Of a DNA stretch of 64,000 bases, positions 1 to 64,000 are shown one piece after another; the stretch's first letter is position 1; every line of letters starts with the position of its first letter. The DNA is from Limnohabitans sp. (GTDB taxonomy: Bacteria > Pseudomonadota > Gammaproteobacteria > Burkholderiales > Burkholderiaceae_C), in NCBI RefSeq assembly GCF_017848645.1, contig NZ_JAFEIF010000005.1:1-64000 (forward strand). The letters are read 5' to 3'. The notes below the pieces were generated by a model, which was given only the letters and a program-made list of their open reading frames with translations, made no database searches and was not told the DNA's origin. The translations under genes and the position numbers were made by a program.

Positions 1-264
1 CCAGCGGAAGCTGAACCAGCCGTTGCGGATCACCATGACATGCTGGTTGGTGGCGAACTGGCGGGCGACAGACTCCATGCCAAAGGTGCCGCTGCCGGGG
101 ACCAGTGCGACCGAGTGCGCTCCATAGACTGTTTTGAGCATGCGCGAGATGTCGGTCATCACCCCGCCAAAGCGCTTGGACATGTGGTTCAAGGCGCGGT
201 CGGTGTAGACCACCGAAAATTCGAGCAGACCATCGGGGTCAATGTGGGGCAGCAATCCGGGCAT
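1..264 (-). CDS. Class V aminotransferase (alanine-glyoxylate/serine-pyruvate type), N-terminal part, truncated by window edge
   Basis: Manual minus-strand translation MPGLLPHIDPDGLLEFSVVYTDRALNHMSKRFGGVMTDISRMLKTVYGAHSVALVPGSGTFGMESVARQF... resembles the N-terminus of this family. Not in the ORF track because it is open at the window edge. Confidence 0.75.
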   Translation of the reverse strand, partial: MPGLLPHIDPDGLLEFSVVYTDRALNHMSKRFGGVMTDISRMLKTVYGAHSVALVPGSGTFGMESVARQFATNQHVMVIRNGWFSFRW

Positions 265-327
265 GGGGATCTCCGTGGTGAAAAAATCAGGTTGTCCAGC
301 TTACATGAGATCTGGCCATTGTGGGTT

Positions 328-406
328 TTGGCCATTGGGCGGTGCGAATGGCCTCATCAGTCGCTTCGCGCCAGGAAATCGGCCATCCGCACCGTCCAAT
401 GGCCAA
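328..406. repeat. Long imperfect palindrome in the lspA / aminotransferase intergenic region
   Basis: Arms TTGGCCATTGGGCGGTGCGAATGGCC (328-353) and GGCCATCCGCACCGTCCAATGGCCAA (381-406), 24/26 complementary; loop TCATCAGTCGCTTCGCGCCAGGAAATC. Confidence 0.85.
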
Positions 407-437
407 CTCGGTGGGCTTCAAGTGATTGCGATGTAAC

Positions 438-953
438 TTAACGCCCGCGCCGCACCCGCAAGATTTCGTCCAGGATCAACAGCGCAGCGCCCACGCTGAT
501 ACCGGCATCGGCCACGTTGAAGGCCGGGAAGTGCCAGGTGCCCCAGTAGAAGTCCAGAAAGTCGACCACATAGCCGTGCAGCAGGCGGTCAATGACGTTG
601 CCAATCGCCCCGCCCAAAATGAGCGAGATGGCCAGGCCAAAGAGTTTTTGGCCGGGGTGGGCCCGCAGCATCCAGACCATGAAGAGGGCCGCCGCCACGC
701 CGATGCCGGTGAAAAACCAGCGCTGCCAGCCGCCCGCACCCGCCAGAAACGAGAACGCTGCGCCGTGGTTGTGCACCCGCACCAGGTTGAAAAACGAGGT
801 GATGGGCGTGCTGTCTCCGAGCTGGAAAGCGCCCAGCACCAGCACCTTGGTGAACTGGTCGAGCAGCAGCACCAAGAGGGCGATGCCCAGCCAGAGCGCC
901 ATGCCCGGGCTTTTGCTGGCGTAGCTTTTGCCGATTTTTTTGCTGCTGGCCAT
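438..953 (-). CDS. lspA: Lipoprotein signal peptidase II
   Basis: 171 aa; [39 protein letters not shown] is the LspA signature with the Asp residues; follows ileS. Confidence 0.97.
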
Positions 954-984
954 GGGTTTGCCTCGTGTGGTTGGTGCGTGAAGG

Positions 985-3876
985 TCAGGCCACGCTGCGG
1001 GTTTCGCCAGCGCCGTAGAGGTTGCTCACGCAGCGCCCGCAAATCGTGGGGTGATCCGCGTCGTGGCCCACGTCGTCAGCGTAGTGCCAGCAGCGCTCGC
1101 ACTTGGTGGCCTGGCTGGCAGTGACCTGCACCGCCAATGCTTCGCCTGCCTGCAAAGTCACTTTGGAGGTGATGAACACGAACTTGATGTCCGCGTCCAA
1201 ACTCGCCAGCAAGGCGTGGTCTGCAGCAGGCGCAGCGAGGGTGATCTCGGCTTGCAGCGACGCGCCCACCTGGCCTGCGGTGCGCAGGTTTTCGATGTCC
1301 TTGTTCACCAGGTCGCGGATTTCGCGGATGCGGGCCCACTTGGCGAGCAGAGCGATATGTTGAGGTGCATCGGCCGCGCCGAAGTCGCTGAAGGTTTCCA
1401 GGAAGATGGACTCCGATGTACCGAAAGTCTTCCAGGCTTCTTCGGCCGTGAACGACAGGAAAGGTGCCATCCAGCGCAGCATGCCGTGGGTGATGCGGTA
1501 GAGCGCCGTTTGTGCGCTGCGGCGGGCCAGGCTCTTGGGTGCTGTGGTGTACAGGCGGTCTTTCAGGACGTCCAGATAGAACGCGCCCAGGTCTTCCGAG
1601 CAGTAGATCTGCAGCTTGGAGACCACGGGGTGGAATTCGTACATGTCGAAGTGGGCGCGGATGTCGGCCTGCAACTGGGCAGCGCGGGCCAGCGCAAAGC
1701 GGTCGATTTCCAGCAGCTGGTCGTCGGGCACGGCATCAAGCGCCGGGTCGAAGTCGCTCACGTTGGCCAGCAAAAAACGCAAGGTGTTGCGGATGCGGCG
1801 GTAGGCATCGACCACGCGGGCCAGGATTTTGTCGTCGATGTTCAGGTCGCCCGAGTAGTCGGTGCTGGCCACCCACAGGCGCACGATTTCCGCGCCCATC
1901 TTGGAGTTGATGGTTTGTGGCTCGACGGTGTTGCCCAGCGATTTGCTCATCTTGCGGCCTTGGCCGTCGGTGGCAAAGCCGTGGGTCAACAGGCCTCGGT
2001 AAGGGGCGCGGTCGTACAAGGCGCAGCCCAGCAGCAGCGAGCTGTGGAACCAGCCGCGGTGCTGGTCGTGGCCTTCCAGGTACAGATCGGCCTCAGGACC
2101 CGCGGCATGGAAAGGCGCCACGCCATAAGCGTCTTTGTGGCTGGTGCGCAGCACATGCTGGAAGGTGGAGCCGGAGTCAAACCAGACTTCCAGAATGTCG
2201 GTGCTCTTGGTGTAGCTGGGGGCGTCGGCTGAGCCCAAAATCTCTTCCACCGTCACGCGGCTCCAGGCTTCGATGCCGCCTTTTTCGACGATGTCAGCGG
2301 CTTGATCGAGGATTTCCATGGTGCGCGGGTGCAACTCGCCACTGTCCTTGTGCAAGAAGAAGGGCACGGGCACGCCCCATGAGCGCTGGCGCGAGATGCA
2401 CCAGTCCGGGCGGTTGGCGATCATGTCGCGCAGGCGGGATTTGCCGTTTTCGGGGTAGAACTGGGTTTGTTCGATCGCGTCCAGTGCCAGCTGGCGCAGG
2501 GTCTTGGGCGCTTTGTCCTTCGTGAACACGCCCTCGCCTTCGTCCATGCGCACAAACCACTGGGCGGCCGCGCGGTAGATGACGGGCGTCTTGTGACGCC
2601 AGCAGTGCGGGTAGCTGTGGGTGATTTCCACGGTGGCCATCAGGCGGTCGCTCTGGCCCAGCACCTCGATCACGCGGGCGCAGGCTTTCCAGATGTGTTG
2701 GCCGCCAAAGAAGGGGAGCTCTTGCGCATACACACCGTTGCCTTGCACCGGGTTGAGGATGTCGTCGTAGGCCAGGCCGTTGGCCACGCAGGAGTTGAAG
2801 TCGTCCACACCATAGGCGGGCGACGAGTGCACGATGCCCGTGCCGTCGGTGGCGGTCACGTACTCGGCCAGGTACAGAGGGGACTTGCGGCGGTAGCTGT
2901 AGGGACCGCCTTCTTCGGCGGTCACGGTGTCGTGCAGCGGGTGGCGGAAGACGAGGCCACGCAGTTTTTCGCCCACGGCGGTGGCGACCACGGTGCCTTG
3001 CAGTTTGTAGCGTTCCAAACACTTCTCGACCAGGCTGGCGGCCAGCATCAGCACGCCGCGGGGCGTGTCCACCAGGGCGTATTCCAGCTCGGGGTGGGCG
3101 TTCAGGGCCTGGTTGGCAGGGATGGTCCAGGCGGTGGTTGTCCAGATGACGGCAAAGGCCTTCTTGCTGTTTTCACCGGGCAGCTGGGTCAAGCCAAAGG
3201 CAGCAGCCAGAGCGGCGTTGTTGTCGGCTTCAAAAGCCACGTCCAGCGTGTCACTCTTTTTGTCGGCGTATTCGATCTCGAACTCGGCCAAGGACGAGCC
3301 GCAATCAAAGCACCAATAAACGGGTTTCAGGCCACGGTAGACAAAGCCGCGCTCGATCACGCGCTTGAAGGCGCGGATTTCACCGGCTTCGTTGGCCGGG
3401 TCCATGGTGCGGTAAGGGCGTTCCCAGTCGCCCAGCACGCCCAGGCGCTTGAAGTCTTCGCGCTGCTGGCCAATTTGCTCGGTGGCAAAGGCGCGGCTCT
3501 TGGCCTGCATGTCGTCACGGCTCAGGTTGCGGCCGTGCAGTTTTTCAATCGCGTTTTCGATCGGCAGGCCGTGGCAGTCCCAGCCGGGGATGTATTGCGC
3601 ATCAAACCCCGCGAGTTGCTTGGACTTGACGATCATGTCTTTGAGCACTTTGTTGAGCGCGTGGCCGATGTGCAGTTTGCCGTTGGCGTAAGGCGGGCCG
3701 TCGTGCAGCACAAACAGCGGGGCGCCTTGCCGGGCGGCACGCAGTTTTTTGTACAAACCGCCATCGTTCCACTCGCTCACCCAGCCCGGCTCGCGCTTGG
3801 GCAAATCGCCGCGCATCGGGAAGGGGGTGTCCATCATGTTGATGCGGGTGTCGGGGTTCTGGGTTTTGTCGGTCAT
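985..3876 (-). CDS. ileS: Isoleucyl-tRNA synthetase
   Basis: HVGHALNK-type HIGH motif (HIGHALNK), KMSKSLGN, C-terminal zinc finger CERCWHY...CGRC. Likely start MTDKTQNPD at 3876; the longer ORF start reads through an intergenic repeat. Confidence 0.97.
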
Positions 3877-3896
3877 GGTGCGTCGGGTCGAGAGGG

Positions 3897-3985
3897 CTTC
3901 GACAAGCTCAGCCCGAGCGGCGTGCCGTTCGGAGAGATCAAGAGGGGGTGGGCCGTGGAGGTCGTTTGCCCTGAGCCTGTCGAAG
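3897..3985. repeat. Intergenic inverted repeat of the CTTCGACAGGCTCAG / CTGAGCCTGTCGAAG type
   Basis: Arms CTTCGACAAGCTCAG (3897-3911) and CTGAGCCTGTCGAAG (3971-3985), 14/15 complementary; encodes the typical spurious peptide [11 protein letters not shown] in the ileS N-terminal extension. Confidence 0.85.
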
Positions 3986-4007
3986 GCGGCAAACGAGGGC
4001 CGGAGCG

Positions 4008-5057
4008 TCAAATTCGGTCGCGGGTGGTCTGGCGGCTGGTTTCACCATGGCGCGAAGCAAACCACGCTTGTGCATCGTCACAGTCTTTGGCGATGCCCCG
4101 TGTCAGGGCGTCCAGACCGTCGTATTTCAGTTCGTCGTGTAATTTATGCAGCAAGTCCACGCGGATGATTTTACCGTAGCCCCCCTCGGCCCCCAGCTGG
4201 GCGGGCCAGTCGAAGGCATGGGTCTCCAGCAGCACACGCCCGCCGTTCACGTCATTAGGGTCGAGTGAGGGGCGGATGCCTAAGTTGGCCACGCCCTTCA
4301 GGGCTTGATCGGTCAGGCCATGCACCTGAACCACAAAGATGCCACTGGCGGCGGGCTTCCAATGCGAAAAGCGCAAATTCAGCGTGCGAAAGCCGTCGCC
4401 CGCGCCTTCTGCGGTGGCGGCCAACTCGCGCCCGAGCTTGCGCCCATGCACCACATGGCCGCTGATGCTGTAAGGGCGGCCCAGCAGGGCCTGCACCGCT
4501 GGCAGGTCGCCTTTGGCCAGCGCATCGCGCACGGCCGAGCTGGACACGCGCAGGCCGCGCACCTCGTAGCTGTTCATGCGGGCCACGTCAAAGCCCAAGT
4601 TTTGCCCGGCCGCGTCGAGCATGGCGTAGTCGCCAGCGCGTTTCGCGCCAAAGCGGAAATCGTCGCCCACCAGCACATAGCGCACGCCCAGGCCCTGCAC
4701 CAGTACCTGCTGGATGAAGTCTTCGGGCGACTGGCTGGCCAGGCGGGCGTCAAAGGGCACCACCACCACTTGGTCGACGCCGCAGCGCTCGAGTTCTTGC
4801 AGTTTGTCGCGCAGCGTGGCGATGCGGGCCGGGGCCAGATCGGGCTTGTTCAGGGCCTTGGCAAAGTAGTCGCGCGGGTGGGGCTCGAAGGTCATGACGC
4901 AGCTGGGCACGCCCCGGTGCGCGGCTTCGCTGCGCAAGAGGGCCAGCATGGCTTGGTGACCGCGGTGCACGCCGTCGAAGTTGCCAATGGTCAGGGCGCA
5001 AGCGGGGGCCAAGTCGGGGTGGTGGAAGCCTCGGAAAACCTTCATGTCGCTGCTCAT
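4008..5057 (-). CDS. ribF: Bifunctional riboflavin kinase / FAD synthetase
   Basis: [40 protein letters not shown]-terminal flavokinase [19 protein letters not shown]. Confidence 0.96.
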
Positions 5058-5214
5058 GTCCTGCCTGTGCGCTGGGCCAAGCGCCAGCTTTCACGGATTT
5101 GTCAATGTAAGAGGGTATATTGTGACCGAGCCCGATCCTTTTGGCCTTGGCATCAGCCGCGTCCAGCAGGATCGAGACGGAACTTTTCGTGTCAGTGGTT
5201 TTTTAAACTGTTGG

Positions 5215-5784
5215 ATGGAGGCGTCTGTGAAGGTTTTGAAACTCTCGGCCCAAGGCTTGCCGCAATCGTGGATCACACTGGAGCAAGCTGTCACCCATTA
5301 CGCGGCCGACGAGGTGCGCTGGGAGGCGGGCCAGCAAGTGGCCGTGTTTCACGGGGGGCACAACGCGCTCACGGGCCAGCAATCCATCATCACCGTCAAC
5401 AGCATCATCGGCACCCAGGGCGTGCCCCGCATCAACCCCTTTGACATGCGCTCTGGTTTGACCAACCCCAAGTTGTTCGTGCGCGATCGCAATGTCTGCG
5501 CGTATTGCGGTGGGTATTTTCACGAGTCGGTGCTGACCCGTGAACACATCGTGCCGTTGTGCCAAAACGGCCCCGACCACTGGATGAACGTGGTCACGGC
5601 TTGCCGATCCTGCAACCATCGCAAAAGCAGCCGCACGCCGGAGCAAGCCAAGATGCCTCTGCTGTACGCGCCCTATGTGCCCAGCCTGTGGGAAGACTTC
5701 ATCTTGCGCAACCGCCGCATCCTGAGCGACCAGATGGCGTTTTTGATGGCACATGTGCCCAAGAGTTCGCGTTTGATGGCCTGA
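5215..5784 (+). CDS. HNH endonuclease family protein
   Basis: VCAYCGGYF...LTREHIVPLCQNGPDHWMNVVTACRSCNHRKSSRTPEQA: zinc-chelating Cys pairs with an HNH core. Start chosen at MEASVKVL. Confidence 0.88.
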   Translation: MEASVKVLKLSAQGLPQSWITLEQAVTHYAADEVRWEAGQQVAVFHGGHNALTGQQSIITVNSIIGTQGVPRINPFDMRSGLTNPKLFVRDRNVCAYCGGYFHESVLTREHIVPLCQNGPDHWMNVVTACRSCNHRKSSRTPEQAKMPLLYAPYVPSLWEDFILRNRRILSDQMAFLMAHVPKSSRLMA

Positions 5785-5797
5785 GCGAGACGGCCAG

Positions 5798-5831
5798 GCG
5801 ACGCGGCTTGCGCGGATGCGCAAAGCGTCGC
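5798..5831. repeat. Hairpin-forming palindrome downstream of the HNH gene
   Basis: GCGACGC-ggc-TTGCGC-ggat-GCGCAA-a-GCGTCGC; no U tract follows. Confidence 0.6.
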
Positions 5832-5917
5832 ATCATCACTTCCTGAAAACAAAAGACCCCACCCCAGATTGCTTTTTTAGGCAGCTCTGGGCCTAGGGGT
5901 GCTCAGGGAGACCGATC

Positions 5918-6877
5918 ATGCCCCATCCATCTCTGGCCTTTTTACCGGGCCGCGACCCGGCCCCACTCAAGGGCCGCGCCTCGCGCCAGCCTCAGGCACC
6001 CACTTCGGACCTGGGTCGACGCGCCAGCTTGTCTGCGCTGCTCTTGTCGCCTTGGCTGATGCCCAGCGTTTGGGCCCAGGCCTTGGGGGCGGTTCCGTCA
6101 GGGGCAGCGAGTGGCGTTCAGCTGGCCATGCCCTGGCCCCCGGGGCGCTCGCCACAAGGGTTTTCAGTCAGTGAAAAATTCGACGGTGTGCGGGCTGTTT
6201 GGGATGGGCAGGTCTTGCGTTTTCGCAGCGGTCGGGTGATTGCGGCCCCGGCTTGGTTTTTGTCGGCGCTGCCCCGGGTCGCGCTCGACGGCGAGTTGTG
6301 GATGGCGCGTGGGGCGTTTGACCGGCTCTCTGGTGTGGTGCGCCAGACCGAGCCCGACGACGATGCCTGGCGGGCGGTGAAGTACCTGGTGTTTGACGCG
6401 CCCGGCCATGACGCCCCGTTTGCGCAGCGTGTGGCTTTTGTGCAATCCACATTGGCGAAAGCGCAGCAGCCTTGGCTGATGCCTGTTGCGCAGCGCGAGG
6501 TGATCGACGCCCGCGCTTTGCAGGCCTTGTTGCAGGACACAGTGCGGCAAGGCGGCGAGGGGCTGATGCTGCACCGGGCCGATGCCCTGTGGCAGCCGGG
6601 CCGCACGGATGCAGTGTTTAAGTTGAAACCTGAGTTGGACGAAGAGGGCTTGGTGGTGGGGCACCAACCCGGCAAGGGGCGTTTGCTGGGCATGACCGGG
6701 GCTTTGCTGGTGCAAATGCCTTCGGGTCAGCGCTTTGCCTTGGGGTCTGGATTGAGCGATGCACAGCGCCGCAACCCGCCGCCCGTGGGGGCCTGGGTCA
6801 CATACCGTTACCGTGAGCGCACGCCCTCGGGTTTGCCGCGTTTTGCGTCTTTTCTGCGGGTGCGGGAGGTGGAGTGA
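5918..6877 (+). CDS. ATP-dependent DNA ligase, minimal LigE-like, with N-terminal export signal
   Basis: Adenylation motif EKFDGVRAVWDG, LDGELW, EGLMLHR, VFKLKP; about 55-residue N-terminus ending in RRASLSALLLSPWLMPSVWAQA. Confidence 0.85.
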   Translation: MPHPSLAFLPGRDPAPLKGRASRQPQAPTSDLGRRASLSALLLSPWLMPSVWAQALGAVPSGAASGVQLAMPWPPGRSPQGFSVSEKFDGVRAVWDGQVLRFRSGRVIAAPAWFLSALPRVALDGELWMARGAFDRLSGVVRQTEPDDDAWRAVKYLVFDAPGHDAPFAQRVAFVQSTLAKAQQPWLMPVAQREVIDARALQALLQDTVRQGGEGLMLHRADALWQPGRTDAVFKLKPELDEEGLVVGHQPGKGRLLGMTGALLVQMPSGQRFALGSGLSDAQRRNPPPVGAWVTYRYRERTPSGLPRFASFLRVREVE

Positions 6878-6941
6878 GCATGTAAAGAGTATTCAAAACA
6901 TCTAAAAACTTGCAATCTTTATTTAATGTGCATACAATAAA

Positions 6942-7232
6942 ATGGTGAAGATTGGATTCGATCCAGCCAAGAATGCCGCCAATATGGCAAGCCGTGGTTT
7001 GCCGTTTGAGCTTGTCGAGCAGCTTGACTGGGCCCATGCGCTGATGGAGGAAGACACCCGCAAAGCCTACGGAGAGCGGCGATTTCAGGTGCTGGGGTTC
7101 ATCGGGGGGCGGTTGCACGCCGTTGTATTCACGCCGCGCGAAGGCAAGGTGCATGTCATCAGTCTGCGCAAGGCCAATTCGAGAGAGGTCAAGAGATATG
7201 CCAAAACGCCCAAACCCAGAACTGACAGATGA
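6942..7232 (+). CDS. brnT: BrnT family toxin
   Basis: IGFDPAKNAANMASRGLPFE, ERRFQVLGFIGGRLHAVVFTPREGKVHVISLRKANSREVKRY is the BrnT pattern; brnA follows. Confidence 0.92.
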   Translation: MVKIGFDPAKNAANMASRGLPFELVEQLDWAHALMEEDTRKAYGERRFQVLGFIGGRLHAVVFTPREGKVHVISLRKANSREVKRYAKTPKPRTDR

Positions 7233-7491
7233 CGACAACCCGGAATGGACGGATGCAGACTTTGCCCGCGCCCGCCCTGCGTCAGATGTCTTGCCCGAGC
7301 TGTTCGGAAACCAGGCCGCACAGACGATGCTCAAGCCACGCGGGCGACCTCGCGCTGAGGTCGTCAAAGAACGCATCACCATCCGATTGGATGCCGATGT
7401 GCTGGAAGCTTTCCGCTCCACCGGCAAGGGCTGGCAGACCCGAATGAATGACGCCATGCGTGACTGGGTGCGAGCCCACTCCCCGGTGTAG
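7198..7491 (+). CDS. brnA: BrnA family antitoxin
   Basis: DNPEWTDADFARARPASDVLP...GRPRAEVVKERITIRLDADVLEAFRSTGKGWQTRMNDAMRDWV; overlaps the brnT 3' end. Confidence 0.92.
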   Translation: MPKRPNPELTDDDNPEWTDADFARARPASDVLPELFGNQAAQTMLKPRGRPRAEVVKERITIRLDADVLEAFRSTGKGWQTRMNDAMRDWVRAHSPV

Positions 7492-7529
7492 TTCAGAGAC
7501 AAACCCACAGGAAGTTTTGAGCAACAAAA

Positions 7530-7549
7530 AAGGCCCCTTTTGGGGCCTT
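7530..7549. terminator. Intrinsic terminator after brnTA
   Basis: AAGGCCCCTTTTGGGGCCTT hairpin with A-rich flank and pyrimidine-rich tail. Confidence 0.75.
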
Positions 7550-7593
7550 CTCGTTGGGTGGCTCATTCAGACGATTTTGGTGATGAGCTGCAA

Positions 7594-7669
7594 GGCGAAA
7601 GGACGGCGCGTTTCGGGCTCAGAGGCGCTTCGCTTTGCCGCATCGCCCGACCCGCGCCGCCCTCCCGCC
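7594..7669. repeat. Long imperfect palindrome with loop TCAGAGGCGCTTCGCTTTGCCGCATC
   Basis: Arms 7594-7618 and 7645-7669, about 20/25 complementary (16/19 in the inner part); 26-nt loop nearly identical to that of the 14530 element. Confidence 0.75.
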
Positions 7670-7691
7670 TTGCTCGGGTTACTGGTTCTCT

Positions 7692-8807
7692 TCAAGCGAA
7701 CACGCCCGCCGTCTCCTGCATGCGGGCTGACACTTCGCCCAATTGGTGCAAGGTGTCGCCGAATGTCATGTCCAGCTGCGTCAATTTCTTGAAGTAGTGG
7801 CTCACGATGTACTCGTCCGTGACGGCAATGCCGCCGTGCAGCTGCACCGCTTGCTGGCCGATGAAGCGCATGGACACGCCCAGCTGGTACTTGGCGCGGG
7901 CCAAGGCGCGGCGGCGCTCGTCGGCGGGCGCATGCAGCTTGAGGCTGGCGTAGTAGCTCATCGAGCGGCCCAACTCCAGCTGCATCTTCATGTCGGCCAC
8001 GCGGTGGCGCAGGGCCTGGAAGCTGGCGATGTTCACACCGAACTGCTTGCGCGTGTTCATGTAATCCACGGTGATGGCCAAAGTCTTGTCCATCACGCCC
8101 ACGGCTTCGGCGCAAGTGCACGCGATGCCGATGTCCACCGCCTCTTCCAAAGCGGCCAGGCCGTTCAGAGTGATCAGTTGGGCAGCGGCCTTGTTCAACA
8201 CCACTTCGGCGGCGCGTGAGCCGTCTTGTGTGCCGTACGCCTGAGTGCTCACGCCGCTGGCGCTGCGCTCGACCAAAAACAGGGCGATTTGACCGTTGAC
8301 GGTGGCGGGCACCACAAAAGCGTCGGCTTGGTCGCCAATGGCCACCACGCTCTTGGTGCCGGTCACGGTCCAAGCGCCGCCAGACTCGCTGGCCTGGGCG
8401 GCGCAACGGTTCAGCTGGTAACGTGCCCCGCGCTCCTGCTGCGCCAGCACGACGATGGCTTCGCCTGCCGCCATGCGCGTCAACCAAGCGGCTTGCAGGG
8501 CTGCAGGGGCGTGGGTTTGCAGCGTGGCGCTGCAGATCAGGGTTTGGGTGAGGGGTTCGAGCACGATGCCGCGCCCGAGTTCTTCCATGGTGACCATGGC
8601 TTCGGTCGGGCCCATGCCCATGCCGCCGTGCTCTTCGCTCACGTACAGGCCCGTCAGGCCCAGTTCGGCCATTTCGCCGTAAGCGGCACGGTCAAAGCCC
8701 CCGGCTGCGACGATGGTGCGGCGGCGGTCAAAGTCATAGCCCTTGTCCACCCATTTGCGCACCGCGTCGCGCAGTTGTTCTTGGTCGTCAGAAAAATCGA
8801 AATCCAT
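7692..8807 (-). CDS. Acyl-CoA dehydrogenase (small-subunit, PimD-like)
   Basis: MDFDFSDDQEQLRDAVRKWV...GLYVSEEHGGMGMG...RKQFGVNIASFQALRHRVADM...LHGGIAVTDEYIVSHYFKKLT. Confidence 0.92.
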   Translation of the reverse strand: MDFDFSDDQEQLRDAVRKWVDKGYDFDRRRTIVAAGGFDRAAYGEMAELGLTGLYVSEEHGGMGMGPTEAMVTMEELGRGIVLEPLTQTLICSATLQTHAPAALQAAWLTRMAAGEAIVVLAQQERGARYQLNRCAAQASESGGAWTVTGTKSVVAIGDQADAFVVPATVNGQIALFLVERSASGVSTQAYGTQDGSRAAEVVLNKAAAQLITLNGLAALEEAVDIGIACTCAEAVGVMDKTLAITVDYMNTRKQFGVNIASFQALRHRVADMKMQLELGRSMSYYASLKLHAPADERRRALARAKYQLGVSMRFIGQQAVQLHGGIAVTDEYIVSHYFKKLTQLDMTFGDTLHQLGEVSARMQETAGVFA

Positions 8808-8817
8808 GTGTGTCTCC

Positions 8818-9999
8818 TTAACCCAGAACTGTCTGGGCGACGATGTTGCGTTGCACTTCGTTGCTGCCGCCGTAAATGGTGGTCTTGCGCATGTTGAAGT
8901 AGTTGGCGGCCAGTGGCGCGTTGGCCACCACACCGCCGGGGAAGTTGCCTTGCCAACCCGCGTCCATGGCTTCGAAGATGAAGGGCAGGGCGAAGGGGCC
9001 TGCGGCCTGCATCATCAGCTCGGTGTAGCGCTGCTGAATTTCGCTGCCCTTGATCTTCAGGAGACCGGCAATGTCGAGCGAGTTCTTGCCCGACTTTTCG
9101 GCGGACAGGACGCGCAGCACCAGCATTTCGAGTGCCACGATGTCGACTTCGAGCTTGGCGATTTCGTCGCGGAAGCGCATGTCGTCGTACACGCCTTCGG
9201 CTTTGGCGATGCGCTTGAGGCGCTCGAGCTCGCGCTTGGCGCGGTTCACGTCGGCGATGTTGGTACGCTCGTGGGCCAGCAGGTGCTTGGCGTAGTTCCA
9301 GCCCTTGTTTTCCTCGCCCACCAGGTTCTCTGCGGGCACTTCGACGTTGTCAAACCAGACTTCGTTGACTTCGCACTCGCCGTCCAGCAGTTTGATGGGG
9401 CGCACGGTGATGCCGGGCGATTTCATGTCGATCAAGAGGAAGGAGATGCCGGTTTGGGGTTTGCCTTCGGTGCTGGTGCGCACCAGGCAAAAAATCCACT
9501 CGCCGTATTGGCCCAGCGTGGTCCAGGTTTTCTGGCCGTTGACGATGTATTTGTCGCCCACGCGCTCGGCGCGGGTCTTCAGCGACGCCAGGTCAGAGCC
9601 GGAGCCCGGCTCGCTGTAGCCCTGGCTCCACCAGACTTCGCCGCTGGCGATGCCGGGCAAAAAGCGCTGTTGCTGCTCGGCGTTGCCAAAAGCCATGATC
9701 ACCGGGGCCACCATCACGGGGCCAAAAGGCACGACGCGGGGGGCACCGGCCAGGGCGCATTCTTCTTCAAACAAATGCTTTTGCACGGCGGTCCAGCCCG
9801 GGCCGCCAAACTGCGTGGGCCAGCCATGGCCCAGCCAGCCTTTTTTGCCCAAAATCTTGGCCCAGCGCTGCATGTCCTCGCGGGTCAGACGCATGGCGTT
9901 GTGCACTTTTTGTGAAATGTCAGCGGGCAAGTTTGCCTTGACCCAGGTGCGGATCTCGTCGCGGAACGCGAGCTCTTCGGGGGTGAATGCCAAATCCAT
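8818..9999 (-). CDS. Acyl-CoA dehydrogenase (large-subunit, PimC-like)
   Basis: MDLAFTPEELAFRDEIRTWVKANLP...WSQGYSEPGSGSDLASLKTRAE...GQKTWTTLGQYGEWIFCLVRT. Confidence 0.92.
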   Translation of the reverse strand: MDLAFTPEELAFRDEIRTWVKANLPADISQKVHNAMRLTREDMQRWAKILGKKGWLGHGWPTQFGGPGWTAVQKHLFEEECALAGAPRVVPFGPVMVAPVIMAFGNAEQQQRFLPGIASGEVWWSQGYSEPGSGSDLASLKTRAERVGDKYIVNGQKTWTTLGQYGEWIFCLVRTSTEGKPQTGISFLLIDMKSPGITVRPIKLLDGECEVNEVWFDNVEVPAENLVGEENKGWNYAKHLLAHERTNIADVNRAKRELERLKRIAKAEGVYDDMRFRDEIAKLEVDIVALEMLVLRVLSAEKSGKNSLDIAGLLKIKGSEIQQRYTELMMQAAGPFALPFIFEAMDAGWQGNFPGGVVANAPLAANYFNMRKTTIYGGSNEVQRNIVAQTVLG

Positions 10000-10152
10000 G
10001 GGGGAATCTCTCCGTTGGGGGTGGGTGTTTTTGAGTGCAGTTCAAGCAAAATCAAACGACCGTGCTTTTTATCATGCGCAGGTCGATTCGGCTTGTCCTT
10101 GGGGCGACAAAAGCCAAGAGACTTTCAGTGAGCAGGGATAATCCGGCCCTTC

Positions 10153-10755
10153 ATGAGAAACATCGTCATTCTGATTTCGGGCTCGGGCTCCAACATGGCC
10201 GCCATCGTGCGTGCGGCAGAGCAGGGCCGCTGGAGCCAACGCCTGAACGCCCGGGTGGCCGCCGTGCTGAGCAACCGGGCCGATGCCCAAGGCCTGGCCT
10301 TTGCCCAAGACCACGGCATTGCCACCGCCGTGCTGGACCACAAGGCCTTTGCCAGCCGCCAAGACTTTGATGCCGCTTTGATGGCCGAAATCGACCGGCA
10401 CGCCCCCGCGCTGGTGGTGTTGGCGGGCTTCATGCGCATCCTGACCCCCGGGTTTGTGGCGCACTATGCCGGGCGCTTGCTCAACATCCATCCGTCTTTG
10501 TTGCCCGCTTTCCCGGGGCTGAACACGCACCAGCGGGCGATCGATGCCGGATGCCGCTTTGCCGGGGCCACGGTGCACCAGGTCACGGCCGAGCTCGACC
10601 ATGGCGCCATCCTGGCGCAGGCGGTGGTGCCAGTTTTGGCCGATGACACGGCCGACACCTTGGCGGCACGTGTGCTCAGCCAAGAGCACTTGATCTACCC
10701 GCAGGCGGTCGCTGAGTTTTTGGCTCAATCTCCAATGCGTTCAAAGCGTGGTTGA
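10153..10755 (+). CDS. purN: Phosphoribosylglycinamide formyltransferase
   Basis: ISGSGSNMAAIV, LVVLAGFMRILTPGFV, LNIHPSLLPAFPGLNTHQRAIDAGCRFAGATVHQV. Confidence 0.97.
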   Translation: MRNIVILISGSGSNMAAIVRAAEQGRWSQRLNARVAAVLSNRADAQGLAFAQDHGIATAVLDHKAFASRQDFDAALMAEIDRHAPALVVLAGFMRILTPGFVAHYAGRLLNIHPSLLPAFPGLNTHQRAIDAGCRFAGATVHQVTAELDHGAILAQAVVPVLADDTADTLAARVLSQEHLIYPQAVAEFLAQSPMRSKRG

Positions 10756-10961
10756 ACTTTTCCATTGAATTCGGCCACTTCGGCAAACATGGCGGCAGGC
10801 CGCACCCACAGGCCTTGCTCGCCATAAAGCGCCTGGTACAGCGTCATGTGTTGCAGGTCTTCGCTGTGGCGCACGGTGCCCAGCACGCGGTATTGGCCAC
10901 CTTTGTAATGGCGGTACAGGCCTTTGGGCGTTTCGATCATCGGTGGCAGTGGTTCTGACAT
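10725..10961 (-). CDS. DUF1653 domain protein
   Basis: KGLYRHYKGGQYRVLGTVRHSEDLQHMTLYQALYGEQGLWVRPAAMFAEV is the DUF1653 pattern; its 3' end overlaps purN by about 31 bp. Confidence 0.85.
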   Translation of the reverse strand: MSEPLPPMIETPKGLYRHYKGGQYRVLGTVRHSEDLQHMTLYQALYGEQGLWVRPAAMFAEVAEFNGKVQPRFERIGD

Positions 10962-11016
10962 GTCTTTCCTGTGATGTGTGTCTGACAAAGGGACGGGGAT
11001 GGGACAATGCAGCCCT

Positions 11017-12315
11017 ATGCATCCAAAAGCCCTTTTAGACGCCTGCGCCGATTTGGTCAGGCTGGTCCTCCAATTTGAACATCCTGCCGACGCTGTCGTG
11101 TCGCGCTATTTCCGCGAACACCGCTCTTTGGGCCCCCGTGAACGCGCCACCCTGGCCGAAACCGCTTTTGCGGTGCTGCGCAAAAAGCTGCTCTTTGAAC
11201 AACTGGCCCGCTCCGGCTCGGGTGCCAAAGAGCGCAAGCTGGCGATTTTGGGCTTTTTTGGCCCGCGCGATTTTTTGGCCTCGGCCCTGAACGACACCGA
11301 AAAAAAATGGCTCGCGACCTGCGACGCCATTCCGGGCGACGCCCTGATGGCCCCGCACCGCCACAACCTGCCCGATTGGATGGCGCAAGCCCTGCAAGCC
11401 CAATTGGGCGAGGATTTCTGGGACTTGGCCGAGCATTTGCAGCAGCCCGGCACCTTGGACCTGCGCGTGAACATGCTCAACGCCAAGCGCAGCGACATCC
11501 AAAAAGAGCTCGCGCAAGCGGGCATCGCCTCCGAGCCCACACCCTATTCGCCTTGGGGTTTGCGCTTGCAAGGCAAACCCGCCTTGCAAAAGACCGACGC
11601 CTTCATCCGGGGTGCGATCGAGGTGCAAGACGAAGGCTCGCAGCTGCTGGCCTTGCTGGTGGACGCTCACCGGGGCGAGATGGTGGTGGACTTTTGCGCA
11701 GGTGCGGGCGGCAAAACGCTGGCGCTGGGCGCGGCCATGCGCAGCACGGGCCGTTTGTACGCGTTTGACGTGTCGGGCCACCGCCTCGATGCCCTCAAAC
11801 CCCGCATGGCCCGCAGCGGCTTGTCGAATGTGCACCCGGCGGCCATTGCGCACGAGCGCGACGAGCGCGTGAAACGCCTGTCGGGCAAGATCGACCGCGT
11901 ATTGGTCGATGCGCCGTGCTCGGGCTTGGGCACCTTGCGCCGCAACCCTGACTTGAAATGGCGACAAAAGCCCCAAGCTGTGCAAGAGTTGACCGAAAAG
12001 CAGCAAGCCATCCTGCAAAGCGCCTCGCGCATGGTCAAGTCGGGCGGCCGTTTGGTGTATGCCACCTGCAGCGTGTTGCCCGAGGAAAACGAGCTGATCG
12101 CGCAAGCCTTCAGCGCCGCCAACCCGGATTTTGTCCCCTTGAACGTGGCGCAAGAGCTCGACAGGCTCAAAGTGCCCCACGCAGCCAGCCTGTGCTCACT
12201 TGCCCCATCGGGCGATGTCCACCCCGATGCCCCGCCAGCCGGCACATTCCTGAGGCTGTGGCCCCATCGCCATGCCACGGATGGGTTTTTTGCCGCAGCT
12301 TGGGTTAAAAAGTAA
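11017..12315 (+). CDS. RsmB/NOP-family RNA (cytosine-5) methyltransferase
   Basis: DEGSQLLALL, VDFCAGAGGKTLAL, VLVDAPCSGLGTLRRNPDLKWR, LVYATCSVLPEENE. Confidence 0.94.
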   Translation: MHPKALLDACADLVRLVLQFEHPADAVVSRYFREHRSLGPRERATLAETAFAVLRKKLLFEQLARSGSGAKERKLAILGFFGPRDFLASALNDTEKKWLATCDAIPGDALMAPHRHNLPDWMAQALQAQLGEDFWDLAEHLQQPGTLDLRVNMLNAKRSDIQKELAQAGIASEPTPYSPWGLRLQGKPALQKTDAFIRGAIEVQDEGSQLLALLVDAHRGEMVVDFCAGAGGKTLALGAAMRSTGRLYAFDVSGHRLDALKPRMARSGLSNVHPAAIAHERDERVKRLSGKIDRVLVDAPCSGLGTLRRNPDLKWRQKPQAVQELTEKQQAILQSASRMVKSGGRLVYATCSVLPEENELIAQAFSAANPDFVPLNVAQELDRLKVPHAASLCSLAPSGDVHPDAPPAGTFLRLWPHRHATDGFFAAAWVKK

Positions 12316-12427
12316 TACTTTGAAGCCCCTATCGGCCGAAGTCGGTCGAAATCGCTGTCCTTTTTGGGGCAGCAAACTTAAAATCGTCGTATTGCCTGGT
12401 TTCAGGCGCCAGTAGAAAGACAGACTC

Positions 12428-13639
12428 ATGTTGTTGCCTGATTGGGCTTTTTTGGATGCAGTGGTTCACTGGATGGGCAACGGCCTGTTCGACTTGGCTT
12501 GGTGGCAAATGGTGTTGATCACCTTGGCCCTGACCCACATCACCATCGCCAGCGTCACCATTTTCCTGCACCGTCACCAGGCGCACCGCGCCTTGGACCT
12601 GCACGCTATTCCCTCGCACTTTTTCCGTTTCTGGCTGTGGCTGACCACGGGCCAGGTGACCAAGGAGTGGGCGGCCATCCACCGCAAGCACCACGCCAAG
12701 TGCGAGCAAGCTGAAGACCCGCACAGCCCCCATGTGCACGGCATCAAAACCGTGTTGTTCACGGGCGCTGAGCTGTACCGCAAGGAATCGAAGAACCTGG
12801 ACACTATCAAGCGGTTTGGCCACGGCACACCCGACGACTGGATCGAGCGCAACCTGTACACCCGCTTTTCCTGGCAAGGCGTGGCCCTGATGCTGATCAT
12901 CGATGTGGCCCTGTTTGGCTTTTTGGGCCTGACGGTCTGGGCTGTGCAAATGGCCTGGATCCCGATCACGGCGGCCGGCATCATCAACGGTGCGGCCCAC
13001 TACTGGGGTTACCGCAACTTTGAGGCGCACGACGCCAGCACCAACATCTCGCCTTGGGGCATCCTGATCGGTGGCGAAGAGTTGCACAACAACCACCACA
13101 CTTACCCCACCTCGGCCAAGCTGTCGGTCAAGCCTTACGAGTTCGACATCGGCTGGTTGTACATCCGCGTGCTCGAAACCTTGGGCATGGCCACCGTCAA
13201 AAAGACACCGCCTCGTCTGGCTTACGGCGACATCCGCCCTGTGGCCGACGAAAAGACCCTGGAAGCCCTGATTGCCAACCGTTACGAAGTGATGGCGGGC
13301 TATGCCCGCAATGTGCGCACCGTGATGCAACAAGAAGCCGGCAAGCTCAAGCTGGACGCCAGTGTGATGCAGGCGGCCCAGCGTTGGTTGCACCGCGATG
13401 CCGCCAAGGTGCCCGCTGCGGCTCAGGCCCATCTCCAGCAAGCCCGCGCTGCGAGTCCCGTGCTCGACAAGATGGTGCAAATGCGCGAAGAGCTGAGCCA
13501 GATTTGGCTGAACACCTCGCATTCCCGCGAGCAATTGGCCGCCGACCTCCAGGCTTGGTGCCGTCGGGCCGAAGAAAGTGGCATCTCTGCACTGCGTGAC
13601 TTCTCGGTCAAGTTGCGTGCGGTTCGTCAAACGGCCTGA
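12428..13639 (+). CDS. Acyl-CoA / fatty acid desaturase
   Basis: Histidine boxes HRHQAHR, HRKHH and HNNHHTYPTSAK with transmembrane segments. Confidence 0.95.
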   Translation: MLLPDWAFLDAVVHWMGNGLFDLAWWQMVLITLALTHITIASVTIFLHRHQAHRALDLHAIPSHFFRFWLWLTTGQVTKEWAAIHRKHHAKCEQAEDPHSPHVHGIKTVLFTGAELYRKESKNLDTIKRFGHGTPDDWIERNLYTRFSWQGVALMLIIDVALFGFLGLTVWAVQMAWIPITAAGIINGAAHYWGYRNFEAHDASTNISPWGILIGGEELHNNHHTYPTSAKLSVKPYEFDIGWLYIRVLETLGMATVKKTPPRLAYGDIRPVADEKTLEALIANRYEVMAGYARNVRTVMQQEAGKLKLDASVMQAAQRWLHRDAAKVPAAAQAHLQQARAASPVLDKMVQMREELSQIWLNTSHSREQLAADLQAWCRRAEESGISALRDFSVKLRAVRQTA

Positions 13640-13658
13640 TCTGTATCCGAGAACATCC

Positions 13659-13682
13659 AAACAGGGCCTTCGGGCCCTGTTT
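13659..13682. terminator. Intrinsic terminator
   Basis: AAACAGGGCC-TTCG-GGCCCTGTTT. Confidence 0.85.
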
Positions 13683-13803
13683 GCTTTGCGGCATTCGGTT
13701 TGCTGATGTTGGACAAATAGGTTGGCCAAGTGATGATCCCGTGAAGGTTCGGGTGCATCCTTGGAGAAACCGCTTGGCTCGCAACATGCTCAGTGTTGGG
13801 ACG

Positions 13804-13832
13804 TAAAAAAACCCGCCAGAGGCGGGTTTTTT
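13804..13832. terminator. Bidirectional-looking intrinsic terminator (serves rpmBG on minus strand)
   Basis: AAAAAAACCCGCC-AGA-GGCGGGTTTTTTG. Confidence 0.85.
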
Positions 13833-13852
13833 GTTGCAAGGCTCAGGCCGAA

Positions 13853-14023
13853 TCACTTCAGCTTGATTTCCTTGTATTCAACGTGCTTGCGAGCTTTGGG
13901 GTCGAACTTCATGATCGACATTTTCTCGGGCATGGTTTTCTTGTTTTTGCTGGTCGTGTAGAAGTGACCAGTGCCAGCTGTGGATTCCAGCTTGATTTTT
14001 TCGCGTCCGCCTTTGGTTGCCAT
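13853..14023 (-). CDS. rpmG: 50S ribosomal protein L33
   Basis: Manual translation [56 protein letters not shown]; below the ORF-track length cut-off. Confidence 0.97.
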
Positions 14024-14049
14024 GGTAGATGACTCCTAATGTTCTGGGT

Positions 14050-14283
14050 TTAGGCTTGACCGCGTGCACGCAGGTCTGCGAGCACGGCATCGATGCCGTT
14101 TTTGTCGATCAGGCGCAGAGCAGCGCTGGAGACGCGCAGGCGCACCCAACGGTTTTCTGTTTCAACCCAGAAACGACGGTATTGCAGGTTCGGCAGGAAC
14201 CGGCGCTTGGTTTTGTTGTTGGCGTGGGAAACGTTGTTCCCGGTCATTGGGCCTTTGCCCGTTACGTCGCAAACGCGTGCCAT
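14050..14283 (-). CDS. rpmB: 50S ribosomal protein L28
   Basis: [52 protein letters not shown]. Confidence 0.98.
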
Positions 14284-14529
14284 GTGGACACTCCGATACT
14301 TTTTAAACAGCTGGTGCCGATGGGTCTCGTGCAGATTTGCACGGGGCCTGGCGCTCCAGCCTCACCTCGCCAAGATGGGTGGCGGTATCCCAGATCGCTG
14401 GCTCCGTGATCCCGAATGAAAACCCGGGCAGTTCCAGCAAAGCCTTGAATTATAGCCAGAAAGCGCGGGCTTGAACCCTTGGGTTGGTCTTTTGTGACCA
14501 AGGCTGGGTAATTTTGGCCTTGGTGGGGG

Positions 14530-14605
14530 AGGCGTTACGGGTGCCTGCCGGGGTTCAGAGGCGCTTCGCTTTGCCACATCACCCCGGCAGCCACCCGCAA
14601 CGCCT
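14530..14605. repeat. Long near-perfect palindrome with loop TCAGAGGCGCTTCGCTTTGCCACATC
   Basis: Arms AGGCGTTACGGGTGCCTGCCGGGGT (14530-14554) and ACCCCGGCAGCCACCCGCAACGCCT (14581-14605), 23/25 complementary; 26-nt loop. Confidence 0.85.
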
Positions 14606-14664
14606 TTGTCGAGGTTCGTTGTCGCAGTGCCTGCAACTTGAACGTCGACTCTGGCGTTTCGTCT

Positions 14665-15639
<975 letters not shown>

Positions 15640-15836
15640 TCATCAAGACAAAGGGCGTGGAAAAAATTCCAGAGACATGCATTGTAAGAAACCCCCAAAC
15701 ACAACGGGCATCAAGGCTTTGCTGCTGGGCACCCCGGGCTGTCGGCTTCCTGGGTTGCGGGGCTGAGAACCCGGCATGTGGGTGCATGGCGCTGTGCCTG
15801 ATCCGGCCTTGATCGGGTAAGCTTGACACTTCATTT

Positions 15837-18236
15837 ATGACTTACTCACTGAACACCTTGACCCGAGATGGCGCTGGCGTGGCTTCCGCTGCGCCTCAGA
15901 CGCTGTGGTCACGTTTTGCCCAGGAAATCCTCTTGCTGCTGGGGGCGGGGCTGCTCTTGTTTGTGACGGTGGCCCTGTGGAGCTACCACCCGCAAGATCC
16001 GGCATGGTCCACTTCGGGTGGCGGTGAGGCTGTGCGCAATGGGGCGGGTCGCTGGGGCGCCTGGGTCTCGGATTTGGCTTATTTCCTGATGGGCTTTTCG
16101 GCCTGGTGGTGTGTGGCCGCGGGCCTTCGGGTGTGGTTGGTGGCTTTGGCCCGTTGGTTGCGCGGCGCTGGCCCGCAAGACACCTTGGACAAGCCCCTCT
16201 GGCAGCGCAGCTTGTGGGTGTTCTGGGGGGGGCTGGCGGTCTTGCTCTTGGCCAGTTGCGGCCTGGAGTGGACGCGCCTTTACCGTCTTGAATCGGCCTT
16301 GCCCGGGCACAGCGGCGGGGTGCTGGGTTACCTGGTGGGGGCCGTCGCTGTGCGCGGCTTGGGCTTCAACGGATCGGCCCTGTTGGGCATCGTGCTGGCC
16401 TTGGTGGGCGTGGCCATGGTGTTTCGCTTTTCCTGGGGACAGTTGGCCGAAAAAATCGGGGGTCGGCTCGACGCCTTGATCCGGTCGCGACACGAAAAGC
16501 GCGAAATCGAGGAAGACCTCGCTTTGGGCCAACAGGCTTTGCGTGAACGTCAGCAGGCCCTCTCGCCTCAGGCCATCGAGCCGGAGTGGGACCTGGACCC
16601 ACCCGTCCACGTCTCGCCCGATGGCCAGCTCGATTTGCCCGCCGTGCCGGTGCCGGTTGCCAAAGCGCAGCCCCGTGTGATTGAGCCGCCCGTGATGGAG
16701 GTGCCGCGCAGTGACCGTGTGGTCAAGGAGCGCCAGAAGCCCCTGTTCAACGAGCTGCCTGACAGCAAGCTGCCGCAGGTGGATTTGCTCGACAGCCTGT
16801 CCATTCGGCAGGAAACCGTATCGCCCGAGACGCTGGAGATGACCAGCCGCCTGATCGAGAAAAAGCTCTCTGACTTTGGTGTCAAGGTGCGCGTGGTGGC
16901 GGCGGCCCCTGGTCCGGTGATCACGCGCTACGAGATCGAGCCGGACACGGGTGTCAAGGGCTCGCAGGTGGTGAACCTGGCCAAAGACCTGGCGCGTTCG
17001 CTCAGCCTGGTGTCCATCCGGGTGATCGAGACGATTCCGGGCAAGAATTTCATGGCGCTGGAATTGCCCAACGCCAAGCGCCAGTCGATCAAGCTCAGCG
17101 AAATTCTGGGCTCGCAGGTCTACCACGAGGCCAAGTCCATGCTGACCATGGGCTTGGGCAAGGACATCATCGGCAACCCGGTGGTGGCCGATCTGGCCAA
17201 GATGCCGCATGTGCTGGTGGCCGGCACGACTGGCTCGGGCAAGTCGGTGGGTATCAACGCCATGATCTTGTCGCTGCTGTACAAAGCCGAAGCGCGCGAT
17301 GTGCGCCTTTTGATGATCGACCCCAAGATGCTGGAGATGTCGGTTTATGAAGGCATTCCGCACCTGCTGGCCCCGGTGGTGACCGACATGCGCCAAGCCG
17401 CAAACGGCCTGAACTGGTGTGTGGCCGAGATGGAAAAGCGCTACAAGCTCATGAGCAAGATGGGCGTGCGCAACCTGGCCGGGTACAACCAGAAAATCGA
17501 CGAAGCCACGGCACGCGAAGAGTTCATCTACAACCCCTTCAGCCTCACACCCGATGATCCGGAGCCGCTCAAGCGCCTGCCGCACATCGTGGTCGTGATC
17601 GACGAGTTGGCTGATTTGATGATGGTGGTGGGCAAAAAGATCGAAGAGCTGATTGCGCGTTTGGCCCAGAAGGCCCGCGCGGCAGGCATCCATTTGATTT
17701 TGGCCACGCAACGCCCCAGCGTGGACGTGATCACCGGCCTCATCAAGGCCAACATCCCGACCCGCATTGCGTTTCAGGTGTCGAGCAAGATCGACAGCCG
17801 CACCATCCTTGACCAGATGGGCGCCGAAGCCTTGCTGGGCATGGGCGACATGCTGTACATGCCTTCGGGCACGGGCTTTCCGATTCGGGTGCACGGCGCT
17901 TTTGTGAGCGACGAGGAAGTGCACCGGGTGGTGAATTACCTCAAGAGCCAGGGCGAGCCCGACTACATCGAAGGCGTGCTCGAAGGCGGCACCACAGACG
18001 ACGATGGCGGCATGCTGGGCGAGGGCGATAACGGCGAGAAAGACCCGATGTACGACCAGGCCGTGGAGGTCGTCTTGAAGAACCGCAAGGCCAGCATCTC
18101 GCTGGTGCAACGCCACCTCAAGATTGGCTACAACCGCGCTGCCCGCTTGGTGGAAGACATGGAAAAAGCAGGCCTGGTCAGCGCCATGAGCGGCAGCGGT
18201 CAGCGTGAAATTTTGGTGCCCGCACGGGCAGAGTGA
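15837..18236 (+). CDS. ftsK: DNA translocase FtsK
   Basis: N-terminal TM segments, Walker [28 protein letters not shown]-terminal winged-helix gamma domain. Confidence 0.97.
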
Positions 18237-18241
18237 ACCGA

Positions 18242-18928
18242 ATGACAAACTTTCTTGGGCAACGTCGCGCTGTGTTGGGCATCGGTGCATGGGCTTTGTG
18301 GGCAGGGGCTTTGGGTTTCATGGCCCTGCCCGCGCAGGCCGACAGCGTGGACTTGCTGGCCCAGTTCATGAAGCAGGCCCGCAGCGGCCGCGCCGACTTC
18401 ACCCAGGTGGTCACCTCGCCCAGTCGCCCGGGCCAGACCCCGCGCGCCAAAACATCCAGTGGCCGCTTCGAGTTTCAGCGGCCAGGCAAGTTTCGCTTCG
18501 ACTACCGCAAGCCCTTTGTGCAAACCCTGGTGGCCGATGGCCAGACCTTGTGGCTGCACGATGTGGACTTGAACCAGGTCACGGCCCGCGCGCAGTCGCA
18601 GGTGCTGGGCTCGACCCCGGCCGCCTTGCTGACGGCCGCTTCGGATTTGCAGGCCCTCAAAGCCGACTTCAAGTTCAGCCCCGAGCCCGACCAGGGCGGT
18701 CTGCAGTGGGTGCGCGCCACGCCCCAGTCACCCGATGGGCAAATTCGCACCGTGATGGTGGGCTTGCGTGCATCGGCCTCCGGGCCCGAGCTGGCCGTGC
18801 TCGACGTGCAGGACAGCCTGGGCCAGCGCTCCTTGCTGACATTCACGGGCTTTGAGCTGAACCCGGCCTTGTCCGCCAGCACCTTTGTGTTCAAGGCCCC
18901 AGCGGGCGCGGACGTGATTCGCCCCTGA
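18242..18928 (+). CDS. lolA: Outer-membrane lipoprotein carrier protein
   Basis: Signal peptide, then RADFTQVVTSPSRPGQTPRAKTSSGRFEFQRPGKFRFDYRKPFVQTLVADGQTLWLHDVDLNQVT. Confidence 0.95.
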   Translation: MTNFLGQRRAVLGIGAWALWAGALGFMALPAQADSVDLLAQFMKQARSGRADFTQVVTSPSRPGQTPRAKTSSGRFEFQRPGKFRFDYRKPFVQTLVADGQTLWLHDVDLNQVTARAQSQVLGSTPAALLTAASDLQALKADFKFSPEPDQGGLQWVRATPQSPDGQIRTVMVGLRASASGPELAVLDVQDSLGQRSLLTFTGFELNPALSASTFVFKAPAGADVIRP

Positions 18929-18944
18929 TGCTGCCCGGGTGCAG

Positions 18945-20252
18945 ATGAAAGCCGCCAGTCTCTCGCCCCACGCCTCTCACGCCCCTTTGGCCGAGCGCTT
19001 GCGCCCGCGCCAGTTGGGTGAGGTGATTGGCCAGCAGCATTTGTTGGGCGAGGGCATGGCACTGCGACTGGCTTTCGAGTCGGGCCAGCCGCACAGCTGC
19101 ATTTTGTGGGGGCCGCCGGGCGTAGGCAAAACCACCATCGCCCGTTTGATGGCCGACGCGTTTGACGCGCAATTCTTGAGCATCAGTGCGGTGCTGGGCG
19201 GCGTCAAGGACATCCGCGAAGCGGTGGAAAAAGCCGAAGCGGCCCGCACCGGCTTGCACCCCCAGCGCACCATCATGTTCGTGGACGAGGTGCACCGCTT
19301 CAACAAAAGCCAGCAAGACGCGTTTTTGCCCCATGTGGAAAGCGGCCTGTTCACCTTCATCGGGGCCACCACCGAGAACCCTTCTTTTGAGGTCAATTCG
19401 GCCTTGCTGTCGCGGGCGGCGGTGTATGTGCTGCAGCCCTTGACCGAGGAAGACCTGCAAAGCATCGTGCTGCGGGCACAGGCCATTCAAGCCATTCCCG
19501 CCATCGAGCCCGAGGCGTTGGCCCGCTTGCTGGCCTATGCCGATGGCGATGCCCGGCGTTTGCTCAACACGCTGGAAACACTGGCCATGGCGGCCCGGCA
19601 GGAAAGCATCGATCCGGTGACCGACGCGTGGCTGATGCGCGTGCTGGGCGAGCGCATGCGCCGCTACGACAAAGGCGGCGAGCAGTTCTACGACACCATC
19701 AGCGCCTTGCACAAATCGGTGCGTGGCTCGGACCCGGATGCCGCCCTGTATTGGTTTGTGCGCATGCTCGACGGAGGAGCTGACCCGCGCTACATGGCCA
19801 GGCGCCTGATCCGCATGGCCAGCGAAGACATTGGCCTGGCCGACCCGCGAGCGCTGCGCATGGCGCTGGACGCGGCCGAGGTGTACGAGCGTCTGGGCAG
19901 CCCCGAGGGCGAGTTGACGCTGGCGCAGTGCGTGATTTATTTGGCCGTGGCCCCCAAATCGAATGCTGCCTACAAGGCTTTCAACCAAGCCAAGGCCTGG
20001 GTCAAAAAAGACGGAACCCGCCCAGTGCCCATGCATTTGCGCAATGCGCCCACCCAGCTCATGAAACAGCTGGACTATGGCAAGGGCTACCGCTATGCCC
20101 ACGACGAGGAAGACGGCTTTGCTGCAGGCGAGCGTTATTTGCCAGAGGGCATGCCCGAACCCGGTTTTTACAAACCGGTTCGCCGGGGTTTAGAGATCAA
20201 AATTGCCGACAAACTGGAAGAACTGCGAAAGAAAAATTCGGCCACAGGGTAA
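18945..20252 (+). CDS. rarA: Replication-associated recombination protein A (MgsA/RarA AAA+ ATPase)
   Basis: LAERLRPRQLGEVIGQQHLLG, GPPGVGKTTIARLMA, FVDEVHRFNKSQQDAFLPHVE, GATTENPSFEVNSALLSR. Confidence 0.97.
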   Translation: MKAASLSPHASHAPLAERLRPRQLGEVIGQQHLLGEGMALRLAFESGQPHSCILWGPPGVGKTTIARLMADAFDAQFLSISAVLGGVKDIREAVEKAEAARTGLHPQRTIMFVDEVHRFNKSQQDAFLPHVESGLFTFIGATTENPSFEVNSALLSRAAVYVLQPLTEEDLQSIVLRAQAIQAIPAIEPEALARLLAYADGDARRLLNTLETLAMAARQESIDPVTDAWLMRVLGERMRRYDKGGEQFYDTISALHKSVRGSDPDAALYWFVRMLDGGADPRYMARRLIRMASEDIGLADPRALRMALDAAEVYERLGSPEGELTLAQCVIYLAVAPKSNAAYKAFNQAKAWVKKDGTRPVPMHLRNAPTQLMKQLDYGKGYRYAHDEEDGFAAGERYLPEGMPEPGFYKPVRRGLEIKIADKLEELRKKNSATG

Positions 20253-20439
20253 GTCCCGACGGCAATGAATACTGGCGCGATCCTTTATTTCACTACAATC
20301 CCGCCACCCCGCCCGGTGAAGCATGAATCTGGCGGGGTTTTTGCTAGTTGTCAGGGCTCACCCAAAAGGTGATTCTTGATCCTAAAACAACAACCGAAGC
20401 TAAGACCCGCTAAGCGCAGGTCAAAACACGGAGAAATCA

Positions 20440-21369
20440 ATGGACGTCTTTCTGCAGCAGGTCATCAACGGCCTGGTCATGGGCAGCATGTACGCCCTGG
20501 TGGCCTTGGGCTACACCATGGTGTACGGCATCATCAACCTGATCAACTTTGCGCACGGAGAAGTGCTGATGGTGGGCGCTCTGACGAGCTGGTCTGCCAT
20601 CGGCATGATGCAGGGTGCCATGCCCGGTGCACCCGGATGGGTCATCCTGATTCTGGCCACTTTGATCGCCTGTGTGGTGGCCGTGGTCCTGAACTTTTCG
20701 ATTGAAAAGATCGCTTACCGCCCTTTGCGCAACAGCCCCAAACTGGCCCCCCTGATCACAGCGATTGGCATGAGCATTTTGCTGCAGACCCTGGCCATGA
20801 TCATCTGGAAGCCCAACTACAAGGCTTATCCCACCTTGCTGTCCAGCACCCCCATCAATATGGGGGGTGTGGTGATCACGCCCACCCAAATCATGATTTT
20901 GGGCGTCACGGCCGTCTCTTTGGCTGTTTTGATGTGGCTGGTCAACTACACCCGCCTGGGCCGCGCCATGCGGGCCACATCCGAGAATCCGCGTGTGGCC
21001 GCCTTGATGGGTGTCAAGCCCGACATGGTGATTTCAGCCACCTTCGTGATTGGTGCCGTGCTGGCCGCCATTGCAGGCGTGATGTACGCCTCCAACTACG
21101 GCACAGCGCAGCACGCGATGGGTTTCTTGCCGGGCCTTAAGGCCTTCACGGCAGCCGTGTTTGGTGGCATTGGCAACCTGGCTGGCGCCGTCATTGGTGG
21201 CATTTTGCTGGGTCTGATTGAGGCCATTGGCTCAGGCTACATCGGTTACCTGACAGGGGGTGTGCTGGGCAGCCATTACACCGACATTTTTGCGTTCATC
21301 GTCTTGATCATCGTGTTGACCCTGCGTCCTTCGGGCCTCATGGGTGAACGGGTGGCCGACCGCGCTTGA
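20440..21369 (+). CDS. livH: Branched-chain amino acid ABC transporter permease
   Basis: QQVINGLVMGSMYALVALGYTMVYGIINLINFAHGE is the LivH signature. Confidence 0.96.
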   Translation: MDVFLQQVINGLVMGSMYALVALGYTMVYGIINLINFAHGEVLMVGALTSWSAIGMMQGAMPGAPGWVILILATLIACVVAVVLNFSIEKIAYRPLRNSPKLAPLITAIGMSILLQTLAMIIWKPNYKAYPTLLSSTPINMGGVVITPTQIMILGVTAVSLAVLMWLVNYTRLGRAMRATSENPRVAALMGVKPDMVISATFVIGAVLAAIAGVMYASNYGTAQHAMGFLPGLKAFTAAVFGGIGNLAGAVIGGILLGLIEAIGSGYIGYLTGGVLGSHYTDIFAFIVLIIVLTLRPSGLMGERVADRA

Positions 21370-21380
21370 TGGAGGTGAAC

Positions 21381-22457
21381 ATGAAAAACAACAAGACACT
21401 CCAATACATCCTGATCGGTGCAACGCTCATCGCTTTGCCATTGATTTTGCAAATGTTCGGCAACGCCTGGGTGCGCATTGCCGACATGGCGCTGCTCTAC
21501 ATCCTGCTGGCCGTAGGCCTGAACATTGTGGTGGGCTACGCGGGTCTGCTTGACCTCGGCTACGTGGCTTTCTTCGCGGTGGGGGCCTACATGTACGGCC
21601 TGCTGTCGTCACCGCATCTGACCAACACCTTTGCGTGGATCGCTGCAGCCTATCCCACGGGCATGCACATGCCCATTTGGCTCATCGTGCCTGTGGCGGC
21701 CGCCTTGGCGGGAGTGTTCGGCATGCTGCTGGGCGCGCCCACGCTCAAGTTGCGTGGCGACTACCTGGCCATCGTGACCTTGGGCTTTGGTGAAATCATC
21801 CGTGTGTTCATGAACAACCTGGACCACCCGGTCAACATCACCAACGGCCCCAAAGGTCTGTCGCAGATCGATCCGATCTCGATCTTTGGCGTGAACCTGG
21901 GTCAAAAGCTGATGATCGGCGACTTTGAGATCGCCTCGGTCTCGCTGTACTACTACCTGTTCCTGAGTCTGGTGCTGGTGACGATTTTGATCTCGCATCG
22001 GCTGGAGGTGTCCCGCATTGGCCGCGCCTGGATGGCGATCCGTGAAGACGAAATCGCCGCCAAGGCCATGGGTCTGAACACCCGCAACCTCAAGCTGCTG
22101 GCCTTTGGCATGGGCGCCACCTTTGGTGGTGTCTCGGGGGCCATGTTTGCAGGCTTTCAGGGCTTCATCTCGCCCGAGTCCTTCAGTCTGATGGAGTCGG
22201 TGATGATCGTGGCCATGGTGGTTTTGGGCGGTCTGGGCTATTTGCCAGGCGTGATTTTGGGGGCCATTTTGCTGTCGGCCTTGCCCGAAGTGCTGCGCTA
22301 TGTGGCCGGCCCCTTGCAGGAGATGACCGGGGGCCGCCTGGACGCGTCCATCTTGCGCCAGTTGCTCGTGGCTTTGGCCATGATCGTGATCATGTTGATG
22401 CGGCCTCGCGGGCTGTGGCCTTCGCCTGAGCATGGCAAATCGCTCACGACGAAATGA
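21381..22457 (+). CDS. livM: Branched-chain amino acid ABC transporter permease
   Basis: LLYILLAVGLNIVVGYAGLLDLGYVAFFAVGAYMYGLL; overlaps the livG frame region. Confidence 0.95.
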   Translation: MKNNKTLQYILIGATLIALPLILQMFGNAWVRIADMALLYILLAVGLNIVVGYAGLLDLGYVAFFAVGAYMYGLLSSPHLTNTFAWIAAAYPTGMHMPIWLIVPVAAALAGVFGMLLGAPTLKLRGDYLAIVTLGFGEIIRVFMNNLDHPVNITNGPKGLSQIDPISIFGVNLGQKLMIGDFEIASVSLYYYLFLSLVLVTILISHRLEVSRIGRAWMAIREDEIAAKAMGLNTRNLKLLAFGMGATFGGVSGAMFAGFQGFISPESFSLMESVMIVAMVVLGGLGYLPGVILGAILLSALPEVLRYVAGPLQEMTGGRLDASILRQLLVALAMIVIMLMRPRGLWPSPEHGKSLTTK

Positions 22458-22468
22458 AGGAGCAGACC

Positions 22469-23254
22469 ATGAATCCAACAGCGAACAAAGACACCGTCCT
22501 CAAGGTCTCGGGCATTTCCAAGCGTTTCGGTGGCCTGCAGGCCCTGACCGACGTGGGCATCACCATCCAGCGCGGTCAGGTCTATGGCCTGATCGGCCCC
22601 AACGGCGCGGGCAAGACCACCTTCTTCAACGTGATCACGGGCCTGTACACGCCCGACAGCGGCTCATTCGAGCTGGCGGGCAAGCCCTACCAGCCCACAG
22701 CCGTGCACGAAGTGGCCAAGGCCGGCATTGCCCGCACCTTCCAGAACATCCGTTTGTTCGCCGAAATGACGGCGCTCGAAAACGTGATGGTGGGCCGCCA
22801 TGTGCGCACCCACTCGGGCTTGCTGGGCGCGATTTTCCGCACGCCCGGCTTCAAGGCCGAAGAGGCCGCCATCGCGCAGCGTGCTCAAGAGTTGCTCGAC
22901 TATGTGGGCATTGGCAAATACGCCGACTTCAAGGCCCGCACGCTGTCGTATGGCGACCAACGTCGCCTGGAAATCGCCCGCGCTTTGGCGACCGACCCGC
23001 AATTGATTGCGTTGGACGAACCCGCGGCCGGCATGAACGCGACCGAGAAGGTGCAGCTGCGCGAGTTGATCGACCAGATCCGCAAGGACAACCGCACCAT
23101 TTTGCTGATCGAGCACGATGTGAAGCTGGTGATGGGCTTGTGTGACCGTGTCACGGTGCTCGACTACGGCAAGCAAATCGCCGAAGGCACGCCTGCCGAT
23201 GTGCAGAAGAATGAAAAAGTGATTGAAGCCTATCTGGGCACGGGAGGGCACTGA
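22469..23254 (+). CDS. livG: Branched-chain amino acid ABC transporter ATPase
   Basis: GPNGAGKTTFFNVITGLYTPDSG, LSYGDQRRLEIARALATDPQLIALDEPAAGMN. Confidence 0.96.
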   Translation: MNPTANKDTVLKVSGISKRFGGLQALTDVGITIQRGQVYGLIGPNGAGKTTFFNVITGLYTPDSGSFELAGKPYQPTAVHEVAKAGIARTFQNIRLFAEMTALENVMVGRHVRTHSGLLGAIFRTPGFKAEEAAIAQRAQELLDYVGIGKYADFKARTLSYGDQRRLEIARALATDPQLIALDEPAAGMNATEKVQLRELIDQIRKDNRTILLIEHDVKLVMGLCDRVTVLDYGKQIAEGTPADVQKNEKVIEAYLGTGGH

Positions 23255-23255
23255 G

Positions 23256-23972
23256 ATGGCCAATGTTCTTTTGAAAGTCAAAGACCTGCAAGTCGGCTAT
23301 GGCGGTATTCAGGCGGTCAAGGGCGTGAGCCTGGAGGTGCGCGAGGGCGAACTGGTCTCGCTGATCGGCTCCAACGGTGCGGGCAAAACCACCACCATGA
23401 AAGCGATCACGGGCACCTTGCCTTTGCAAGTGGGAGACATCGAGTACTTGGGCAAAAGCATCCAGGGCCAGGGTCCCTGGGACCTGGTCAAGCAAGGCTT
23501 GGCCATGGTGCCCGAAGGCCGTGGCGTGTTCACCCGCATGACCATCACCGAGAACCTGCAAATGGGCGCTTACATCCGCTCGGACAATTCGGGCATTGCA
23601 GACGACATCGAGAAGATGTTCACCATCTTCCCGCGCCTGCGTGAACGCAAAGACCAGTTGGCGGGCACCATGTCAGGTGGCGAGCAGCAAATGCTGGCCA
23701 TGGGTCGTGCCCTGATGAGTCGCCCCAAGGTCTTGCTGCTGGATGAACCCTCCATGGGCTTGTCACCCATCATGGTCGACAAGATCTTCGAGGTGGTGCG
23801 CGATGTGTACGCCCAAGGCGTCACGGTGCTGCTGGTGGAGCAAAACGCCAGCCGTGCGCTGGCCATTGCCGACCGTGGTTATGTCATGGACTCAGGTCTT
23901 ATCACCATGACCGGCGTGGGCAAGGAGATGCTCGAAGACCCCAAGGTGCGTGCCGCCTATTTGGGCGAGTAA
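23256..23972 (+). CDS. livF: Branched-chain amino acid ABC transporter ATPase
   Basis: GSNGAGKTTTMKAITGTL, MSGGEQQMLAMGRALMSRPKVLLLDEPSMGLSP. Confidence 0.96.
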   Translation: MANVLLKVKDLQVGYGGIQAVKGVSLEVREGELVSLIGSNGAGKTTTMKAITGTLPLQVGDIEYLGKSIQGQGPWDLVKQGLAMVPEGRGVFTRMTITENLQMGAYIRSDNSGIADDIEKMFTIFPRLRERKDQLAGTMSGGEQQMLAMGRALMSRPKVLLLDEPSMGLSPIMVDKIFEVVRDVYAQGVTVLLVEQNASRALAIADRGYVMDSGLITMTGVGKEMLEDPKVRAAYLGE

Positions 23973-23989
23973 GACCCCAGCTGCTCAAC

Positions 23990-24015
23990 AAAAAGCCCGG
24001 CTCGCCGGGCTTTTT
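23990..24015. terminator. Intrinsic terminator after livF
   Basis: AAAAAGCCCGG-CTCG-CCGGGCTTTTT. Confidence 0.9.
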
Positions 24016-24036
24016 GCATTCTGGGTCAGAGCGCTC

Positions 24037-25011
24037 TCAATCTACCCGCGCCCCACTGGCTTTGACCACGCTTTCGTAACGTGTCAGCTCCTGCTTCATG
24101 AAAGCGCCAAACTGTTCGGGCGTGTTGCCCACCGGCTCGGCCAGCAGTTGTGCGAAACGTGTTTTGGTTTCGGGTGCTTGCAGCGCCGCCACAAAAGCCT
24201 TGTTCAGCCGATCCACCACATCACGCGGTGTGGCGGCAGGCGCCACCAGACCCCACCAGGTGTCGATCGAGAAATCTTTCAAGGTTTCGCTCATGCTCGG
24301 GATGTCTGGCAGTGCGTTGCTGCGCCGAGCGGTGGTCACGGCCAGGGCCTTGAGTCGGCCCGCTTTGATGTTGGCCGCTGCCGTGGCCAGGTTGTCGAAG
24401 TTGAAGTCGACTTGCCCCGACAACAAAGCCAGCTGCGCAGGGTTGCCGCCGTTGTAGGGAATGTGCACCGCAAAAATGCCTGCAGCCCGCTTGAACATTT
24501 CACCCGCCAGATGGCCGGCGCTGCCGTTGCCGCCCGAGCCAAAGTTCAATTTGGCCGGATTGGCTTTGGCATACGCCACCAAATCGGCCAGGCTGTTGAT
24601 TTTCAGGCGCTGCGCGGTCTCGGCGTTCATCACCAGCACGTTGGGCACCCGCAGCATTTGCGTGATGGGCGCAAAGTCGCGGCTGGCGTCATAAGGCATC
24701 TTGGCAAACAGCCAGGGGTTGATGGCGTGTGTGGCTGTGGCCGCGATGCCGATCGTCAGGCCATCGGGCGCGGCCTTGGCCACCAGGTCAGCGCCCAGGT
24801 TGCCGCCAGCGCCGGGGCGGTTTTCAATGAACACAGTGCCCAGGCTGTCCTTGACGCGCTCGGCCAGTGCCCTGGCCGTGACGTCGATGGGGCCACCGGC
24901 TGCGTAAGGCACGATGATGCGGATGGGTTTGCCTTGCGCCCAAGCAGGGGCCCAAGCCGGTGAGCTGAGTGCGAAGGAGGCGGCTGCAAATTGGCGGCGG
25001 GTGATGGACAT
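24037..25011 (-). CDS. Tripartite tricarboxylate transporter substrate-binding protein (Bug/TctC family)
   Basis: MSITRRQFAAASFALSS...PIRIIVPYAAGGPIDVTARALAERVKDSLGTVFIENRPGAGGNLGADLVAKAAPDGLT. Confidence 0.94.
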   Translation of the reverse strand: MSITRRQFAAASFALSSPAWAPAWAQGKPIRIIVPYAAGGPIDVTARALAERVKDSLGTVFIENRPGAGGNLGADLVAKAAPDGLTIGIAATATHAINPWLFAKMPYDASRDFAPITQMLRVPNVLVMNAETAQRLKINSLADLVAYAKANPAKLNFGSGGNGSAGHLAGEMFKRAAGIFAVHIPYNGGNPAQLALLSGQVDFNFDNLATAAANIKAGRLKALAVTTARRSNALPDIPSMSETLKDFSIDTWWGLVAPAATPRDVVDRLNKAFVAALQAPETKTRFAQLLAEPVGNTPEQFGAFMKQELTRYESVVKASGARVD

Positions 25012-25037
25012 GGGGTGCTCCGTGAAACAGGTCAACT

Positions 25038-26078
25038 TCAAGCCTTGGCTTTGTCAGCCTCGGAGGTGAACGAATCGGCGTAAAACTCTTCTTCGGGCAA
25101 ATGGCCCTGCGCCACATAGTCGCGCTTGGCCGAGTCCACCACGATGGGTGCGCCGCAGGCATAGACCTGGTGGCCCGACAGATCGGGAAAGTCCTGCAGC
25201 ACGGCCTGGTGCACAAAGCCGGTGCGGCCGGTCCATTGGTCTTCGGCTTCAGCGTTCGAGATCACGGGCACATAGCGCAGGTTGGGCATCTCGGCCAGGC
25301 GCGCTTCGATCCAGTCGGCCATGTACAGGTCGGCCGGACGGCGGCCGCCCCAGTACAGCGTGGCCGGGCGGGTGATGCCGCGGTGCTGCATGTGCTCGAT
25401 CAGCGCCTTGATGGGTGCAAAGCCCGTGCCCGAGGCCAGCAGCACCATGGGCTTGTTGCTGTCTTCACGCAGGTAAAAGCTGCCGTACGGGCCTTCGGCA
25501 CGCAGGATGTCTTTTTCTTTCATGGTGGTGAACACCGGGTCGGTGAACTTGCCGCCCGGCATGTGGCGGATGTGCAGCTCCACGGTGGGCGGGGCCACCT
25601 CCAGGGTGTGCGGGGCGTTGGCCATGCTGTAGCTGCGGCGCGAGCCGTCTCGCAACAAAAATTCGATGTACTGGCCTGCGTGGAACTTCATCACGTCGTT
25701 GGCGGGCAGTTGCAGCTTGAGTTCGATCACGTCGTGTGACTTTTTTGCCAAACTGACCACGCGCACGGGCATTTTCTTGACAGGCAAACCGCCTTCTGCG
25801 GTCACTTGTTTCGATTCAAGCACCACATCACTTTGGGCGGTGGCGCAGCAAGTCAGGATCAGACCCTGTGCTTCTTCCTCGTCACTCAGGGCTTTGGTTT
25901 GGTGCGGGCCATGCACCACGGTGCCCGAGATTTTTTTGCACTTGCACGAACCGCAAGCGCCGTCCTTGCAGCCATAGGGCAGGCCGATGCCCTGGCGGAT
26001 GCCTGCGGTCAGCAGGGTTTCGTTGTCGTCTGCAGTGAAGCTGCGGCCGCTGGGCTGCACGGAAATTTGAAAGCTCAT
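25038..26078 (-). CDS. [2Fe-2S]/FAD oxidoreductase (CDP-6-deoxy-delta-3,4-glucoseen reductase-like)
   Basis: Plant-type ferredoxin motif GCKDGACGSCKCK...LTCCA, RRSYSMANAP, LASGTGFAPIKALIEH. Confidence 0.9.
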   Translation of the reverse strand: MSFQISVQPSGRSFTADDNETLLTAGIRQGIGLPYGCKDGACGSCKCKKISGTVVHGPHQTKALSDEEEAQGLILTCCATAQSDVVLESKQVTAEGGLPVKKMPVRVVSLAKKSHDVIELKLQLPANDVMKFHAGQYIEFLLRDGSRRSYSMANAPHTLEVAPPTVELHIRHMPGGKFTDPVFTTMKEKDILRAEGPYGSFYLREDSNKPMVLLASGTGFAPIKALIEHMQHRGITRPATLYWGGRRPADLYMADWIEARLAEMPNLRYVPVISNAEAEDQWTGRTGFVHQAVLQDFPDLSGHQVYACGAPIVVDSAKRDYVAQGHLPEEEFYADSFTSEADKAKA

Positions 26079-26125
26079 CTTTTGGGTATCCTTGAGGGGT
26101 TGTATTCGACCCGGAACCCCTGATT

Positions 26126-27088
26126 TTGCCTTCAAACCAAACCCCCTTGGGCGCACGGCCTGCCCGCTTCCGTCGCCAACGCATTTTGATCGTGGGCTGT
26201 GGCGATGTGGGCTTGCGCGCTGCGGGCCAGCTGGGTGCGCCGCAAAACCAGCGTGTGCGCTTGATGGCGCTGACTTCATCGCCCGAGCGCGTGCGTTTGC
26301 TGCGGGCCTGCGGCATCACCCCTTTGCAAGGCGACCTGGACGATGCGGCCAGTTTGAAGCGCTTGGCGGGCATTGCGCACCGGGTGATCCATCTGGCGCC
26401 GCCGCCCACCGACCGCCAAGGCGCCTCGGACCGTGATCCGCGCAGCTTGGCCTTGGTGCGCGCCTTGCGCCTGCGCACGCTGCCGCAAGCCTTGGTTTAT
26501 GGCTCCACCACGGGTGTTTATGGCGACTGCGCCGGTCAGCGGGTCGATGAAACCCGGACCGTGAATCCGCACACCCCCCGCGCTCAGCGGCGGGTCGATG
26601 CGGAAAATTTGATGCGGTTTTTGGGGCGCAGTGGCGTGCGGGTGAGTGTGCTGCGCATCCCCGGCATTTACGCCCCCGACCGCGAAGGCGGCACGCCTCG
26701 CGAGCGCTTGCTCAGGGGCACGCCCGTGCTGGTGGCCAAGGAGGATGTGTACACCAACCACATCCATGCCAACGATCTGGCCCGAGCCTGTGCCGCCGCT
26801 TTGTGGCGCGGCAAGCCGCAGCGCGTGGTGAACGTCACCGACGACACCGATCTGAAGATGGGCGACTACTTTGACCTGGCCGCTGGCCTTTATGGCTTGG
26901 CCAAGCCACTTCGCATTTCACGCCACGATGCCAACACCGCCTTGCCTCTGATGCTGCTCAGCTTCATGAGCGAGTCCCGGCGGCTGGACAACACGCGCAT
27001 GAAAAAAGAATTGAAGGTTCGCTTGCATTACCCGCATGTGCGCGACGGCCTGAGCCCGCAAGGCGCTTTGTTTTCGGGGGCGCGATGA
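26126..27088 (+). CDS. NAD-dependent epimerase/dehydratase (extended SDR)
   Basis: ILIVGCGDVGLRAAGQL, VYGSTTGVYGDCAG, LRIPGIYAPDREGGTPRERL. Confidence 0.88.
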   Translation: MPSNQTPLGARPARFRRQRILIVGCGDVGLRAAGQLGAPQNQRVRLMALTSSPERVRLLRACGITPLQGDLDDAASLKRLAGIAHRVIHLAPPPTDRQGASDRDPRSLALVRALRLRTLPQALVYGSTTGVYGDCAGQRVDETRTVNPHTPRAQRRVDAENLMRFLGRSGVRVSVLRIPGIYAPDREGGTPRERLLRGTPVLVAKEDVYTNHIHANDLARACAAALWRGKPQRVVNVTDDTDLKMGDYFDLAAGLYGLAKPLRISRHDANTALPLMLLSFMSESRRLDNTRMKKELKVRLHYPHVRDGLSPQGALFSGAR

Positions 27089-27486
27089 CTTCTTTGCGCA
27101 TCGACAAATGGCTGTGGGCGGCCCGTTTTTACAAAACCCGCAGCCTGGCCAGCGAAGAGATCGGCAAGAACCGTGTGCAGGTCAACGGCCAGGACGCCAA
27201 GCCGTCCAAAGAGGTCAAACCCGGCGACACCGTGTGTCTGCGCCAAGGCGCTGTGGAGCGCACGGTGGTGGTGCAAGGTTTGAGCGGCGTGCGGGGCCCG
27301 GCCCCCGTGGCGCAGCTGCTCTACACAGAAACCCCTGAAAGCATCGCGGCCCGCCAAAAAGCCGCCGAGCAGCACCGCCTGGCCCGCGAACCCGCGCTGA
27401 GCATTGAGCAAGGCCGCCCCACCAAACGCGACCGCCGGCAGATTGAGCGCAACTGGAATGACCGTTGGAGTGCGGGGATCGATTGA
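27085..27486 (+). CDS. S4-domain RNA-binding protein (Hsp15-like)
   Basis: MTSLRIDKWLWAARFYKTRSLASEEIGKNRVQVNGQDAKPSKEVKPGDTV; basic C-terminus. Confidence 0.92.
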   Translation: MTSLRIDKWLWAARFYKTRSLASEEIGKNRVQVNGQDAKPSKEVKPGDTVCLRQGAVERTVVVQGLSGVRGPAPVAQLLYTETPESIAARQKAAEQHRLAREPALSIEQGRPTKRDRRQIERNWNDRWSAGID

Positions 27487-27518
27487 GGGTGGGCTCAGCC
27501 AGCGAAGCGCCCAAGAAA

Positions 27519-27549
27519 AAAGCCGCAAGTTGCTGGAACTTGCGGCTTT
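27519..27549 (-). terminator. Terminator for the minus-strand tRNA-Leu
   Basis: AAGCCGCAAGTT-gctgg-AACTTGCGGCTT perfect stem; T6 tract on the minus strand. Confidence 0.8.
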
Positions 27550-27553
27550 ACTC

Positions 27554-27638
27554 TGGTGCCCGGGGCCGGACTCGAACCGGCACGCCTTGCGGCGGGGGAT
27601 TTTGAGTCCCCTGAGTCTACCAATTTCACCACCCGGGC
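27554..27638 (-). tRNA. tRNA-Leu(CAA)
   Basis: Minus strand GCCCGGGTGGTGAAATTGGTAGAC...GGGGACTCAAAATCCCC...GGTTCGAGTCCGGCCCCGGGCACCA: class II tRNA, loop CTCAAAA, encoded CCA. Confidence 0.95.
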
Positions 27639-27868
27639 GGTATTTGTGAAGACGCAAATTATGGCACATTTTTGACGCCATTTTGGGCTGTCGGTTAAAA
27701 GATGTCGGTGTGAACTGTGGCGCAGCCATTGACCCTCATGCCTGTGGCACGCAAACGCCGCTGGTACCGCAGGGCAGCCAGGCCCAGCAGCGGGCAGGCG
27801 GGTTTATACGGTGGTTGGGGCCTGGCTCACCGCCATCAAGGGCGTTCAACTTATGGCAAAGTACGGCC

Positions 27869-28771
27869 ATGATTTATCCAACCATCGAAGATGCGATCGG
27901 CAAAACACCTGTGGTGGCTTTGCAGCGCTTGGGGGCAGCGGATTGCGCTGCGCGTGGCAATGTGATTTTGGGCAAGCTCGAGGGCAACAACCCGGCGGGC
28001 TCCGTGAAGGATCGGCCCGCCTTGTCGATGATCCGTCGGGCCGAAGAGCGCGGCGAGATCAAGCCGGGCGACACCCTGATCGAGGCGACATCCGGCAACA
28101 CCGGCATTGCGTTGGCCATGGCGGCGGCCATCAAGGGCTACCGCATGGTCTTGATCATGCCGGAGGACCTTTCAATTGAACGCGCCCAGACCATGAAGGC
28201 GTTTGGTGCTGAGTTGATCCTCACGCCCAAGAGCGGCGGCATGGAATACGCCCGTGATTTGGCCGACAACATGGCCGCGCAAGGCAAGGGCCGCATCCTG
28301 GATCAGTTTGCCAACGCCGACAACCCGCGCATCCATTACGAAACCACCGGCCCCGAGATCTGGGAGCAGACGGGCGGCAAAGTGACCCACTTTGTCAGCG
28401 CCATGGGCACCACCGGCACGATCACGGGCGTGTCGCGGTTTCTGAAAGAAAAGAACCCGGCGATTCGCATCATCGGTGCCCAGCCCAGCGAGGGCTCGCG
28501 CATTCCGGGCATCCGCAAGTGGCCCCAGGAATACCTGCCCAAAATTTATGACCCCAGCCATGTGGACGAGCTGATTTACGTGAGCCAAAACGATGCCGAG
28601 GAAAGCTGCCGCCAGATGGCGCGGACCGAAGGCATTTTTGCGGGCATCTCCGCAGCGGGTGCTTGCTGGGTGGCGCAGCAAGTAGCCAAGACGGCGCAAA
28701 ACGCCACCATCGTGTTCATCGTCTGCGATCGCGGTGACCGCTATTTGTCCACGGGCGTGTTTCCCGCCTGA
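27869..28771 (+). CDS. cysM: Cysteine synthase B
   Basis: MIYPTIEDAIGKTPVVALQRL, LEGNNPAGSVKDRPALSMI, EATSGNTGIALAM. Confidence 0.95.
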   Translation: MIYPTIEDAIGKTPVVALQRLGAADCAARGNVILGKLEGNNPAGSVKDRPALSMIRRAEERGEIKPGDTLIEATSGNTGIALAMAAAIKGYRMVLIMPEDLSIERAQTMKAFGAELILTPKSGGMEYARDLADNMAAQGKGRILDQFANADNPRIHYETTGPEIWEQTGGKVTHFVSAMGTTGTITGVSRFLKEKNPAIRIIGAQPSEGSRIPGIRKWPQEYLPKIYDPSHVDELIYVSQNDAEESCRQMARTEGIFAGISAAGACWVAQQVAKTAQNATIVFIVCDRGDRYLSTGVFPA

Positions 28772-28782
28772 CCGGAGGCTTC

Positions 28783-29340
28783 ATGGCTGAATACCGCTTT
28801 TGCCCCATGTGTGCCAGTCCTCTGGCCTGGCTTTCGCAAATGGAAGACGGGGGCGAAACGATGCGCTTGCGTTGCACTGCTTGTGACTTCACCCACTGGA
28901 ATAACCCGACGCCCGTGCTGGCGGGCATTGTGCAAGTGGGCGATCAGATTTTGCTGGCCCGCAATGCCGCATGGCCTGGGCGACGTTTTGCGCTGATCAC
29001 CGGCTTCATGGAAGCGGGCGAAACGCCCGAAGAAGGCATCACACGTGAGATTGCCGAAGAAACCAACCTGAAGGTCTCAGCGCTCAAGTTGATTGGCGTT
29101 TATGACTTTCAGCGCATGAACCAGGTGATCATTGCCTACCACGCGGTGGCCGAGGGTGAGGTGCGTTTGTCGCCCGAGTTGGCCGAGTACAAGATGTTCG
29201 ACTTCGAGGATTTGATCTGCTGGCCAGCAGGCACCGGTTACGCCTTGGGCGACTGGCTGCGCACCATCGGCATCGAGCCGAAATTCATGACGTGGGAAGA
29301 GCGTGCCGCGCAAAGCCAGGAAGCGAATCAGGACACATGA
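28783..29340 (+). CDS. NUDIX hydrolase with N-terminal zinc ribbon
   Basis: FCPMCASPL...RCTACDF, Nudix box GFMEAGETPEEGITREIAEET. Confidence 0.93.
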   Translation: MAEYRFCPMCASPLAWLSQMEDGGETMRLRCTACDFTHWNNPTPVLAGIVQVGDQILLARNAAWPGRRFALITGFMEAGETPEEGITREIAEETNLKVSALKLIGVYDFQRMNQVIIAYHAVAEGEVRLSPELAEYKMFDFEDLICWPAGTGYALGDWLRTIGIEPKFMTWEERAAQSQEANQDT

Positions 29341-29567
29341 TGCAGATCGACAAAGAAATTGACACCAGCGGCCTGAACTGTCCCTTGCCTATTTTGAAAG
29401 CCAAAAAGGCTTTGAACGAGATGAGCAGCGGTCAGGTGCTCAAAGTGACGGCGACCGACCCCGGCGCTTGGCGCGACTTTGAGGCCTTTGCCAGGCAGAC
29501 CGGCAACGATTTGTTGATGCAGGAAAAGACGGAAACGGCGTTTGTGTTTGCACTCAAACGCCGCTGA
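29337..29567 (+). CDS. Sulfurtransferase TusA/SirA family protein
   Basis: DTSGLNCPLPILKAKKALNEMSSGQVLKVTATDPGAWRDFEAF. Confidence 0.93.
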   Translation: MMQIDKEIDTSGLNCPLPILKAKKALNEMSSGQVLKVTATDPGAWRDFEAFARQTGNDLLMQEKTETAFVFALKRR

Positions 29568-29584
29568 GAAGGGTCCGCTGAGCC

Positions 29585-30463
29585 TTACAGGCTCAAGCCC
29601 TTGAGGTAGTCGCGGAACGATGCGCCCACTTGAGGGTGCTGCAAAGCCAGCTCCACCGTGGCTTCCAGAAAGCCTTCCTTGCTGCCGCAGTCGTAGCGCT
29701 TGCCTTGGTACTGAAATGCGTACACCGCTTCGCGCTGCATCAGGCGGGCGATGGCATCGGTGAGCTGGATTTCGCCGCCCACGCCGGTGGGCTGGTTGCG
29801 GATCTCGTCAAAAATGCCTGGCGTGAGGATGTAGCGGCCGGCCACCCCCATGCGCGAAGGCGCTTTGTCCGGGCTGGGTTTTTCCACAATTTGCTCGACA
29901 CGGATGAGCTGTTTGCCTGCAGGCTCGCCAGCGACGATGCCGTAGCGCCTGACCTGGTCGAGTGGCACTTCCTGCACCGCCAAAACCGATCGGCCTTGCT
30001 TGGTATAGGCCTCAACCATTTGGGACAACACAGAGGTGCCCGAGTTGACCATCAGGTCATCGGCCAGCAGCACCGCAAACGGCTCGTTGCCCACCAAAGG
30101 CTCGGCGCACAGCACTGCGTGGCCCAGGCCGAGCATGCGGTTTTGGCGCACGTAGGCGCACACCATGTCGTCGGGTTGCACCGAGCGCACCAAGGCCAGC
30201 AATTCGTCCTTGTGCGCGGCTTCGAGTTCGCTTTCGAGTTCGTAAGCGGTGTCAAAATGGTCTTCGATGGCCCGCTTGCTGCGGCCCGTGACAAAGATCA
30301 TGTGGCGCACCCCCGCCGCATAGGCTTCTTCCACCGCGTACTGGATCAGCGGCTTGTCGACCACCGGCAGCATCTCTTTGGGCGCGGCTTTGGTGGCAGG
30401 CAAAAAGCGCGTGCCCAGACCTGCAACAGGGAACACGGCTTTGCGGATGACGTTGTGGCTCAT
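29585..30463 (-). CDS. galU: UTP-glucose-1-phosphate uridylyltransferase
   Basis: [41 protein letters not shown]. Confidence 0.97.
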
Positions 30464-30488
30464 GGGGGTGTCCTTGGTGTGCAGGCGA

Positions 30489-33400
30489 TCAGCCCAGGCG
30501 TTGCAGTTGCTGGCGAATTTTATCGAGCGTGGCACCGAAATCGGCCACGCGCTTTCTGGTCTCGTCGAGCACGGCTTGCGGGGCTTTGGCCACAAAGGCT
30601 TCGTTGCCAAGCTTGGCGTTGGCCTTGGTTATTTCGCCTTCGAGGCGGGCAACTTCCTTGCTCAGACGGATTTTTTCAGCGGCCGCATCCACTTCGATGA
30701 AAAGGCACAGTCGCGCTTCGCCCACTACGGCCACAGGGGCCGATTGTGCGGCGGCTATCCATTCGGCTTCGGTGTCAAACACCTTCACTTCGCTCAGCTT
30801 GGCCAGCGACTGCAGCACGGGGGCTACGCTTTGCATGAAAGTGGTGTCACCCAGCACATACAGGGGCATGCGGGTCGAGGGGGAGACGTTCATTTCGCCC
30901 CGCAGGTTGCGGCAGGCGTCGACCAGGGTTTTGAGCTTGGCCACATGGGCTTCGGCTGCTTCGTCGATGCGCTCAGGCTGGCTCACGGGGTAGGCCGCAA
31001 TGCTGACCGACTCGCCCGGGCGGCCCGCCACCACCGACACTTTTTGCCAGAGTTCTTCGGTGATGAAGGGGATGATGGGGTGCGCCAAGCGCATGATGGT
31101 TTCGAGTGTGCGGATCAGGGTGCGGCGGGTGGCGCGTTGTTGCGCGTCGTTACCGGTGTTGATTTGCACCTTGGCGATTTCGAGGTACCAGTCGCAGAAC
31201 TCGTTCCAGACAAAGTCATAAATCGTGTTGGCCACGTTGTCCAGGCGGTACTCGGCAAAGCCTTTGGCCACATCGGCTTCGACGCGCTGCAGCTGCGAGC
31301 TGATCCAGCGGTCGGCCTGGCTGAAGGCCAAGTAGCCGTGGGCCGGGCCGCCCACTTCGCACTCGGCTTTGGTGTGCTCTTTCAGGCCGCAGTCCTGGCC
31401 TTCGCAGTTCATCAGCACAAAGCGGGTGGCGTTCCACAGCTTGTTGCAGAAGTTACGGTAACCCTCGCAGCGCTTGGAGTCAAAGTTGATGCTGCGGCCC
31501 AGTGACGCGAGCGCCGCGAATGTGAAGCGCAGGGCGTCGGCACCGTAGGCAGGGATGCCGTCTGGGAATTCTTTTTCGGTTTGCTTGCGGACCTTGGGGG
31601 CGGTCTCGGGCTTGCGCAGGCCTTGGGTGCGTTTTTCCAGCAGGGGTTCGAGCGTGATGCCGTCGATCAGGTCAACCGGGTCGAGCACATTGCCCTCGGA
31701 CTTGCTCATCTTCTTGCCTTGGGCATCGAGCACCAGGCCGTGGATGTAGACGTGTTTGAAGGGCACTTTGCCGGTGAAGTGCGTGGTCATCATGATCATC
31801 CGGGCGACCCAGAAGAAGATGATGTCGTAGCCGGTCACCAGCACGCTGCTGGGGAGATAGAGGTCGTAATCGCTTTGGCTGTTGTTGGTGTTGCTATGAG
31901 TTGTGGCGTTGGTTCCGCTGGCGAGCGTGCCGGAACCGGTCTTGCTCATACTCGCTTCGCTCGCAAAGTCGCTGCGCCCGGTCCCGGCACGCTCGCCAGC
32001 TGCGGCGTTGGGCCAGCCCATTGTTGAGAAGGGCACCAAGGCGCTCGAGTACCAAGTGTCCAGCACGTCTTCGTCACGCTTGAGCGTCTTGCCCGGCGCT
32101 TTGGCTTGCGCTTCGGCCTCGTTGCGGGCCACGTATACCTTGCCGTCTTCGTCGTACCAAGCGGGAATCTGGTGGCCCCACCACAGCTGGCGCGAGATGC
32201 ACCAGTCCTGGATGTTGTTCATCCACTGGTTGTAGGTGTTGACCCAGTTTTCGGGCACAAAGCTCACGGCGCCGGACTGCACCGCGTCGATGGCTTTTTG
32301 GGCAATGCTCTTGCCTGTGGCATCGCCTTGGCCCACTTGGTTCATGGCCACGAACCACTGGTCAGTCAGCATGGGCTCGATCACTTGGCCGGTGCGGGCG
32401 CAGCGCGGCACCATGAGTTTGTGTTTCTTCACTTCGACCAAAGCGCCTGCGGCTTCGAGGTCGGCCACCACGGCCTTGCGGGCCACGAAGCGGTCCAGGC
32501 CCCGGTATTTTTCAGGCGCGTTCGCGTTGATCGTCGCGTCCAGGTTCAGCACGCAGATCATCTCCAGCTTGTGGCGCTGGCCGACTTGGTAGTCGTTGGT
32601 GTCGTGGGCGGGTGTGACCTTGACCACGCCCGTGCCAAAGTCCTTGTCCACATAGTCGTCGGCAATCACGGGGATGGTGCGGCCACACAGGGGCAGGTTG
32701 ACTTGTTGGCCAATGAGGTGTTTGTAACGCTGGTCTTCTGGGTGCACCATCACCGCCACGTCGCCCAGCAGGGTTTCCGGGCGGGTGGTGGCGACCGTCA
32801 AGCTGCCTGAGCCGTCGGCCAAGTCATAGCGGATGTGCCACATCGAGCCTTCTTCTTCCTCGCTCTCAACTTCGAGGTCAGACACGGCGCTCATCAGCAC
32901 CGGGTCCCAGTTCACCAGACGTTTGCCACGGTAGATCAGGCCTTGCTCGTACAACTGCACAAAGGTTTCGGTCACGGTTTTGGACAGCTTGGGGTCCATC
33001 GTGAAGTATTCGCGGCTCCAGTCCACGCTGTCGCCCATTCGGCGCATCTGGCTGGTGATGGTGCTGCCCGATTCTTCTTTCCACTCCCACACCTTGCTCA
33101 CAAAGTTCTTGCGCGCTTCTGCGGGTGTGGGGCCCATGTCGTGGCGGCTGATGCCTTTGGCCTGCAGCTGGCGCTCCACCACGATCTGGGTGGCGATGCC
33201 CGCATGGTCCGTGCCCGGAATCCAGGCCGTGTTGTGACCCAGCATGCGGTGGTAGCGCGTCAACGAGTCCATGATGGTCTGGTTGAAGGCGTGGCCCATG
33301 TGCAATGTGCCGGTCACGTTGGGCGGTGGCAATTGGATGGCAAACGCTGGAGCGCCTTCCTTGGGCGCTTGGGTGCCCCGGAAACCGGCGACACCGTAAC

Positions 33401-33512
33401 CGCGTTTCTCCCACTCGGGTCCCCAATGGGCTTCCAGCGCGGCGGGTTCAAACGATTTGGACAGGCTCTCAAGGCCGGGCTGATGGGCCACAGTGGCGGG
33501 TGCGTTGCTCAT
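30489..33512 (-). CDS. valS: Valyl-tRNA synthetase with about 40-aa in-frame insertion
   Basis: [38 protein letters not shown]; insertion between GWPN and [22 protein letters not shown]. Confidence 0.97.
31917..32000. repeat. Palindromic element inside valS coding sequence
   Basis: Arms GCTGGCGAGCGTGCCGGAACCGG (31917-31939) and CCGGTCCCGGCACGCTCGCCAGC (31978-32000), 22/23 complementary; 38-nt centre contains CTCGCTTCGCTCGC. Confidence 0.9.
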
Positions 33513-33693
33513 GGGGAGGGTCTTTTCAAAAAAGAAAACGGCAGCTCAGCAGATGCCGTGCGGGACCCTGTCAGGCCCCAAAACAATGATTTTACCCAGC
33601 CCTTCTGGCCTGCTCTTGGGCTTGTAGAGCCCGCTGCTCGGGTTTACCGCCAGCTTGCAGTCCTGCAAATGAGAAGGGGGGGCGGCTAATTAG

Positions 33694-33707
33694 TTGATAT
33701 TTATCAA
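33694..33707. promoter_or_regulatory. Perfect FNR/Anr-type binding site upstream of the rubrerythrin cassette
   Basis: TTGAT-ATTT-ATCAA matches the FNR consensus TTGAT-N4-ATCAA at every defined position; 137 bp upstream of the rubrerythrin ATG. Confidence 0.75.
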
Positions 33708-33844
33708 TGCGGCTGCTCAATAGCATCGGGCAATCAATGCCATTGCATCAATCTATTGGGCAGACTGAACGGTACAGGGTTAATCTACGCCGTCTCTGGC
33801 GATCCTGCCAGGGCAATCGACTCAAAACCCACAAGGAGATATCC

Positions 33845-34267
33845 ATGGCAGCACTCAAAGGCTCGCGCACGGAACAATGCCTGAAGGACGCCTTCGCTGG
33901 CGAATCCCAGGCCAACCGTCGCTATTTGTACTTCGCGAACAAAGCTGACGTTGAAGGTCAGAACGACGTGGCAGCCCTGTTCCGTTCCACCGCTGAAGGT
34001 GAAACAGGTCATGCCCACGGTCACCTGGAATTCCTGGAGCAATCCGGCGACCCAGCAACTGGCATGCCCATTGGCTCGACACGTGACAACCTGGCTTCGG
34101 CTGTGGCTGGCGAAACCCACGAGTACACCGACATGTACCCTGGCATGGCCAAGACCGCCCGCGAAGAGGGTTTTGACGAAATCGCCGACTGGTTCGAGAC
34201 CCTGGCCAAGGCTGAGCGTTCACACGCCAACCGTTACCAGAAAGCCTTGAACGAACTGGTGGATTGA
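33845..34267 (+). CDS. Rubrerythrin-family ferritin-like protein without a rubredoxin domain
   Basis: [52 protein letters not shown]...[24 protein letters not shown]; no CxxC rubredoxin tail. Confidence 0.94.
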
Positions 34268-34284
34268 TTCCCCTGGTCCGCGAG

Positions 34285-34315
34285 CCCGCTGCACCGCAAG
34301 GCGCAGCGGGTTTTT
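34285..34315 (+). terminator. Intrinsic terminator or attenuator between rubrerythrin and Fe-S protein genes
   Basis: CCCGCTGC-accgcaaggc-GCAGCGGG followed by TTTTTC. Confidence 0.75.
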
Positions 34316-34376
34316 CTCAGGGCTCTGGCTGCAGAGTCTTCAGAAAAACCCGATAAAAATCTCAAAGGAGCACAAC

Positions 34377-35726
34377 ATGGCCAAAGAAGGCAACCTCGAA
34401 GCCCCCACCCGTCACGCGCTGGGCTGGGAGAGCCCCGACTTCTACAACGAAGAAAAGTGCTTTGATGAGCTCGAGCGCATTTTCGACATCTGCCATGGCT
34501 GCCGCCGCTGTGTGAGCCTGTGCAACTCTTTCCCCACCTTGTTCGACCTGGTGGATGAAAGCAGCACCATGGAAGTCGACGGTGTGGACAAGAAGGACTA
34601 CTGGAAAGTGGTGGACCAGTGCTTCATGTGCGACCTGTGCTACATGACCAAGTGCCCCTACACCCCTCCCCACGAGTGGAACCTGGACTTCCCGCACACC
34701 ATGCTGCGGGCCAAGGCCATCAAGTTCAAAAAAGGCGAAGTGGGCGCAGCCGAAAAGTTTTTGGCCTCCACCGACACCCACGGCTCTTTTGCAGGCATCC
34801 CGATCGTGGTGCAGGCCATCAACGCCATCAACAAAACCGAAGCGGCGCGCAGCGTCATGGAAAGCGTGGCGGGCGTGGACAAAAACGCCTGGCTGCCCTC
34901 GTTGGCCACTAAAAAGTTCCGCTCCAGCGCCCCGGATGCCCAAGCTTCCAAAGTGGTGGACGGCGAGAAAACACCGGGCAAGGTGGCGATTTATTCCACC
35001 TGCTACATCAACTACAACGAGCCCGGCATTGGCCATGACCTCCTGAAAATCCTCGACCACAACGACATCCCGTATGTGCTGGTCGAGAAAGAAAAGTGCT
35101 GCGGCATGCCCAAGCTGGAGCTGGGCGATCTGGATTCGGTCAAGGACTCCAAAGAGGCCAACATCCCGGTCCTGGCCAAATACGCCAAAGACGGTTACGC
35201 CATCATGGCGGCCGTGCCCAGCTGTGCCTTGATGTTCAAGCAGGAAATCCCGCTCATGTTCCCGGACTGCACTGACACCCAGTTGGTCAAAGACGCGATG
35301 TGGGACCCGTTTGAGTACTTCATGGCCCGCAAACGCGATGGCTTGCTCAAGACCGAGTTCCCGCAAAAGCTGGGCAACGTGAGCTACCAGATTCCTTGCC
35401 ACGGCCGTGTGCAAAATATCGGTAAGAAGACCGAAGAAATGCTCAAGATGATCCCGGACACCGAGATCAACACCATCGAGCGCTGCTCGGGTCATGCCGG
35501 CACTTACGGCGTCAAAAAAGGCTCACACGAGATGGCGATGAAAATCGGCAAACCCGTGTTCAAGGCCATGGCCACCATGAAGGACGGCTCCAAGCCCGAC
35601 TTCATCAGCTCCGACTGCCCGCTGGGCGGCCACCACATTGCCCAAGGCTTTGAGGTCAATGGCCTGGGCGCCCCTGAACTGAACCACCCCTTGACCTTGG
35701 TGCGCAAAGCCTACGGTCTCAAATAA
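34377..35726 (+). CDS. Heterodisulfide reductase/GlpC-like (Fe-S)-binding protein
   Basis: Two ferredoxin motifs CHGCRRCVSLCNSFP and CFMCDLCYMTKCPYTPPHEW; CCGMP and CSGHAG CCG-like motifs. Confidence 0.92.
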   Translation: MAKEGNLEAPTRHALGWESPDFYNEEKCFDELERIFDICHGCRRCVSLCNSFPTLFDLVDESSTMEVDGVDKKDYWKVVDQCFMCDLCYMTKCPYTPPHEWNLDFPHTMLRAKAIKFKKGEVGAAEKFLASTDTHGSFAGIPIVVQAINAINKTEAARSVMESVAGVDKNAWLPSLATKKFRSSAPDAQASKVVDGEKTPGKVAIYSTCYINYNEPGIGHDLLKILDHNDIPYVLVEKEKCCGMPKLELGDLDSVKDSKEANIPVLAKYAKDGYAIMAAVPSCALMFKQEIPLMFPDCTDTQLVKDAMWDPFEYFMARKRDGLLKTEFPQKLGNVSYQIPCHGRVQNIGKKTEEMLKMIPDTEINTIERCSGHAGTYGVKKGSHEMAMKIGKPVFKAMATMKDGSKPDFISSDCPLGGHHIAQGFEVNGLGAPELNHPLTLVRKAYGLK

Positions 35727-35737
35727 GGAACACTGCC

Positions 35738-36328
35738 ATGCAACTGACCGGAAAAATCACGCCCGAGACCCTGATGTCTTTGGAGGCCTACACCAAGTGG
35801 CGCAAGGTGCACAAGCCAGAAGTGATCGCCCACCGCAAGCTGCGCAGCGTCCGCCTGGGTGAGCACATCAACATGCAGTTCGAGAGCGAGACCACCATCC
35901 GCTACCAGATCCAGGAGATGCTGCGCATCGAAAAAGTCTTCGAAGAAGAGGGCATCCTGCAAGAGATCGAGGCCTATGCCCCGCTGGTGCCGGACGGCAG
36001 CAACTGGAAGGCGACCATGATGATCGAGTACGTCGACATCAACGAGCGCAGACGCGAACTGGCCAAGCTGATCGGCGTGGAAGATCGCATGTTTGTTGAA
36101 GTCGAAGGCCATGGCCGTGTTTATGCCATTGCCGACGAAGACCTGGACCGCGAGACCGATGAAAAAACCTCAGCGGTGCACTTTGTGCGCTTTGAACTCA
36201 AGCCCGCCATGTGTGCGGCCGTGAAGGCTGGCGCTGGGGTCAAGTTGGGGTGCGACCACACGCATTACCCCTCACACATCGACATCGCGCCCGACACGCT
36301 GGCCAGTCTGGCGGGTGATCTGAAGTAA
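35738..36328 (+). CDS. DUF3501 family protein
   Basis: 196 aa: LTGKITPETLMSLEAYTKWRKVHKPEVIAHRKLRSVRLGEHINMQFESETTIRYQIQEMLRIEKVFEEEGI; family recalled from sequence and position, not searched. Confidence 0.8.
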   Translation: MQLTGKITPETLMSLEAYTKWRKVHKPEVIAHRKLRSVRLGEHINMQFESETTIRYQIQEMLRIEKVFEEEGILQEIEAYAPLVPDGSNWKATMMIEYVDINERRRELAKLIGVEDRMFVEVEGHGRVYAIADEDLDRETDEKTSAVHFVRFELKPAMCAAVKAGAGVKLGCDHTHYPSHIDIAPDTLASLAGDLK

Positions 36329-36468
36329 TCCGTCAGCGATTTTCATGCCATACCCCTGCTGCGGCCCTTGGGCTGTTGCAGGGGTTTTCTCTTGGGTGGC
36401 ATGACGGTCGCATCTGACTTGTCTGCGTTCAAGAGCGCTGGGCCCGGTTCTGGGCAGAAGGTCGTGGC

Positions 36469-37092
36469 TTAGAGGCCCAGCAGCGCCGGGTCGCCTTGAC
36501 CGTGGCGAATCACGGTGGGTTCATCGCCACCCATGTCGATCACGGTGGTGGGTTCGAGCGAGCACGCCCCGGCATCGATGACCGCACCCACTTGGTGTTC
36601 CAGCCGTTCACGGATCTCTTCGGGGTCGTTCAGCGGCAGGTCTTCGCCCGGCATGATGAGGGTGGCCGCCAGCAGCGGGGCGCCATGCAGGGCCAGCAGT
36701 TCTTGCAACACTTTGTGCTCGGGCACGCGCAGACCAATGGTTTTGCGCTGCGGGTGGCTCAAGCGGCGCGGCACTTCCTTGGTGGCTTCCAAAATGAAGG
36801 TAAAGGGCCCGGGCGTGGCCTGCTTGATGGCGCGAAACTGCCGGTTGTCTACTTTGGCGTAGTTGGCCAGCTCGCTCAGGTCGCGGCACAGCAGCGTCAA
36901 GTGGTGCTTGTCGTCCACAGCACGGATGCGGCGCAACTGGTCTGCGGCGTTTTTGTCGTCCAGGTGGCAGACCAGGGCGTAACTGGAATCGGTGGGCACG
37001 GCCAGCACGCTGCCTTGGTTGAGCAGCTGCACGGCTTGCTTGAGCAGGCGAGCTTGCGGGTTGTCGGGGTGAACAGTGAAAAACTGGGCCAT
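36469..37092 (-). CDS. YciO/Sua5-type (threonylcarbamoyl-AMP synthase-like) protein
   Basis: LNQGSVLAVPTDSSYALVCHLDDKNAADQLRRIRAVDDKHHLTLLCRDLSELANYAKVDN; next to the PHP gene as yciO is in E. coli. Confidence 0.9.
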   Translation of the reverse strand: MAQFFTVHPDNPQARLLKQAVQLLNQGSVLAVPTDSSYALVCHLDDKNAADQLRRIRAVDDKHHLTLLCRDLSELANYAKVDNRQFRAIKQATPGPFTFILEATKEVPRRLSHPQRKTIGLRVPEHKVLQELLALHGAPLLAATLIMPGEDLPLNDPEEIRERLEHQVGAVIDAGACSLEPTTVIDMGGDEPTVIRHGQGDPALLGL

Positions 37093-37170
37093 GGGTGCGG
37101 GCAGTCGATTGCCGGTGATGAATCAATGTCTTTACTTGAGGGCGCAGCCCACTTTGAAATGAGGCTGTCC

Positions 37171-38070
37171 TCAGGTTTCCGGGGGCTGGATGCTGATGCG
37201 GTTTTCACGCACCGTGAGCCAGGCCCCCAAAGCACCGCACAGCGCAATCAAGCCCATGCCCACAAAGGTCCATTGGTCAGGCAGGTGGTTGAAGACGATC
37301 CAGCCGCCCAGCACACCGAAGCCAATTTGTGCGTACATATAAGGAGTGAGCGTGGCGGCCGGGGCGCGGCCATAGGCCAGGATCAGGAAAAAGTGCCCTA
37401 CCGTACCCATCAGGCCCATCAGCAACAGCTGCAGCCAAACCACCCCATCGGTGGGCATTTGCCACACGAAAGGCAGCATGAGGGAAGCCAGCACCGTCAC
37501 GATCCAGCCTGTGTAAAAGTGCGTGGTGATCGGGTCCTCGGTCTTGGACATGTGGCTGGTCAGAATCTGGAACCCGGCATTGGCCAGCACCAGCAGCAGG
37601 GGCAAGGCCAAGGTCCAGTCAAATTCATGGCTGCCCGGGCGAATGATGACCAAGGTGCCCACGAAACCGCCCAGCACCAGCAGCCAGCGCAGGGGGCGGA
37701 TGCTCTCCTTGAGCATCCAGGCCGACAGCAAGGTGATCACCAGCGGGCTCAAAAGGGAGATGGCGGTGAATTCGCCCACGGGCATGTACTTGAGGCTCGT
37801 GAAGGCCAGGACGCCGCAGGCCAACAAGAGCAGGCCTCGCGCCAGCTGAAAGCGGGGGTTGCGGGTGCTCAACACTCGGCGGCCACGGCCTGGCCAAACC
37901 ACGATGGTGGTGATCAGCGCCTGAATGACGTAGCGGAACCACAGCGCCACCAGCACCGACAAGCCGGCACTCACATGCCGGGTGGTGGTGTCCAAGGTGG
38001 CGAAACAGGCGGTGGCCAAGACCGCAAAGCCGATGCCCTGAAGGCTGGCGTGTCGGTGCGTCGGGTTCAC
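37171..38070 (-). CDS. EamA/DMT-family transporter
   Basis: Multiple TM helices: FAVLATACFATLDTTTRHVSAGLSVLVALWFRYVIQALITTIVVWP. Confidence 0.88.
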   Translation of the reverse strand: MNPTHRHASLQGIGFAVLATACFATLDTTTRHVSAGLSVLVALWFRYVIQALITTIVVWPGRGRRVLSTRNPRFQLARGLLLLACGVLAFTSLKYMPVGEFTAISLLSPLVITLLSAWMLKESIRPLRWLLVLGGFVGTLVIIRPGSHEFDWTLALPLLLVLANAGFQILTSHMSKTEDPITTHFYTGWIVTVLASLMLPFVWQMPTDGVVWLQLLLMGLMGTVGHFFLILAYGRAPAATLTPYMYAQIGFGVLGGWIVFNHLPDQWTFVGMGLIALCGALGAWLTVRENRISIQPPET

Positions 38071-38912
38071 TGGATGCGGTCGGCGAGCAGGTCCCAGACG
38101 GGGGTCAGCTGACCCGGCAAGAGGGGCAGGGTGCCCAGGTCGATGCGGCTTTCTTCGGGACTGTGAAAGTCACTGCCGCGCGAAGCCACCAGGTCGAATT
38201 CGAGGGCGGTTTCTGCGTAGCGCACCGCTTCTTGCGAGGAGTGGCTGCCGGTGATGACTTCTACCCCACGCCCGCCATGGGCCTTGAATTCGCTGAACAG
38301 TGCGTACTCTTCGTTGGGCGTGAAGCCATAGCGGGCCGGGTGGGCAATGACGGCGATGCCACCGGCCTCGGTGATCCACTGCACCGCTTCTTGCAGCCGC
38401 GCCCAGCGGTGCGGCACGTAGCCGGGTTTGCCTTCGGTCAGGTATTTGCGAAACACCTCCGAGGTGTCGCTGCAGACACCCGTTTCGACCAGGTGCCGGG
38501 CAAAGTGGGTGCGCGAGATCAGCTCGGGGTTGCCCACGTAGTGCAGGGCGCCTTCGTAGGCGTTTTTGATGCCGACTTTGGCCAGGCCGTCTGACATCTC
38601 TTGGGCGCGTTCGCTGCGCCCGCCCCGGGTGCGGCGCAAGCCGGCCACCAGGGCGCTGTTGTGCGGGTCAAAGCCCAGGCCCACGATGTGCACCGTCTGG
38701 TGGGCGAAGGTGACTGAAATCTCGGTGCCTGTCAGGTAGGGCAGGCCCTGCGCACGGGCTGCGGCCAGGGCACGGTCTTGCCCACCCACCTCGTCGTGGT
38801 CGGTCAGCGCCCACAGTTCCACGCCGTTGGCTTTGGCGCGTTCGGCCAGGGCTTCGGGGGTGAGGGTGCCGTCGGAGATGACGGAGTGGCAGTGCAGGTC
38901 GGCGTTCATCAT
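38067..38912 (-). CDS. PHP-domain phosphoesterase (RNase AM / TrpH-like)
   Basis: MNADLHCHSVISDGTLTPEALAERAKANGVELWALTDHDEVGGQ, GSDFHSPEE. Confidence 0.92.
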   Translation of the reverse strand: MMNADLHCHSVISDGTLTPEALAERAKANGVELWALTDHDEVGGQDRALAAARAQGLPYLTGTEISVTFAHQTVHIVGLGFDPHNSALVAGLRRTRGGRSERAQEMSDGLAKVGIKNAYEGALHYVGNPELISRTHFARHLVETGVCSDTSEVFRKYLTEGKPGYVPHRWARLQEAVQWITEAGGIAVIAHPARYGFTPNEEYALFSEFKAHGGRGVEVITGSHSSQEAVRYAETALEFDLVASRGSDFHSPEESRIDLGTLPLLPGQLTPVWDLLADRIQ

Positions 38913-39030
38913 GCGGTCCATTTTAGGCGCATGCCGCTGGGCCACAGCAGCTTGTAGGGTCTTGTCTTGCCCCAGCCCAGCAAAGGGCAACAGCCCTGCA
39001 GTCCTTCGGGCTGATGCCTGTGGCCGATAA

Positions 39031-39321
<291 letters not shown>

Positions 39322-39336
39322 GCCGGGCGGCCCGCC

Positions 39337-39972
39337 TCATTCGGCGGTGGGTGCGTCTGGCGCAGGCGCTTTGACCGGCCGGGGCGGTTTGGGGCGCGGC
39401 GGCTTGCTGGTGTGAATGCGCACCATGGCTTTTTCCATGTCGCCCGCCAGGAGCAAGGGCAAGGCGTTCACAGCGCGCATCAGGCTGTCGTCGATGGCTT
39501 TGCGGTGCTCGAGCATCGGCTTCTTCAAAACCCAGCTGACCACTTCGGCCTTGTCCCCCGGGTGGCCCACGCCAATGCGCAGCCGCCAATAATCGGCCGT
39601 GCCCAGTTGGGCATGGATGTCGCGCAGACCGTTGTGACCCGCATGGCTACCACCTAATTTGAGCTTGGCTTCGCCCGGCACGATGTCAAGTTCGTCGTGC
39701 GCGACCAAGATTTCTTGCGGCTGGATTTTGAAGAACCGGGCCAGTGCGCTGACCGACTTGCCCGACAGGTTCATGAAGGTCTGGGGTTCGAGCAGCCACA
39801 CGTTTTGACCGTTGACGGTGGTGCGGGCCACCAGGCCGTGGTAGCTGCGCTCGGGTACCAGCGACACCTTGAGTTCGCGGGCCACGGCATCGATCCACCA
39901 GAACCCGGCGTTGTGGCGGGTGTCTTCGTATTCGTTGCCCGGGTTGCCCAGGCCGACTAGCAGTTTGATCAT
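39337..39972 (-). CDS. pth: Peptidyl-tRNA hydrolase
   Basis: [41 protein letters not shown]. Confidence 0.97.
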
Positions 39973-40032
39973 GGGGCGTGATTATCCTTGTTGCAGGTGG
40001 CCCAGCGAGCTTGGGCAGGATCTCTCCAAAGC

Positions 40033-40056
40033 AAAAGGCCCGCTTGCGCGGGCCTT
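40033..40056 (-). terminator. Intrinsic terminator of rplY
   Basis: AAGGCCCGC-TTGC-GCGGGCCTT followed on the minus strand by TTTGC. Confidence 0.75.
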
Positions 40057-40089
40057 GAAGGGGCTGGGCCGAAGCCCCAAGCCAGAAGA

Positions 40090-40716
40090 TTACTTCTTGC
40101 CTTTGCCTTTTTTGCCGTCGGCTGGGGCCGCGGCCACAGGGGCAGCGACGACTTCAACGACGGGTGGCACCACGGACACGAGGACCGGGTTTTTCTTGCC
40201 GTGGGTGATGGCTTTGCAGCCAGCGGGCAAGGTGATGTCGTTCAAGTGCAGGGATTTGCCCATGGTCAGGCCCTTCAGGTCCACCGCGATGAATTCGGGC
40301 AGATTGGCGGGCAAGCAAGCGACTTCGATTTCGGTCGCCACGTGGGTGATCGTGCACTTGTCGGTCTTGACCGCTTCGGACTCTTCTTCACCGCTGTAGT
40401 GCAAAGGCACCTTCATGTGCAAAGTGGTGTTGGCGTCAACGCGCTGGAAGTCGATGTGTTGCACCAACTGCTTGTAGGGGTGCATCTGGTAGTCACGCAG
40501 CAAAACTTTGCTGGACTGACCATTGAATTCCATGTCCAGGATCGAAGCGTGGAAAGCTTCCTTTTTCAGGGCGTGCCACAAAGCGTTGTGGTCCAGCTCG
40601 ATCAGTTGGGGGGCCGATGTGGAACCGTAAACGATGCCAGGTGTACGACCGGAATTGCGGAGACGGCGGCTCGCACCCGTGCCCTGCTTGGCGCGCTCAA
40701 AAGCGACGAATTTCAT
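40090..40716 (-). CDS. rplY: 50S ribosomal protein L25/Ctc
   Basis: [60 protein letters not shown]. Confidence 0.96.
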
Positions 40717-40762
40717 AGATTTCTCCTTCTAGGGCCCACCGCGACCAGTGCGGCCCTGACTC

Positions 40763-40795
40763 AAAAAAGCCAGCCAGTCCACAAGGACGGCTGGC
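40763..40795 (-). terminator. Intrinsic terminator of prs
   Basis: GCCAGCC...GGCTGGC stem, T6 tract on the minus strand. Confidence 0.8.
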
Positions 40796-40814
40796 CACGT
40801 TGGCCTCTTTCCGA

Positions 40815-41792
40815 TCAGGTTTGATCGGAGAACAGGCTCATCACCGACTCACCCTTGGCAATCCGGTGGATCGTTTCGGCGATCAGCGGAGCCACGGAAA
40901 GTTGGCGAATCTTGGTACATGCTGCTGCTTGCGCGGACAGCGGGATGGTGTTGGTAACGACCACTTCGTCCAGGGCTTCGCCCTTGGCAATGCGGTCAAT
41001 GGCCGGACCCGAAAAAATCGGGTGCGTGCAATAGGCGTAGACTTTTTTCGCACCGCGCTCTTTGAGCACTTCGGCGGCTTTGACCAAGGTGCCTGCGGTG
41101 TCGATCATGTCGTCCATGATCACGCAATTGCGGCCATCGATCTCGCCGATGACGTGCATCACTTCGCTCACGTTGGCTTTGGGGCGGCGCTTGTCGATGA
41201 TGGCCAGGTCGCAACCGAGCTGTTTGGCCAAGGCGCGGGCGCGCACCACGCCGCCCACATCGGGCGACACGACAATCAGGTCATCGTAATTTTGCTGGCG
41301 CAGGTCACCCAACAAAACAGGGGATGCATAGATGTTGTCGACCGGGATGTCGAAGAAACCCTGGATCTGGTCGGCGTGCAAGTCCATGGTCAGCACGCGA
41401 TCCACACCCACGGCCTGAAGCATGTTGGCGACCACTTTGGCCGAGATGGGCACACGGGTGGAGCGCGGGCGGCGGTCCTGGCGGGCGTAGCCAAAATAAG
41501 GAATGACGGCGCTGATGCGTTCGGCCGAGGCGCGCTTGAGCGCGTCGACCATGATCAACAGTTCCATCAGGTTTTCATTGGTGGGCGCGCAAGTCGATTG
41601 CACCACGAACACTTCGCGGGCACGCACGTTTTGCTTGAGTTCTACGGTGACTTCACCGTCGGAGAATCGGCCCACATCGACAGCGCCAAGTTGTGTGCCC
41701 AGGTTTTTGGCAATTTCGGCCGCCAAAACGGGGTTGGCGTTGCCGGTGAACAGCATGAAGTCGGGGGTGTTTGGAGCAGGCTGCATGAGCAT
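40815..41792 (-). CDS. prs: Ribose-phosphate pyrophosphokinase
   Basis: [44 protein letters not shown]. Confidence 0.98.
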
Positions 41793-41834
41793 TCCAGCGA
41801 TCAGAAAAAATGGGCCTGTACGAGTGAACGTATT

Positions 41835-41912
41835 TGGCAGGGGAAGAAGGACTCGAACCTTCGAATGCCGGAATCAAAATCCGGTGCCTTAACCAACTTG
41901 GCGACTCCCCTA
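41835..41912 (-). tRNA. tRNA-Gln(TTG)
   Basis: Minus strand TAGGGGAGTCGCCAAGTTGGTTAAGGCACCGGATTTTGATTCCGGCATTCGAAGGTTCGAGTCCTTCTTCCCCTGCCA; anticodon loop TTTTGAT. Confidence 0.95.
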
Positions 41913-41945
41913 CACGGGTTGACCGCTGAAACAGCGATCGACCGA

Positions 41946-42791
41946 TCAACTATCGCTGGAGGCCCAACCTTGCAAAGGGTGAGCTTCCAAATTGCTGCAA
42001 AGCCGGGCCAGAAAGAGGTCAGGGACCGAGACTTTCGTGGTGCTGTCCATGCAATGGGCAAACACGGCACTGCCGGAACCCGTCATTCTGGCACTGAGAC
42101 CGGCTTGGTTGAGGGCCTGAACGGCTTGCTCAACACCGGGACACAGTGCCTGTGCAACGGGTTGCAGATCATTGTGACCAAAGTCATATGTCTCTGCAGC
42201 GAAGACCGATATTGTAGCAGTGTTTGTGTCGCGTTTGAGGTCGGGGTGCGCAAAAATTTGAGATGTTTCGATGCCTTGAGGTGGCTTGAGCACCCAAAAC
42301 TGGGCGGCGGGCAGTTCGATGGGGGTGATTTTCTCCCCGACGCCCTCGACCCAAGCATTGGGCCCACGCAGGAAAAATGGCACATCCGCCCCCAATTGAA
42401 GTCCCAGCTTTTCCAGGGTGGGCAGACCCAGGTTCAGGCCCCACAAGCGGTTGAGTGCCAGCAGGCAGGTGGCGGCGTCAGAAGAGCCACCGCCCATGCC
42501 CGCTTGCGCGGGGATTTGTTTTTCAACCGCAATGTGCACGCCATCGGTGCAGCCTGTGTGGCTTTGAAGCAGATGCGCTGCGCGGGTGATCAGGTCCTGG
42601 GCGGGCAGGGCGAGCGTGAGGTCTTCCCGGCTGATGGCACCACCGGGGCGCTTTTCAAAATGCAGTGTGTCGCACCAGTCGATCAGCATGAAGACCGATT
42701 GCAGTTCGTGGTACCCATCGGGGCGACGGCCCGTGATGTGCAAAAACAAATTCAGTTTGGCCGGGGCGGGCACATCGTGCAGCGATTTCAT
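41946..42791 (-). CDS. ispE: 4-diphosphocytidyl-2-C-methyl-D-erythritol kinase
   Basis: VPAPAKLNLFLHITGRRPDGYHELQSVFMLIDWCD, IPAQAGMGGGSSDAAT. Confidence 0.97.
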   Translation of the reverse strand: MKSLHDVPAPAKLNLFLHITGRRPDGYHELQSVFMLIDWCDTLHFEKRPGGAISREDLTLALPAQDLITRAAHLLQSHTGCTDGVHIAVEKQIPAQAGMGGGSSDAATCLLALNRLWGLNLGLPTLEKLGLQLGADVPFFLRGPNAWVEGVGEKITPIELPAAQFWVLKPPQGIETSQIFAHPDLKRDTNTATISVFAAETYDFGHNDLQPVAQALCPGVEQAVQALNQAGLSARMTGSGSAVFAHCMDSTTKVSVPDLFLARLCSNLEAHPLQGWASSDS

Positions 42792-42836
42792 GGCTGGATT
42801 ATCGCCAGAGGCTGGCACTGGCCCAAAAACGCCAGT

Positions 42837-43370
42837 TCAGCGGTCCAGTGCGATGCGCAGCAACGCACCGGGACTGGGTTCGCGCCGCTCTGCACTGATG
42901 CGGCCCTGAGCGTGGGCTGACAAATCGACTTGCCAGCCGGGCGCATCGGCCTGGCGGCCCGCCAGCCATTCGAACAAAGCCGCAATCGGCAGTTCAGTGC
43001 CAGTCAGGCGAGCGCCCAGCCTTTGCAGGCTCGGGCTGTCGACCTGCTGCTGGCCTTGCGCCAGGCGTGCGCCTTGGGGTGTCCATTCCAGGCGGGCCAA
43101 GGTGGTGCCGATGGGGCTGAGCAAGACCATCTCGCCAGCCTGGGCCGAGCCTTGCAGCTCGAATCCGGCACTCAGCGATTCAGGCGGGTCCTTGAGCACC
43201 TGTATGGCCATTCGCCCTGACCAATAAGCGTTGGCGTCCAAAGGGGTCATTCGGGGGGTGGCGCAGCCTGCAGCCAGCAAAGCGCTGGACAAGGCCAGCG
43301 CCAAAACCCGTCGCCTGCCTTCTAGAGTGGGCTCTTTGGCGGGCTTTTTGGTGTGTGGGCTGGGCTTCAT
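42837..43370 (-). CDS. lolB: Outer-membrane lipoprotein LolB
   Basis: Lipobox LLAAGC, WSGRMAIQVLKDPPESLSAGFELQGSAQAGEMVLLSPIGTTLARLEW; upstream of ispE. Confidence 0.9.
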   Translation of the reverse strand: MKPSPHTKKPAKEPTLEGRRRVLALALSSALLAAGCATPRMTPLDANAYWSGRMAIQVLKDPPESLSAGFELQGSAQAGEMVLLSPIGTTLARLEWTPQGARLAQGQQQVDSPSLQRLGARLTGTELPIAALFEWLAGRQADAPGWQVDLSAHAQGRISAERREPSPGALLRIALDR

Positions 43371-45112
43371 GGCTTGAATTGGAAGCGTTTCAAGGTTTCG
43401 ACCAAGGTGTCGTTGTCGGCCTTGAGCAGCAAACCTTCGCGCCAGACGGCACCGGCTTGCTGGCGCTGGCCCATGACCCACAGCACCTCACCCAGATGGG
43501 CTGCAATTTCGGCGTCGGGGCGGGCTTTGTAGGCGGCCTGCAAAATTTTCAGGGCTTCGGCATGTTGGCCTTGGCGAAACGCCACCCAGCCCAAGCTGTC
43601 TTGAATGTAGGCATCGTCCGGGGCGAGCTTCAGGGCTTGCGTGATCAGCTGCCGGGCTTCATCCAGTCGCAGGTTGCGATCGGCCAGGGAATAACCCAGT
43701 GCATTGAAGGCATGGGGGTCTTCGGGTTTGAGCTTCATCAGCTCGCGCAGCACGCTTTCCATCTCGTCAAAGCGTTTGAGCTTTTCGCTGACCATGGCCA
43801 TCTCCGACATCAAGTCGGTGTTTTGCGGCTGTGCATTCAAAGCTTGCTTGAGCAGGGTGTGAGCTTCTTCCCATCGTTTGTTATCGCGCATCCACATGGA
43901 TTGCGCCAGGGTTTTGCGCGTGGCCTGCTCGGCGTTGGTGGTTTTGATTTGCGTCAGCACCTGGCGGGCTTCTTCCATACGGCCTTGCTGCGAGAGCAGG
44001 CCGGCGCGGCGGCTGGCCAGCTTGATGGGGTCGGCATCCGGTGGCACCTGGGCCAGCCATTGCTCAGCCTGAGGCAGTTGGCCTTGGCGCTGTGCCATCT
44101 GGGCCAGCGCCATCAAGGCTTCAGCCAGTCCGGTTTGTGCTTCCTTGTCACGGCTGGCTTGGGCCAGTTCCACATGTTTGCGCAGTTTTTGCTCGGCCTG
44201 GGTCAGCTGGCCGGTTTCCTGCAACAACAGGCCATGCACCAGCCAGCCATCGGCGAAGGCGGGGTGCTCCGCGTTCAGGCGGACGAGTTGGCGCAAGGCC
44301 TCATCCTGTTGAGGCAGGCCGATCAGGTGCCGGGCATAGCCCAGTCGCAATTCGGGCTGCACCTCGCCTTGCATGGCTTGGCTCAACAAGGGCGTCATCT
44401 CGGCCGGGGCCGCACTGACCAGGCTCAGCGCCAGTATCAGGGGGCCGGGGGCCGATGAATCGGCTGCACGGCCCTGGCGTGTGGCTTCAACGGCCAGCGC
44501 CAATTGCCCGGCTTCGCGCCGCATGCGCCCCACGGTGGTCCAGGCAGCGGCGGCGGTGCTGCTTTGTTTCAGGGCCGCCGCCAAGGCTTTTTCAACCGTA
44601 TCGGCGGCAGTTTTCTTGTCTTGCACCCGGGCAAACACGCGGGGTACCGATGCGATGGCTGCATTTTGTTCGGCCTCGGGCAGCTCCCGGATCGAGACGC
44701 TCAGGGCTTGGCCAGCCTCGTCCACCCGGTTCAGGGCCAACAAGATTTGCAAGATGTAGCGGTTGGCTTCTGTGGCCCCGGGAATGGCGCTCTTCCAGGC
44801 CTGTGCCGCTTGCAAGGCCGATTCGCCCGAGCGCGATTGCAAAGCCAGATCAACGGCGCGCTGGAAAAGAGCCGGATCCCGGGTTCTGCGTGCCGCGTCC
44901 AGGAGGATGGAAAAACCACTGCCCGGGGAGCCGCTGCGCACGTTCAATTCGCCCAACAGCACTTGGTAAAACAGCGCTGCATCGAGCGCCGATTGCGGCA
45001 CCGTGGCTTTGTCGGTGGTGGCAGGTGGGGTGGCTTGGGCTGGCGTGGCCGGTTGCGCCCAAGCGCTCCAGACGCAAGAGGAGATGAGGGCGAGTCGAAA
45101 CCAGAATTTCAT
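43367..45112 (-). CDS. TPR-repeat periplasmic protein
   Basis: Signal peptide MKFWFRLALISSCVWSAWA and multiple TPR-like repeats, e.g. DPHAFNALGYSLADRNLRLDEARQLITQALKLAPDDAYIQDSLGWVAFRQG. Confidence 0.9.
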   Translation of the reverse strand: MKFWFRLALISSCVWSAWAQPATPAQATPPATTDKATVPQSALDAALFYQVLLGELNVRSGSPGSGFSILLDAARRTRDPALFQRAVDLALQSRSGESALQAAQAWKSAIPGATEANRYILQILLALNRVDEAGQALSVSIRELPEAEQNAAIASVPRVFARVQDKKTAADTVEKALAAALKQSSTAAAAWTTVGRMRREAGQLALAVEATRQGRAADSSAPGPLILALSLVSAAPAEMTPLLSQAMQGEVQPELRLGYARHLIGLPQQDEALRQLVRLNAEHPAFADGWLVHGLLLQETGQLTQAEQKLRKHVELAQASRDKEAQTGLAEALMALAQMAQRQGQLPQAEQWLAQVPPDADPIKLASRRAGLLSQQGRMEEARQVLTQIKTTNAEQATRKTLAQSMWMRDNKRWEEAHTLLKQALNAQPQNTDLMSEMAMVSEKLKRFDEMESVLRELMKLKPEDPHAFNALGYSLADRNLRLDEARQLITQALKLAPDDAYIQDSLGWVAFRQGQHAEALKILQAAYKARPDAEIAAHLGEVLWVMGQRQQAGAVWREGLLLKADNDTLVETLKRFQFKP

Positions 45113-45182
45113 GGCTTCATCATAATCCAGCCACCCGCTCGCATGAGGTGTGCGGCCCAAGCCCCTTTTTGCCCCAGAGCCT

Positions 45183-45998
45183 ATGCCCGAACTCCCCGAA
45201 GTTGAAGTCACCCGCCGCAGTTTTGCCGACCGCATTGCCTCGGCCCATATTCTGGCGCTGCACCTGGGCAAGCCCCTGCGCTGGCCGCTGGGCGTGCCCG
45301 CTGCCAGCCTGGTGGGGCGGCAAATCTGGGGCGTGCGGCGGCGCGGCAAATACCTGCTGCTGGACTTGGACCAAGGCCTGCTGTTGGTGCATTTGGGCAT
45401 GTCGGGCAGCCTGAACTTTGCGCCCACACAACCCGAAGCCGGTCCGCACGACCACATGGACCTGGTGACCGACCGGGGCGTGCTGCGCCTGCACGACCCG
45501 CGCCGCTTTGGGGCGGTGGTTTGGGCGCCGAGCGAAGATTCGCCACAGGCGCAAAAGCTGCTGGGGCGTTTGGGTGTGGAGCCCTTGAGTGCCCAGTTCG
45601 ATGTGGCAGCTTTTGCCCTGGCCCTCAAAAAACGTCAGTCGGCCATCAAGCAGGTTTTGCTGGCGGGCGACGAGGTCGTGGGCGTTGGCAATATCTATGC
45701 GTCCGAAGCCTTGTTCATGGCGGGCATACGCCCCACCACCAAAGCCTCGCGTCTGTCCAAACCCCGTGTGGCCCGGCTGCATGCGGCCATCGTGCAGGTG
45801 CTGACCCGGGCGGTAGAGCAGGGCGGTAGCTCGCTCAAGGATTTTGTGAATGCCGAAGGCCGTACCGGATACTTTCAACTCGAAGCGGCGGTGTACGGCC
45901 GCGCTGGCGAGCCGTGCCGTGTGTGCGCCACACCCATCCAATCCATGCTGCAAGGCCAGCGAACCACTTTTTACTGCCCCACATGCCAGAAGCCGTGA
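45183..45998 (+). CDS. mutM: Formamidopyrimidine-DNA glycosylase
   Basis: [25 protein letters not shown]-terminal zinc finger CRVCATPIQ...TFYCPTCQ. Confidence 0.98.
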
Positions 45999-47023
45999 TG
46001 AATTTGCCCGATGGGTTTGCCCACCGCATGGTGGACTGGCAGCGCCTGCACGGCCGCCAAAGCCTGCCTTGGCAAAACACCCAGGACCCGTACCGCGTTT
46101 GGTTGTCCGAAATCATGCTGCAGCAAACGCAGGTGAGTACGGTGCTGGACTACTTTCCCCGATTTTTGGGGCGTTTTCCGGACGTGGCGGCTTTGGCCGC
46201 CGCACAGCAAGACGATGTGCTGGCGCTGTGGAGCGGCCTGGGTTATTACAGCCGCGCCCGCAACCTGCACAAATGCGCCCAAGAAGTGATGGCGCGTTTT
46301 GGCGGTGCCTTTCCGCGCCGTGCCGAAGACCTGCAAACCCTGCCCGGTATTGGCCGATCGACCGCTGCGGCCATCGCGGCGTTTTGCTTTGGCGAGCGCG
46401 CCGCCATTTTGGACGGCAACGTCAAGCGCGTGTTGACCCGTGTGCTGGGCTACGGCGCGGACTTGGCAGTAGCCAAAAACGAAAAAGCCCTGTGGGCGCT
46501 GGCGCAAGACCTGTTGCCCGTGCAAGCGGCCGACATGCCGCGTTACACCCAGGCCCTGATGGATTTGGGGGCCACCGTGTGTTTGCCGCGCAAAGCGCAG
46601 TGTGAGGCCTGCCCGGTCAGCAGCGTGTGCCAGGCTCAAGCGCAGGGCGAGCCGCTGGCCTACCCCGTCAAAACCCGCAAGCTCAAACGCAGCAGCGCCA
46701 CGCTGTGGTTGCTGTGGGCGGTCAATGCGAAAGGCCAGGTTTGGCTGCAAAAACGGCCGGACACGGGCATCTGGGCGGGCTTGTTCAGCCTGCCCGTTTT
46801 TGACACGGAAGCCGATTTGCTGGCCGCCTGGTCTCAAGGCGTGCAGCCTCACTACATTGCGCCCTGGAAGCATGTGCTCACGCACCGCGACCTGCATTTG
46901 CACCCGGTGCGCATGCTCGGGTCTGCACCTTCATTCCCGGCTTGCGAAGGGCAGTGGGTCGATGCCCAGGCTTGGCCGGATTTGGGCTTGCCCGCACCCA
47001 TCCGGGCCTTGCTCGCGGCCTGA
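45998..47023 (+). CDS. mutY: A/G-specific adenine glycosylase
   Basis: WQNTQDPYRVWLSEIMLQQTQVSTVLDYF, LPGIGRSTAAAIAAF, CEACPVSSVCQA; TGATG overlap with mutM. Confidence 0.97.
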   Translation: MNLPDGFAHRMVDWQRLHGRQSLPWQNTQDPYRVWLSEIMLQQTQVSTVLDYFPRFLGRFPDVAALAAAQQDDVLALWSGLGYYSRARNLHKCAQEVMARFGGAFPRRAEDLQTLPGIGRSTAAAIAAFCFGERAAILDGNVKRVLTRVLGYGADLAVAKNEKALWALAQDLLPVQAADMPRYTQALMDLGATVCLPRKAQCEACPVSSVCQAQAQGEPLAYPVKTRKLKRSSATLWLLWAVNAKGQVWLQKRPDTGIWAGLFSLPVFDTEADLLAAWSQGVQPHYIAPWKHVLTHRDLHLHPVRMLGSAPSFPACEGQWVDAQAWPDLGLPAPIRALLAA

Positions 47024-47116
47024 AATCGAGTCCAACGAGTGCCTGGTGCAATTCAACAATCCGTAACGCATTTCGTTTAGGTAAAATCCAACCCTTCACT
47101 GACCGGAGAAATTTCC

Positions 47117-48130
47117 ATGTCCAAAGCAGCCACCCAGGCCCCTGTCAAAGCCTTCGCCAGCCAGGCCGACCTGACCGAAAAGAAGATCACTTTCGAGCAA
47201 CTCAGCGAGCACTGCTGGGCCTACACCGCCGAGGGCGACCCCAACTCGGGCGTGATCATTGGTGACCGTTTCATCATGGTCAGCGACGCCACCGCCACCC
47301 CGGCCATGGCGCAAGACCTGATCAAAAAAATCCGCACCGTCAGCGACCTGCCCATCAAATATGTGCTGCTGACCCATTACCACGCCGTGCGCGTGCTGGG
47401 CGCTTACGCCTACGCCGCCGAAGGCGCGACCGAGATCATCGCCAGCGAAGGCACGCTGGACCTGATCAAGGAGCGTGGTGCGCAAGACATGAAAAGCGAG
47501 ATGGAGCGCTTTCCGCGTCTGTTCCGTGGTGCCGATAGCATCCCGGGCCTCACTTGGCCGACCATGGTGGTCGGCGGCGGTAACCCCACAAAAGGCGAAG
47601 TGCCCGGCAAGCTCAGTATCAACCTGGGCGGCGTGGTGGTGCAAATCTGGCATCCGGGCCCGGGCCACACCCGTGGCGACACCATCGCCTGGGTGGAAGA
47701 AGAAAAAGTGCTGTTCAGCGGAGACTTGGTCGAGTATGAAGCCGGTGTGTACACGGGCGACGCGCAGCTCGAAGAGTGGCCCGCCACGCTCGAAGCCCTG
47801 CGCGCCCTGAATGCCGAGTTCATCGTGCCTGGTCGCGGCGAAGCCATGAAAGGCAACGCCAACGTGAACAAGGCCCTGGACTACACCCAGCGCTGGGTGA
47901 CAACCTTGTTCCAGGCTGGCAAGGAAGCCGTGGCTGCCAAGATGGACCTGAAAGCTGCCATGGCCCACACCCGCAAGAGCATGGACCCGGTGTTTGGCCA
48001 TGTGTTCATTTACGAGCACTGCCTGCCCTTTGACGTGACCCGCGCTTATGACGAAGCCAGCGGCATTAAGAACCCGCGCATCTGGACGGCTGAGCGCGAC
48101 ATGGAAATGTGGAAGGCGCTGCAAAGCTGA
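47117..48130 (+). CDS. MBL-fold metallo-hydrolase-like protein with divergent metal motif
   Basis: THYHAVRVLGAYAY, HPGPGHTRGDTIAWVEEEKVLFSGDLVE. Confidence 0.85.
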   Translation: MSKAATQAPVKAFASQADLTEKKITFEQLSEHCWAYTAEGDPNSGVIIGDRFIMVSDATATPAMAQDLIKKIRTVSDLPIKYVLLTHYHAVRVLGAYAYAAEGATEIIASEGTLDLIKERGAQDMKSEMERFPRLFRGADSIPGLTWPTMVVGGGNPTKGEVPGKLSINLGGVVVQIWHPGPGHTRGDTIAWVEEEKVLFSGDLVEYEAGVYTGDAQLEEWPATLEALRALNAEFIVPGRGEAMKGNANVNKALDYTQRWVTTLFQAGKEAVAAKMDLKAAMAHTRKSMDPVFGHVFIYEHCLPFDVTRAYDEASGIKNPRIWTAERDMEMWKALQS

Positions 48131-48150
48131 GCGCTGCTGCTGCATCCATC

Positions 48151-48181
48151 AAAAAACCCGCCTTGTCACGGCGGGTTTTTT
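48151..48181. terminator. Intrinsic terminator
   Basis: AAAAAACCCGCC-ttgtcac-GGCGGGTTTTTT. Confidence 0.85.
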
Positions 48182-48221
48182 GTGGGCGCTGCCCGGTCAA
48201 TTGGGCTTTGAGTGGCGGTGT

Positions 48222-49073
48222 TCAGGGCCGGTTCAGGTCCAGCAAGTCCCGCTCGTAGGCGCGCAAACGCCGCGCCACCCGCGCGCGTTGCTCGGGCGTG
48301 GCGGTGTTGTGCAGTTGTGCCAAGTTCTCGCAAGCGCGTTGCGACAGGCTTTGCACCACGGCGCGCTGCCCCGCATCGGGCGGCTGCAACCAGCGTTTCC
48401 ACACGCCCCACAACTGCGCTTCGGCCTGCGCCTGCGTCATGTTGCTTTGTGAGATGCGCTGCAGTGTCGACAGCAAATCCTGCTGGCGGCGCTGGCGGTC
48501 GCGCCGGCCCCATTCGGCCGTCCAGGGGGACTGCGCCAATTGCGTCTTGATCAGGGCGGTTTGTGACGCACTCAACTCGCCATAAAACGAGTTGTAGCGA
48601 CCAAGGGCCTTGTCCAAGCGACGCGCCATGCGGGCATCGGCGTCGCCTTGCAGCCACTCTTTTTCCCACTCTTCGTTTTGTTCTTCCCAGTGGCGTGCCA
48701 TGTGGCTGAGTTGGCGCGGCCCCAGCGCCATGGCCACGGGGGCGGCCTGCGCCACGGCCTGGCGCATCAGGGTGTCGAGCCGGGCTTGCACCTCATCGAC
48801 CACACGGCACAGCTGCTCCGGCTGCACGGAGCCTGCGCTCAGATCGGCGGTGCGTTGCAGCAGCGCGGCATAGCCGGGCAGCTCTTCGCGGCGGTGCCAT
48901 TGGTAGAGTTTGTCAATCGCCTCCTTGGCCGCAGGTGTCTGGTTGCCGCTGAACGAGACCGTGCTGTCGAGCCACCAATAAGACAGGGTGGGCAACTGCT
49001 GGTAACCGAGCTTGATGGCGCTGCAAGCCTGCAAAAGCAACAAGGCCGCTATGGCAAGGAGGGGGCGGATCAT
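48222..49073 (-). CDS. DUF6279-like lipoprotein
   Basis: MIRPLLAIAALLLLQACSAIKLGYQQLPTLSYWWLDSTVSFSGNQTPAAKEAIDKLYQWHRREELPGYAALLQ. Confidence 0.75.
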   Translation of the reverse strand: MIRPLLAIAALLLLQACSAIKLGYQQLPTLSYWWLDSTVSFSGNQTPAAKEAIDKLYQWHRREELPGYAALLQRTADLSAGSVQPEQLCRVVDEVQARLDTLMRQAVAQAAPVAMALGPRQLSHMARHWEEQNEEWEKEWLQGDADARMARRLDKALGRYNSFYGELSASQTALIKTQLAQSPWTAEWGRRDRQRRQQDLLSTLQRISQSNMTQAQAEAQLWGVWKRWLQPPDAGQRAVVQSLSQRACENLAQLHNTATPEQRARVARRLRAYERDLLDLNRP

Positions 49074-49579
49074 TGCAGGCCTTCGGCTTGCATGGACCAT
49101 CCGACCAGGAAACCCGTAGGGGTGCTGGCGACCATGTTGTTGTCGCGCACCCGCACGGACCAATCCCCCCTGAGCCCACTGAAACCCTGCAAACGGCTGG
49201 CCGGCAGCGCCACGGTGAACAAGCGACCGCTGATCAGACAGCTGCCACCCTGGCTGGCAGTCTGAAGGTCCAGGTCCAAGCCGCTTTGGTTGGGCAAGAC
49301 CAGTTGGGCGCTCAATTCACCCATTTGACGGTGGTCAATGCACAGGCTCACGCTGGCCGCGAGGGGTTGCTCCATCGCGCAGGCGCTGAACTGTCTGGGG
49401 ACCGCCTGGGCCACAGAACTGATGCTGTAGCCGCCGCTCAACCCATCGGCATATTTGAGAGGCAGCGCGCACTGGCTGGCCATGCCCGCAGGCCGCGCCG
49501 CATCAGAGCCGCCACAGCCTGATAGGAACAAACTGCCAGCCAAGGCGGCACACAAAAGCCCAAATCGAAATTGACACAT
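49070..49579 (-). CDS. Putative lipoprotein with P-domain-like C-terminus
   Basis: Lipobox LFLSGCGG; C-terminal LQGFSGLRGDWSVRVRDNNMVASTPTGFLVGWSMQ. Confidence 0.65.
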   Translation of the reverse strand: MCQFRFGLLCAALAGSLFLSGCGGSDAARPAGMASQCALPLKYADGLSGGYSISSVAQAVPRQFSACAMEQPLAASVSLCIDHRQMGELSAQLVLPNQSGLDLDLQTASQGGSCLISGRLFTVALPASRLQGFSGLRGDWSVRVRDNNMVASTPTGFLVGWSMQAEGLQ

Positions 49580-49689
49580 GGAGGAAATGCCCTTTTTGGC
49601 GAATCATAGGCCCGATGTGGGGCAGCGATAATTTAACCACGCGCGAAGACCGCCCCCAACCTGTGGCCAAACCAGAAAGTGTGCACCCC

Positions 49690-51096
49690 ATGACCACCCC
49701 CCATTTCCCCATCGACGTTGTCATCATGGCCGCCGGCAAAGGCACCCGCATGAAAAGCCGTTTGCCCAAGGTGTTGCAGCGCCTGGCGGGTGTGCCGCTG
49801 GTGCAGCATGTGCTGAACACGGCTGCGCAGCTGAATGCCCGCTCGGCCGTGGTCATCACCGGGCACGGTGCCGACCAGGTGGAGCCCGTGCTGCTGGCCC
49901 CAGGCCAGGCGTTGGCGGTGCAGTGCGTGCGCCAGGAGCCCCAGCTGGGCACCGGCCACGCTGTGCAGCAAGCCGTGCCTGTGCTGGCCGACGATGGCGT
50001 CGTGGTGGTCTTGTCTGGCGACGTGCCCTTGACCCAAGCGGACACCCTGCAAGCGCTGATCGCGCAATGTGGTGGCAACCAGCTGGCGCTGCTGACCCTC
50101 GACATGGCCGACCCGACGGGCTACGGCCGCATCGTGCGACAGGGCCATGTGGTGCAAGCCATCGTCGAACACAAAGACGCCACCGAGGCGCAGCGCCAGA
50201 TCCACGAGGTCTACAGCGGCATCATGGCCGTACCCGCCCGGCAGCTCAAAGGCTGGCTGGGCCGCATTGACAACCACAATGTGCAAGGCGAGTACTACCT
50301 GACCGATGTGGTCAAGCTCGCCGTGGCCGATGGTGTGCCGGTGGTGGCGCACAAAATCAACGACCCGGTGCAGGTGGCCGGCGTGAACAGCCCGGTGCAA
50401 CTGGCCGAGCTGGAGCGGGCACACCAACTGCGCCAAGCCCACCGCTTGATGGAGCAAGGTGTGCGCCTGAAAGATCCTGCCCGCTTTGACTTGCGCGGCC
50501 AACTCGACTGCGCACAAGACGTCGAGATCGACGTGAACTGCATCTTTGAAGGCCGTGTGTCCTTGGGCGAAGGCGTGAAGATCGGTGCGAACTGCGTCAT
50601 CGCCAACTGCACCATCGCGGCGGGCGCGGTCATCCACCCCTTCACTCACATCGACGGCGAAAAACTCGGCGTGAGTGTGGGCGAGGGCGCACTCATCGGC
50701 CCCTTCGCCCGCCTGCGCCCCGGCGCACAATTGGCTGCCGAGGTACACATCGGCAACTTTGTGGAAGTGAAAAACTCCACGATGGCCAAAGGCGCCAAAG
50801 CCAACCACTTGGCTTACCTCGGCGACGCCACGGTCGGTGAGCGGGTGAACTACGGCGCGGGCAGCATCACAGCCAACTACGACGGCGCCAACAAACACCG
50901 CACCGTGATCGAGGCCGATGTGCACATCGGCAGCAACTGCGTGCTGGTGGCTCCGGTCACGATTGGGGCGGGTGGCACGGTGGGTGGCGGATCGACCATC
51001 ACCAAGAGCACCGAGCCAGGCAGCTTGAGCGTGGCGCGGGGCAAGCAAGTGAGCATTGCCAATTGGAAGCGGCCGGAGAAAAAGCCGAAAGCGTAA
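49690..51096 (+). CDS. glmU: Bifunctional UDP-GlcNAc pyrophosphorylase / GlcN-1-P N-acetyltransferase
   Basis: VVIMAAGKGTRMKSRLPKVLQRLAGVPLVQHVL; C-terminal left-handed beta-helix hexapeptides. Confidence 0.97.
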   Translation: MTTPHFPIDVVIMAAGKGTRMKSRLPKVLQRLAGVPLVQHVLNTAAQLNARSAVVITGHGADQVEPVLLAPGQALAVQCVRQEPQLGTGHAVQQAVPVLADDGVVVVLSGDVPLTQADTLQALIAQCGGNQLALLTLDMADPTGYGRIVRQGHVVQAIVEHKDATEAQRQIHEVYSGIMAVPARQLKGWLGRIDNHNVQGEYYLTDVVKLAVADGVPVVAHKINDPVQVAGVNSPVQLAELERAHQLRQAHRLMEQGVRLKDPARFDLRGQLDCAQDVEIDVNCIFEGRVSLGEGVKIGANCVIANCTIAAGAVIHPFTHIDGEKLGVSVGEGALIGPFARLRPGAQLAAEVHIGNFVEVKNSTMAKGAKANHLAYLGDATVGERVNYGAGSITANYDGANKHRTVIEADVHIGSNCVLVAPVTIGAGGTVGGGSTITKSTEPGSLSVARGKQVSIANWKRPEKKPKA

Positions 51097-51146
51097 AACC
51101 TAGCGAACAAATCGAAGGCTTCATTCTTTGGTTCTGCATCCAAACC

Positions 51147-51332
51147 ATGCAAGCCCTCACTGCCATTTAAGCCAAGACCCAGTTCGGGCACTTCATTGAT
51201 GTCGCGCAGCGTGAGCCCGTGCGCTTCATGTGTCGCAACAAGGTGGTCGGCGTCAGCTGGAGACCCCCGCGCTTGCAGCGTTGCGCATTGAGTCGGTTCA
51301 CCAGAAGCTGGATGCCTTGGTGAATTTAGAGA
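51147..51332 (+). pseudogene. Degraded Phd/YefM-like antitoxin gene
   Basis: MQALTAI*AKTQFGHFIDVAQREPVRFMCRNKVVGV with internal TAA, then an apparent frameshift into ETPALAALRIESVHQKLDALVNLEINN. Confidence 0.6.
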
Positions 51333-51378
51333 TCAACAACACCGGTCAAGTTGTCAATTTTGCACTTTTTTTAAGGCC

Positions 51379-51544
51379 AAAAACGCCATGAAAGCCAAAA
51401 GCGCCAAAGCCAACCAATTGGCGTATTTGAGCGACATCGCCGTGGGCGATCGGGAGAGCTGCTGAGTGGGCAGCATCACCGCCAACTACTACTACTGGGC
51501 CAACAAACACCGCACCGTGATTGATGTCGCAGTGCATATCACTA
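51379..51544 (+). pseudogene. Degraded duplicate of a glmU 3' segment
   Basis: Parallels glmU about 50770-50935 (e.g. GCGCCAAAGCCAACCA, GGGCAGCATCAC.GCCAACTAC, GCCAACAAACACCGCACCGTGAT) but carries an in-frame TGA and substitutions. Confidence 0.85.
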
Positions 51545-51680
51545 CAGCTTGTGTTACAGCTATGTTGGTAGAAAAACCTGGTATTTGGCGAAGTTGTTTA
51601 CCTTGCAGCAGTTTTGCAGGTGGGTATCGGAATTGGTATGTTTGAGGCATCGTGAGATGACCTGCGTTTAAACTGATTTT

Positions 51681-51713
51681 TTGATTTTGAAGATTTTTAC
51701 AATATAATTGTAA
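51681..51713 (+). promoter_or_regulatory. Putative promoter with palindromic -10 region upstream of the first IPTL-CTERM gene
   Basis: TTGATT (51681-51686), 16-bp spacer, TATAAT (51703-51708) embedded in TTACAAT-ATA-ATTGTAA (51697-51713). Confidence 0.65.
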
Positions 51714-51734
51714 TTCGTCAAAAAAGGATTGCAT

Positions 51735-52367
51735 ATGTTTTTTAAGCAAATTCGCAGTATTTCAAGCATTGTTGCTATTTTTGTAATTTCAACTCAAGCA
51801 GGTGCTGCGATTCAATGTGTCAACAGTTCCGGAACCTATGGTTCTGTTACAGTCACCGTACCTTCTGCCAGTGGCTGCACACCAAACGCCGGAACTTTTG
51901 GCGGGATTCCTTACGCGCTTGTCGACTCCGGATCTTGTTCTTTCGGGTTTAGCCCCGCAGCAAGTGCTACGGGTTTCTATTTCGTGGGTGTTGGTCAAAA
52001 CGTCGGTGAAACATTGTCGTTTTCTCTCAACGGTACTGCATACCCCATCACAAGTTCTGAGATCGACCTTGTTTCCACACCGCCTACCACACCGGGTGGC
52101 CTGGCAGAAAGCGGTGGTAACCTCATTGCAACCGGCAGCCCAGGTAACGGAAGGGTTAATTTCTTATCAGCTCCAAGCGGTGGCGTTACGAACCTCACGG
52201 TCACTCAAACAGGTGGTCTAGGCGGCACAGGTATTGCCGTTTGCTTTGATGACGCCCCAGTAGCAGTTTCACCTGCACCCATCCCCACCCTCGGCGAATG
52301 GGCCATGATCTTTATGGCCAGCCTGATGGCAATGTTCGGTATCCGCAGAATGCGCCGCAGCAAATGA
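51735..52367 (+). CDS. IPTL-CTERM sorting-domain protein
   Basis: Signal peptide; C-terminus IPTLGEWAMIFMASLMAMFGIRRMRRSK (motif, TM helix, basic tail). Confidence 0.88.
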   Translation: MFFKQIRSISSIVAIFVISTQAGAAIQCVNSSGTYGSVTVTVPSASGCTPNAGTFGGIPYALVDSGSCSFGFSPAASATGFYFVGVGQNVGETLSFSLNGTAYPITSSEIDLVSTPPTTPGGLAESGGNLIATGSPGNGRVNFLSAPSGGVTNLTVTQTGGLGGTGIAVCFDDAPVAVSPAPIPTLGEWAMIFMASLMAMFGIRRMRRSK

Positions 52368-52387
52368 TGTTTTGCTGATCCTGATCC

Positions 52388-52415
52388 AAAAAAACCCACT
52401 TCGGTGGGTTTTTTT
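52388..52415. terminator. Intrinsic terminator between IPTL-CTERM gene and exosortase
   Basis: AAAAAAACCCAC-TTCG-GTGGGTTTTTTT. Confidence 0.9.
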
Positions 52416-52474
52416 GTACCGTGCAGGCCTGATACTGTCCATCCTCATCTAACCACACAGGAAAGTTCTCCCCC

Positions 52475-52975
52475 ATGTGGCGTTTCATTGCCCTTTTTGT
52501 GGTCGTGCTGGCCGTGCTGTTCGGCATCGAAAAGCTCAACCCAGTGCAAGCCGCTGTGATCTACCCTTGGACCAGTTTTCTGGCCTGGTTCAGCGCTGCG
52601 CTGATGACGGTGTTCGACGCTGACGTGATCAGCCATGGCCGCATCATCCAGAGCCAAGCCACGGGCTTTGGGGTGTCCATTGAAGCCGGTTGCAACGGTG
52701 TGGAGGCGGTGATCATTTTGATGGCGGGCATGGTGGCATTTCCTGCCCCGCTCAGGCTCAAGGTCATCGGGGTTTTGATTGGTTTGGTGGCGGTGCAGGG
52801 AGTCAACATCTTGCGGGTGATCAGCTTGTATTACCTGGGCAAATGGGACAAAGAGGTTTTTGACTTCGCGCACCTGTACTTGTGGCAAGCGCTGATCATG
52901 CTGGATGTGCTGCTGGTCTGGTTGCTCTGGATTCGTGCCGTGGCCAAACAGCAAGGAGCCAGCCTTGCCGTATAG
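52475..52975 (+). CDS. xrtH: Exosortase H-type (IPTLxxWG-CTERM specific) transpeptidase
   Basis: Polytopic, with conserved Cys (EAGCNGVEAVIILMAG), Arg (NILRVISLYYLG) and His (FDFAHLYLWQALIM); next to IPTL-CTERM proteins. Confidence 0.88.
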   Translation: MWRFIALFVVVLAVLFGIEKLNPVQAAVIYPWTSFLAWFSAALMTVFDADVISHGRIIQSQATGFGVSIEAGCNGVEAVIILMAGMVAFPAPLRLKVIGVLIGLVAVQGVNILRVISLYYLGKWDKEVFDFAHLYLWQALIMLDVLLVWLLWIRAVAKQQGASLAV

Positions 52976-53600
52976 CCGCCTGTTCGTCTTCATGGTGACC
53001 AGTGTGTTGGCACTGGTGGCGCTGATCATCCCTTGGTATTTCCTGTCGCCCTACTTGGCTGCACCCGTGATTTCGGTGGCGGGGCAGTTGATGGATTATG
53101 GTTTTTTGTGGGTAGAAGGTTATGAGCGCCACGAAACGGTGGGGACCTTGCTCACCACGTTGAACGTGGCGGTGAACCAGAACGGGCGCTTGGTGGTGGG
53201 GCAGCTGAGCCCCGAGGTGAACTACCGCACTTTTGGCTATGGCTTGGTGCTGTTTTGGGCTTTGCTGATCGCGTCGCGCCCCAAGGGCATGTGGCTCAAG
53301 ATGGCGCTGGGCACCTTGATTTTGGTGCCCTCGCAGGTTTTCAGCATGTGTTTCCGGTGGCTGCGCGAGGCCTTGCTGACCAGTGGTGCCGAAGTGGTGC
53401 GCCAAGCTGGGGTGCACCGCTGGGTGCTGGAGATCATTGCCTACTTTGACCAGCTCGGATTTTTAATCATCACCCCCCTCATGCCCATCTTGTTGTGGCT
53501 GCTGCTGGATCGGGCTTTCATCAACAAGCTGTGGATGGAAATGGTGATGGCGGGTGCGGCTGAGGCGGAGGGTCATAAGAAGCCCAAAGGTCCAGACTAA
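52965..53600 (+). CDS. Exosortase H-associated membrane protein
   Basis: About 4-5 TM segments, directly downstream of and overlapping xrtH; likely TTG start at 52965 with AAGGAG at 52953-52958. Confidence 0.75.
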   Translation: MPYSRLFVFMVTSVLALVALIIPWYFLSPYLAAPVISVAGQLMDYGFLWVEGYERHETVGTLLTTLNVAVNQNGRLVVGQLSPEVNYRTFGYGLVLFWALLIASRPKGMWLKMALGTLILVPSQVFSMCFRWLREALLTSGAEVVRQAGVHRWVLEIIAYFDQLGFLIITPLMPILLWLLLDRAFINKLWMEMVMAGAAEAEGHKKPKGPD

Positions 53601-53641
53601 AATTCGGTAAATACGCCTTTGTTTGGCGATTTAAATTGGTT

Positions 53642-53663
53642 ATAGTGTTAAAAATAACACTAT
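53642..53663. promoter_or_regulatory. Perfect inverted repeat upstream of the second IPTL-CTERM gene
   Basis: ATAGTGTTA-AAAA-TAACACTAT, 9/9 arms, 20 bp before the ATG at 53683. Confidence 0.65.
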
Positions 53664-53682
53664 TAATTCAAATCGCATATTT

Positions 53683-55872
53683 ATGAACAATGGCAAAGTT
53701 CTTCAGTGCTTGCGCTACCTCTGTTTAGTTCTTGCAGTGTCATCATCTACAACGATGGCGCACGCTCAGATCGGATTGCCCACCACGACGGGGGACCTGC
53801 TGGCCAAAGCACCCATCGACGAGTGTTACGACGGCATCGGCATCAATTACCCATCCGGTCCACCTTGTCTCACATCGCGCTCCAAGGTCAACCAGTCCTA
53901 TGTCTGGGGACTGGCGCAAAGTGGTGATCAGCTGTGGTTTGGCACCATGTCCAACACGCATTGCCTGGTGCAGGGCGCTTATTTGGGGCAGTTGAGCCCG
54001 CGCGAAACCACCTCTTATGTCTGTGAATTCGGCAGCAGTCAGGCCGCCAGGGCAGCGCAAATTCCGGCCAAGATTGGTGACTTCAGACCCCCCAGAATTT
54101 ACACCTACAACTTGACCACTCGGTCATTGGTGGAGCGCAGTGTGCCCAACGCTTACCAAGCGGCGCTCAACAGCACGCTGGGTTTACGTGCAGCGGGCAT
54201 TCTTGGCAACGTGGCATTGCTGGCCGGTCCTTCATTGCAAGGCGGCATGAATGTATTTGCATTTCGGGTGAGTGACGGGCAATTTCTGGCGTATCAGCGC
54301 TTCGCACAGTACGCCAACATTCGCAAGATGTTGGTGGTCAATGGTGTGTTGTACGCGGGGGTTGGCCGCTATGCCAGCTCTCCTGCACAGTCAGGCGAAA
54401 AAACGGGGCGCGTCTTGCGCTGGACTGGCACCGAAGCGGCCCCGATCTCATTTTCTGAGGTCGGTGTGATTGACTCGATGGCCTCCGAGTTGACGGAGCA
54501 CGAAGGGCGAATCTTTGTGAGCTCCTGGCCAGATGTGGAGTCGGGCCAAACGAGCCAGCAGGAGGCGGGGCTGTACATGAGCCCGCCCGTTCCCGTATCT
54601 GGTTTGAATTCTTCAACTGAATGGACGCGTGTCTGGAAAGTCAGCGATTACGAACCTGACCCGGTGACTGCGGCGACGTATGGCGGCGGCGCCCTGGCTT
54701 CATTCGGAGGCTATCTCTATTGGGGCACCATGCATGTGCCGATGATGTCAACGCTGAGCCATATTCGTTCTTATCCCGCAGAGGCCCCAGCATTGAACGA
54801 CCAGTCGGGTCTGTTGAGTTGGGCCAGCAACAGCGAACGCGCCATCAGCATTTTCAGGGGGAGTTCTTTTGCGACTTCACCGCGCCTTGAGGTGTTGTAC
54901 GGTGAGTCATCGTTGCCGACGTTTGTGAAAACAGGCACTGATCCTGGCCAATGGCAAACATTGCCCACTGGCATGGGGGCACCGCTGTGGGGGCCATCGG
55001 GTTTTGGCAATGCTTTCAACAATTACACCTGGTCCATGGCTGTGTTCAATGGACGCCTTTGGATTGGCACCATGGACTGGAGCTGGTTGGCCAACGAGGG
55101 TCTGTCACCATCCATTCCGATTGCCTTGAGGGGGGTTGTCCAAGCGAACATTGGCGCAGACCTGTGGTATTTCCCAAGCGTGAATTCACCGGCGCTGCCC
55201 GAAAGCATCAACGGTGTCGGTAACCCGGCCAACTACGGTGTGCGCAACCTGGTGGCTGGTACAGACTTGTATTTGGGCATGGCCAATCCGATGAATTTAC
55301 GCACCAACCCTGACGAGGGCGCATTGGGGGGCTGGGAATTGCTGCGTCTGACGCCCAAACCTGCTAATACGCCATCGGGTTCGGGCGTTAATGTTGACTT
55401 GAGCAACGGCAACAGTGTGCGTTTTTGTGGGGTGAATGCGCCAGGAAGCACTTACGCCACGTGGGTTGCGACGGGCAGTGGTTCCGTTTACCAAACGGCA
55501 CTCACCAACAGCGGCATTCAAAACATGACGGGGATGATGCCTCAGGGCGTTTTGTTGATGGCCTCTTCCGCAGATTGGCGCAGTGCCTGTGCGTCTGACA
55601 ATCTGGGTGATGTGACACTGTCGGTGGCGGGTGCAAACCGATCAAGCCGCGTTTATCAGCTGTTTTGGCGGCCAGGCACGGGCAATTTTCAGGCTCAGGA
55701 CATCACCACCGGAGCAGAAAACGGGCAAATCAGAGGTCGATTGACCGCAGACTTCACGGGCGTGCTGTTTGTTTTTACTGTGCCTGAAATTCCCACCATG
55801 TCTGAATGGGCCATGATCTTCTTGGCCAGTTTGATGGCGATGTTCGCGGTAGTCTTGCTTCGTAGACGCTGA
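53683..55872 (+). CDS. Large IPTL-CTERM sorting-domain exported protein
   Basis: 729 aa with N-terminal signal (LCLVLAVSSSTTMAHAQ) and C-terminus VPEIPTMSEWAMIFLASLMAMFAVVLLRRR. Confidence 0.88.
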   Translation: MNNGKVLQCLRYLCLVLAVSSSTTMAHAQIGLPTTTGDLLAKAPIDECYDGIGINYPSGPPCLTSRSKVNQSYVWGLAQSGDQLWFGTMSNTHCLVQGAYLGQLSPRETTSYVCEFGSSQAARAAQIPAKIGDFRPPRIYTYNLTTRSLVERSVPNAYQAALNSTLGLRAAGILGNVALLAGPSLQGGMNVFAFRVSDGQFLAYQRFAQYANIRKMLVVNGVLYAGVGRYASSPAQSGEKTGRVLRWTGTEAAPISFSEVGVIDSMASELTEHEGRIFVSSWPDVESGQTSQQEAGLYMSPPVPVSGLNSSTEWTRVWKVSDYEPDPVTAATYGGGALASFGGYLYWGTMHVPMMSTLSHIRSYPAEAPALNDQSGLLSWASNSERAISIFRGSSFATSPRLEVLYGESSLPTFVKTGTDPGQWQTLPTGMGAPLWGPSGFGNAFNNYTWSMAVFNGRLWIGTMDWSWLANEGLSPSIPIALRGVVQANIGADLWYFPSVNSPALPESINGVGNPANYGVRNLVAGTDLYLGMANPMNLRTNPDEGALGGWELLRLTPKPANTPSGSGVNVDLSNGNSVRFCGVNAPGSTYATWVATGSGSVYQTALTNSGIQNMTGMMPQGVLLMASSADWRSACASDNLGDVTLSVAGANRSSRVYQLFWRPGTGNFQAQDITTGAENGQIRGRLTADFTGVLFVFTVPEIPTMSEWAMIFLASLMAMFAVVLLRRR

Positions 55873-55926
55873 GGGTCAACGGAGGCCATCTTTATGGATG
55901 GCCAACCGCGTGGTCTTGAGTGGTAT

Positions 55927-56412
55927 CTACAGCTGAAGCGGCCATGTCGTTGTGAACTTGGCCCGTTTTGTCGCAAAAAATGCCTTCACATTGCGCACAT
56001 TCGCGTCTTGCGTGAACAGTGCCTGGCTGATGGCCAGGTAGTGCGGCATGTCGCGGGCTTGCACCACCAGCATGAAGTCCGGCCCGGGCGATACGCGCCA
56101 GCACTGTTGCACCGCATCGTGCGCCACGGCGCGGGCTTCGAAGGCGTCGAGGTGCTCGCTGCCTTGTTTGTCCAAAGACACTTCAACCAAAGCCGTCAGG
56201 CCGTGGCCCAGCGTGGCGGCGAGTCGGTCGGTGCTGAGCACGGACACTTGCCGCTCTATCCAGCCGCCTTCCACCAGGCGTTTCACCCGGCGCAGGCAGG
56301 TGGGGGGCGAAACATTGACCTTCTCGGCCAAGGCCACATTGCTCAGGCTGGCGTCGCGCTGCAGGCTGTCGAGCAGTTGCAGGTCGATGGTGTCAAGTTC
56401 TATGGGTTCCAT
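55927..56412 (-). CDS. Lrp/AsnC-family transcriptional regulator
   Basis: ELDTIDLQLLDSLQRDASLSNVALAEKVNVSPPTCLRRVKRLVEGGWIERQVSVLS. Confidence 0.94.
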   Translation of the reverse strand: MEPIELDTIDLQLLDSLQRDASLSNVALAEKVNVSPPTCLRRVKRLVEGGWIERQVSVLSTDRLAATLGHGLTALVEVSLDKQGSEHLDAFEARAVAHDAVQQCWRVSPGPDFMLVVQARDMPHYLAISQALFTQDANVRNVKAFFATKRAKFTTTWPLQL

Positions 56413-56549
56413 ATTTTTGATTTTAATGAAATAAAAATTCACCACTCAAGATTATTGAAATAAAACATCGTTTAAATCAATTAAATGATCGGATATTTTT
56501 TGAGGATGATCCTAAGATAGCCGCTATCCCCCTGTTCAGGAGCATCCTC

Positions 56550-58409
56550 ATGTGTGGCATCGTCGGCGCCGTTTCTTCCCGCAACATCGTTCCCATCTTG
56601 GTGCAAGGCCTGCAGCGGCTCGAATACCGGGGTTATGACTCCTGTGGCGTGGCCGTGCATGCGGCCAGTCTGGGTGGCACGGGCGGCCTGCAGCGTGCCC
56701 GCAGCACCGCGCGCGTGGCCGAGCTGATGGACCAGGTGAGCGCCGACCACATCGAAGGCGGCACCGGCATTGCCCACACGCGCTGGGCCACACACGGTGC
56801 GCCTGCGGTGCACAACGCGCACCCGCACTTCAGCCACGGCACGGGCGCGGCAGATGCCAAGCCGGGCAAAGTGGCCTTGGTGCACAACGGCATCATCGAA
56901 AACCACGAAGAACTCCGCGCCGCCCTGCAAGCCAAGGGCTATGTGTTTTTGAGCCAGACCGACACCGAGGTCATCTCGCACCTGGTGGACAGCGTGTACG
57001 ACGGCGATATTTTTGAAGCCGTCAAAACCGCCATCCGCCAACTGCACGGCGCGTACGCGATTGCCGTGTTCCACAAAGACGAGCCGCAGCGCGTGATCGG
57101 CGCTCGCGCAGGCTCGCCGCTCATCTTGGGTGTGGGCCAAGGCGAAACCTTTTTGGCCAGCGACGCGATGGCACTGGCTGGCGTGACCGACCAAATCGTG
57201 TACCTGGAAGAGGGCGATGTGGTCGACATCCAGCTCGGCAAATACTGGGTGGTGGACCGCGACCACAAGGCCGTGACCCGCGCCGTGAAAACCGTGCACG
57301 CCCACAGCGGCGCGGCCGAGCTGGGACCGTATCGCCACTACATGCAAAAGGAAATCTTCGAGCAACCGCGTGCGATTGCCGACACACTCGAAGGCGTGGA
57401 AGGCATCACGCCCGAGCTGTTTGGCGACGGCGCGTACAGCACCTTCAAAGCCATTGACAATGTGTTGATCCTGGCCTGCGGCACCAGCTACTACAGCGGC
57501 TGCGTGGCCAAGTACTGGATCGAGGCGATCGCCAAAGTGCCTTGCCAGGTCGAGATCGCCAGCGAATACCGCTACCGCGAATCGGTGCCCAACCCCAACA
57601 CGCTGATCGTCACCATCACCCAAAGCGGCGAGACCGCCGACACCCTGGCCGCGCTGCGCCACGCGCAGAGCTTGGGCATGACGCACACACTGACCATCTG
57701 CAACGTGTCCACCAGCGCCATGGTGCGCGAGTGCAAACACGCGTATGTGACCCGCGCCGGGGCCGAGATCGGCGTGGCCTCCACCAAGGCCTTCACCACA
57801 CAGCTGGCCGGTTTGTTTTTGCTGACGCTGGCGCTGGCGCAGACCAAAGGCCGCTTGAGCGATGCCGACGAGGCCATGCACATCAAAGCCATGCGCCACC
57901 TGCCCGCCGCGCTGCAAGCCGTGCTGGCGCTGGAGCCTCAAATCATCGCGTGGGCCGAAGAATTCGCCAGCAAAGAAAACGCGCTGTTCCTGGGCCGTGG
58001 TACGCACTACCCCATCGCGCTTGAAGGTGCGCTCAAGCTCAAAGAGATCACCTACATCCATGCCGAAGCTTATGCGGCGGGCGAGCTTAAACACGGCCCG
58101 CTGGCGCTGGTGACCAGTGCCATGCCCGTGGTGACGGTGGCACCCAACGACCAGCTGCTGGAAAAGCTGAAAAGCAATATGCAGGAAGTGCGCGCCCGCG
58201 GCGGCGTGCTCTATGTGCTGGCCGACGGCGACACAAAGATCGAGAGCAGCGAAGGCGTCAACGTGATCCGCATGCCTGAGCACTATGGTGTGTTGTCACC
58301 GATCTTGCATGTGGTGCCGCTGCAGTTGCTGAGTTATCACACGGCGTGTGCAAGGGGGACGGATGTGGACAAGCCGCGTAACCTGGCGAAGTCGGTCACC
58401 GTGGAGTGA
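56550..58409 (+). CDS. glmS: Glutamine-fructose-6-phosphate aminotransferase (isomerizing)
   Basis: [39 protein letters not shown] domains; C-terminal [12 protein letters not shown]. Confidence 0.98.
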
Positions 58410-58429
58410 GATCCTGAAGCTGACACTCT

Positions 58430-59185
58430 TTACATCAATGCGTTTGGCGTACCTGCATTAACTCGAAGTTGCCCCATTCCAATCACCTTGCTCACACTGC
58501 TCAGCAGCAAGCCTTCGGCTTTTGCGGCATCCGGGTCTTTCCTGTCATCAATCACAACAAGGGTTTGCACTTCACCGTTGGCTGGTAGTCCTTTGATGTC
58601 AATCAGCTTGTGAAGAGCCGAACTGCTTGACTGGTGGTGAGCTGAAATGGCCAGAACAAGTGTCCCGTCTATATCAAAATCGAGCACATATTCGCGACCA
58701 GTGATGCCTGTTATTTTGGGGTCGCGCTTGATCTCCGTGCGTTTCCAGGCCATGAGGTATTGCGCGACTTCTTCTACAAAGACTCCAGTATCGTGCGAGG
58801 TGGCTTTACGTTCACCTTCCCAGCGCACCAGTTCCAACAGTGTGGCCACATAGGCTGCAAAAGCTTTTCCTGAATTTTCAGATTCAGTCCAAATTTCGAT
58901 TTCACCCTGGTCCGTAAAGCAGGCACCATGCGTTTCGGCCGCATTTTTCAAAAACCTGATTTGATTGCCGCCGCTCAGGTTGATGCCCAAACCGGCAAAA
59001 TGCATGAAGGTTGCACCATCATCAAAAAAGCGGTACTGATTGCCTCTGACCTCCACGTACACAGGAATGTGGTCACCATCCTGAAAGCGAAAAGGCGTCT
59101 CGATCATGAAAACGCTGCCGTTGTCATCGAGAGAATGGCATTGCAGACCAATGCGTGAAGTGAGTTGATCGCAAAACATGATCAT
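58430..59185 (-). CDS. DUF1828/DUF1829-type protein
   Basis: FRFQDGDHIPVYVEVRGNQYRFFDDGATFMHFAGLGINLSGGNQIRFLKNAAETHG...; family recalled from sequence, not searched. Confidence 0.7.
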   Translation of the reverse strand: MIMFCDQLTSRIGLQCHSLDDNGSVFMIETPFRFQDGDHIPVYVEVRGNQYRFFDDGATFMHFAGLGINLSGGNQIRFLKNAAETHGACFTDQGEIEIWTESENSGKAFAAYVATLLELVRWEGERKATSHDTGVFVEEVAQYLMAWKRTEIKRDPKITGITGREYVLDFDIDGTLVLAISAHHQSSSSALHKLIDIKGLPANGEVQTLVVIDDRKDPDAAKAEGLLLSSVSKVIGMGQLRVNAGTPNALM

Positions 59186-59637
59186 CCTTTCAGTTCGAAG
59201 TTTTCCGGATGCATCACCGGAGGCTCGAAATCAATATGGGTGCGCTCTTTAAAGTAGCGCAAAATTTCTTCAAAAGACCAACTGGCCCATTCAGTGCGGC
59301 CCTCAATTCGGCGATTGCCCAGGTGTTCGTGTGGCATATCATGGGCATTTTTCAGGGGTTTGGTGTATTGCTGTACGTCCAGTTGGTAAACCCCTTCTGT
59401 ACCCCATGCATAGCGGCGAAACACCGAAAATTTGTACCAGATCATGCCGGTTTTGGGGCTGCGCCGAAATAGGAGTTCTACCGATAAGGTGGATCTGACA
59501 CCCTCTAAATCAACCACACCACTACCGCAAACCCATGTGTTTGACTGTTGTCGAGCTGGCAACCAATCACCAATGTCAATGCATCGCGTGGTGTCTGACA
59601 AAAGGGCTAATGCCTCTGCCTCCGTAACTCTGGACAT
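59182..59637 (-). CDS. Hypothetical protein, translationally coupled to the DUF1828-type gene
   Basis: 151 aa ORF; stop/start overlap with the 58430-59185 gene; palindrome-containing upstream region. Confidence 0.7.
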   Translation of the reverse strand: MSRVTEAEALALLSDTTRCIDIGDWLPARQQSNTWVCGSGVVDLEGVRSTLSVELLFRRSPKTGMIWYKFSVFRRYAWGTEGVYQLDVQQYTKPLKNAHDMPHEHLGNRRIEGRTEWASWSFEEILRYFKERTHIDFEPPVMHPENFELKG

Positions 59638-59667
59638 ACGACTCCCTGTCTCTTCATTTTGTTTGAG

Positions 59668-59680
59668 TCAGATTATCTGA
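59668..59680 (-). promoter_or_regulatory. Palindrome TCAGATAATCTGA upstream of the two-gene pair
   Basis: Perfect 6+6 palindrome around one central base, 31 bp upstream of the start at 59637; contains a GATAAT -10-like hexamer. Confidence 0.5.
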
Positions 59681-59753
59681 TAACTGCTGTCGGTTAACTT
59701 GGTGCGTTGTTTTGAAGGCTTTTTATGCATGGTGAGTGTTCGAAGAATTGAGG

Positions 59754-62495
59754 CTAGGACTTATTTATGACAGCCGCATCCAACTGCTGCCCCACACCCA
59801 TCCCATCCACGTTTTTGAACACCATCGCAAACAAAGCCTTGCCCTCGCTACGTTCCGCCCACACCTTGCCCACTTCCCCTTTTTCGATTTCTTTGGCCAT
59901 GCCGCTGATGTGGCTGCCTTTGTATTCGACCACCAGCACACGGCCGTCGGTGAGTTCGCAAACAAAGTCGGGGTAAAAGCGGCCGCTGGATGTGGGTAGC
60001 CAGAAACCCGCCACAGGGTCGGAGTCAAGGTTGCGCACCCAGCGTTTGACCTTGGCATGTTCGTCAATGGCCAGCGCGCAGCGCCATTCTTCGCCGCCGT
60101 CTTCCAAGTCGGCGGGCACGGGGTAGTAGTGCTTGCTGAACTTGAACTTGCCCCGGTACAGCTTGTTAGCGGGCACCGGGTAGCGGTTGGCTTCAAACAC
60201 AAAAGCAATCTGGGGTGTGGTCTCCAGCGCCCAGCCACCGTCCAGCACCAGTTGGGTGAAGGTGGTCTTGGCTGCTTTGTCGCGCAATTCTTCAATCTTG
60301 AGGGCAATCTTTTGCATCAAGGGATATTGGTGGCGCGCCAGCTGGGCCAGGGGAATGCGCTGGTCGTTGATCAGGTTTCGCACCGTGGCCAGTACAAAGG
60401 CGCGCAGGTGGGCGGGCAGCACATCACGCGCCACATTGCGCAAAGGGTGTTGCAACTCAGCCGCAAGCCAGCGGGCCAGGTCATCCTCGCTGATGGTGGT
60501 GCTCACAGCATCCAGCGGCAACTGCTCGGCATCGCCTTTGCCCACACGCAGGCGCGTGCCGTCCAGGTAAACCTCCCAAAGCGTGCCTTGTTCGGCCATG
60601 TGAAAGCCAGCCAATGACACCGGTTCTGCCAACAGGTTCAAGTCCAATTCTTCGGTGACGGATTCGCGCTCCAGCAGTTGCAGTTCACCTTGCTCGCCCG
60701 CAGGTCGGTAGGCCAGGCGAGGCACCAAGGCAAACACCTCACCCCGGTTGCAAGGGGCCAATGCACCTTGCACCACGGCGTTGTGGCGCTCAACGCTTTG
60801 GCTCAGTTGTTCTTTTGGTTTGCCGCGCAGCAATGCGGCCAAGTCTTGCGCCACCGCATCAGGCATAGCGCCCCGCCACTGAATGAGTTGGCGCTTGCCA
60901 TCGGTGCTCACGCTGGCTTGGCCTTGGTCAATCGCCGCTTGCACTTGCGCAGGCAGCGGTTTGTCGGCGGGTACATCCACTTGCAAAGTAGGCAGAGCCA
61001 CCTGTTGCGCCACGGTGGCAAACAACGGTCCGTCGTCTTGTCCATCGCTCCATGCAAAGGGCAACTGCGGCGCGATCATGGCCGACATGTCTAGCGGGTC
61101 AAAGCCCATGCCATCGATCAGGCGGTCGGCCAACGCGTTGGCGGCCAGACCGGTGTCTGATTCGGTCACATGGGCATAAGCCTTGTTGAGCGCAGCGCGG
61201 CTGCGTTTTTTGGCATAAGGCATGCGCAGCACACGGCCCAGCAACTGCTCGATGGCGGTGGCCGAGCGGATCGACTGCACCGAACACAGGATGTAAGCAA
61301 ATGGGCAATCCCACCCCTCGCGCAAAGCCTGCACGGTGATGATGTAACGCACCGTGCAATCACGGGCTGCCAGGTCCAGGCCCTCCAGCTCGCGCTGTGT
61401 GCCGGTGGCGATCTTGATCTGGTCTTCGGGAATGTGCAGCTGCTCCACCAAATGCTGACGCAACGCGTCGGCGTTCACCGGGTCAGTGCTGTTTTGAGCT
61501 TGCAGCAACACGATGGGGCGGATGTAGTCACCTGTGGCCGCTTCTTCTTGCTGGGCTTCGGCCTCCAGCAAGCGCTGGTTTTGCACCGCATCAAACACCG
61601 CCGCCTGCCAGCCCCGGGTGTGCTCGATCAGGGCAATCGGCATCTTGATCATGTCCTCGGCCTGCAGCTGTTGGGCCGACACATGGAACAGCATATTCGT
61701 GCGTTTGGGCACAGGGGTGGCCGTCAGCTCCAGAATCAAACAAGGGTTCAAGCGCTTGAGCGCCTCAAAGCTGCGCTCAGTCTTGGTGTTGTGCGCTTCG
61801 TCCACGATCACATAAGGCTGGTGCAAAGCCAGCCAGTTGGCCAGGCTCCAGCGTGGCTGGCCCACAAAGCGTGCCAGCATCTCGCGCCCGGCTTTGTCGC
61901 TGGCCGCGTCTTCGGCGGTGACCACCGCATCAGGCAAGTCATTGAGCACTTGCAGGCGTGCGGCAGGCACACCCTTGAAGTGCGGCTCAAACTTTTCGCT
62001 GAACGAATACACGTTGCGCTGGTCGGTGTCTTCCACCCGAAAGCTTTGGATCGTGGCCACGACCACAACAGCCCGCTGCGCATAGTCTTGCGGCGACAGC
62101 GTGGCCAGTTCATCCAATTCACACACGCGCACATCGTCGCCCACGCCTTGCGCCAACGCTTGGCGAAACGGGTGGCCTGGCGTGCGCAGAGCATTCAGTG
62201 TTTGGCTGCGGATAGTGTCTGATGGCACCAGCCACAGCACCAAAGGCTTGGCCAGATTGGTAGGCCATTCCCGCGCCATGCGGCCAATGGCTTCAGAGGC
62301 CATCAGTGTTTTGCCGCCACCCGTGGGGATGCGCAGGCACACGCAAGGCACTTCGCCAAACGGTTCGGCGTTGTAGCCATAACCGGTTTGGGCTTCAAAC
62401 GCCAAGCGCGGGCCCTTCAGGCGGGCGGCGCGGAGGTATTTGTCCAGCTCGTCGAGTGACTGCTGCTGGTAACGCTTGAGGGTCAACAAGGCCAT
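59754..62495 (-). CDS. DEAD/DEAH-box helicase, type III restriction (Res) subunit-like
   Basis: RIPTGGGKTLMASEAI, VDEAHNTKTERS, ELTATPVPKR, LLGRVLRMPYAKKR, C-terminal PDFVCELTDGRVLVVEYKG (PD-(D/E)xK-like). Confidence 0.92.
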   Translation of the reverse strand: MALLTLKRYQQQSLDELDKYLRAARLKGPRLAFEAQTGYGYNAEPFGEVPCVCLRIPTGGGKTLMASEAIGRMAREWPTNLAKPLVLWLVPSDTIRSQTLNALRTPGHPFRQALAQGVGDDVRVCELDELATLSPQDYAQRAVVVVATIQSFRVEDTDQRNVYSFSEKFEPHFKGVPAARLQVLNDLPDAVVTAEDAASDKAGREMLARFVGQPRWSLANWLALHQPYVIVDEAHNTKTERSFEALKRLNPCLILELTATPVPKRTNMLFHVSAQQLQAEDMIKMPIALIEHTRGWQAAVFDAVQNQRLLEAEAQQEEAATGDYIRPIVLLQAQNSTDPVNADALRQHLVEQLHIPEDQIKIATGTQRELEGLDLAARDCTVRYIITVQALREGWDCPFAYILCSVQSIRSATAIEQLLGRVLRMPYAKKRSRAALNKAYAHVTESDTGLAANALADRLIDGMGFDPLDMSAMIAPQLPFAWSDGQDDGPLFATVAQQVALPTLQVDVPADKPLPAQVQAAIDQGQASVSTDGKRQLIQWRGAMPDAVAQDLAALLRGKPKEQLSQSVERHNAVVQGALAPCNRGEVFALVPRLAYRPAGEQGELQLLERESVTEELDLNLLAEPVSLAGFHMAEQGTLWEVYLDGTRLRVGKGDAEQLPLDAVSTTISEDDLARWLAAELQHPLRNVARDVLPAHLRAFVLATVRNLINDQRIPLAQLARHQYPLMQKIALKIEELRDKAAKTTFTQLVLDGGWALETTPQIAFVFEANRYPVPANKLYRGKFKFSKHYYPVPADLEDGGEEWRCALAIDEHAKVKRWVRNLDSDPVAGFWLPTSSGRFYPDFVCELTDGRVLVVEYKGSHISGMAKEIEKGEVGKVWAERSEGKALFAMVFKNVDGMGVGQQLDAAVINKS

Positions 62496-62552
62496 CGTGG
62501 GCTCCCTGGGTTTTGTTTTATGTGTTGGGCGTGTTCAAGTCGTTGCAGCGCA

Positions 62553-64000
62553 TCAACGCGGCACTGCGTGCGGCAACTGCTTGAAGCTGATGCCTTCGGC
62601 CTTCAGCCGTGCATCGCCCAAGCGGCAGGCTTCGCCATAGATGACCTTGGGGCCGTCATGACCACACAGATCGTTCAAGGCATGAAGCACCGCCGTGGTC
62701 AGCACGTTGCCGCTGGCTGGGCGTCGGTCGCCCAAGATGCCGTTGAACAGCAGGTAATAAGCCGTGCCCTCGTGCACACCCAGCAGCGGCAGCGGGCCAC
62801 TGGCCGCTTGCGCCGGGAGGGCTGTGCCGGTTTCGCGCATCCAGATGAAAGCTGCCAGGTCGGCAAAGCGCACCTCGGGGTGGATATCGCCTTGCTCGTC
62901 AAACAGCGGTGCGCCCAGTTGCAGCAGCTGGAAACCGCCACCGCCTTGCCAGCCCACGGCGGCGCTGATGCCGCCTTGTTCGCCGTCGATCACTTTTTGC
63001 AAGCGAGGTGTGCAATGTGTGGTGGCGTGTTCGCCCATTTCAATGCCGATCCAGCGACGCCCCATTTTGTGGGCGACTGCGGCGGTGGTGCCGCTGCCGA
63101 GGAAGCTGTCGAGGACGAGGTCGCCGGGGTTTGTGGCGATGTGAATTATTCGTTGCAGCAAACGCTCGGGTTTCGGCGTGCCAAAAGTGGAATCAGTACC
63201 GAAAAGTGCTTGGATCTCTTTTTTGGACTCGTCGGTATGTCCTGCTTCATCGTGTGACCACCAAGTGTTTGGAACGATTGGGGGCGCATCGTCTAGGTAT
63301 TGTTTAAACGATGGTGCACCATCACCATTTTTGCCAAAGTAAGCTTTTCCATTTGAGACCATATCAAGCCATTGAGGTTCGGTACGGGACCAACAACGGC
63401 CAGGTGGTGGGTGCCTGACGCTTCCTTTGGCTGTAATGATTGGATAGCTGAGATTGGCTCGAATATTTGGAGCATCCCAAGGGATCGCCCGCCAAGGTCC
63501 TCGTGGGTCATTGTCTGGATTAGAGAATTGCTTCTCTTGGGCGCTAGTTCGTTGTAAGCGGTTTCGGGTCAGCTTCCAGTTATCGGGGTTTTGTGCGTAG
63601 CAGTGGATGAAATTGTGAGAAATCGAAATTGCTGTGTCGCTTGATCGTGAGTAACGACTTTGCCAGACTATGGTGGCGATGAAGCGCTTGCGCCCAAACA
63701 CCTCATCCATCATCACCTTGAGGTAATGCCCTTCGTTGTCGTCGATGGTCACCCAGATCGAGCCGTCTTCGCGGAGCAAGTCGCGCAAGACCTGCAAACG
63801 CGGCAGCATCATGCTCAACCACTGGCTGTGTTCCAGGTTGTCGTCGTAATGCTCAAACGCGCTTTTGGTGTTGTACGGCGGGTCAATGAAGATGCACTTG
63901 ACCTGCCCCCGGTAAAACGGCAGCAGGGCCTTGAGGGCTTGCAGGTTGTCGCCCTGAATGAGCAGGTTGTCCCGCGCAGAGGTGGCATCGCCAAAAACGC
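62553..64000 (-). CDS. Type III site-specific DNA-methyltransferase (Mod), N-terminus beyond window
   Basis: Minus-strand reading frame open to the edge: FGDATSARDNLLIQGDNLQALKALLPFYRGQVKCIFIDPPYNTKSAFEHYDDNLEHSQWLSMM..., then DSFLGSGTTAAVAHKMGRRWIGIEMGEHA. Confidence 0.92.
   Translation of the reverse strand, partial: VFGDATSARDNLLIQGDNLQALKALLPFYRGQVKCIFIDPPYNTKSAFEHYDDNLEHSQWLSMMLPRLQVLRDLLREDGSIWVTIDDNEGHYLKVMMDEVFGRKRFIATIVWQSRYSRSSDTAISISHNFIHCYAQNPDNWKLTRNRLQRTSAQEKQFSNPDNDPRGPWRAIPWDAPNIRANLSYPIITAKGSVRHPPPGRCWSRTEPQWLDMVSNGKAYFGKNGDGAPSFKQYLDDAPPIVPNTWWSHDEAGHTDESKKEIQALFGTDSTFGTPKPERLLQRIIHIATNPGDLVLDSFLGSGTTAAVAHKMGRRWIGIEMGEHATTHCTPRLQKVIDGEQGGISAAVGWQGGGGFQLLQLGAPLFDEQGDIHPEVRFADLAAFIWMRETGTALPAQAASGPLPLLGVHEGTAYYLLFNGILGDRRPASGNVLTTAVLHALNDLCGHDGPKVIYGEACRLGDARLKAEGISFKQLPHAVPR

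Follow-up and report, generated by a model that had tools for sequence, protein, structure and literature searches.

A family of chromosomal palindromic elements in Limnohabitans with a constant loop and covarying, locus-specific stems

The 64-kb window, by which we mean the whole stretch of Limnohabitans DNA analyzed here, contains four copies of a hairpin element, all on the minus strand. Three are intergenic. The first (positions 327 to 407) carries the variant loop GATTTCCTGGCGCGAAGCGACTGATGA, read on the folded strand, and lies 3' of the signal peptidase II gene (ORF 438-953, minus). The second (7592 to 7671) carries loop A with one change (GATGCGGCAAAGCGAAGCGCCTCTGA) and lies 3' of an acyl-CoA dehydrogenase gene (ORF 7692-8933, minus), and the third (14528 to 14607) carries loop A itself (GATGTGGCAAAGCGAAGCGCCTCTGA) and lies 3' of a trxB-like pyridine-nucleotide disulphide oxidoreductase gene (ORF 14665-15624, minus). 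The fourth (31919 to 31998; loop GACTTTGCGAGCGAAGCGAGTATGA) sits in frame within valS (30489 to 33512, minus) and is translated, as a 26-residue peptide, as part of the 1,007-aa valyl-tRNA synthetase; the insert carrying the element is 44 residues long and lies between the GWP and DYDLYLP motifs of the enzyme.

The original prediction had described three palindromes, at 328-406, 7594-7669, and 14530-14605, each of which we found at those positions, but it overlooked the copy in valS. Arms occupy 328-353/381-406 and 14530-14554/14581-14605, and the palindrome at 7594-7669 has two central mismatches. The nearly identical loops that it reported for the latter two palindromes were also confirmed (TCAGAGGCGCTTCGCTTTGCC[G/A]CATC in both, compared to TCATCAGTCGCTTCGCGCCAGGAAATC in 328-406). 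Palindromes with such similar loops in one window are far beyond chance. The hairpin strands folded with z scores of -7.2 to -7.8 relative to shuffled sequences, and an 80-nt covariance model recovered the four copies with E values from 1.7e-17 to 2.8e-9. The window copies have a GC content of 62 to 71%.

Each copy consists of a 27- to 29-bp stem and a 24- to 27-nt loop (26 nt in loop A), about 80 bases in total, built on a common one-strand plan of GAU(U)...GCGNAGC...(U)AUGA. The covariation of stem positions that the original prediction had proposed examining proved to extend to every pair: in a first set picked for good pairing, for which 127 of 146 copies qualified, double-sided changes occurred at 27 of 27 pairs, 93.9% of cells were paired, and 0 of 500 shuffles matched this result. 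A second, variant-based covariance model (alignment A2) was set aside because the arms were misaligned when loop length varied. Each locus has one stem family, and outer-stem identity between families is 0.368, compared to 0.32 expected by chance. Orthologous sites were also retrieved by their flanks, and this sample is therefore unselected by loop; here, divergence was 1.3%/4.3% in the loop, 10 to 26% in the arms, and 36 to 70% in the flanks. These comparisons show that sequence itself is strongly constrained in the loop, whereas in the stem only pairing is. Sequence-conserved stems, which would have spoken against the predicted family, were not seen among Limnohabitans paralogs, although the apical stem is conserved in other genera.

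The mismatches that do occur in the stems are polar. On the folded strand, G.U outnumbered A.C mismatches 207 to 44 across all copies, 50 to 8 in 38 representatives, and 36 to 11 among variant loops. Because the mismatches are G.U on one strand, it is that strand (GAU...GCGNAGC...UGA) that is kept foldable, and these counts show that the constraint acts on one strand, with G.U tolerated and A.C not. What is preserved, even in the copy translated within an essential enzyme gene, is shown to be the folded shape and its tip rather than the sequence.

A search of the host and its relatives for the loop motif, as suggested in the original prediction, revealed a family much larger than the window copies, which Limnohabitans shares with related freshwater bacteria. 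The Limnohabitans genome from which the window derives has 18 confident copies; loop A with at most 1 mismatch occurs in 11 copies there, a reversed-pattern control gave 0, and related genomes hold 146 distinct loop A copies. The stems fall into 16 families across ~11 loci. Copies were chromosomal throughout everything searched: loop A was absent from 2.9 million viral contigs, and a plasmid search gave zero matches to the element. A looser pattern did produce 120 viral matches, but these lacked the stems, forming at most 14 of 20 pairs, compared to 18 to 20 in true copies. We therefore rejected a phage or plasmid origin of the family. Some elements occur as inverted pairs spaced 90 to 215 bp apart, an arrangement resembling that of BIMEs.

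The placement of the three intergenic window copies just after the stop codon of a minus-strand gene did not hold for the family as a whole. By their placement, 49 copies were divergent, 33 were convergent, 24 were tandem in the sense direction, and 30 were tandem in the antisense direction, with no bias in orientation relative to genes across the family and none relative to replication strand (9 leading versus 11 lagging). Likewise, the common loop orientation noted in the window is not fixed, since the loop is flipped at some orthologous sites. Chimeric and flipped copies have the appearance of template-switch-like rearrangements.

Comparison of orthologous sites, another suggestion of the original prediction, revealed gain or loss of copies at single sites, with empty sites that hold neither arm. 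At the trxB-like locus, many same-genus genomes lack a 202-bp segment (14463 to 14664) comprising the hairpin and 60 to 70 bp on each side, such that CAGAAA is joined straight to the trxB-like stop codon. Where the element is present, orthologs share a stem family, which diverges along with its locus. A covariance-model search found no copy in five same-genus genomes. Given these copy-free genomes and the empty sites, individual copies are dispensable.

Structure is also maintained where the element is translated. Among copies within valS, a gene also found without the insert in other genomes, 10 of 23 pairs were double-changed, 0 of 500 shuffles reached either the number of paired cells or the covariation score, and G.U outnumbered A.C 44 to 5; because the sequences in this test are related, event counts are lower than cell counts. 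Other genera carry in-frame copies, their apical stem conserved, in a SpoU methylase and in MmeI-like proteins, and the 24-nt-loop subfamily of other genera (GGGCGGATGTCGGGGGC-GATTTCAAAAAGCGNAGCGTATGA) has an apical stem conserved in sequence (stem identity, 0.75).

The original prediction had considered the element a candidate for an undescribed one. Within the window, only tRNA scored above the Rfam gathering score, and nothing did at the elements; weaker matches to miRNA and operon-leader models were at chance level and were dismissed as artifacts of hairpin shape. However, the family very probably overlaps with the published Beta-proteobacterial repeat element (BRE; Hot et al. 2011, PMC3110155), the only candidate to emerge from the literature on a constant-loop family in Comamonadaceae, a link that rests on features compared by description. 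BREs are 75 to 91 bp, 69% GC, chromosomal, present at 1 to 29 copies per genome, and known from Comamonadaceae; they are mostly intergenic with some copies entirely in coding sequences, their orientation is independent of the replication fork, and an 80-nt RNA (BprJ1) was detected over one copy by Northern blot (PMC3110155). Our elements are similar in length (~80 nt), GC content, chromosomal location, and mostly intergenic placement with some copies inside coding sequences. Unlike BREs, which are defined by >70% sequence identity and tandem arrays (VNTR) (PMC3110155), the Limnohabitans copies occur singly or as inverted pairs, with unrelated stems and nothing but the loop plan in common. Limnohabitans paralogs fall short of 70% identity, which the 24-nt-loop subfamily of other genera partly reaches.

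The elements also resemble Rickettsia palindromic elements (RPEs), which are 105 to 150 bp and form sequence families with a conserved peptide (PMC2229807, PMC10969869). Both are long palindromic stem-loops without a known transposase that lie between genes and, in frame, within conserved protein genes, where the enzyme tolerates them. As in RPEs, in-frame copies have uninterrupted alleles elsewhere (valS with and without the insert; SpoU methylase and MmeI-like proteins). This likeness is one of shape and behavior only. For RPEs, these sources describe no fixed loop on stems that covary freely (PMC2229807, PMC10969869). The label "undescribed" is partly right. Repeat finders and Rfam would miss such a loop-only family because RPEs, BREs, and REPs are usually catalogued by stem sequence.

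We consider it probable that these elements are copies of a BRE/RPE-type palindrome that are old, have been inherited vertically, and are maintained as a folded single strand with a recognized tip. Copies may have spread long ago as intact stem-loops. Recognition would need just a rigid helix displaying the tip, composed of the GA/GA ends and the GNA mini-hairpin, and for this reason the stems could have drifted through compensatory changes. The original prediction had offered a recognized loop with the stem kept as structure as one of two alternatives, and it is supported by the far greater conservation of loops than of arms, the 27 covarying pairs, the polar pairing, and the retention of structure within an essential ORF. 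The strand most likely works as RNA, and a putative trans-acting factor may bind or process the hairpin upon read-through of either flanking transcript. An RNA role in one particular transcript sits uneasily with the free and sometimes flipping orientation. We speculate, tentatively, that dispersed RNA hairpins with an invariant tip are bound by one dedicated putative factor to form a regulon across core genes, with folded-strand selection driving compensatory stem evolution everywhere, even in essential valS, and the tip drifting between genera along with its partner.

The main alternative, a single-stranded DNA form, is possible but somewhat doubtful. Here the hairpin would be the substrate of a putative recombinase or HUH-type enzyme, with the tip as recognition site and copies mobile now or recently. 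In integron attC sites and IS200/IS605 ends, too, one folded strand is recognized by its shape and a few unpaired bases, and the stem may vary. The observed strand polarity fits DNA as well, since in DNA the more stable of the two mismatches is G.T; the GCGNAGC of the tip is a motif of unusually stable DNA mini-hairpins; and free orientation, flipped copies, and polymorphic sites are in keeping with mobility. However, our elements lack the conserved boxes, linked integrase or transposase, and lagging-strand bias of those systems, no linked enzyme was found, and at sites fixed long ago, where a defunct insertion ought to decay, the loop is still conserved.

It is unlikely that the stems stay complementary through mutation alone (quasi-palindrome template switching), without selection on structure. 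Long palindromes are known to self-correct, and the chimeric and flipped copies bear signs of template-switch-like rearrangement, but such a process explains neither the conservation of the loop nor the G.U-over-A.C polarity, which is seen again and again: between genes, among variant loops, and in valS. Less likely still is the other alternative of the original prediction, in which a mobile loop would copy the DNA flanking every new site to form an inverted repeat; it would account for a nearly identical loop within unrelated stems at every locus, but not for empty sites without either arm, stems inherited with their locus, or the conservation of apical stems from genus to genus within the 24-nt-loop subfamily. 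We find a terminator or 3'-untranslated region stabilizer of the upstream gene very improbable: although the first three copies noted follow stop codons, the four placement classes include a divergent one, to which the polA spacer belongs, one copy lies within valS, and ordinary terminators adjoin the element at some loci. Nor do the elements have the marks of an intrinsic terminator: the flank profile shows no U tract, and orientation is not linked to the upstream gene. Least probable of all, and rejected, is an ordinary REP element mobilized by a resident RAYT (Y1 transposase), for although REP/BIMEs are also intergenic palindromes, single or in inverted pairs, with G.T pairing in stems and strand-specific hairpin recognition (PMC3733652, PMC8266576), and although all element-bearing genomes tested have a Y1 gene, so do 7 of 8 element-negative family members tested and element-free Limnohabitans, the palindrome that flanks the Limnohabitans Y1 gene is another one (TTTAATTGGG(G/A)TC(A/T)GA(T/C)CCCAATTAAA), 41 representative copies have no conserved tetranucleotide of the GTAG or CGTC type beside the stem, stems are unrelated between loci, and published REPs have 5- to 13-bp stems and mostly very short loops (PMC3733652, PMC8266576).

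The evolutionary record of this family reveals what is kept, namely, one strand, an exact tip, and a rigid helix whose sequence is free. This makes testable what recognizes such palindromic elements and the long-standing question of whether they are selfish or useful. As for their coding capacity, most copies in the Limnohabitans genome are open in 4 to 5 of 6 reading frames, and an AlphaFold model of a 200-aa ValRS fragment was uninformative (pLDDT, 44).

The three palindromes of the original prediction were present where it had placed them, and the window contained four strong matches, and no more, to a covariance model built from relatives: 327-407, 7592-7671 (downstream of an acyl-CoA dehydrogenase gene), 14528-14607 (downstream of a trxB-like gene; window neighbors were named by Pfam), and a copy that had been missed, at 31919-31998. 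RNA folding of the three predicted palindromes was strong (z of -7.2 to -7.8). The proposed loop search of the host and its relatives also turned up further copies. In the organism's own genome (3.71 Mb, 83 contigs), loop A, the 26-nt loop type of the 7592 and 14528 copies, occurred 11 times with at most one mismatch, compared to 0 matches for a reversed-pattern control, and there were 18 confident model matches in total, 7 of them with variant loops. When GTDB genomes were searched for the exact loop, at least 115 stretches matched, and those listed, nearly all from Limnohabitans or Comamonadaceae-type bins, held at least 146 distinct loop-A copies. Since copy counts include orthologs, the number of events is smaller than the number of copies.

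Among the matches listed, stem pairing extended 27 to 29 bp outward from the loop and then ended abruptly. The Watson-Crick share was 81 to 98% at most positions (weaker at positions 6 and 7), falling to 59 to 63% at positions 28 and 29 and to ∼16% at position 30. In 38 representative sequences, drawn from a set picked for good pairing (127 of the 146 listed copies qualified), 93.9% of stem cells were paired and double-sided changes occurred in 27 of 27 pairs. The covariation score was 0.96 versus 0.20 for shuffled alignments, was reached by no shuffle, and was lost once the register was slid. The stems had been predicted to be unrelated yet complementary, and this description held: the listed matches fell into 16 stem families over about 11 loci, roughly one family per locus and common to orthologs, with an identity between families of 37% over the outer 20 bp (composition expectation, 32%; out of register, 31 to 34%). 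Stems are thus unrelated across loci but inherited within a locus.

Because the genome search demanded an exact loop core, we assessed how well the loop is conserved in orthologs that had been identified through their flanks. At the 14528 site, these differed by 1.3% in the loop, 25 to 26% in the arms, and 63 to 70% in the flanks; at the 7592 site, the corresponding differences were 4.3%, 10 to 18%, and 36 to 52%. What is preserved is the sequence in the loop and the pairing in the arms; the flanks are not preserved at all. Variant loops from the same genome and from other genera share a plan of a GAU(U) start, a UGA end, and a GCGNAGC mini-hairpin (N being A, C, or T), the GA ends being partly imposed by the search used; in one loop, CCGAAGG replaces the mini-hairpin motif, and two loops lack both. 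GA also opens every one of the independently found valS loops and closes all except one. An extra loop type, GATTTCTGCGCATTTGGCAG(T/C)ATGA, without a GNA core, was seen in two different genera (L111:7559 and L154:2594).

Stem mismatches were asymmetric on the GAU...UGA strand, where G.U exceeded A.C by 207 to 44 in all listed copies, 50 to 8 in the 38 representatives, and 36 to 11 in elements with variant loops. Because a double-stranded cruciform would show no such bias, the folded form is a single strand, either RNA or DNA. We infer that RNA is the acting form. Quasi-palindrome correction could be proposed as the sole cause of stem complementarity, but alone it would not suffice, as it would yield neither the G.U polarity nor the conserved loop. 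We instead favor an ancestral palindromic element that would have spread together with its stem, the surviving Limnohabitans copies being presumably old. The element appears to have been mobile in the past and to be recognized by a trans-acting factor. The recognized part is probably the tip presented on the helix; stems would then drift by compensation, and the tip would not.

The copy at 31919-31998 is read in frame as part of a 1007-residue valyl-tRNA synthetase, to which it contributes an insert of ∼44 extra residues between GWP and DYDLYLP. At this point, two residues are present in the Thermus enzyme (1gax), and valS without the insert (GWPEKTPDYDLYLP) is found in other genomes of the genus, with a remnant in one. 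Across 30 insert-bearing orthologs, 96.3% of lower-stem cells pair (29 to 38% when slid), with double changes in 10 of 23 pairs; the paired-cell percentage and covariation score were reached by 0 of 500 shuffles and the double-changed pair count by 7 of 500. On the mRNA strand, G.U exceeded A.C by 44 to 5. Two stem versions, GGCGAGCGTGCCGG and GGCGGCAGTGGTGCCGCCGG, each pair and each preserve the reading frame. The encoded peptide changed while pairing was maintained.

None of the 136 classified loop-A placements among the matches listed lay inside a gene as called by a simple codon model (divergent, 49; convergent, 33; tandem sense, 24; tandem antisense, 30). Our inspection of the sequences placed polA, U32 peptidase, thiolase, fabI, etfA, and gapA among the neighboring genes. 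Some intergenic copies form inverted pairs 92 to 214 bp apart, and no replication-strand bias was seen (9 versus 11). Orientation was constant at most loci, with a minority flipped at four; at the 14528 site, similar stems enclose the loop in either orientation (L174/L178 and L181/L182). Comparison of orthologs of this site, as originally suggested, revealed a clean empty allele in many genomes, with CAGAAA adjoining the stop codon, and at least five filled/empty switches, by gain or loss, on the neighbor-gene tree. One genome's insert there (L193 in G187; also L118) is unlike every other allele, with a different stem and two changed loop bases. At the 7592 site, single remnant arms immediately after a stop codon (L222 and L224) represent decay of the element. 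Genomes lacking that element can have its spacer filled by another intergenic palindrome family, GTGGGAGCGAGCCCCTGCTCGCGA... (L221 and L230; also L062 and L113), and a third repeat family, GTAGGTCGG(A/T)GCTTCAGC(T/C)CCGACA, also occurs in this spacer (L215, L226, and L229).

A family-wide model search matched 15 of 151 Burkholderiaceae genomes, and a class-wide sample matched 2 of 229, both within Burkholderiaceae. Within the genus, genomes carry 6 to 21 copies, and the model found none in five complete or near-complete genomes. REP/RAYT membership is excluded by the tag, by size, and by the different palindrome flanking the resident Y1 gene. This RAYT-like transposase gene, present in nearly all Burkholderiaceae tested, element-free genomes included, is flanked by TTTAATTGGGATCTGACCCCAATTAAA-type palindromes (L414, L415, and L419; G000:C21:34800-38200 and orthologs). 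A subfamily with a 24-nt loop (GATTTCAAAAAGCGNAGCGTATGA), seen in several other genera, combines a variable outer stem with a conserved apical one, GGGCGGATGTCGGGGGC. Compared by description rather than by sequence, it fits the Beta-proteobacterial repeat element (BRE) of Bordetella, Polaromonas, Delftia, and Rhodoferax, which is chromosomal, 75 to 91 bp long, 69% GC, and mostly intergenic, with some copies wholly within coding sequence (PMC3110155). Copies of the subfamily lie in frame, in either orientation, in a SpoU methylase and in MmeI-type proteins; such in-frame palindromes in protein genes resemble Rickettsia palindromic elements, of which they are the hallmark (PMC2229807, PMC10969869). 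A TrmJ/SpoU gene (L423, genome G131) has further apparently repeat-derived in-frame peptides, HSREGGNPE and VRPELVEGL, beside its hairpin element, the former being absent in two congeners.

Elements and flanks typical of Limnohabitans are present on three contigs (CALQKH020000015.1, CALQKH020000003.1, and CALQKH020000010.1; L017, L040, and L046) from a record under the title Akkermansia muciniphila, and this bin therefore looks mislabeled. L040 and L046, together with L057 and L085, contain loop-A copies in which each of the mismatched arms derives from a different element, a pattern that fits palindrome-mediated deletion or recombination or, possibly, MAG assembly error.
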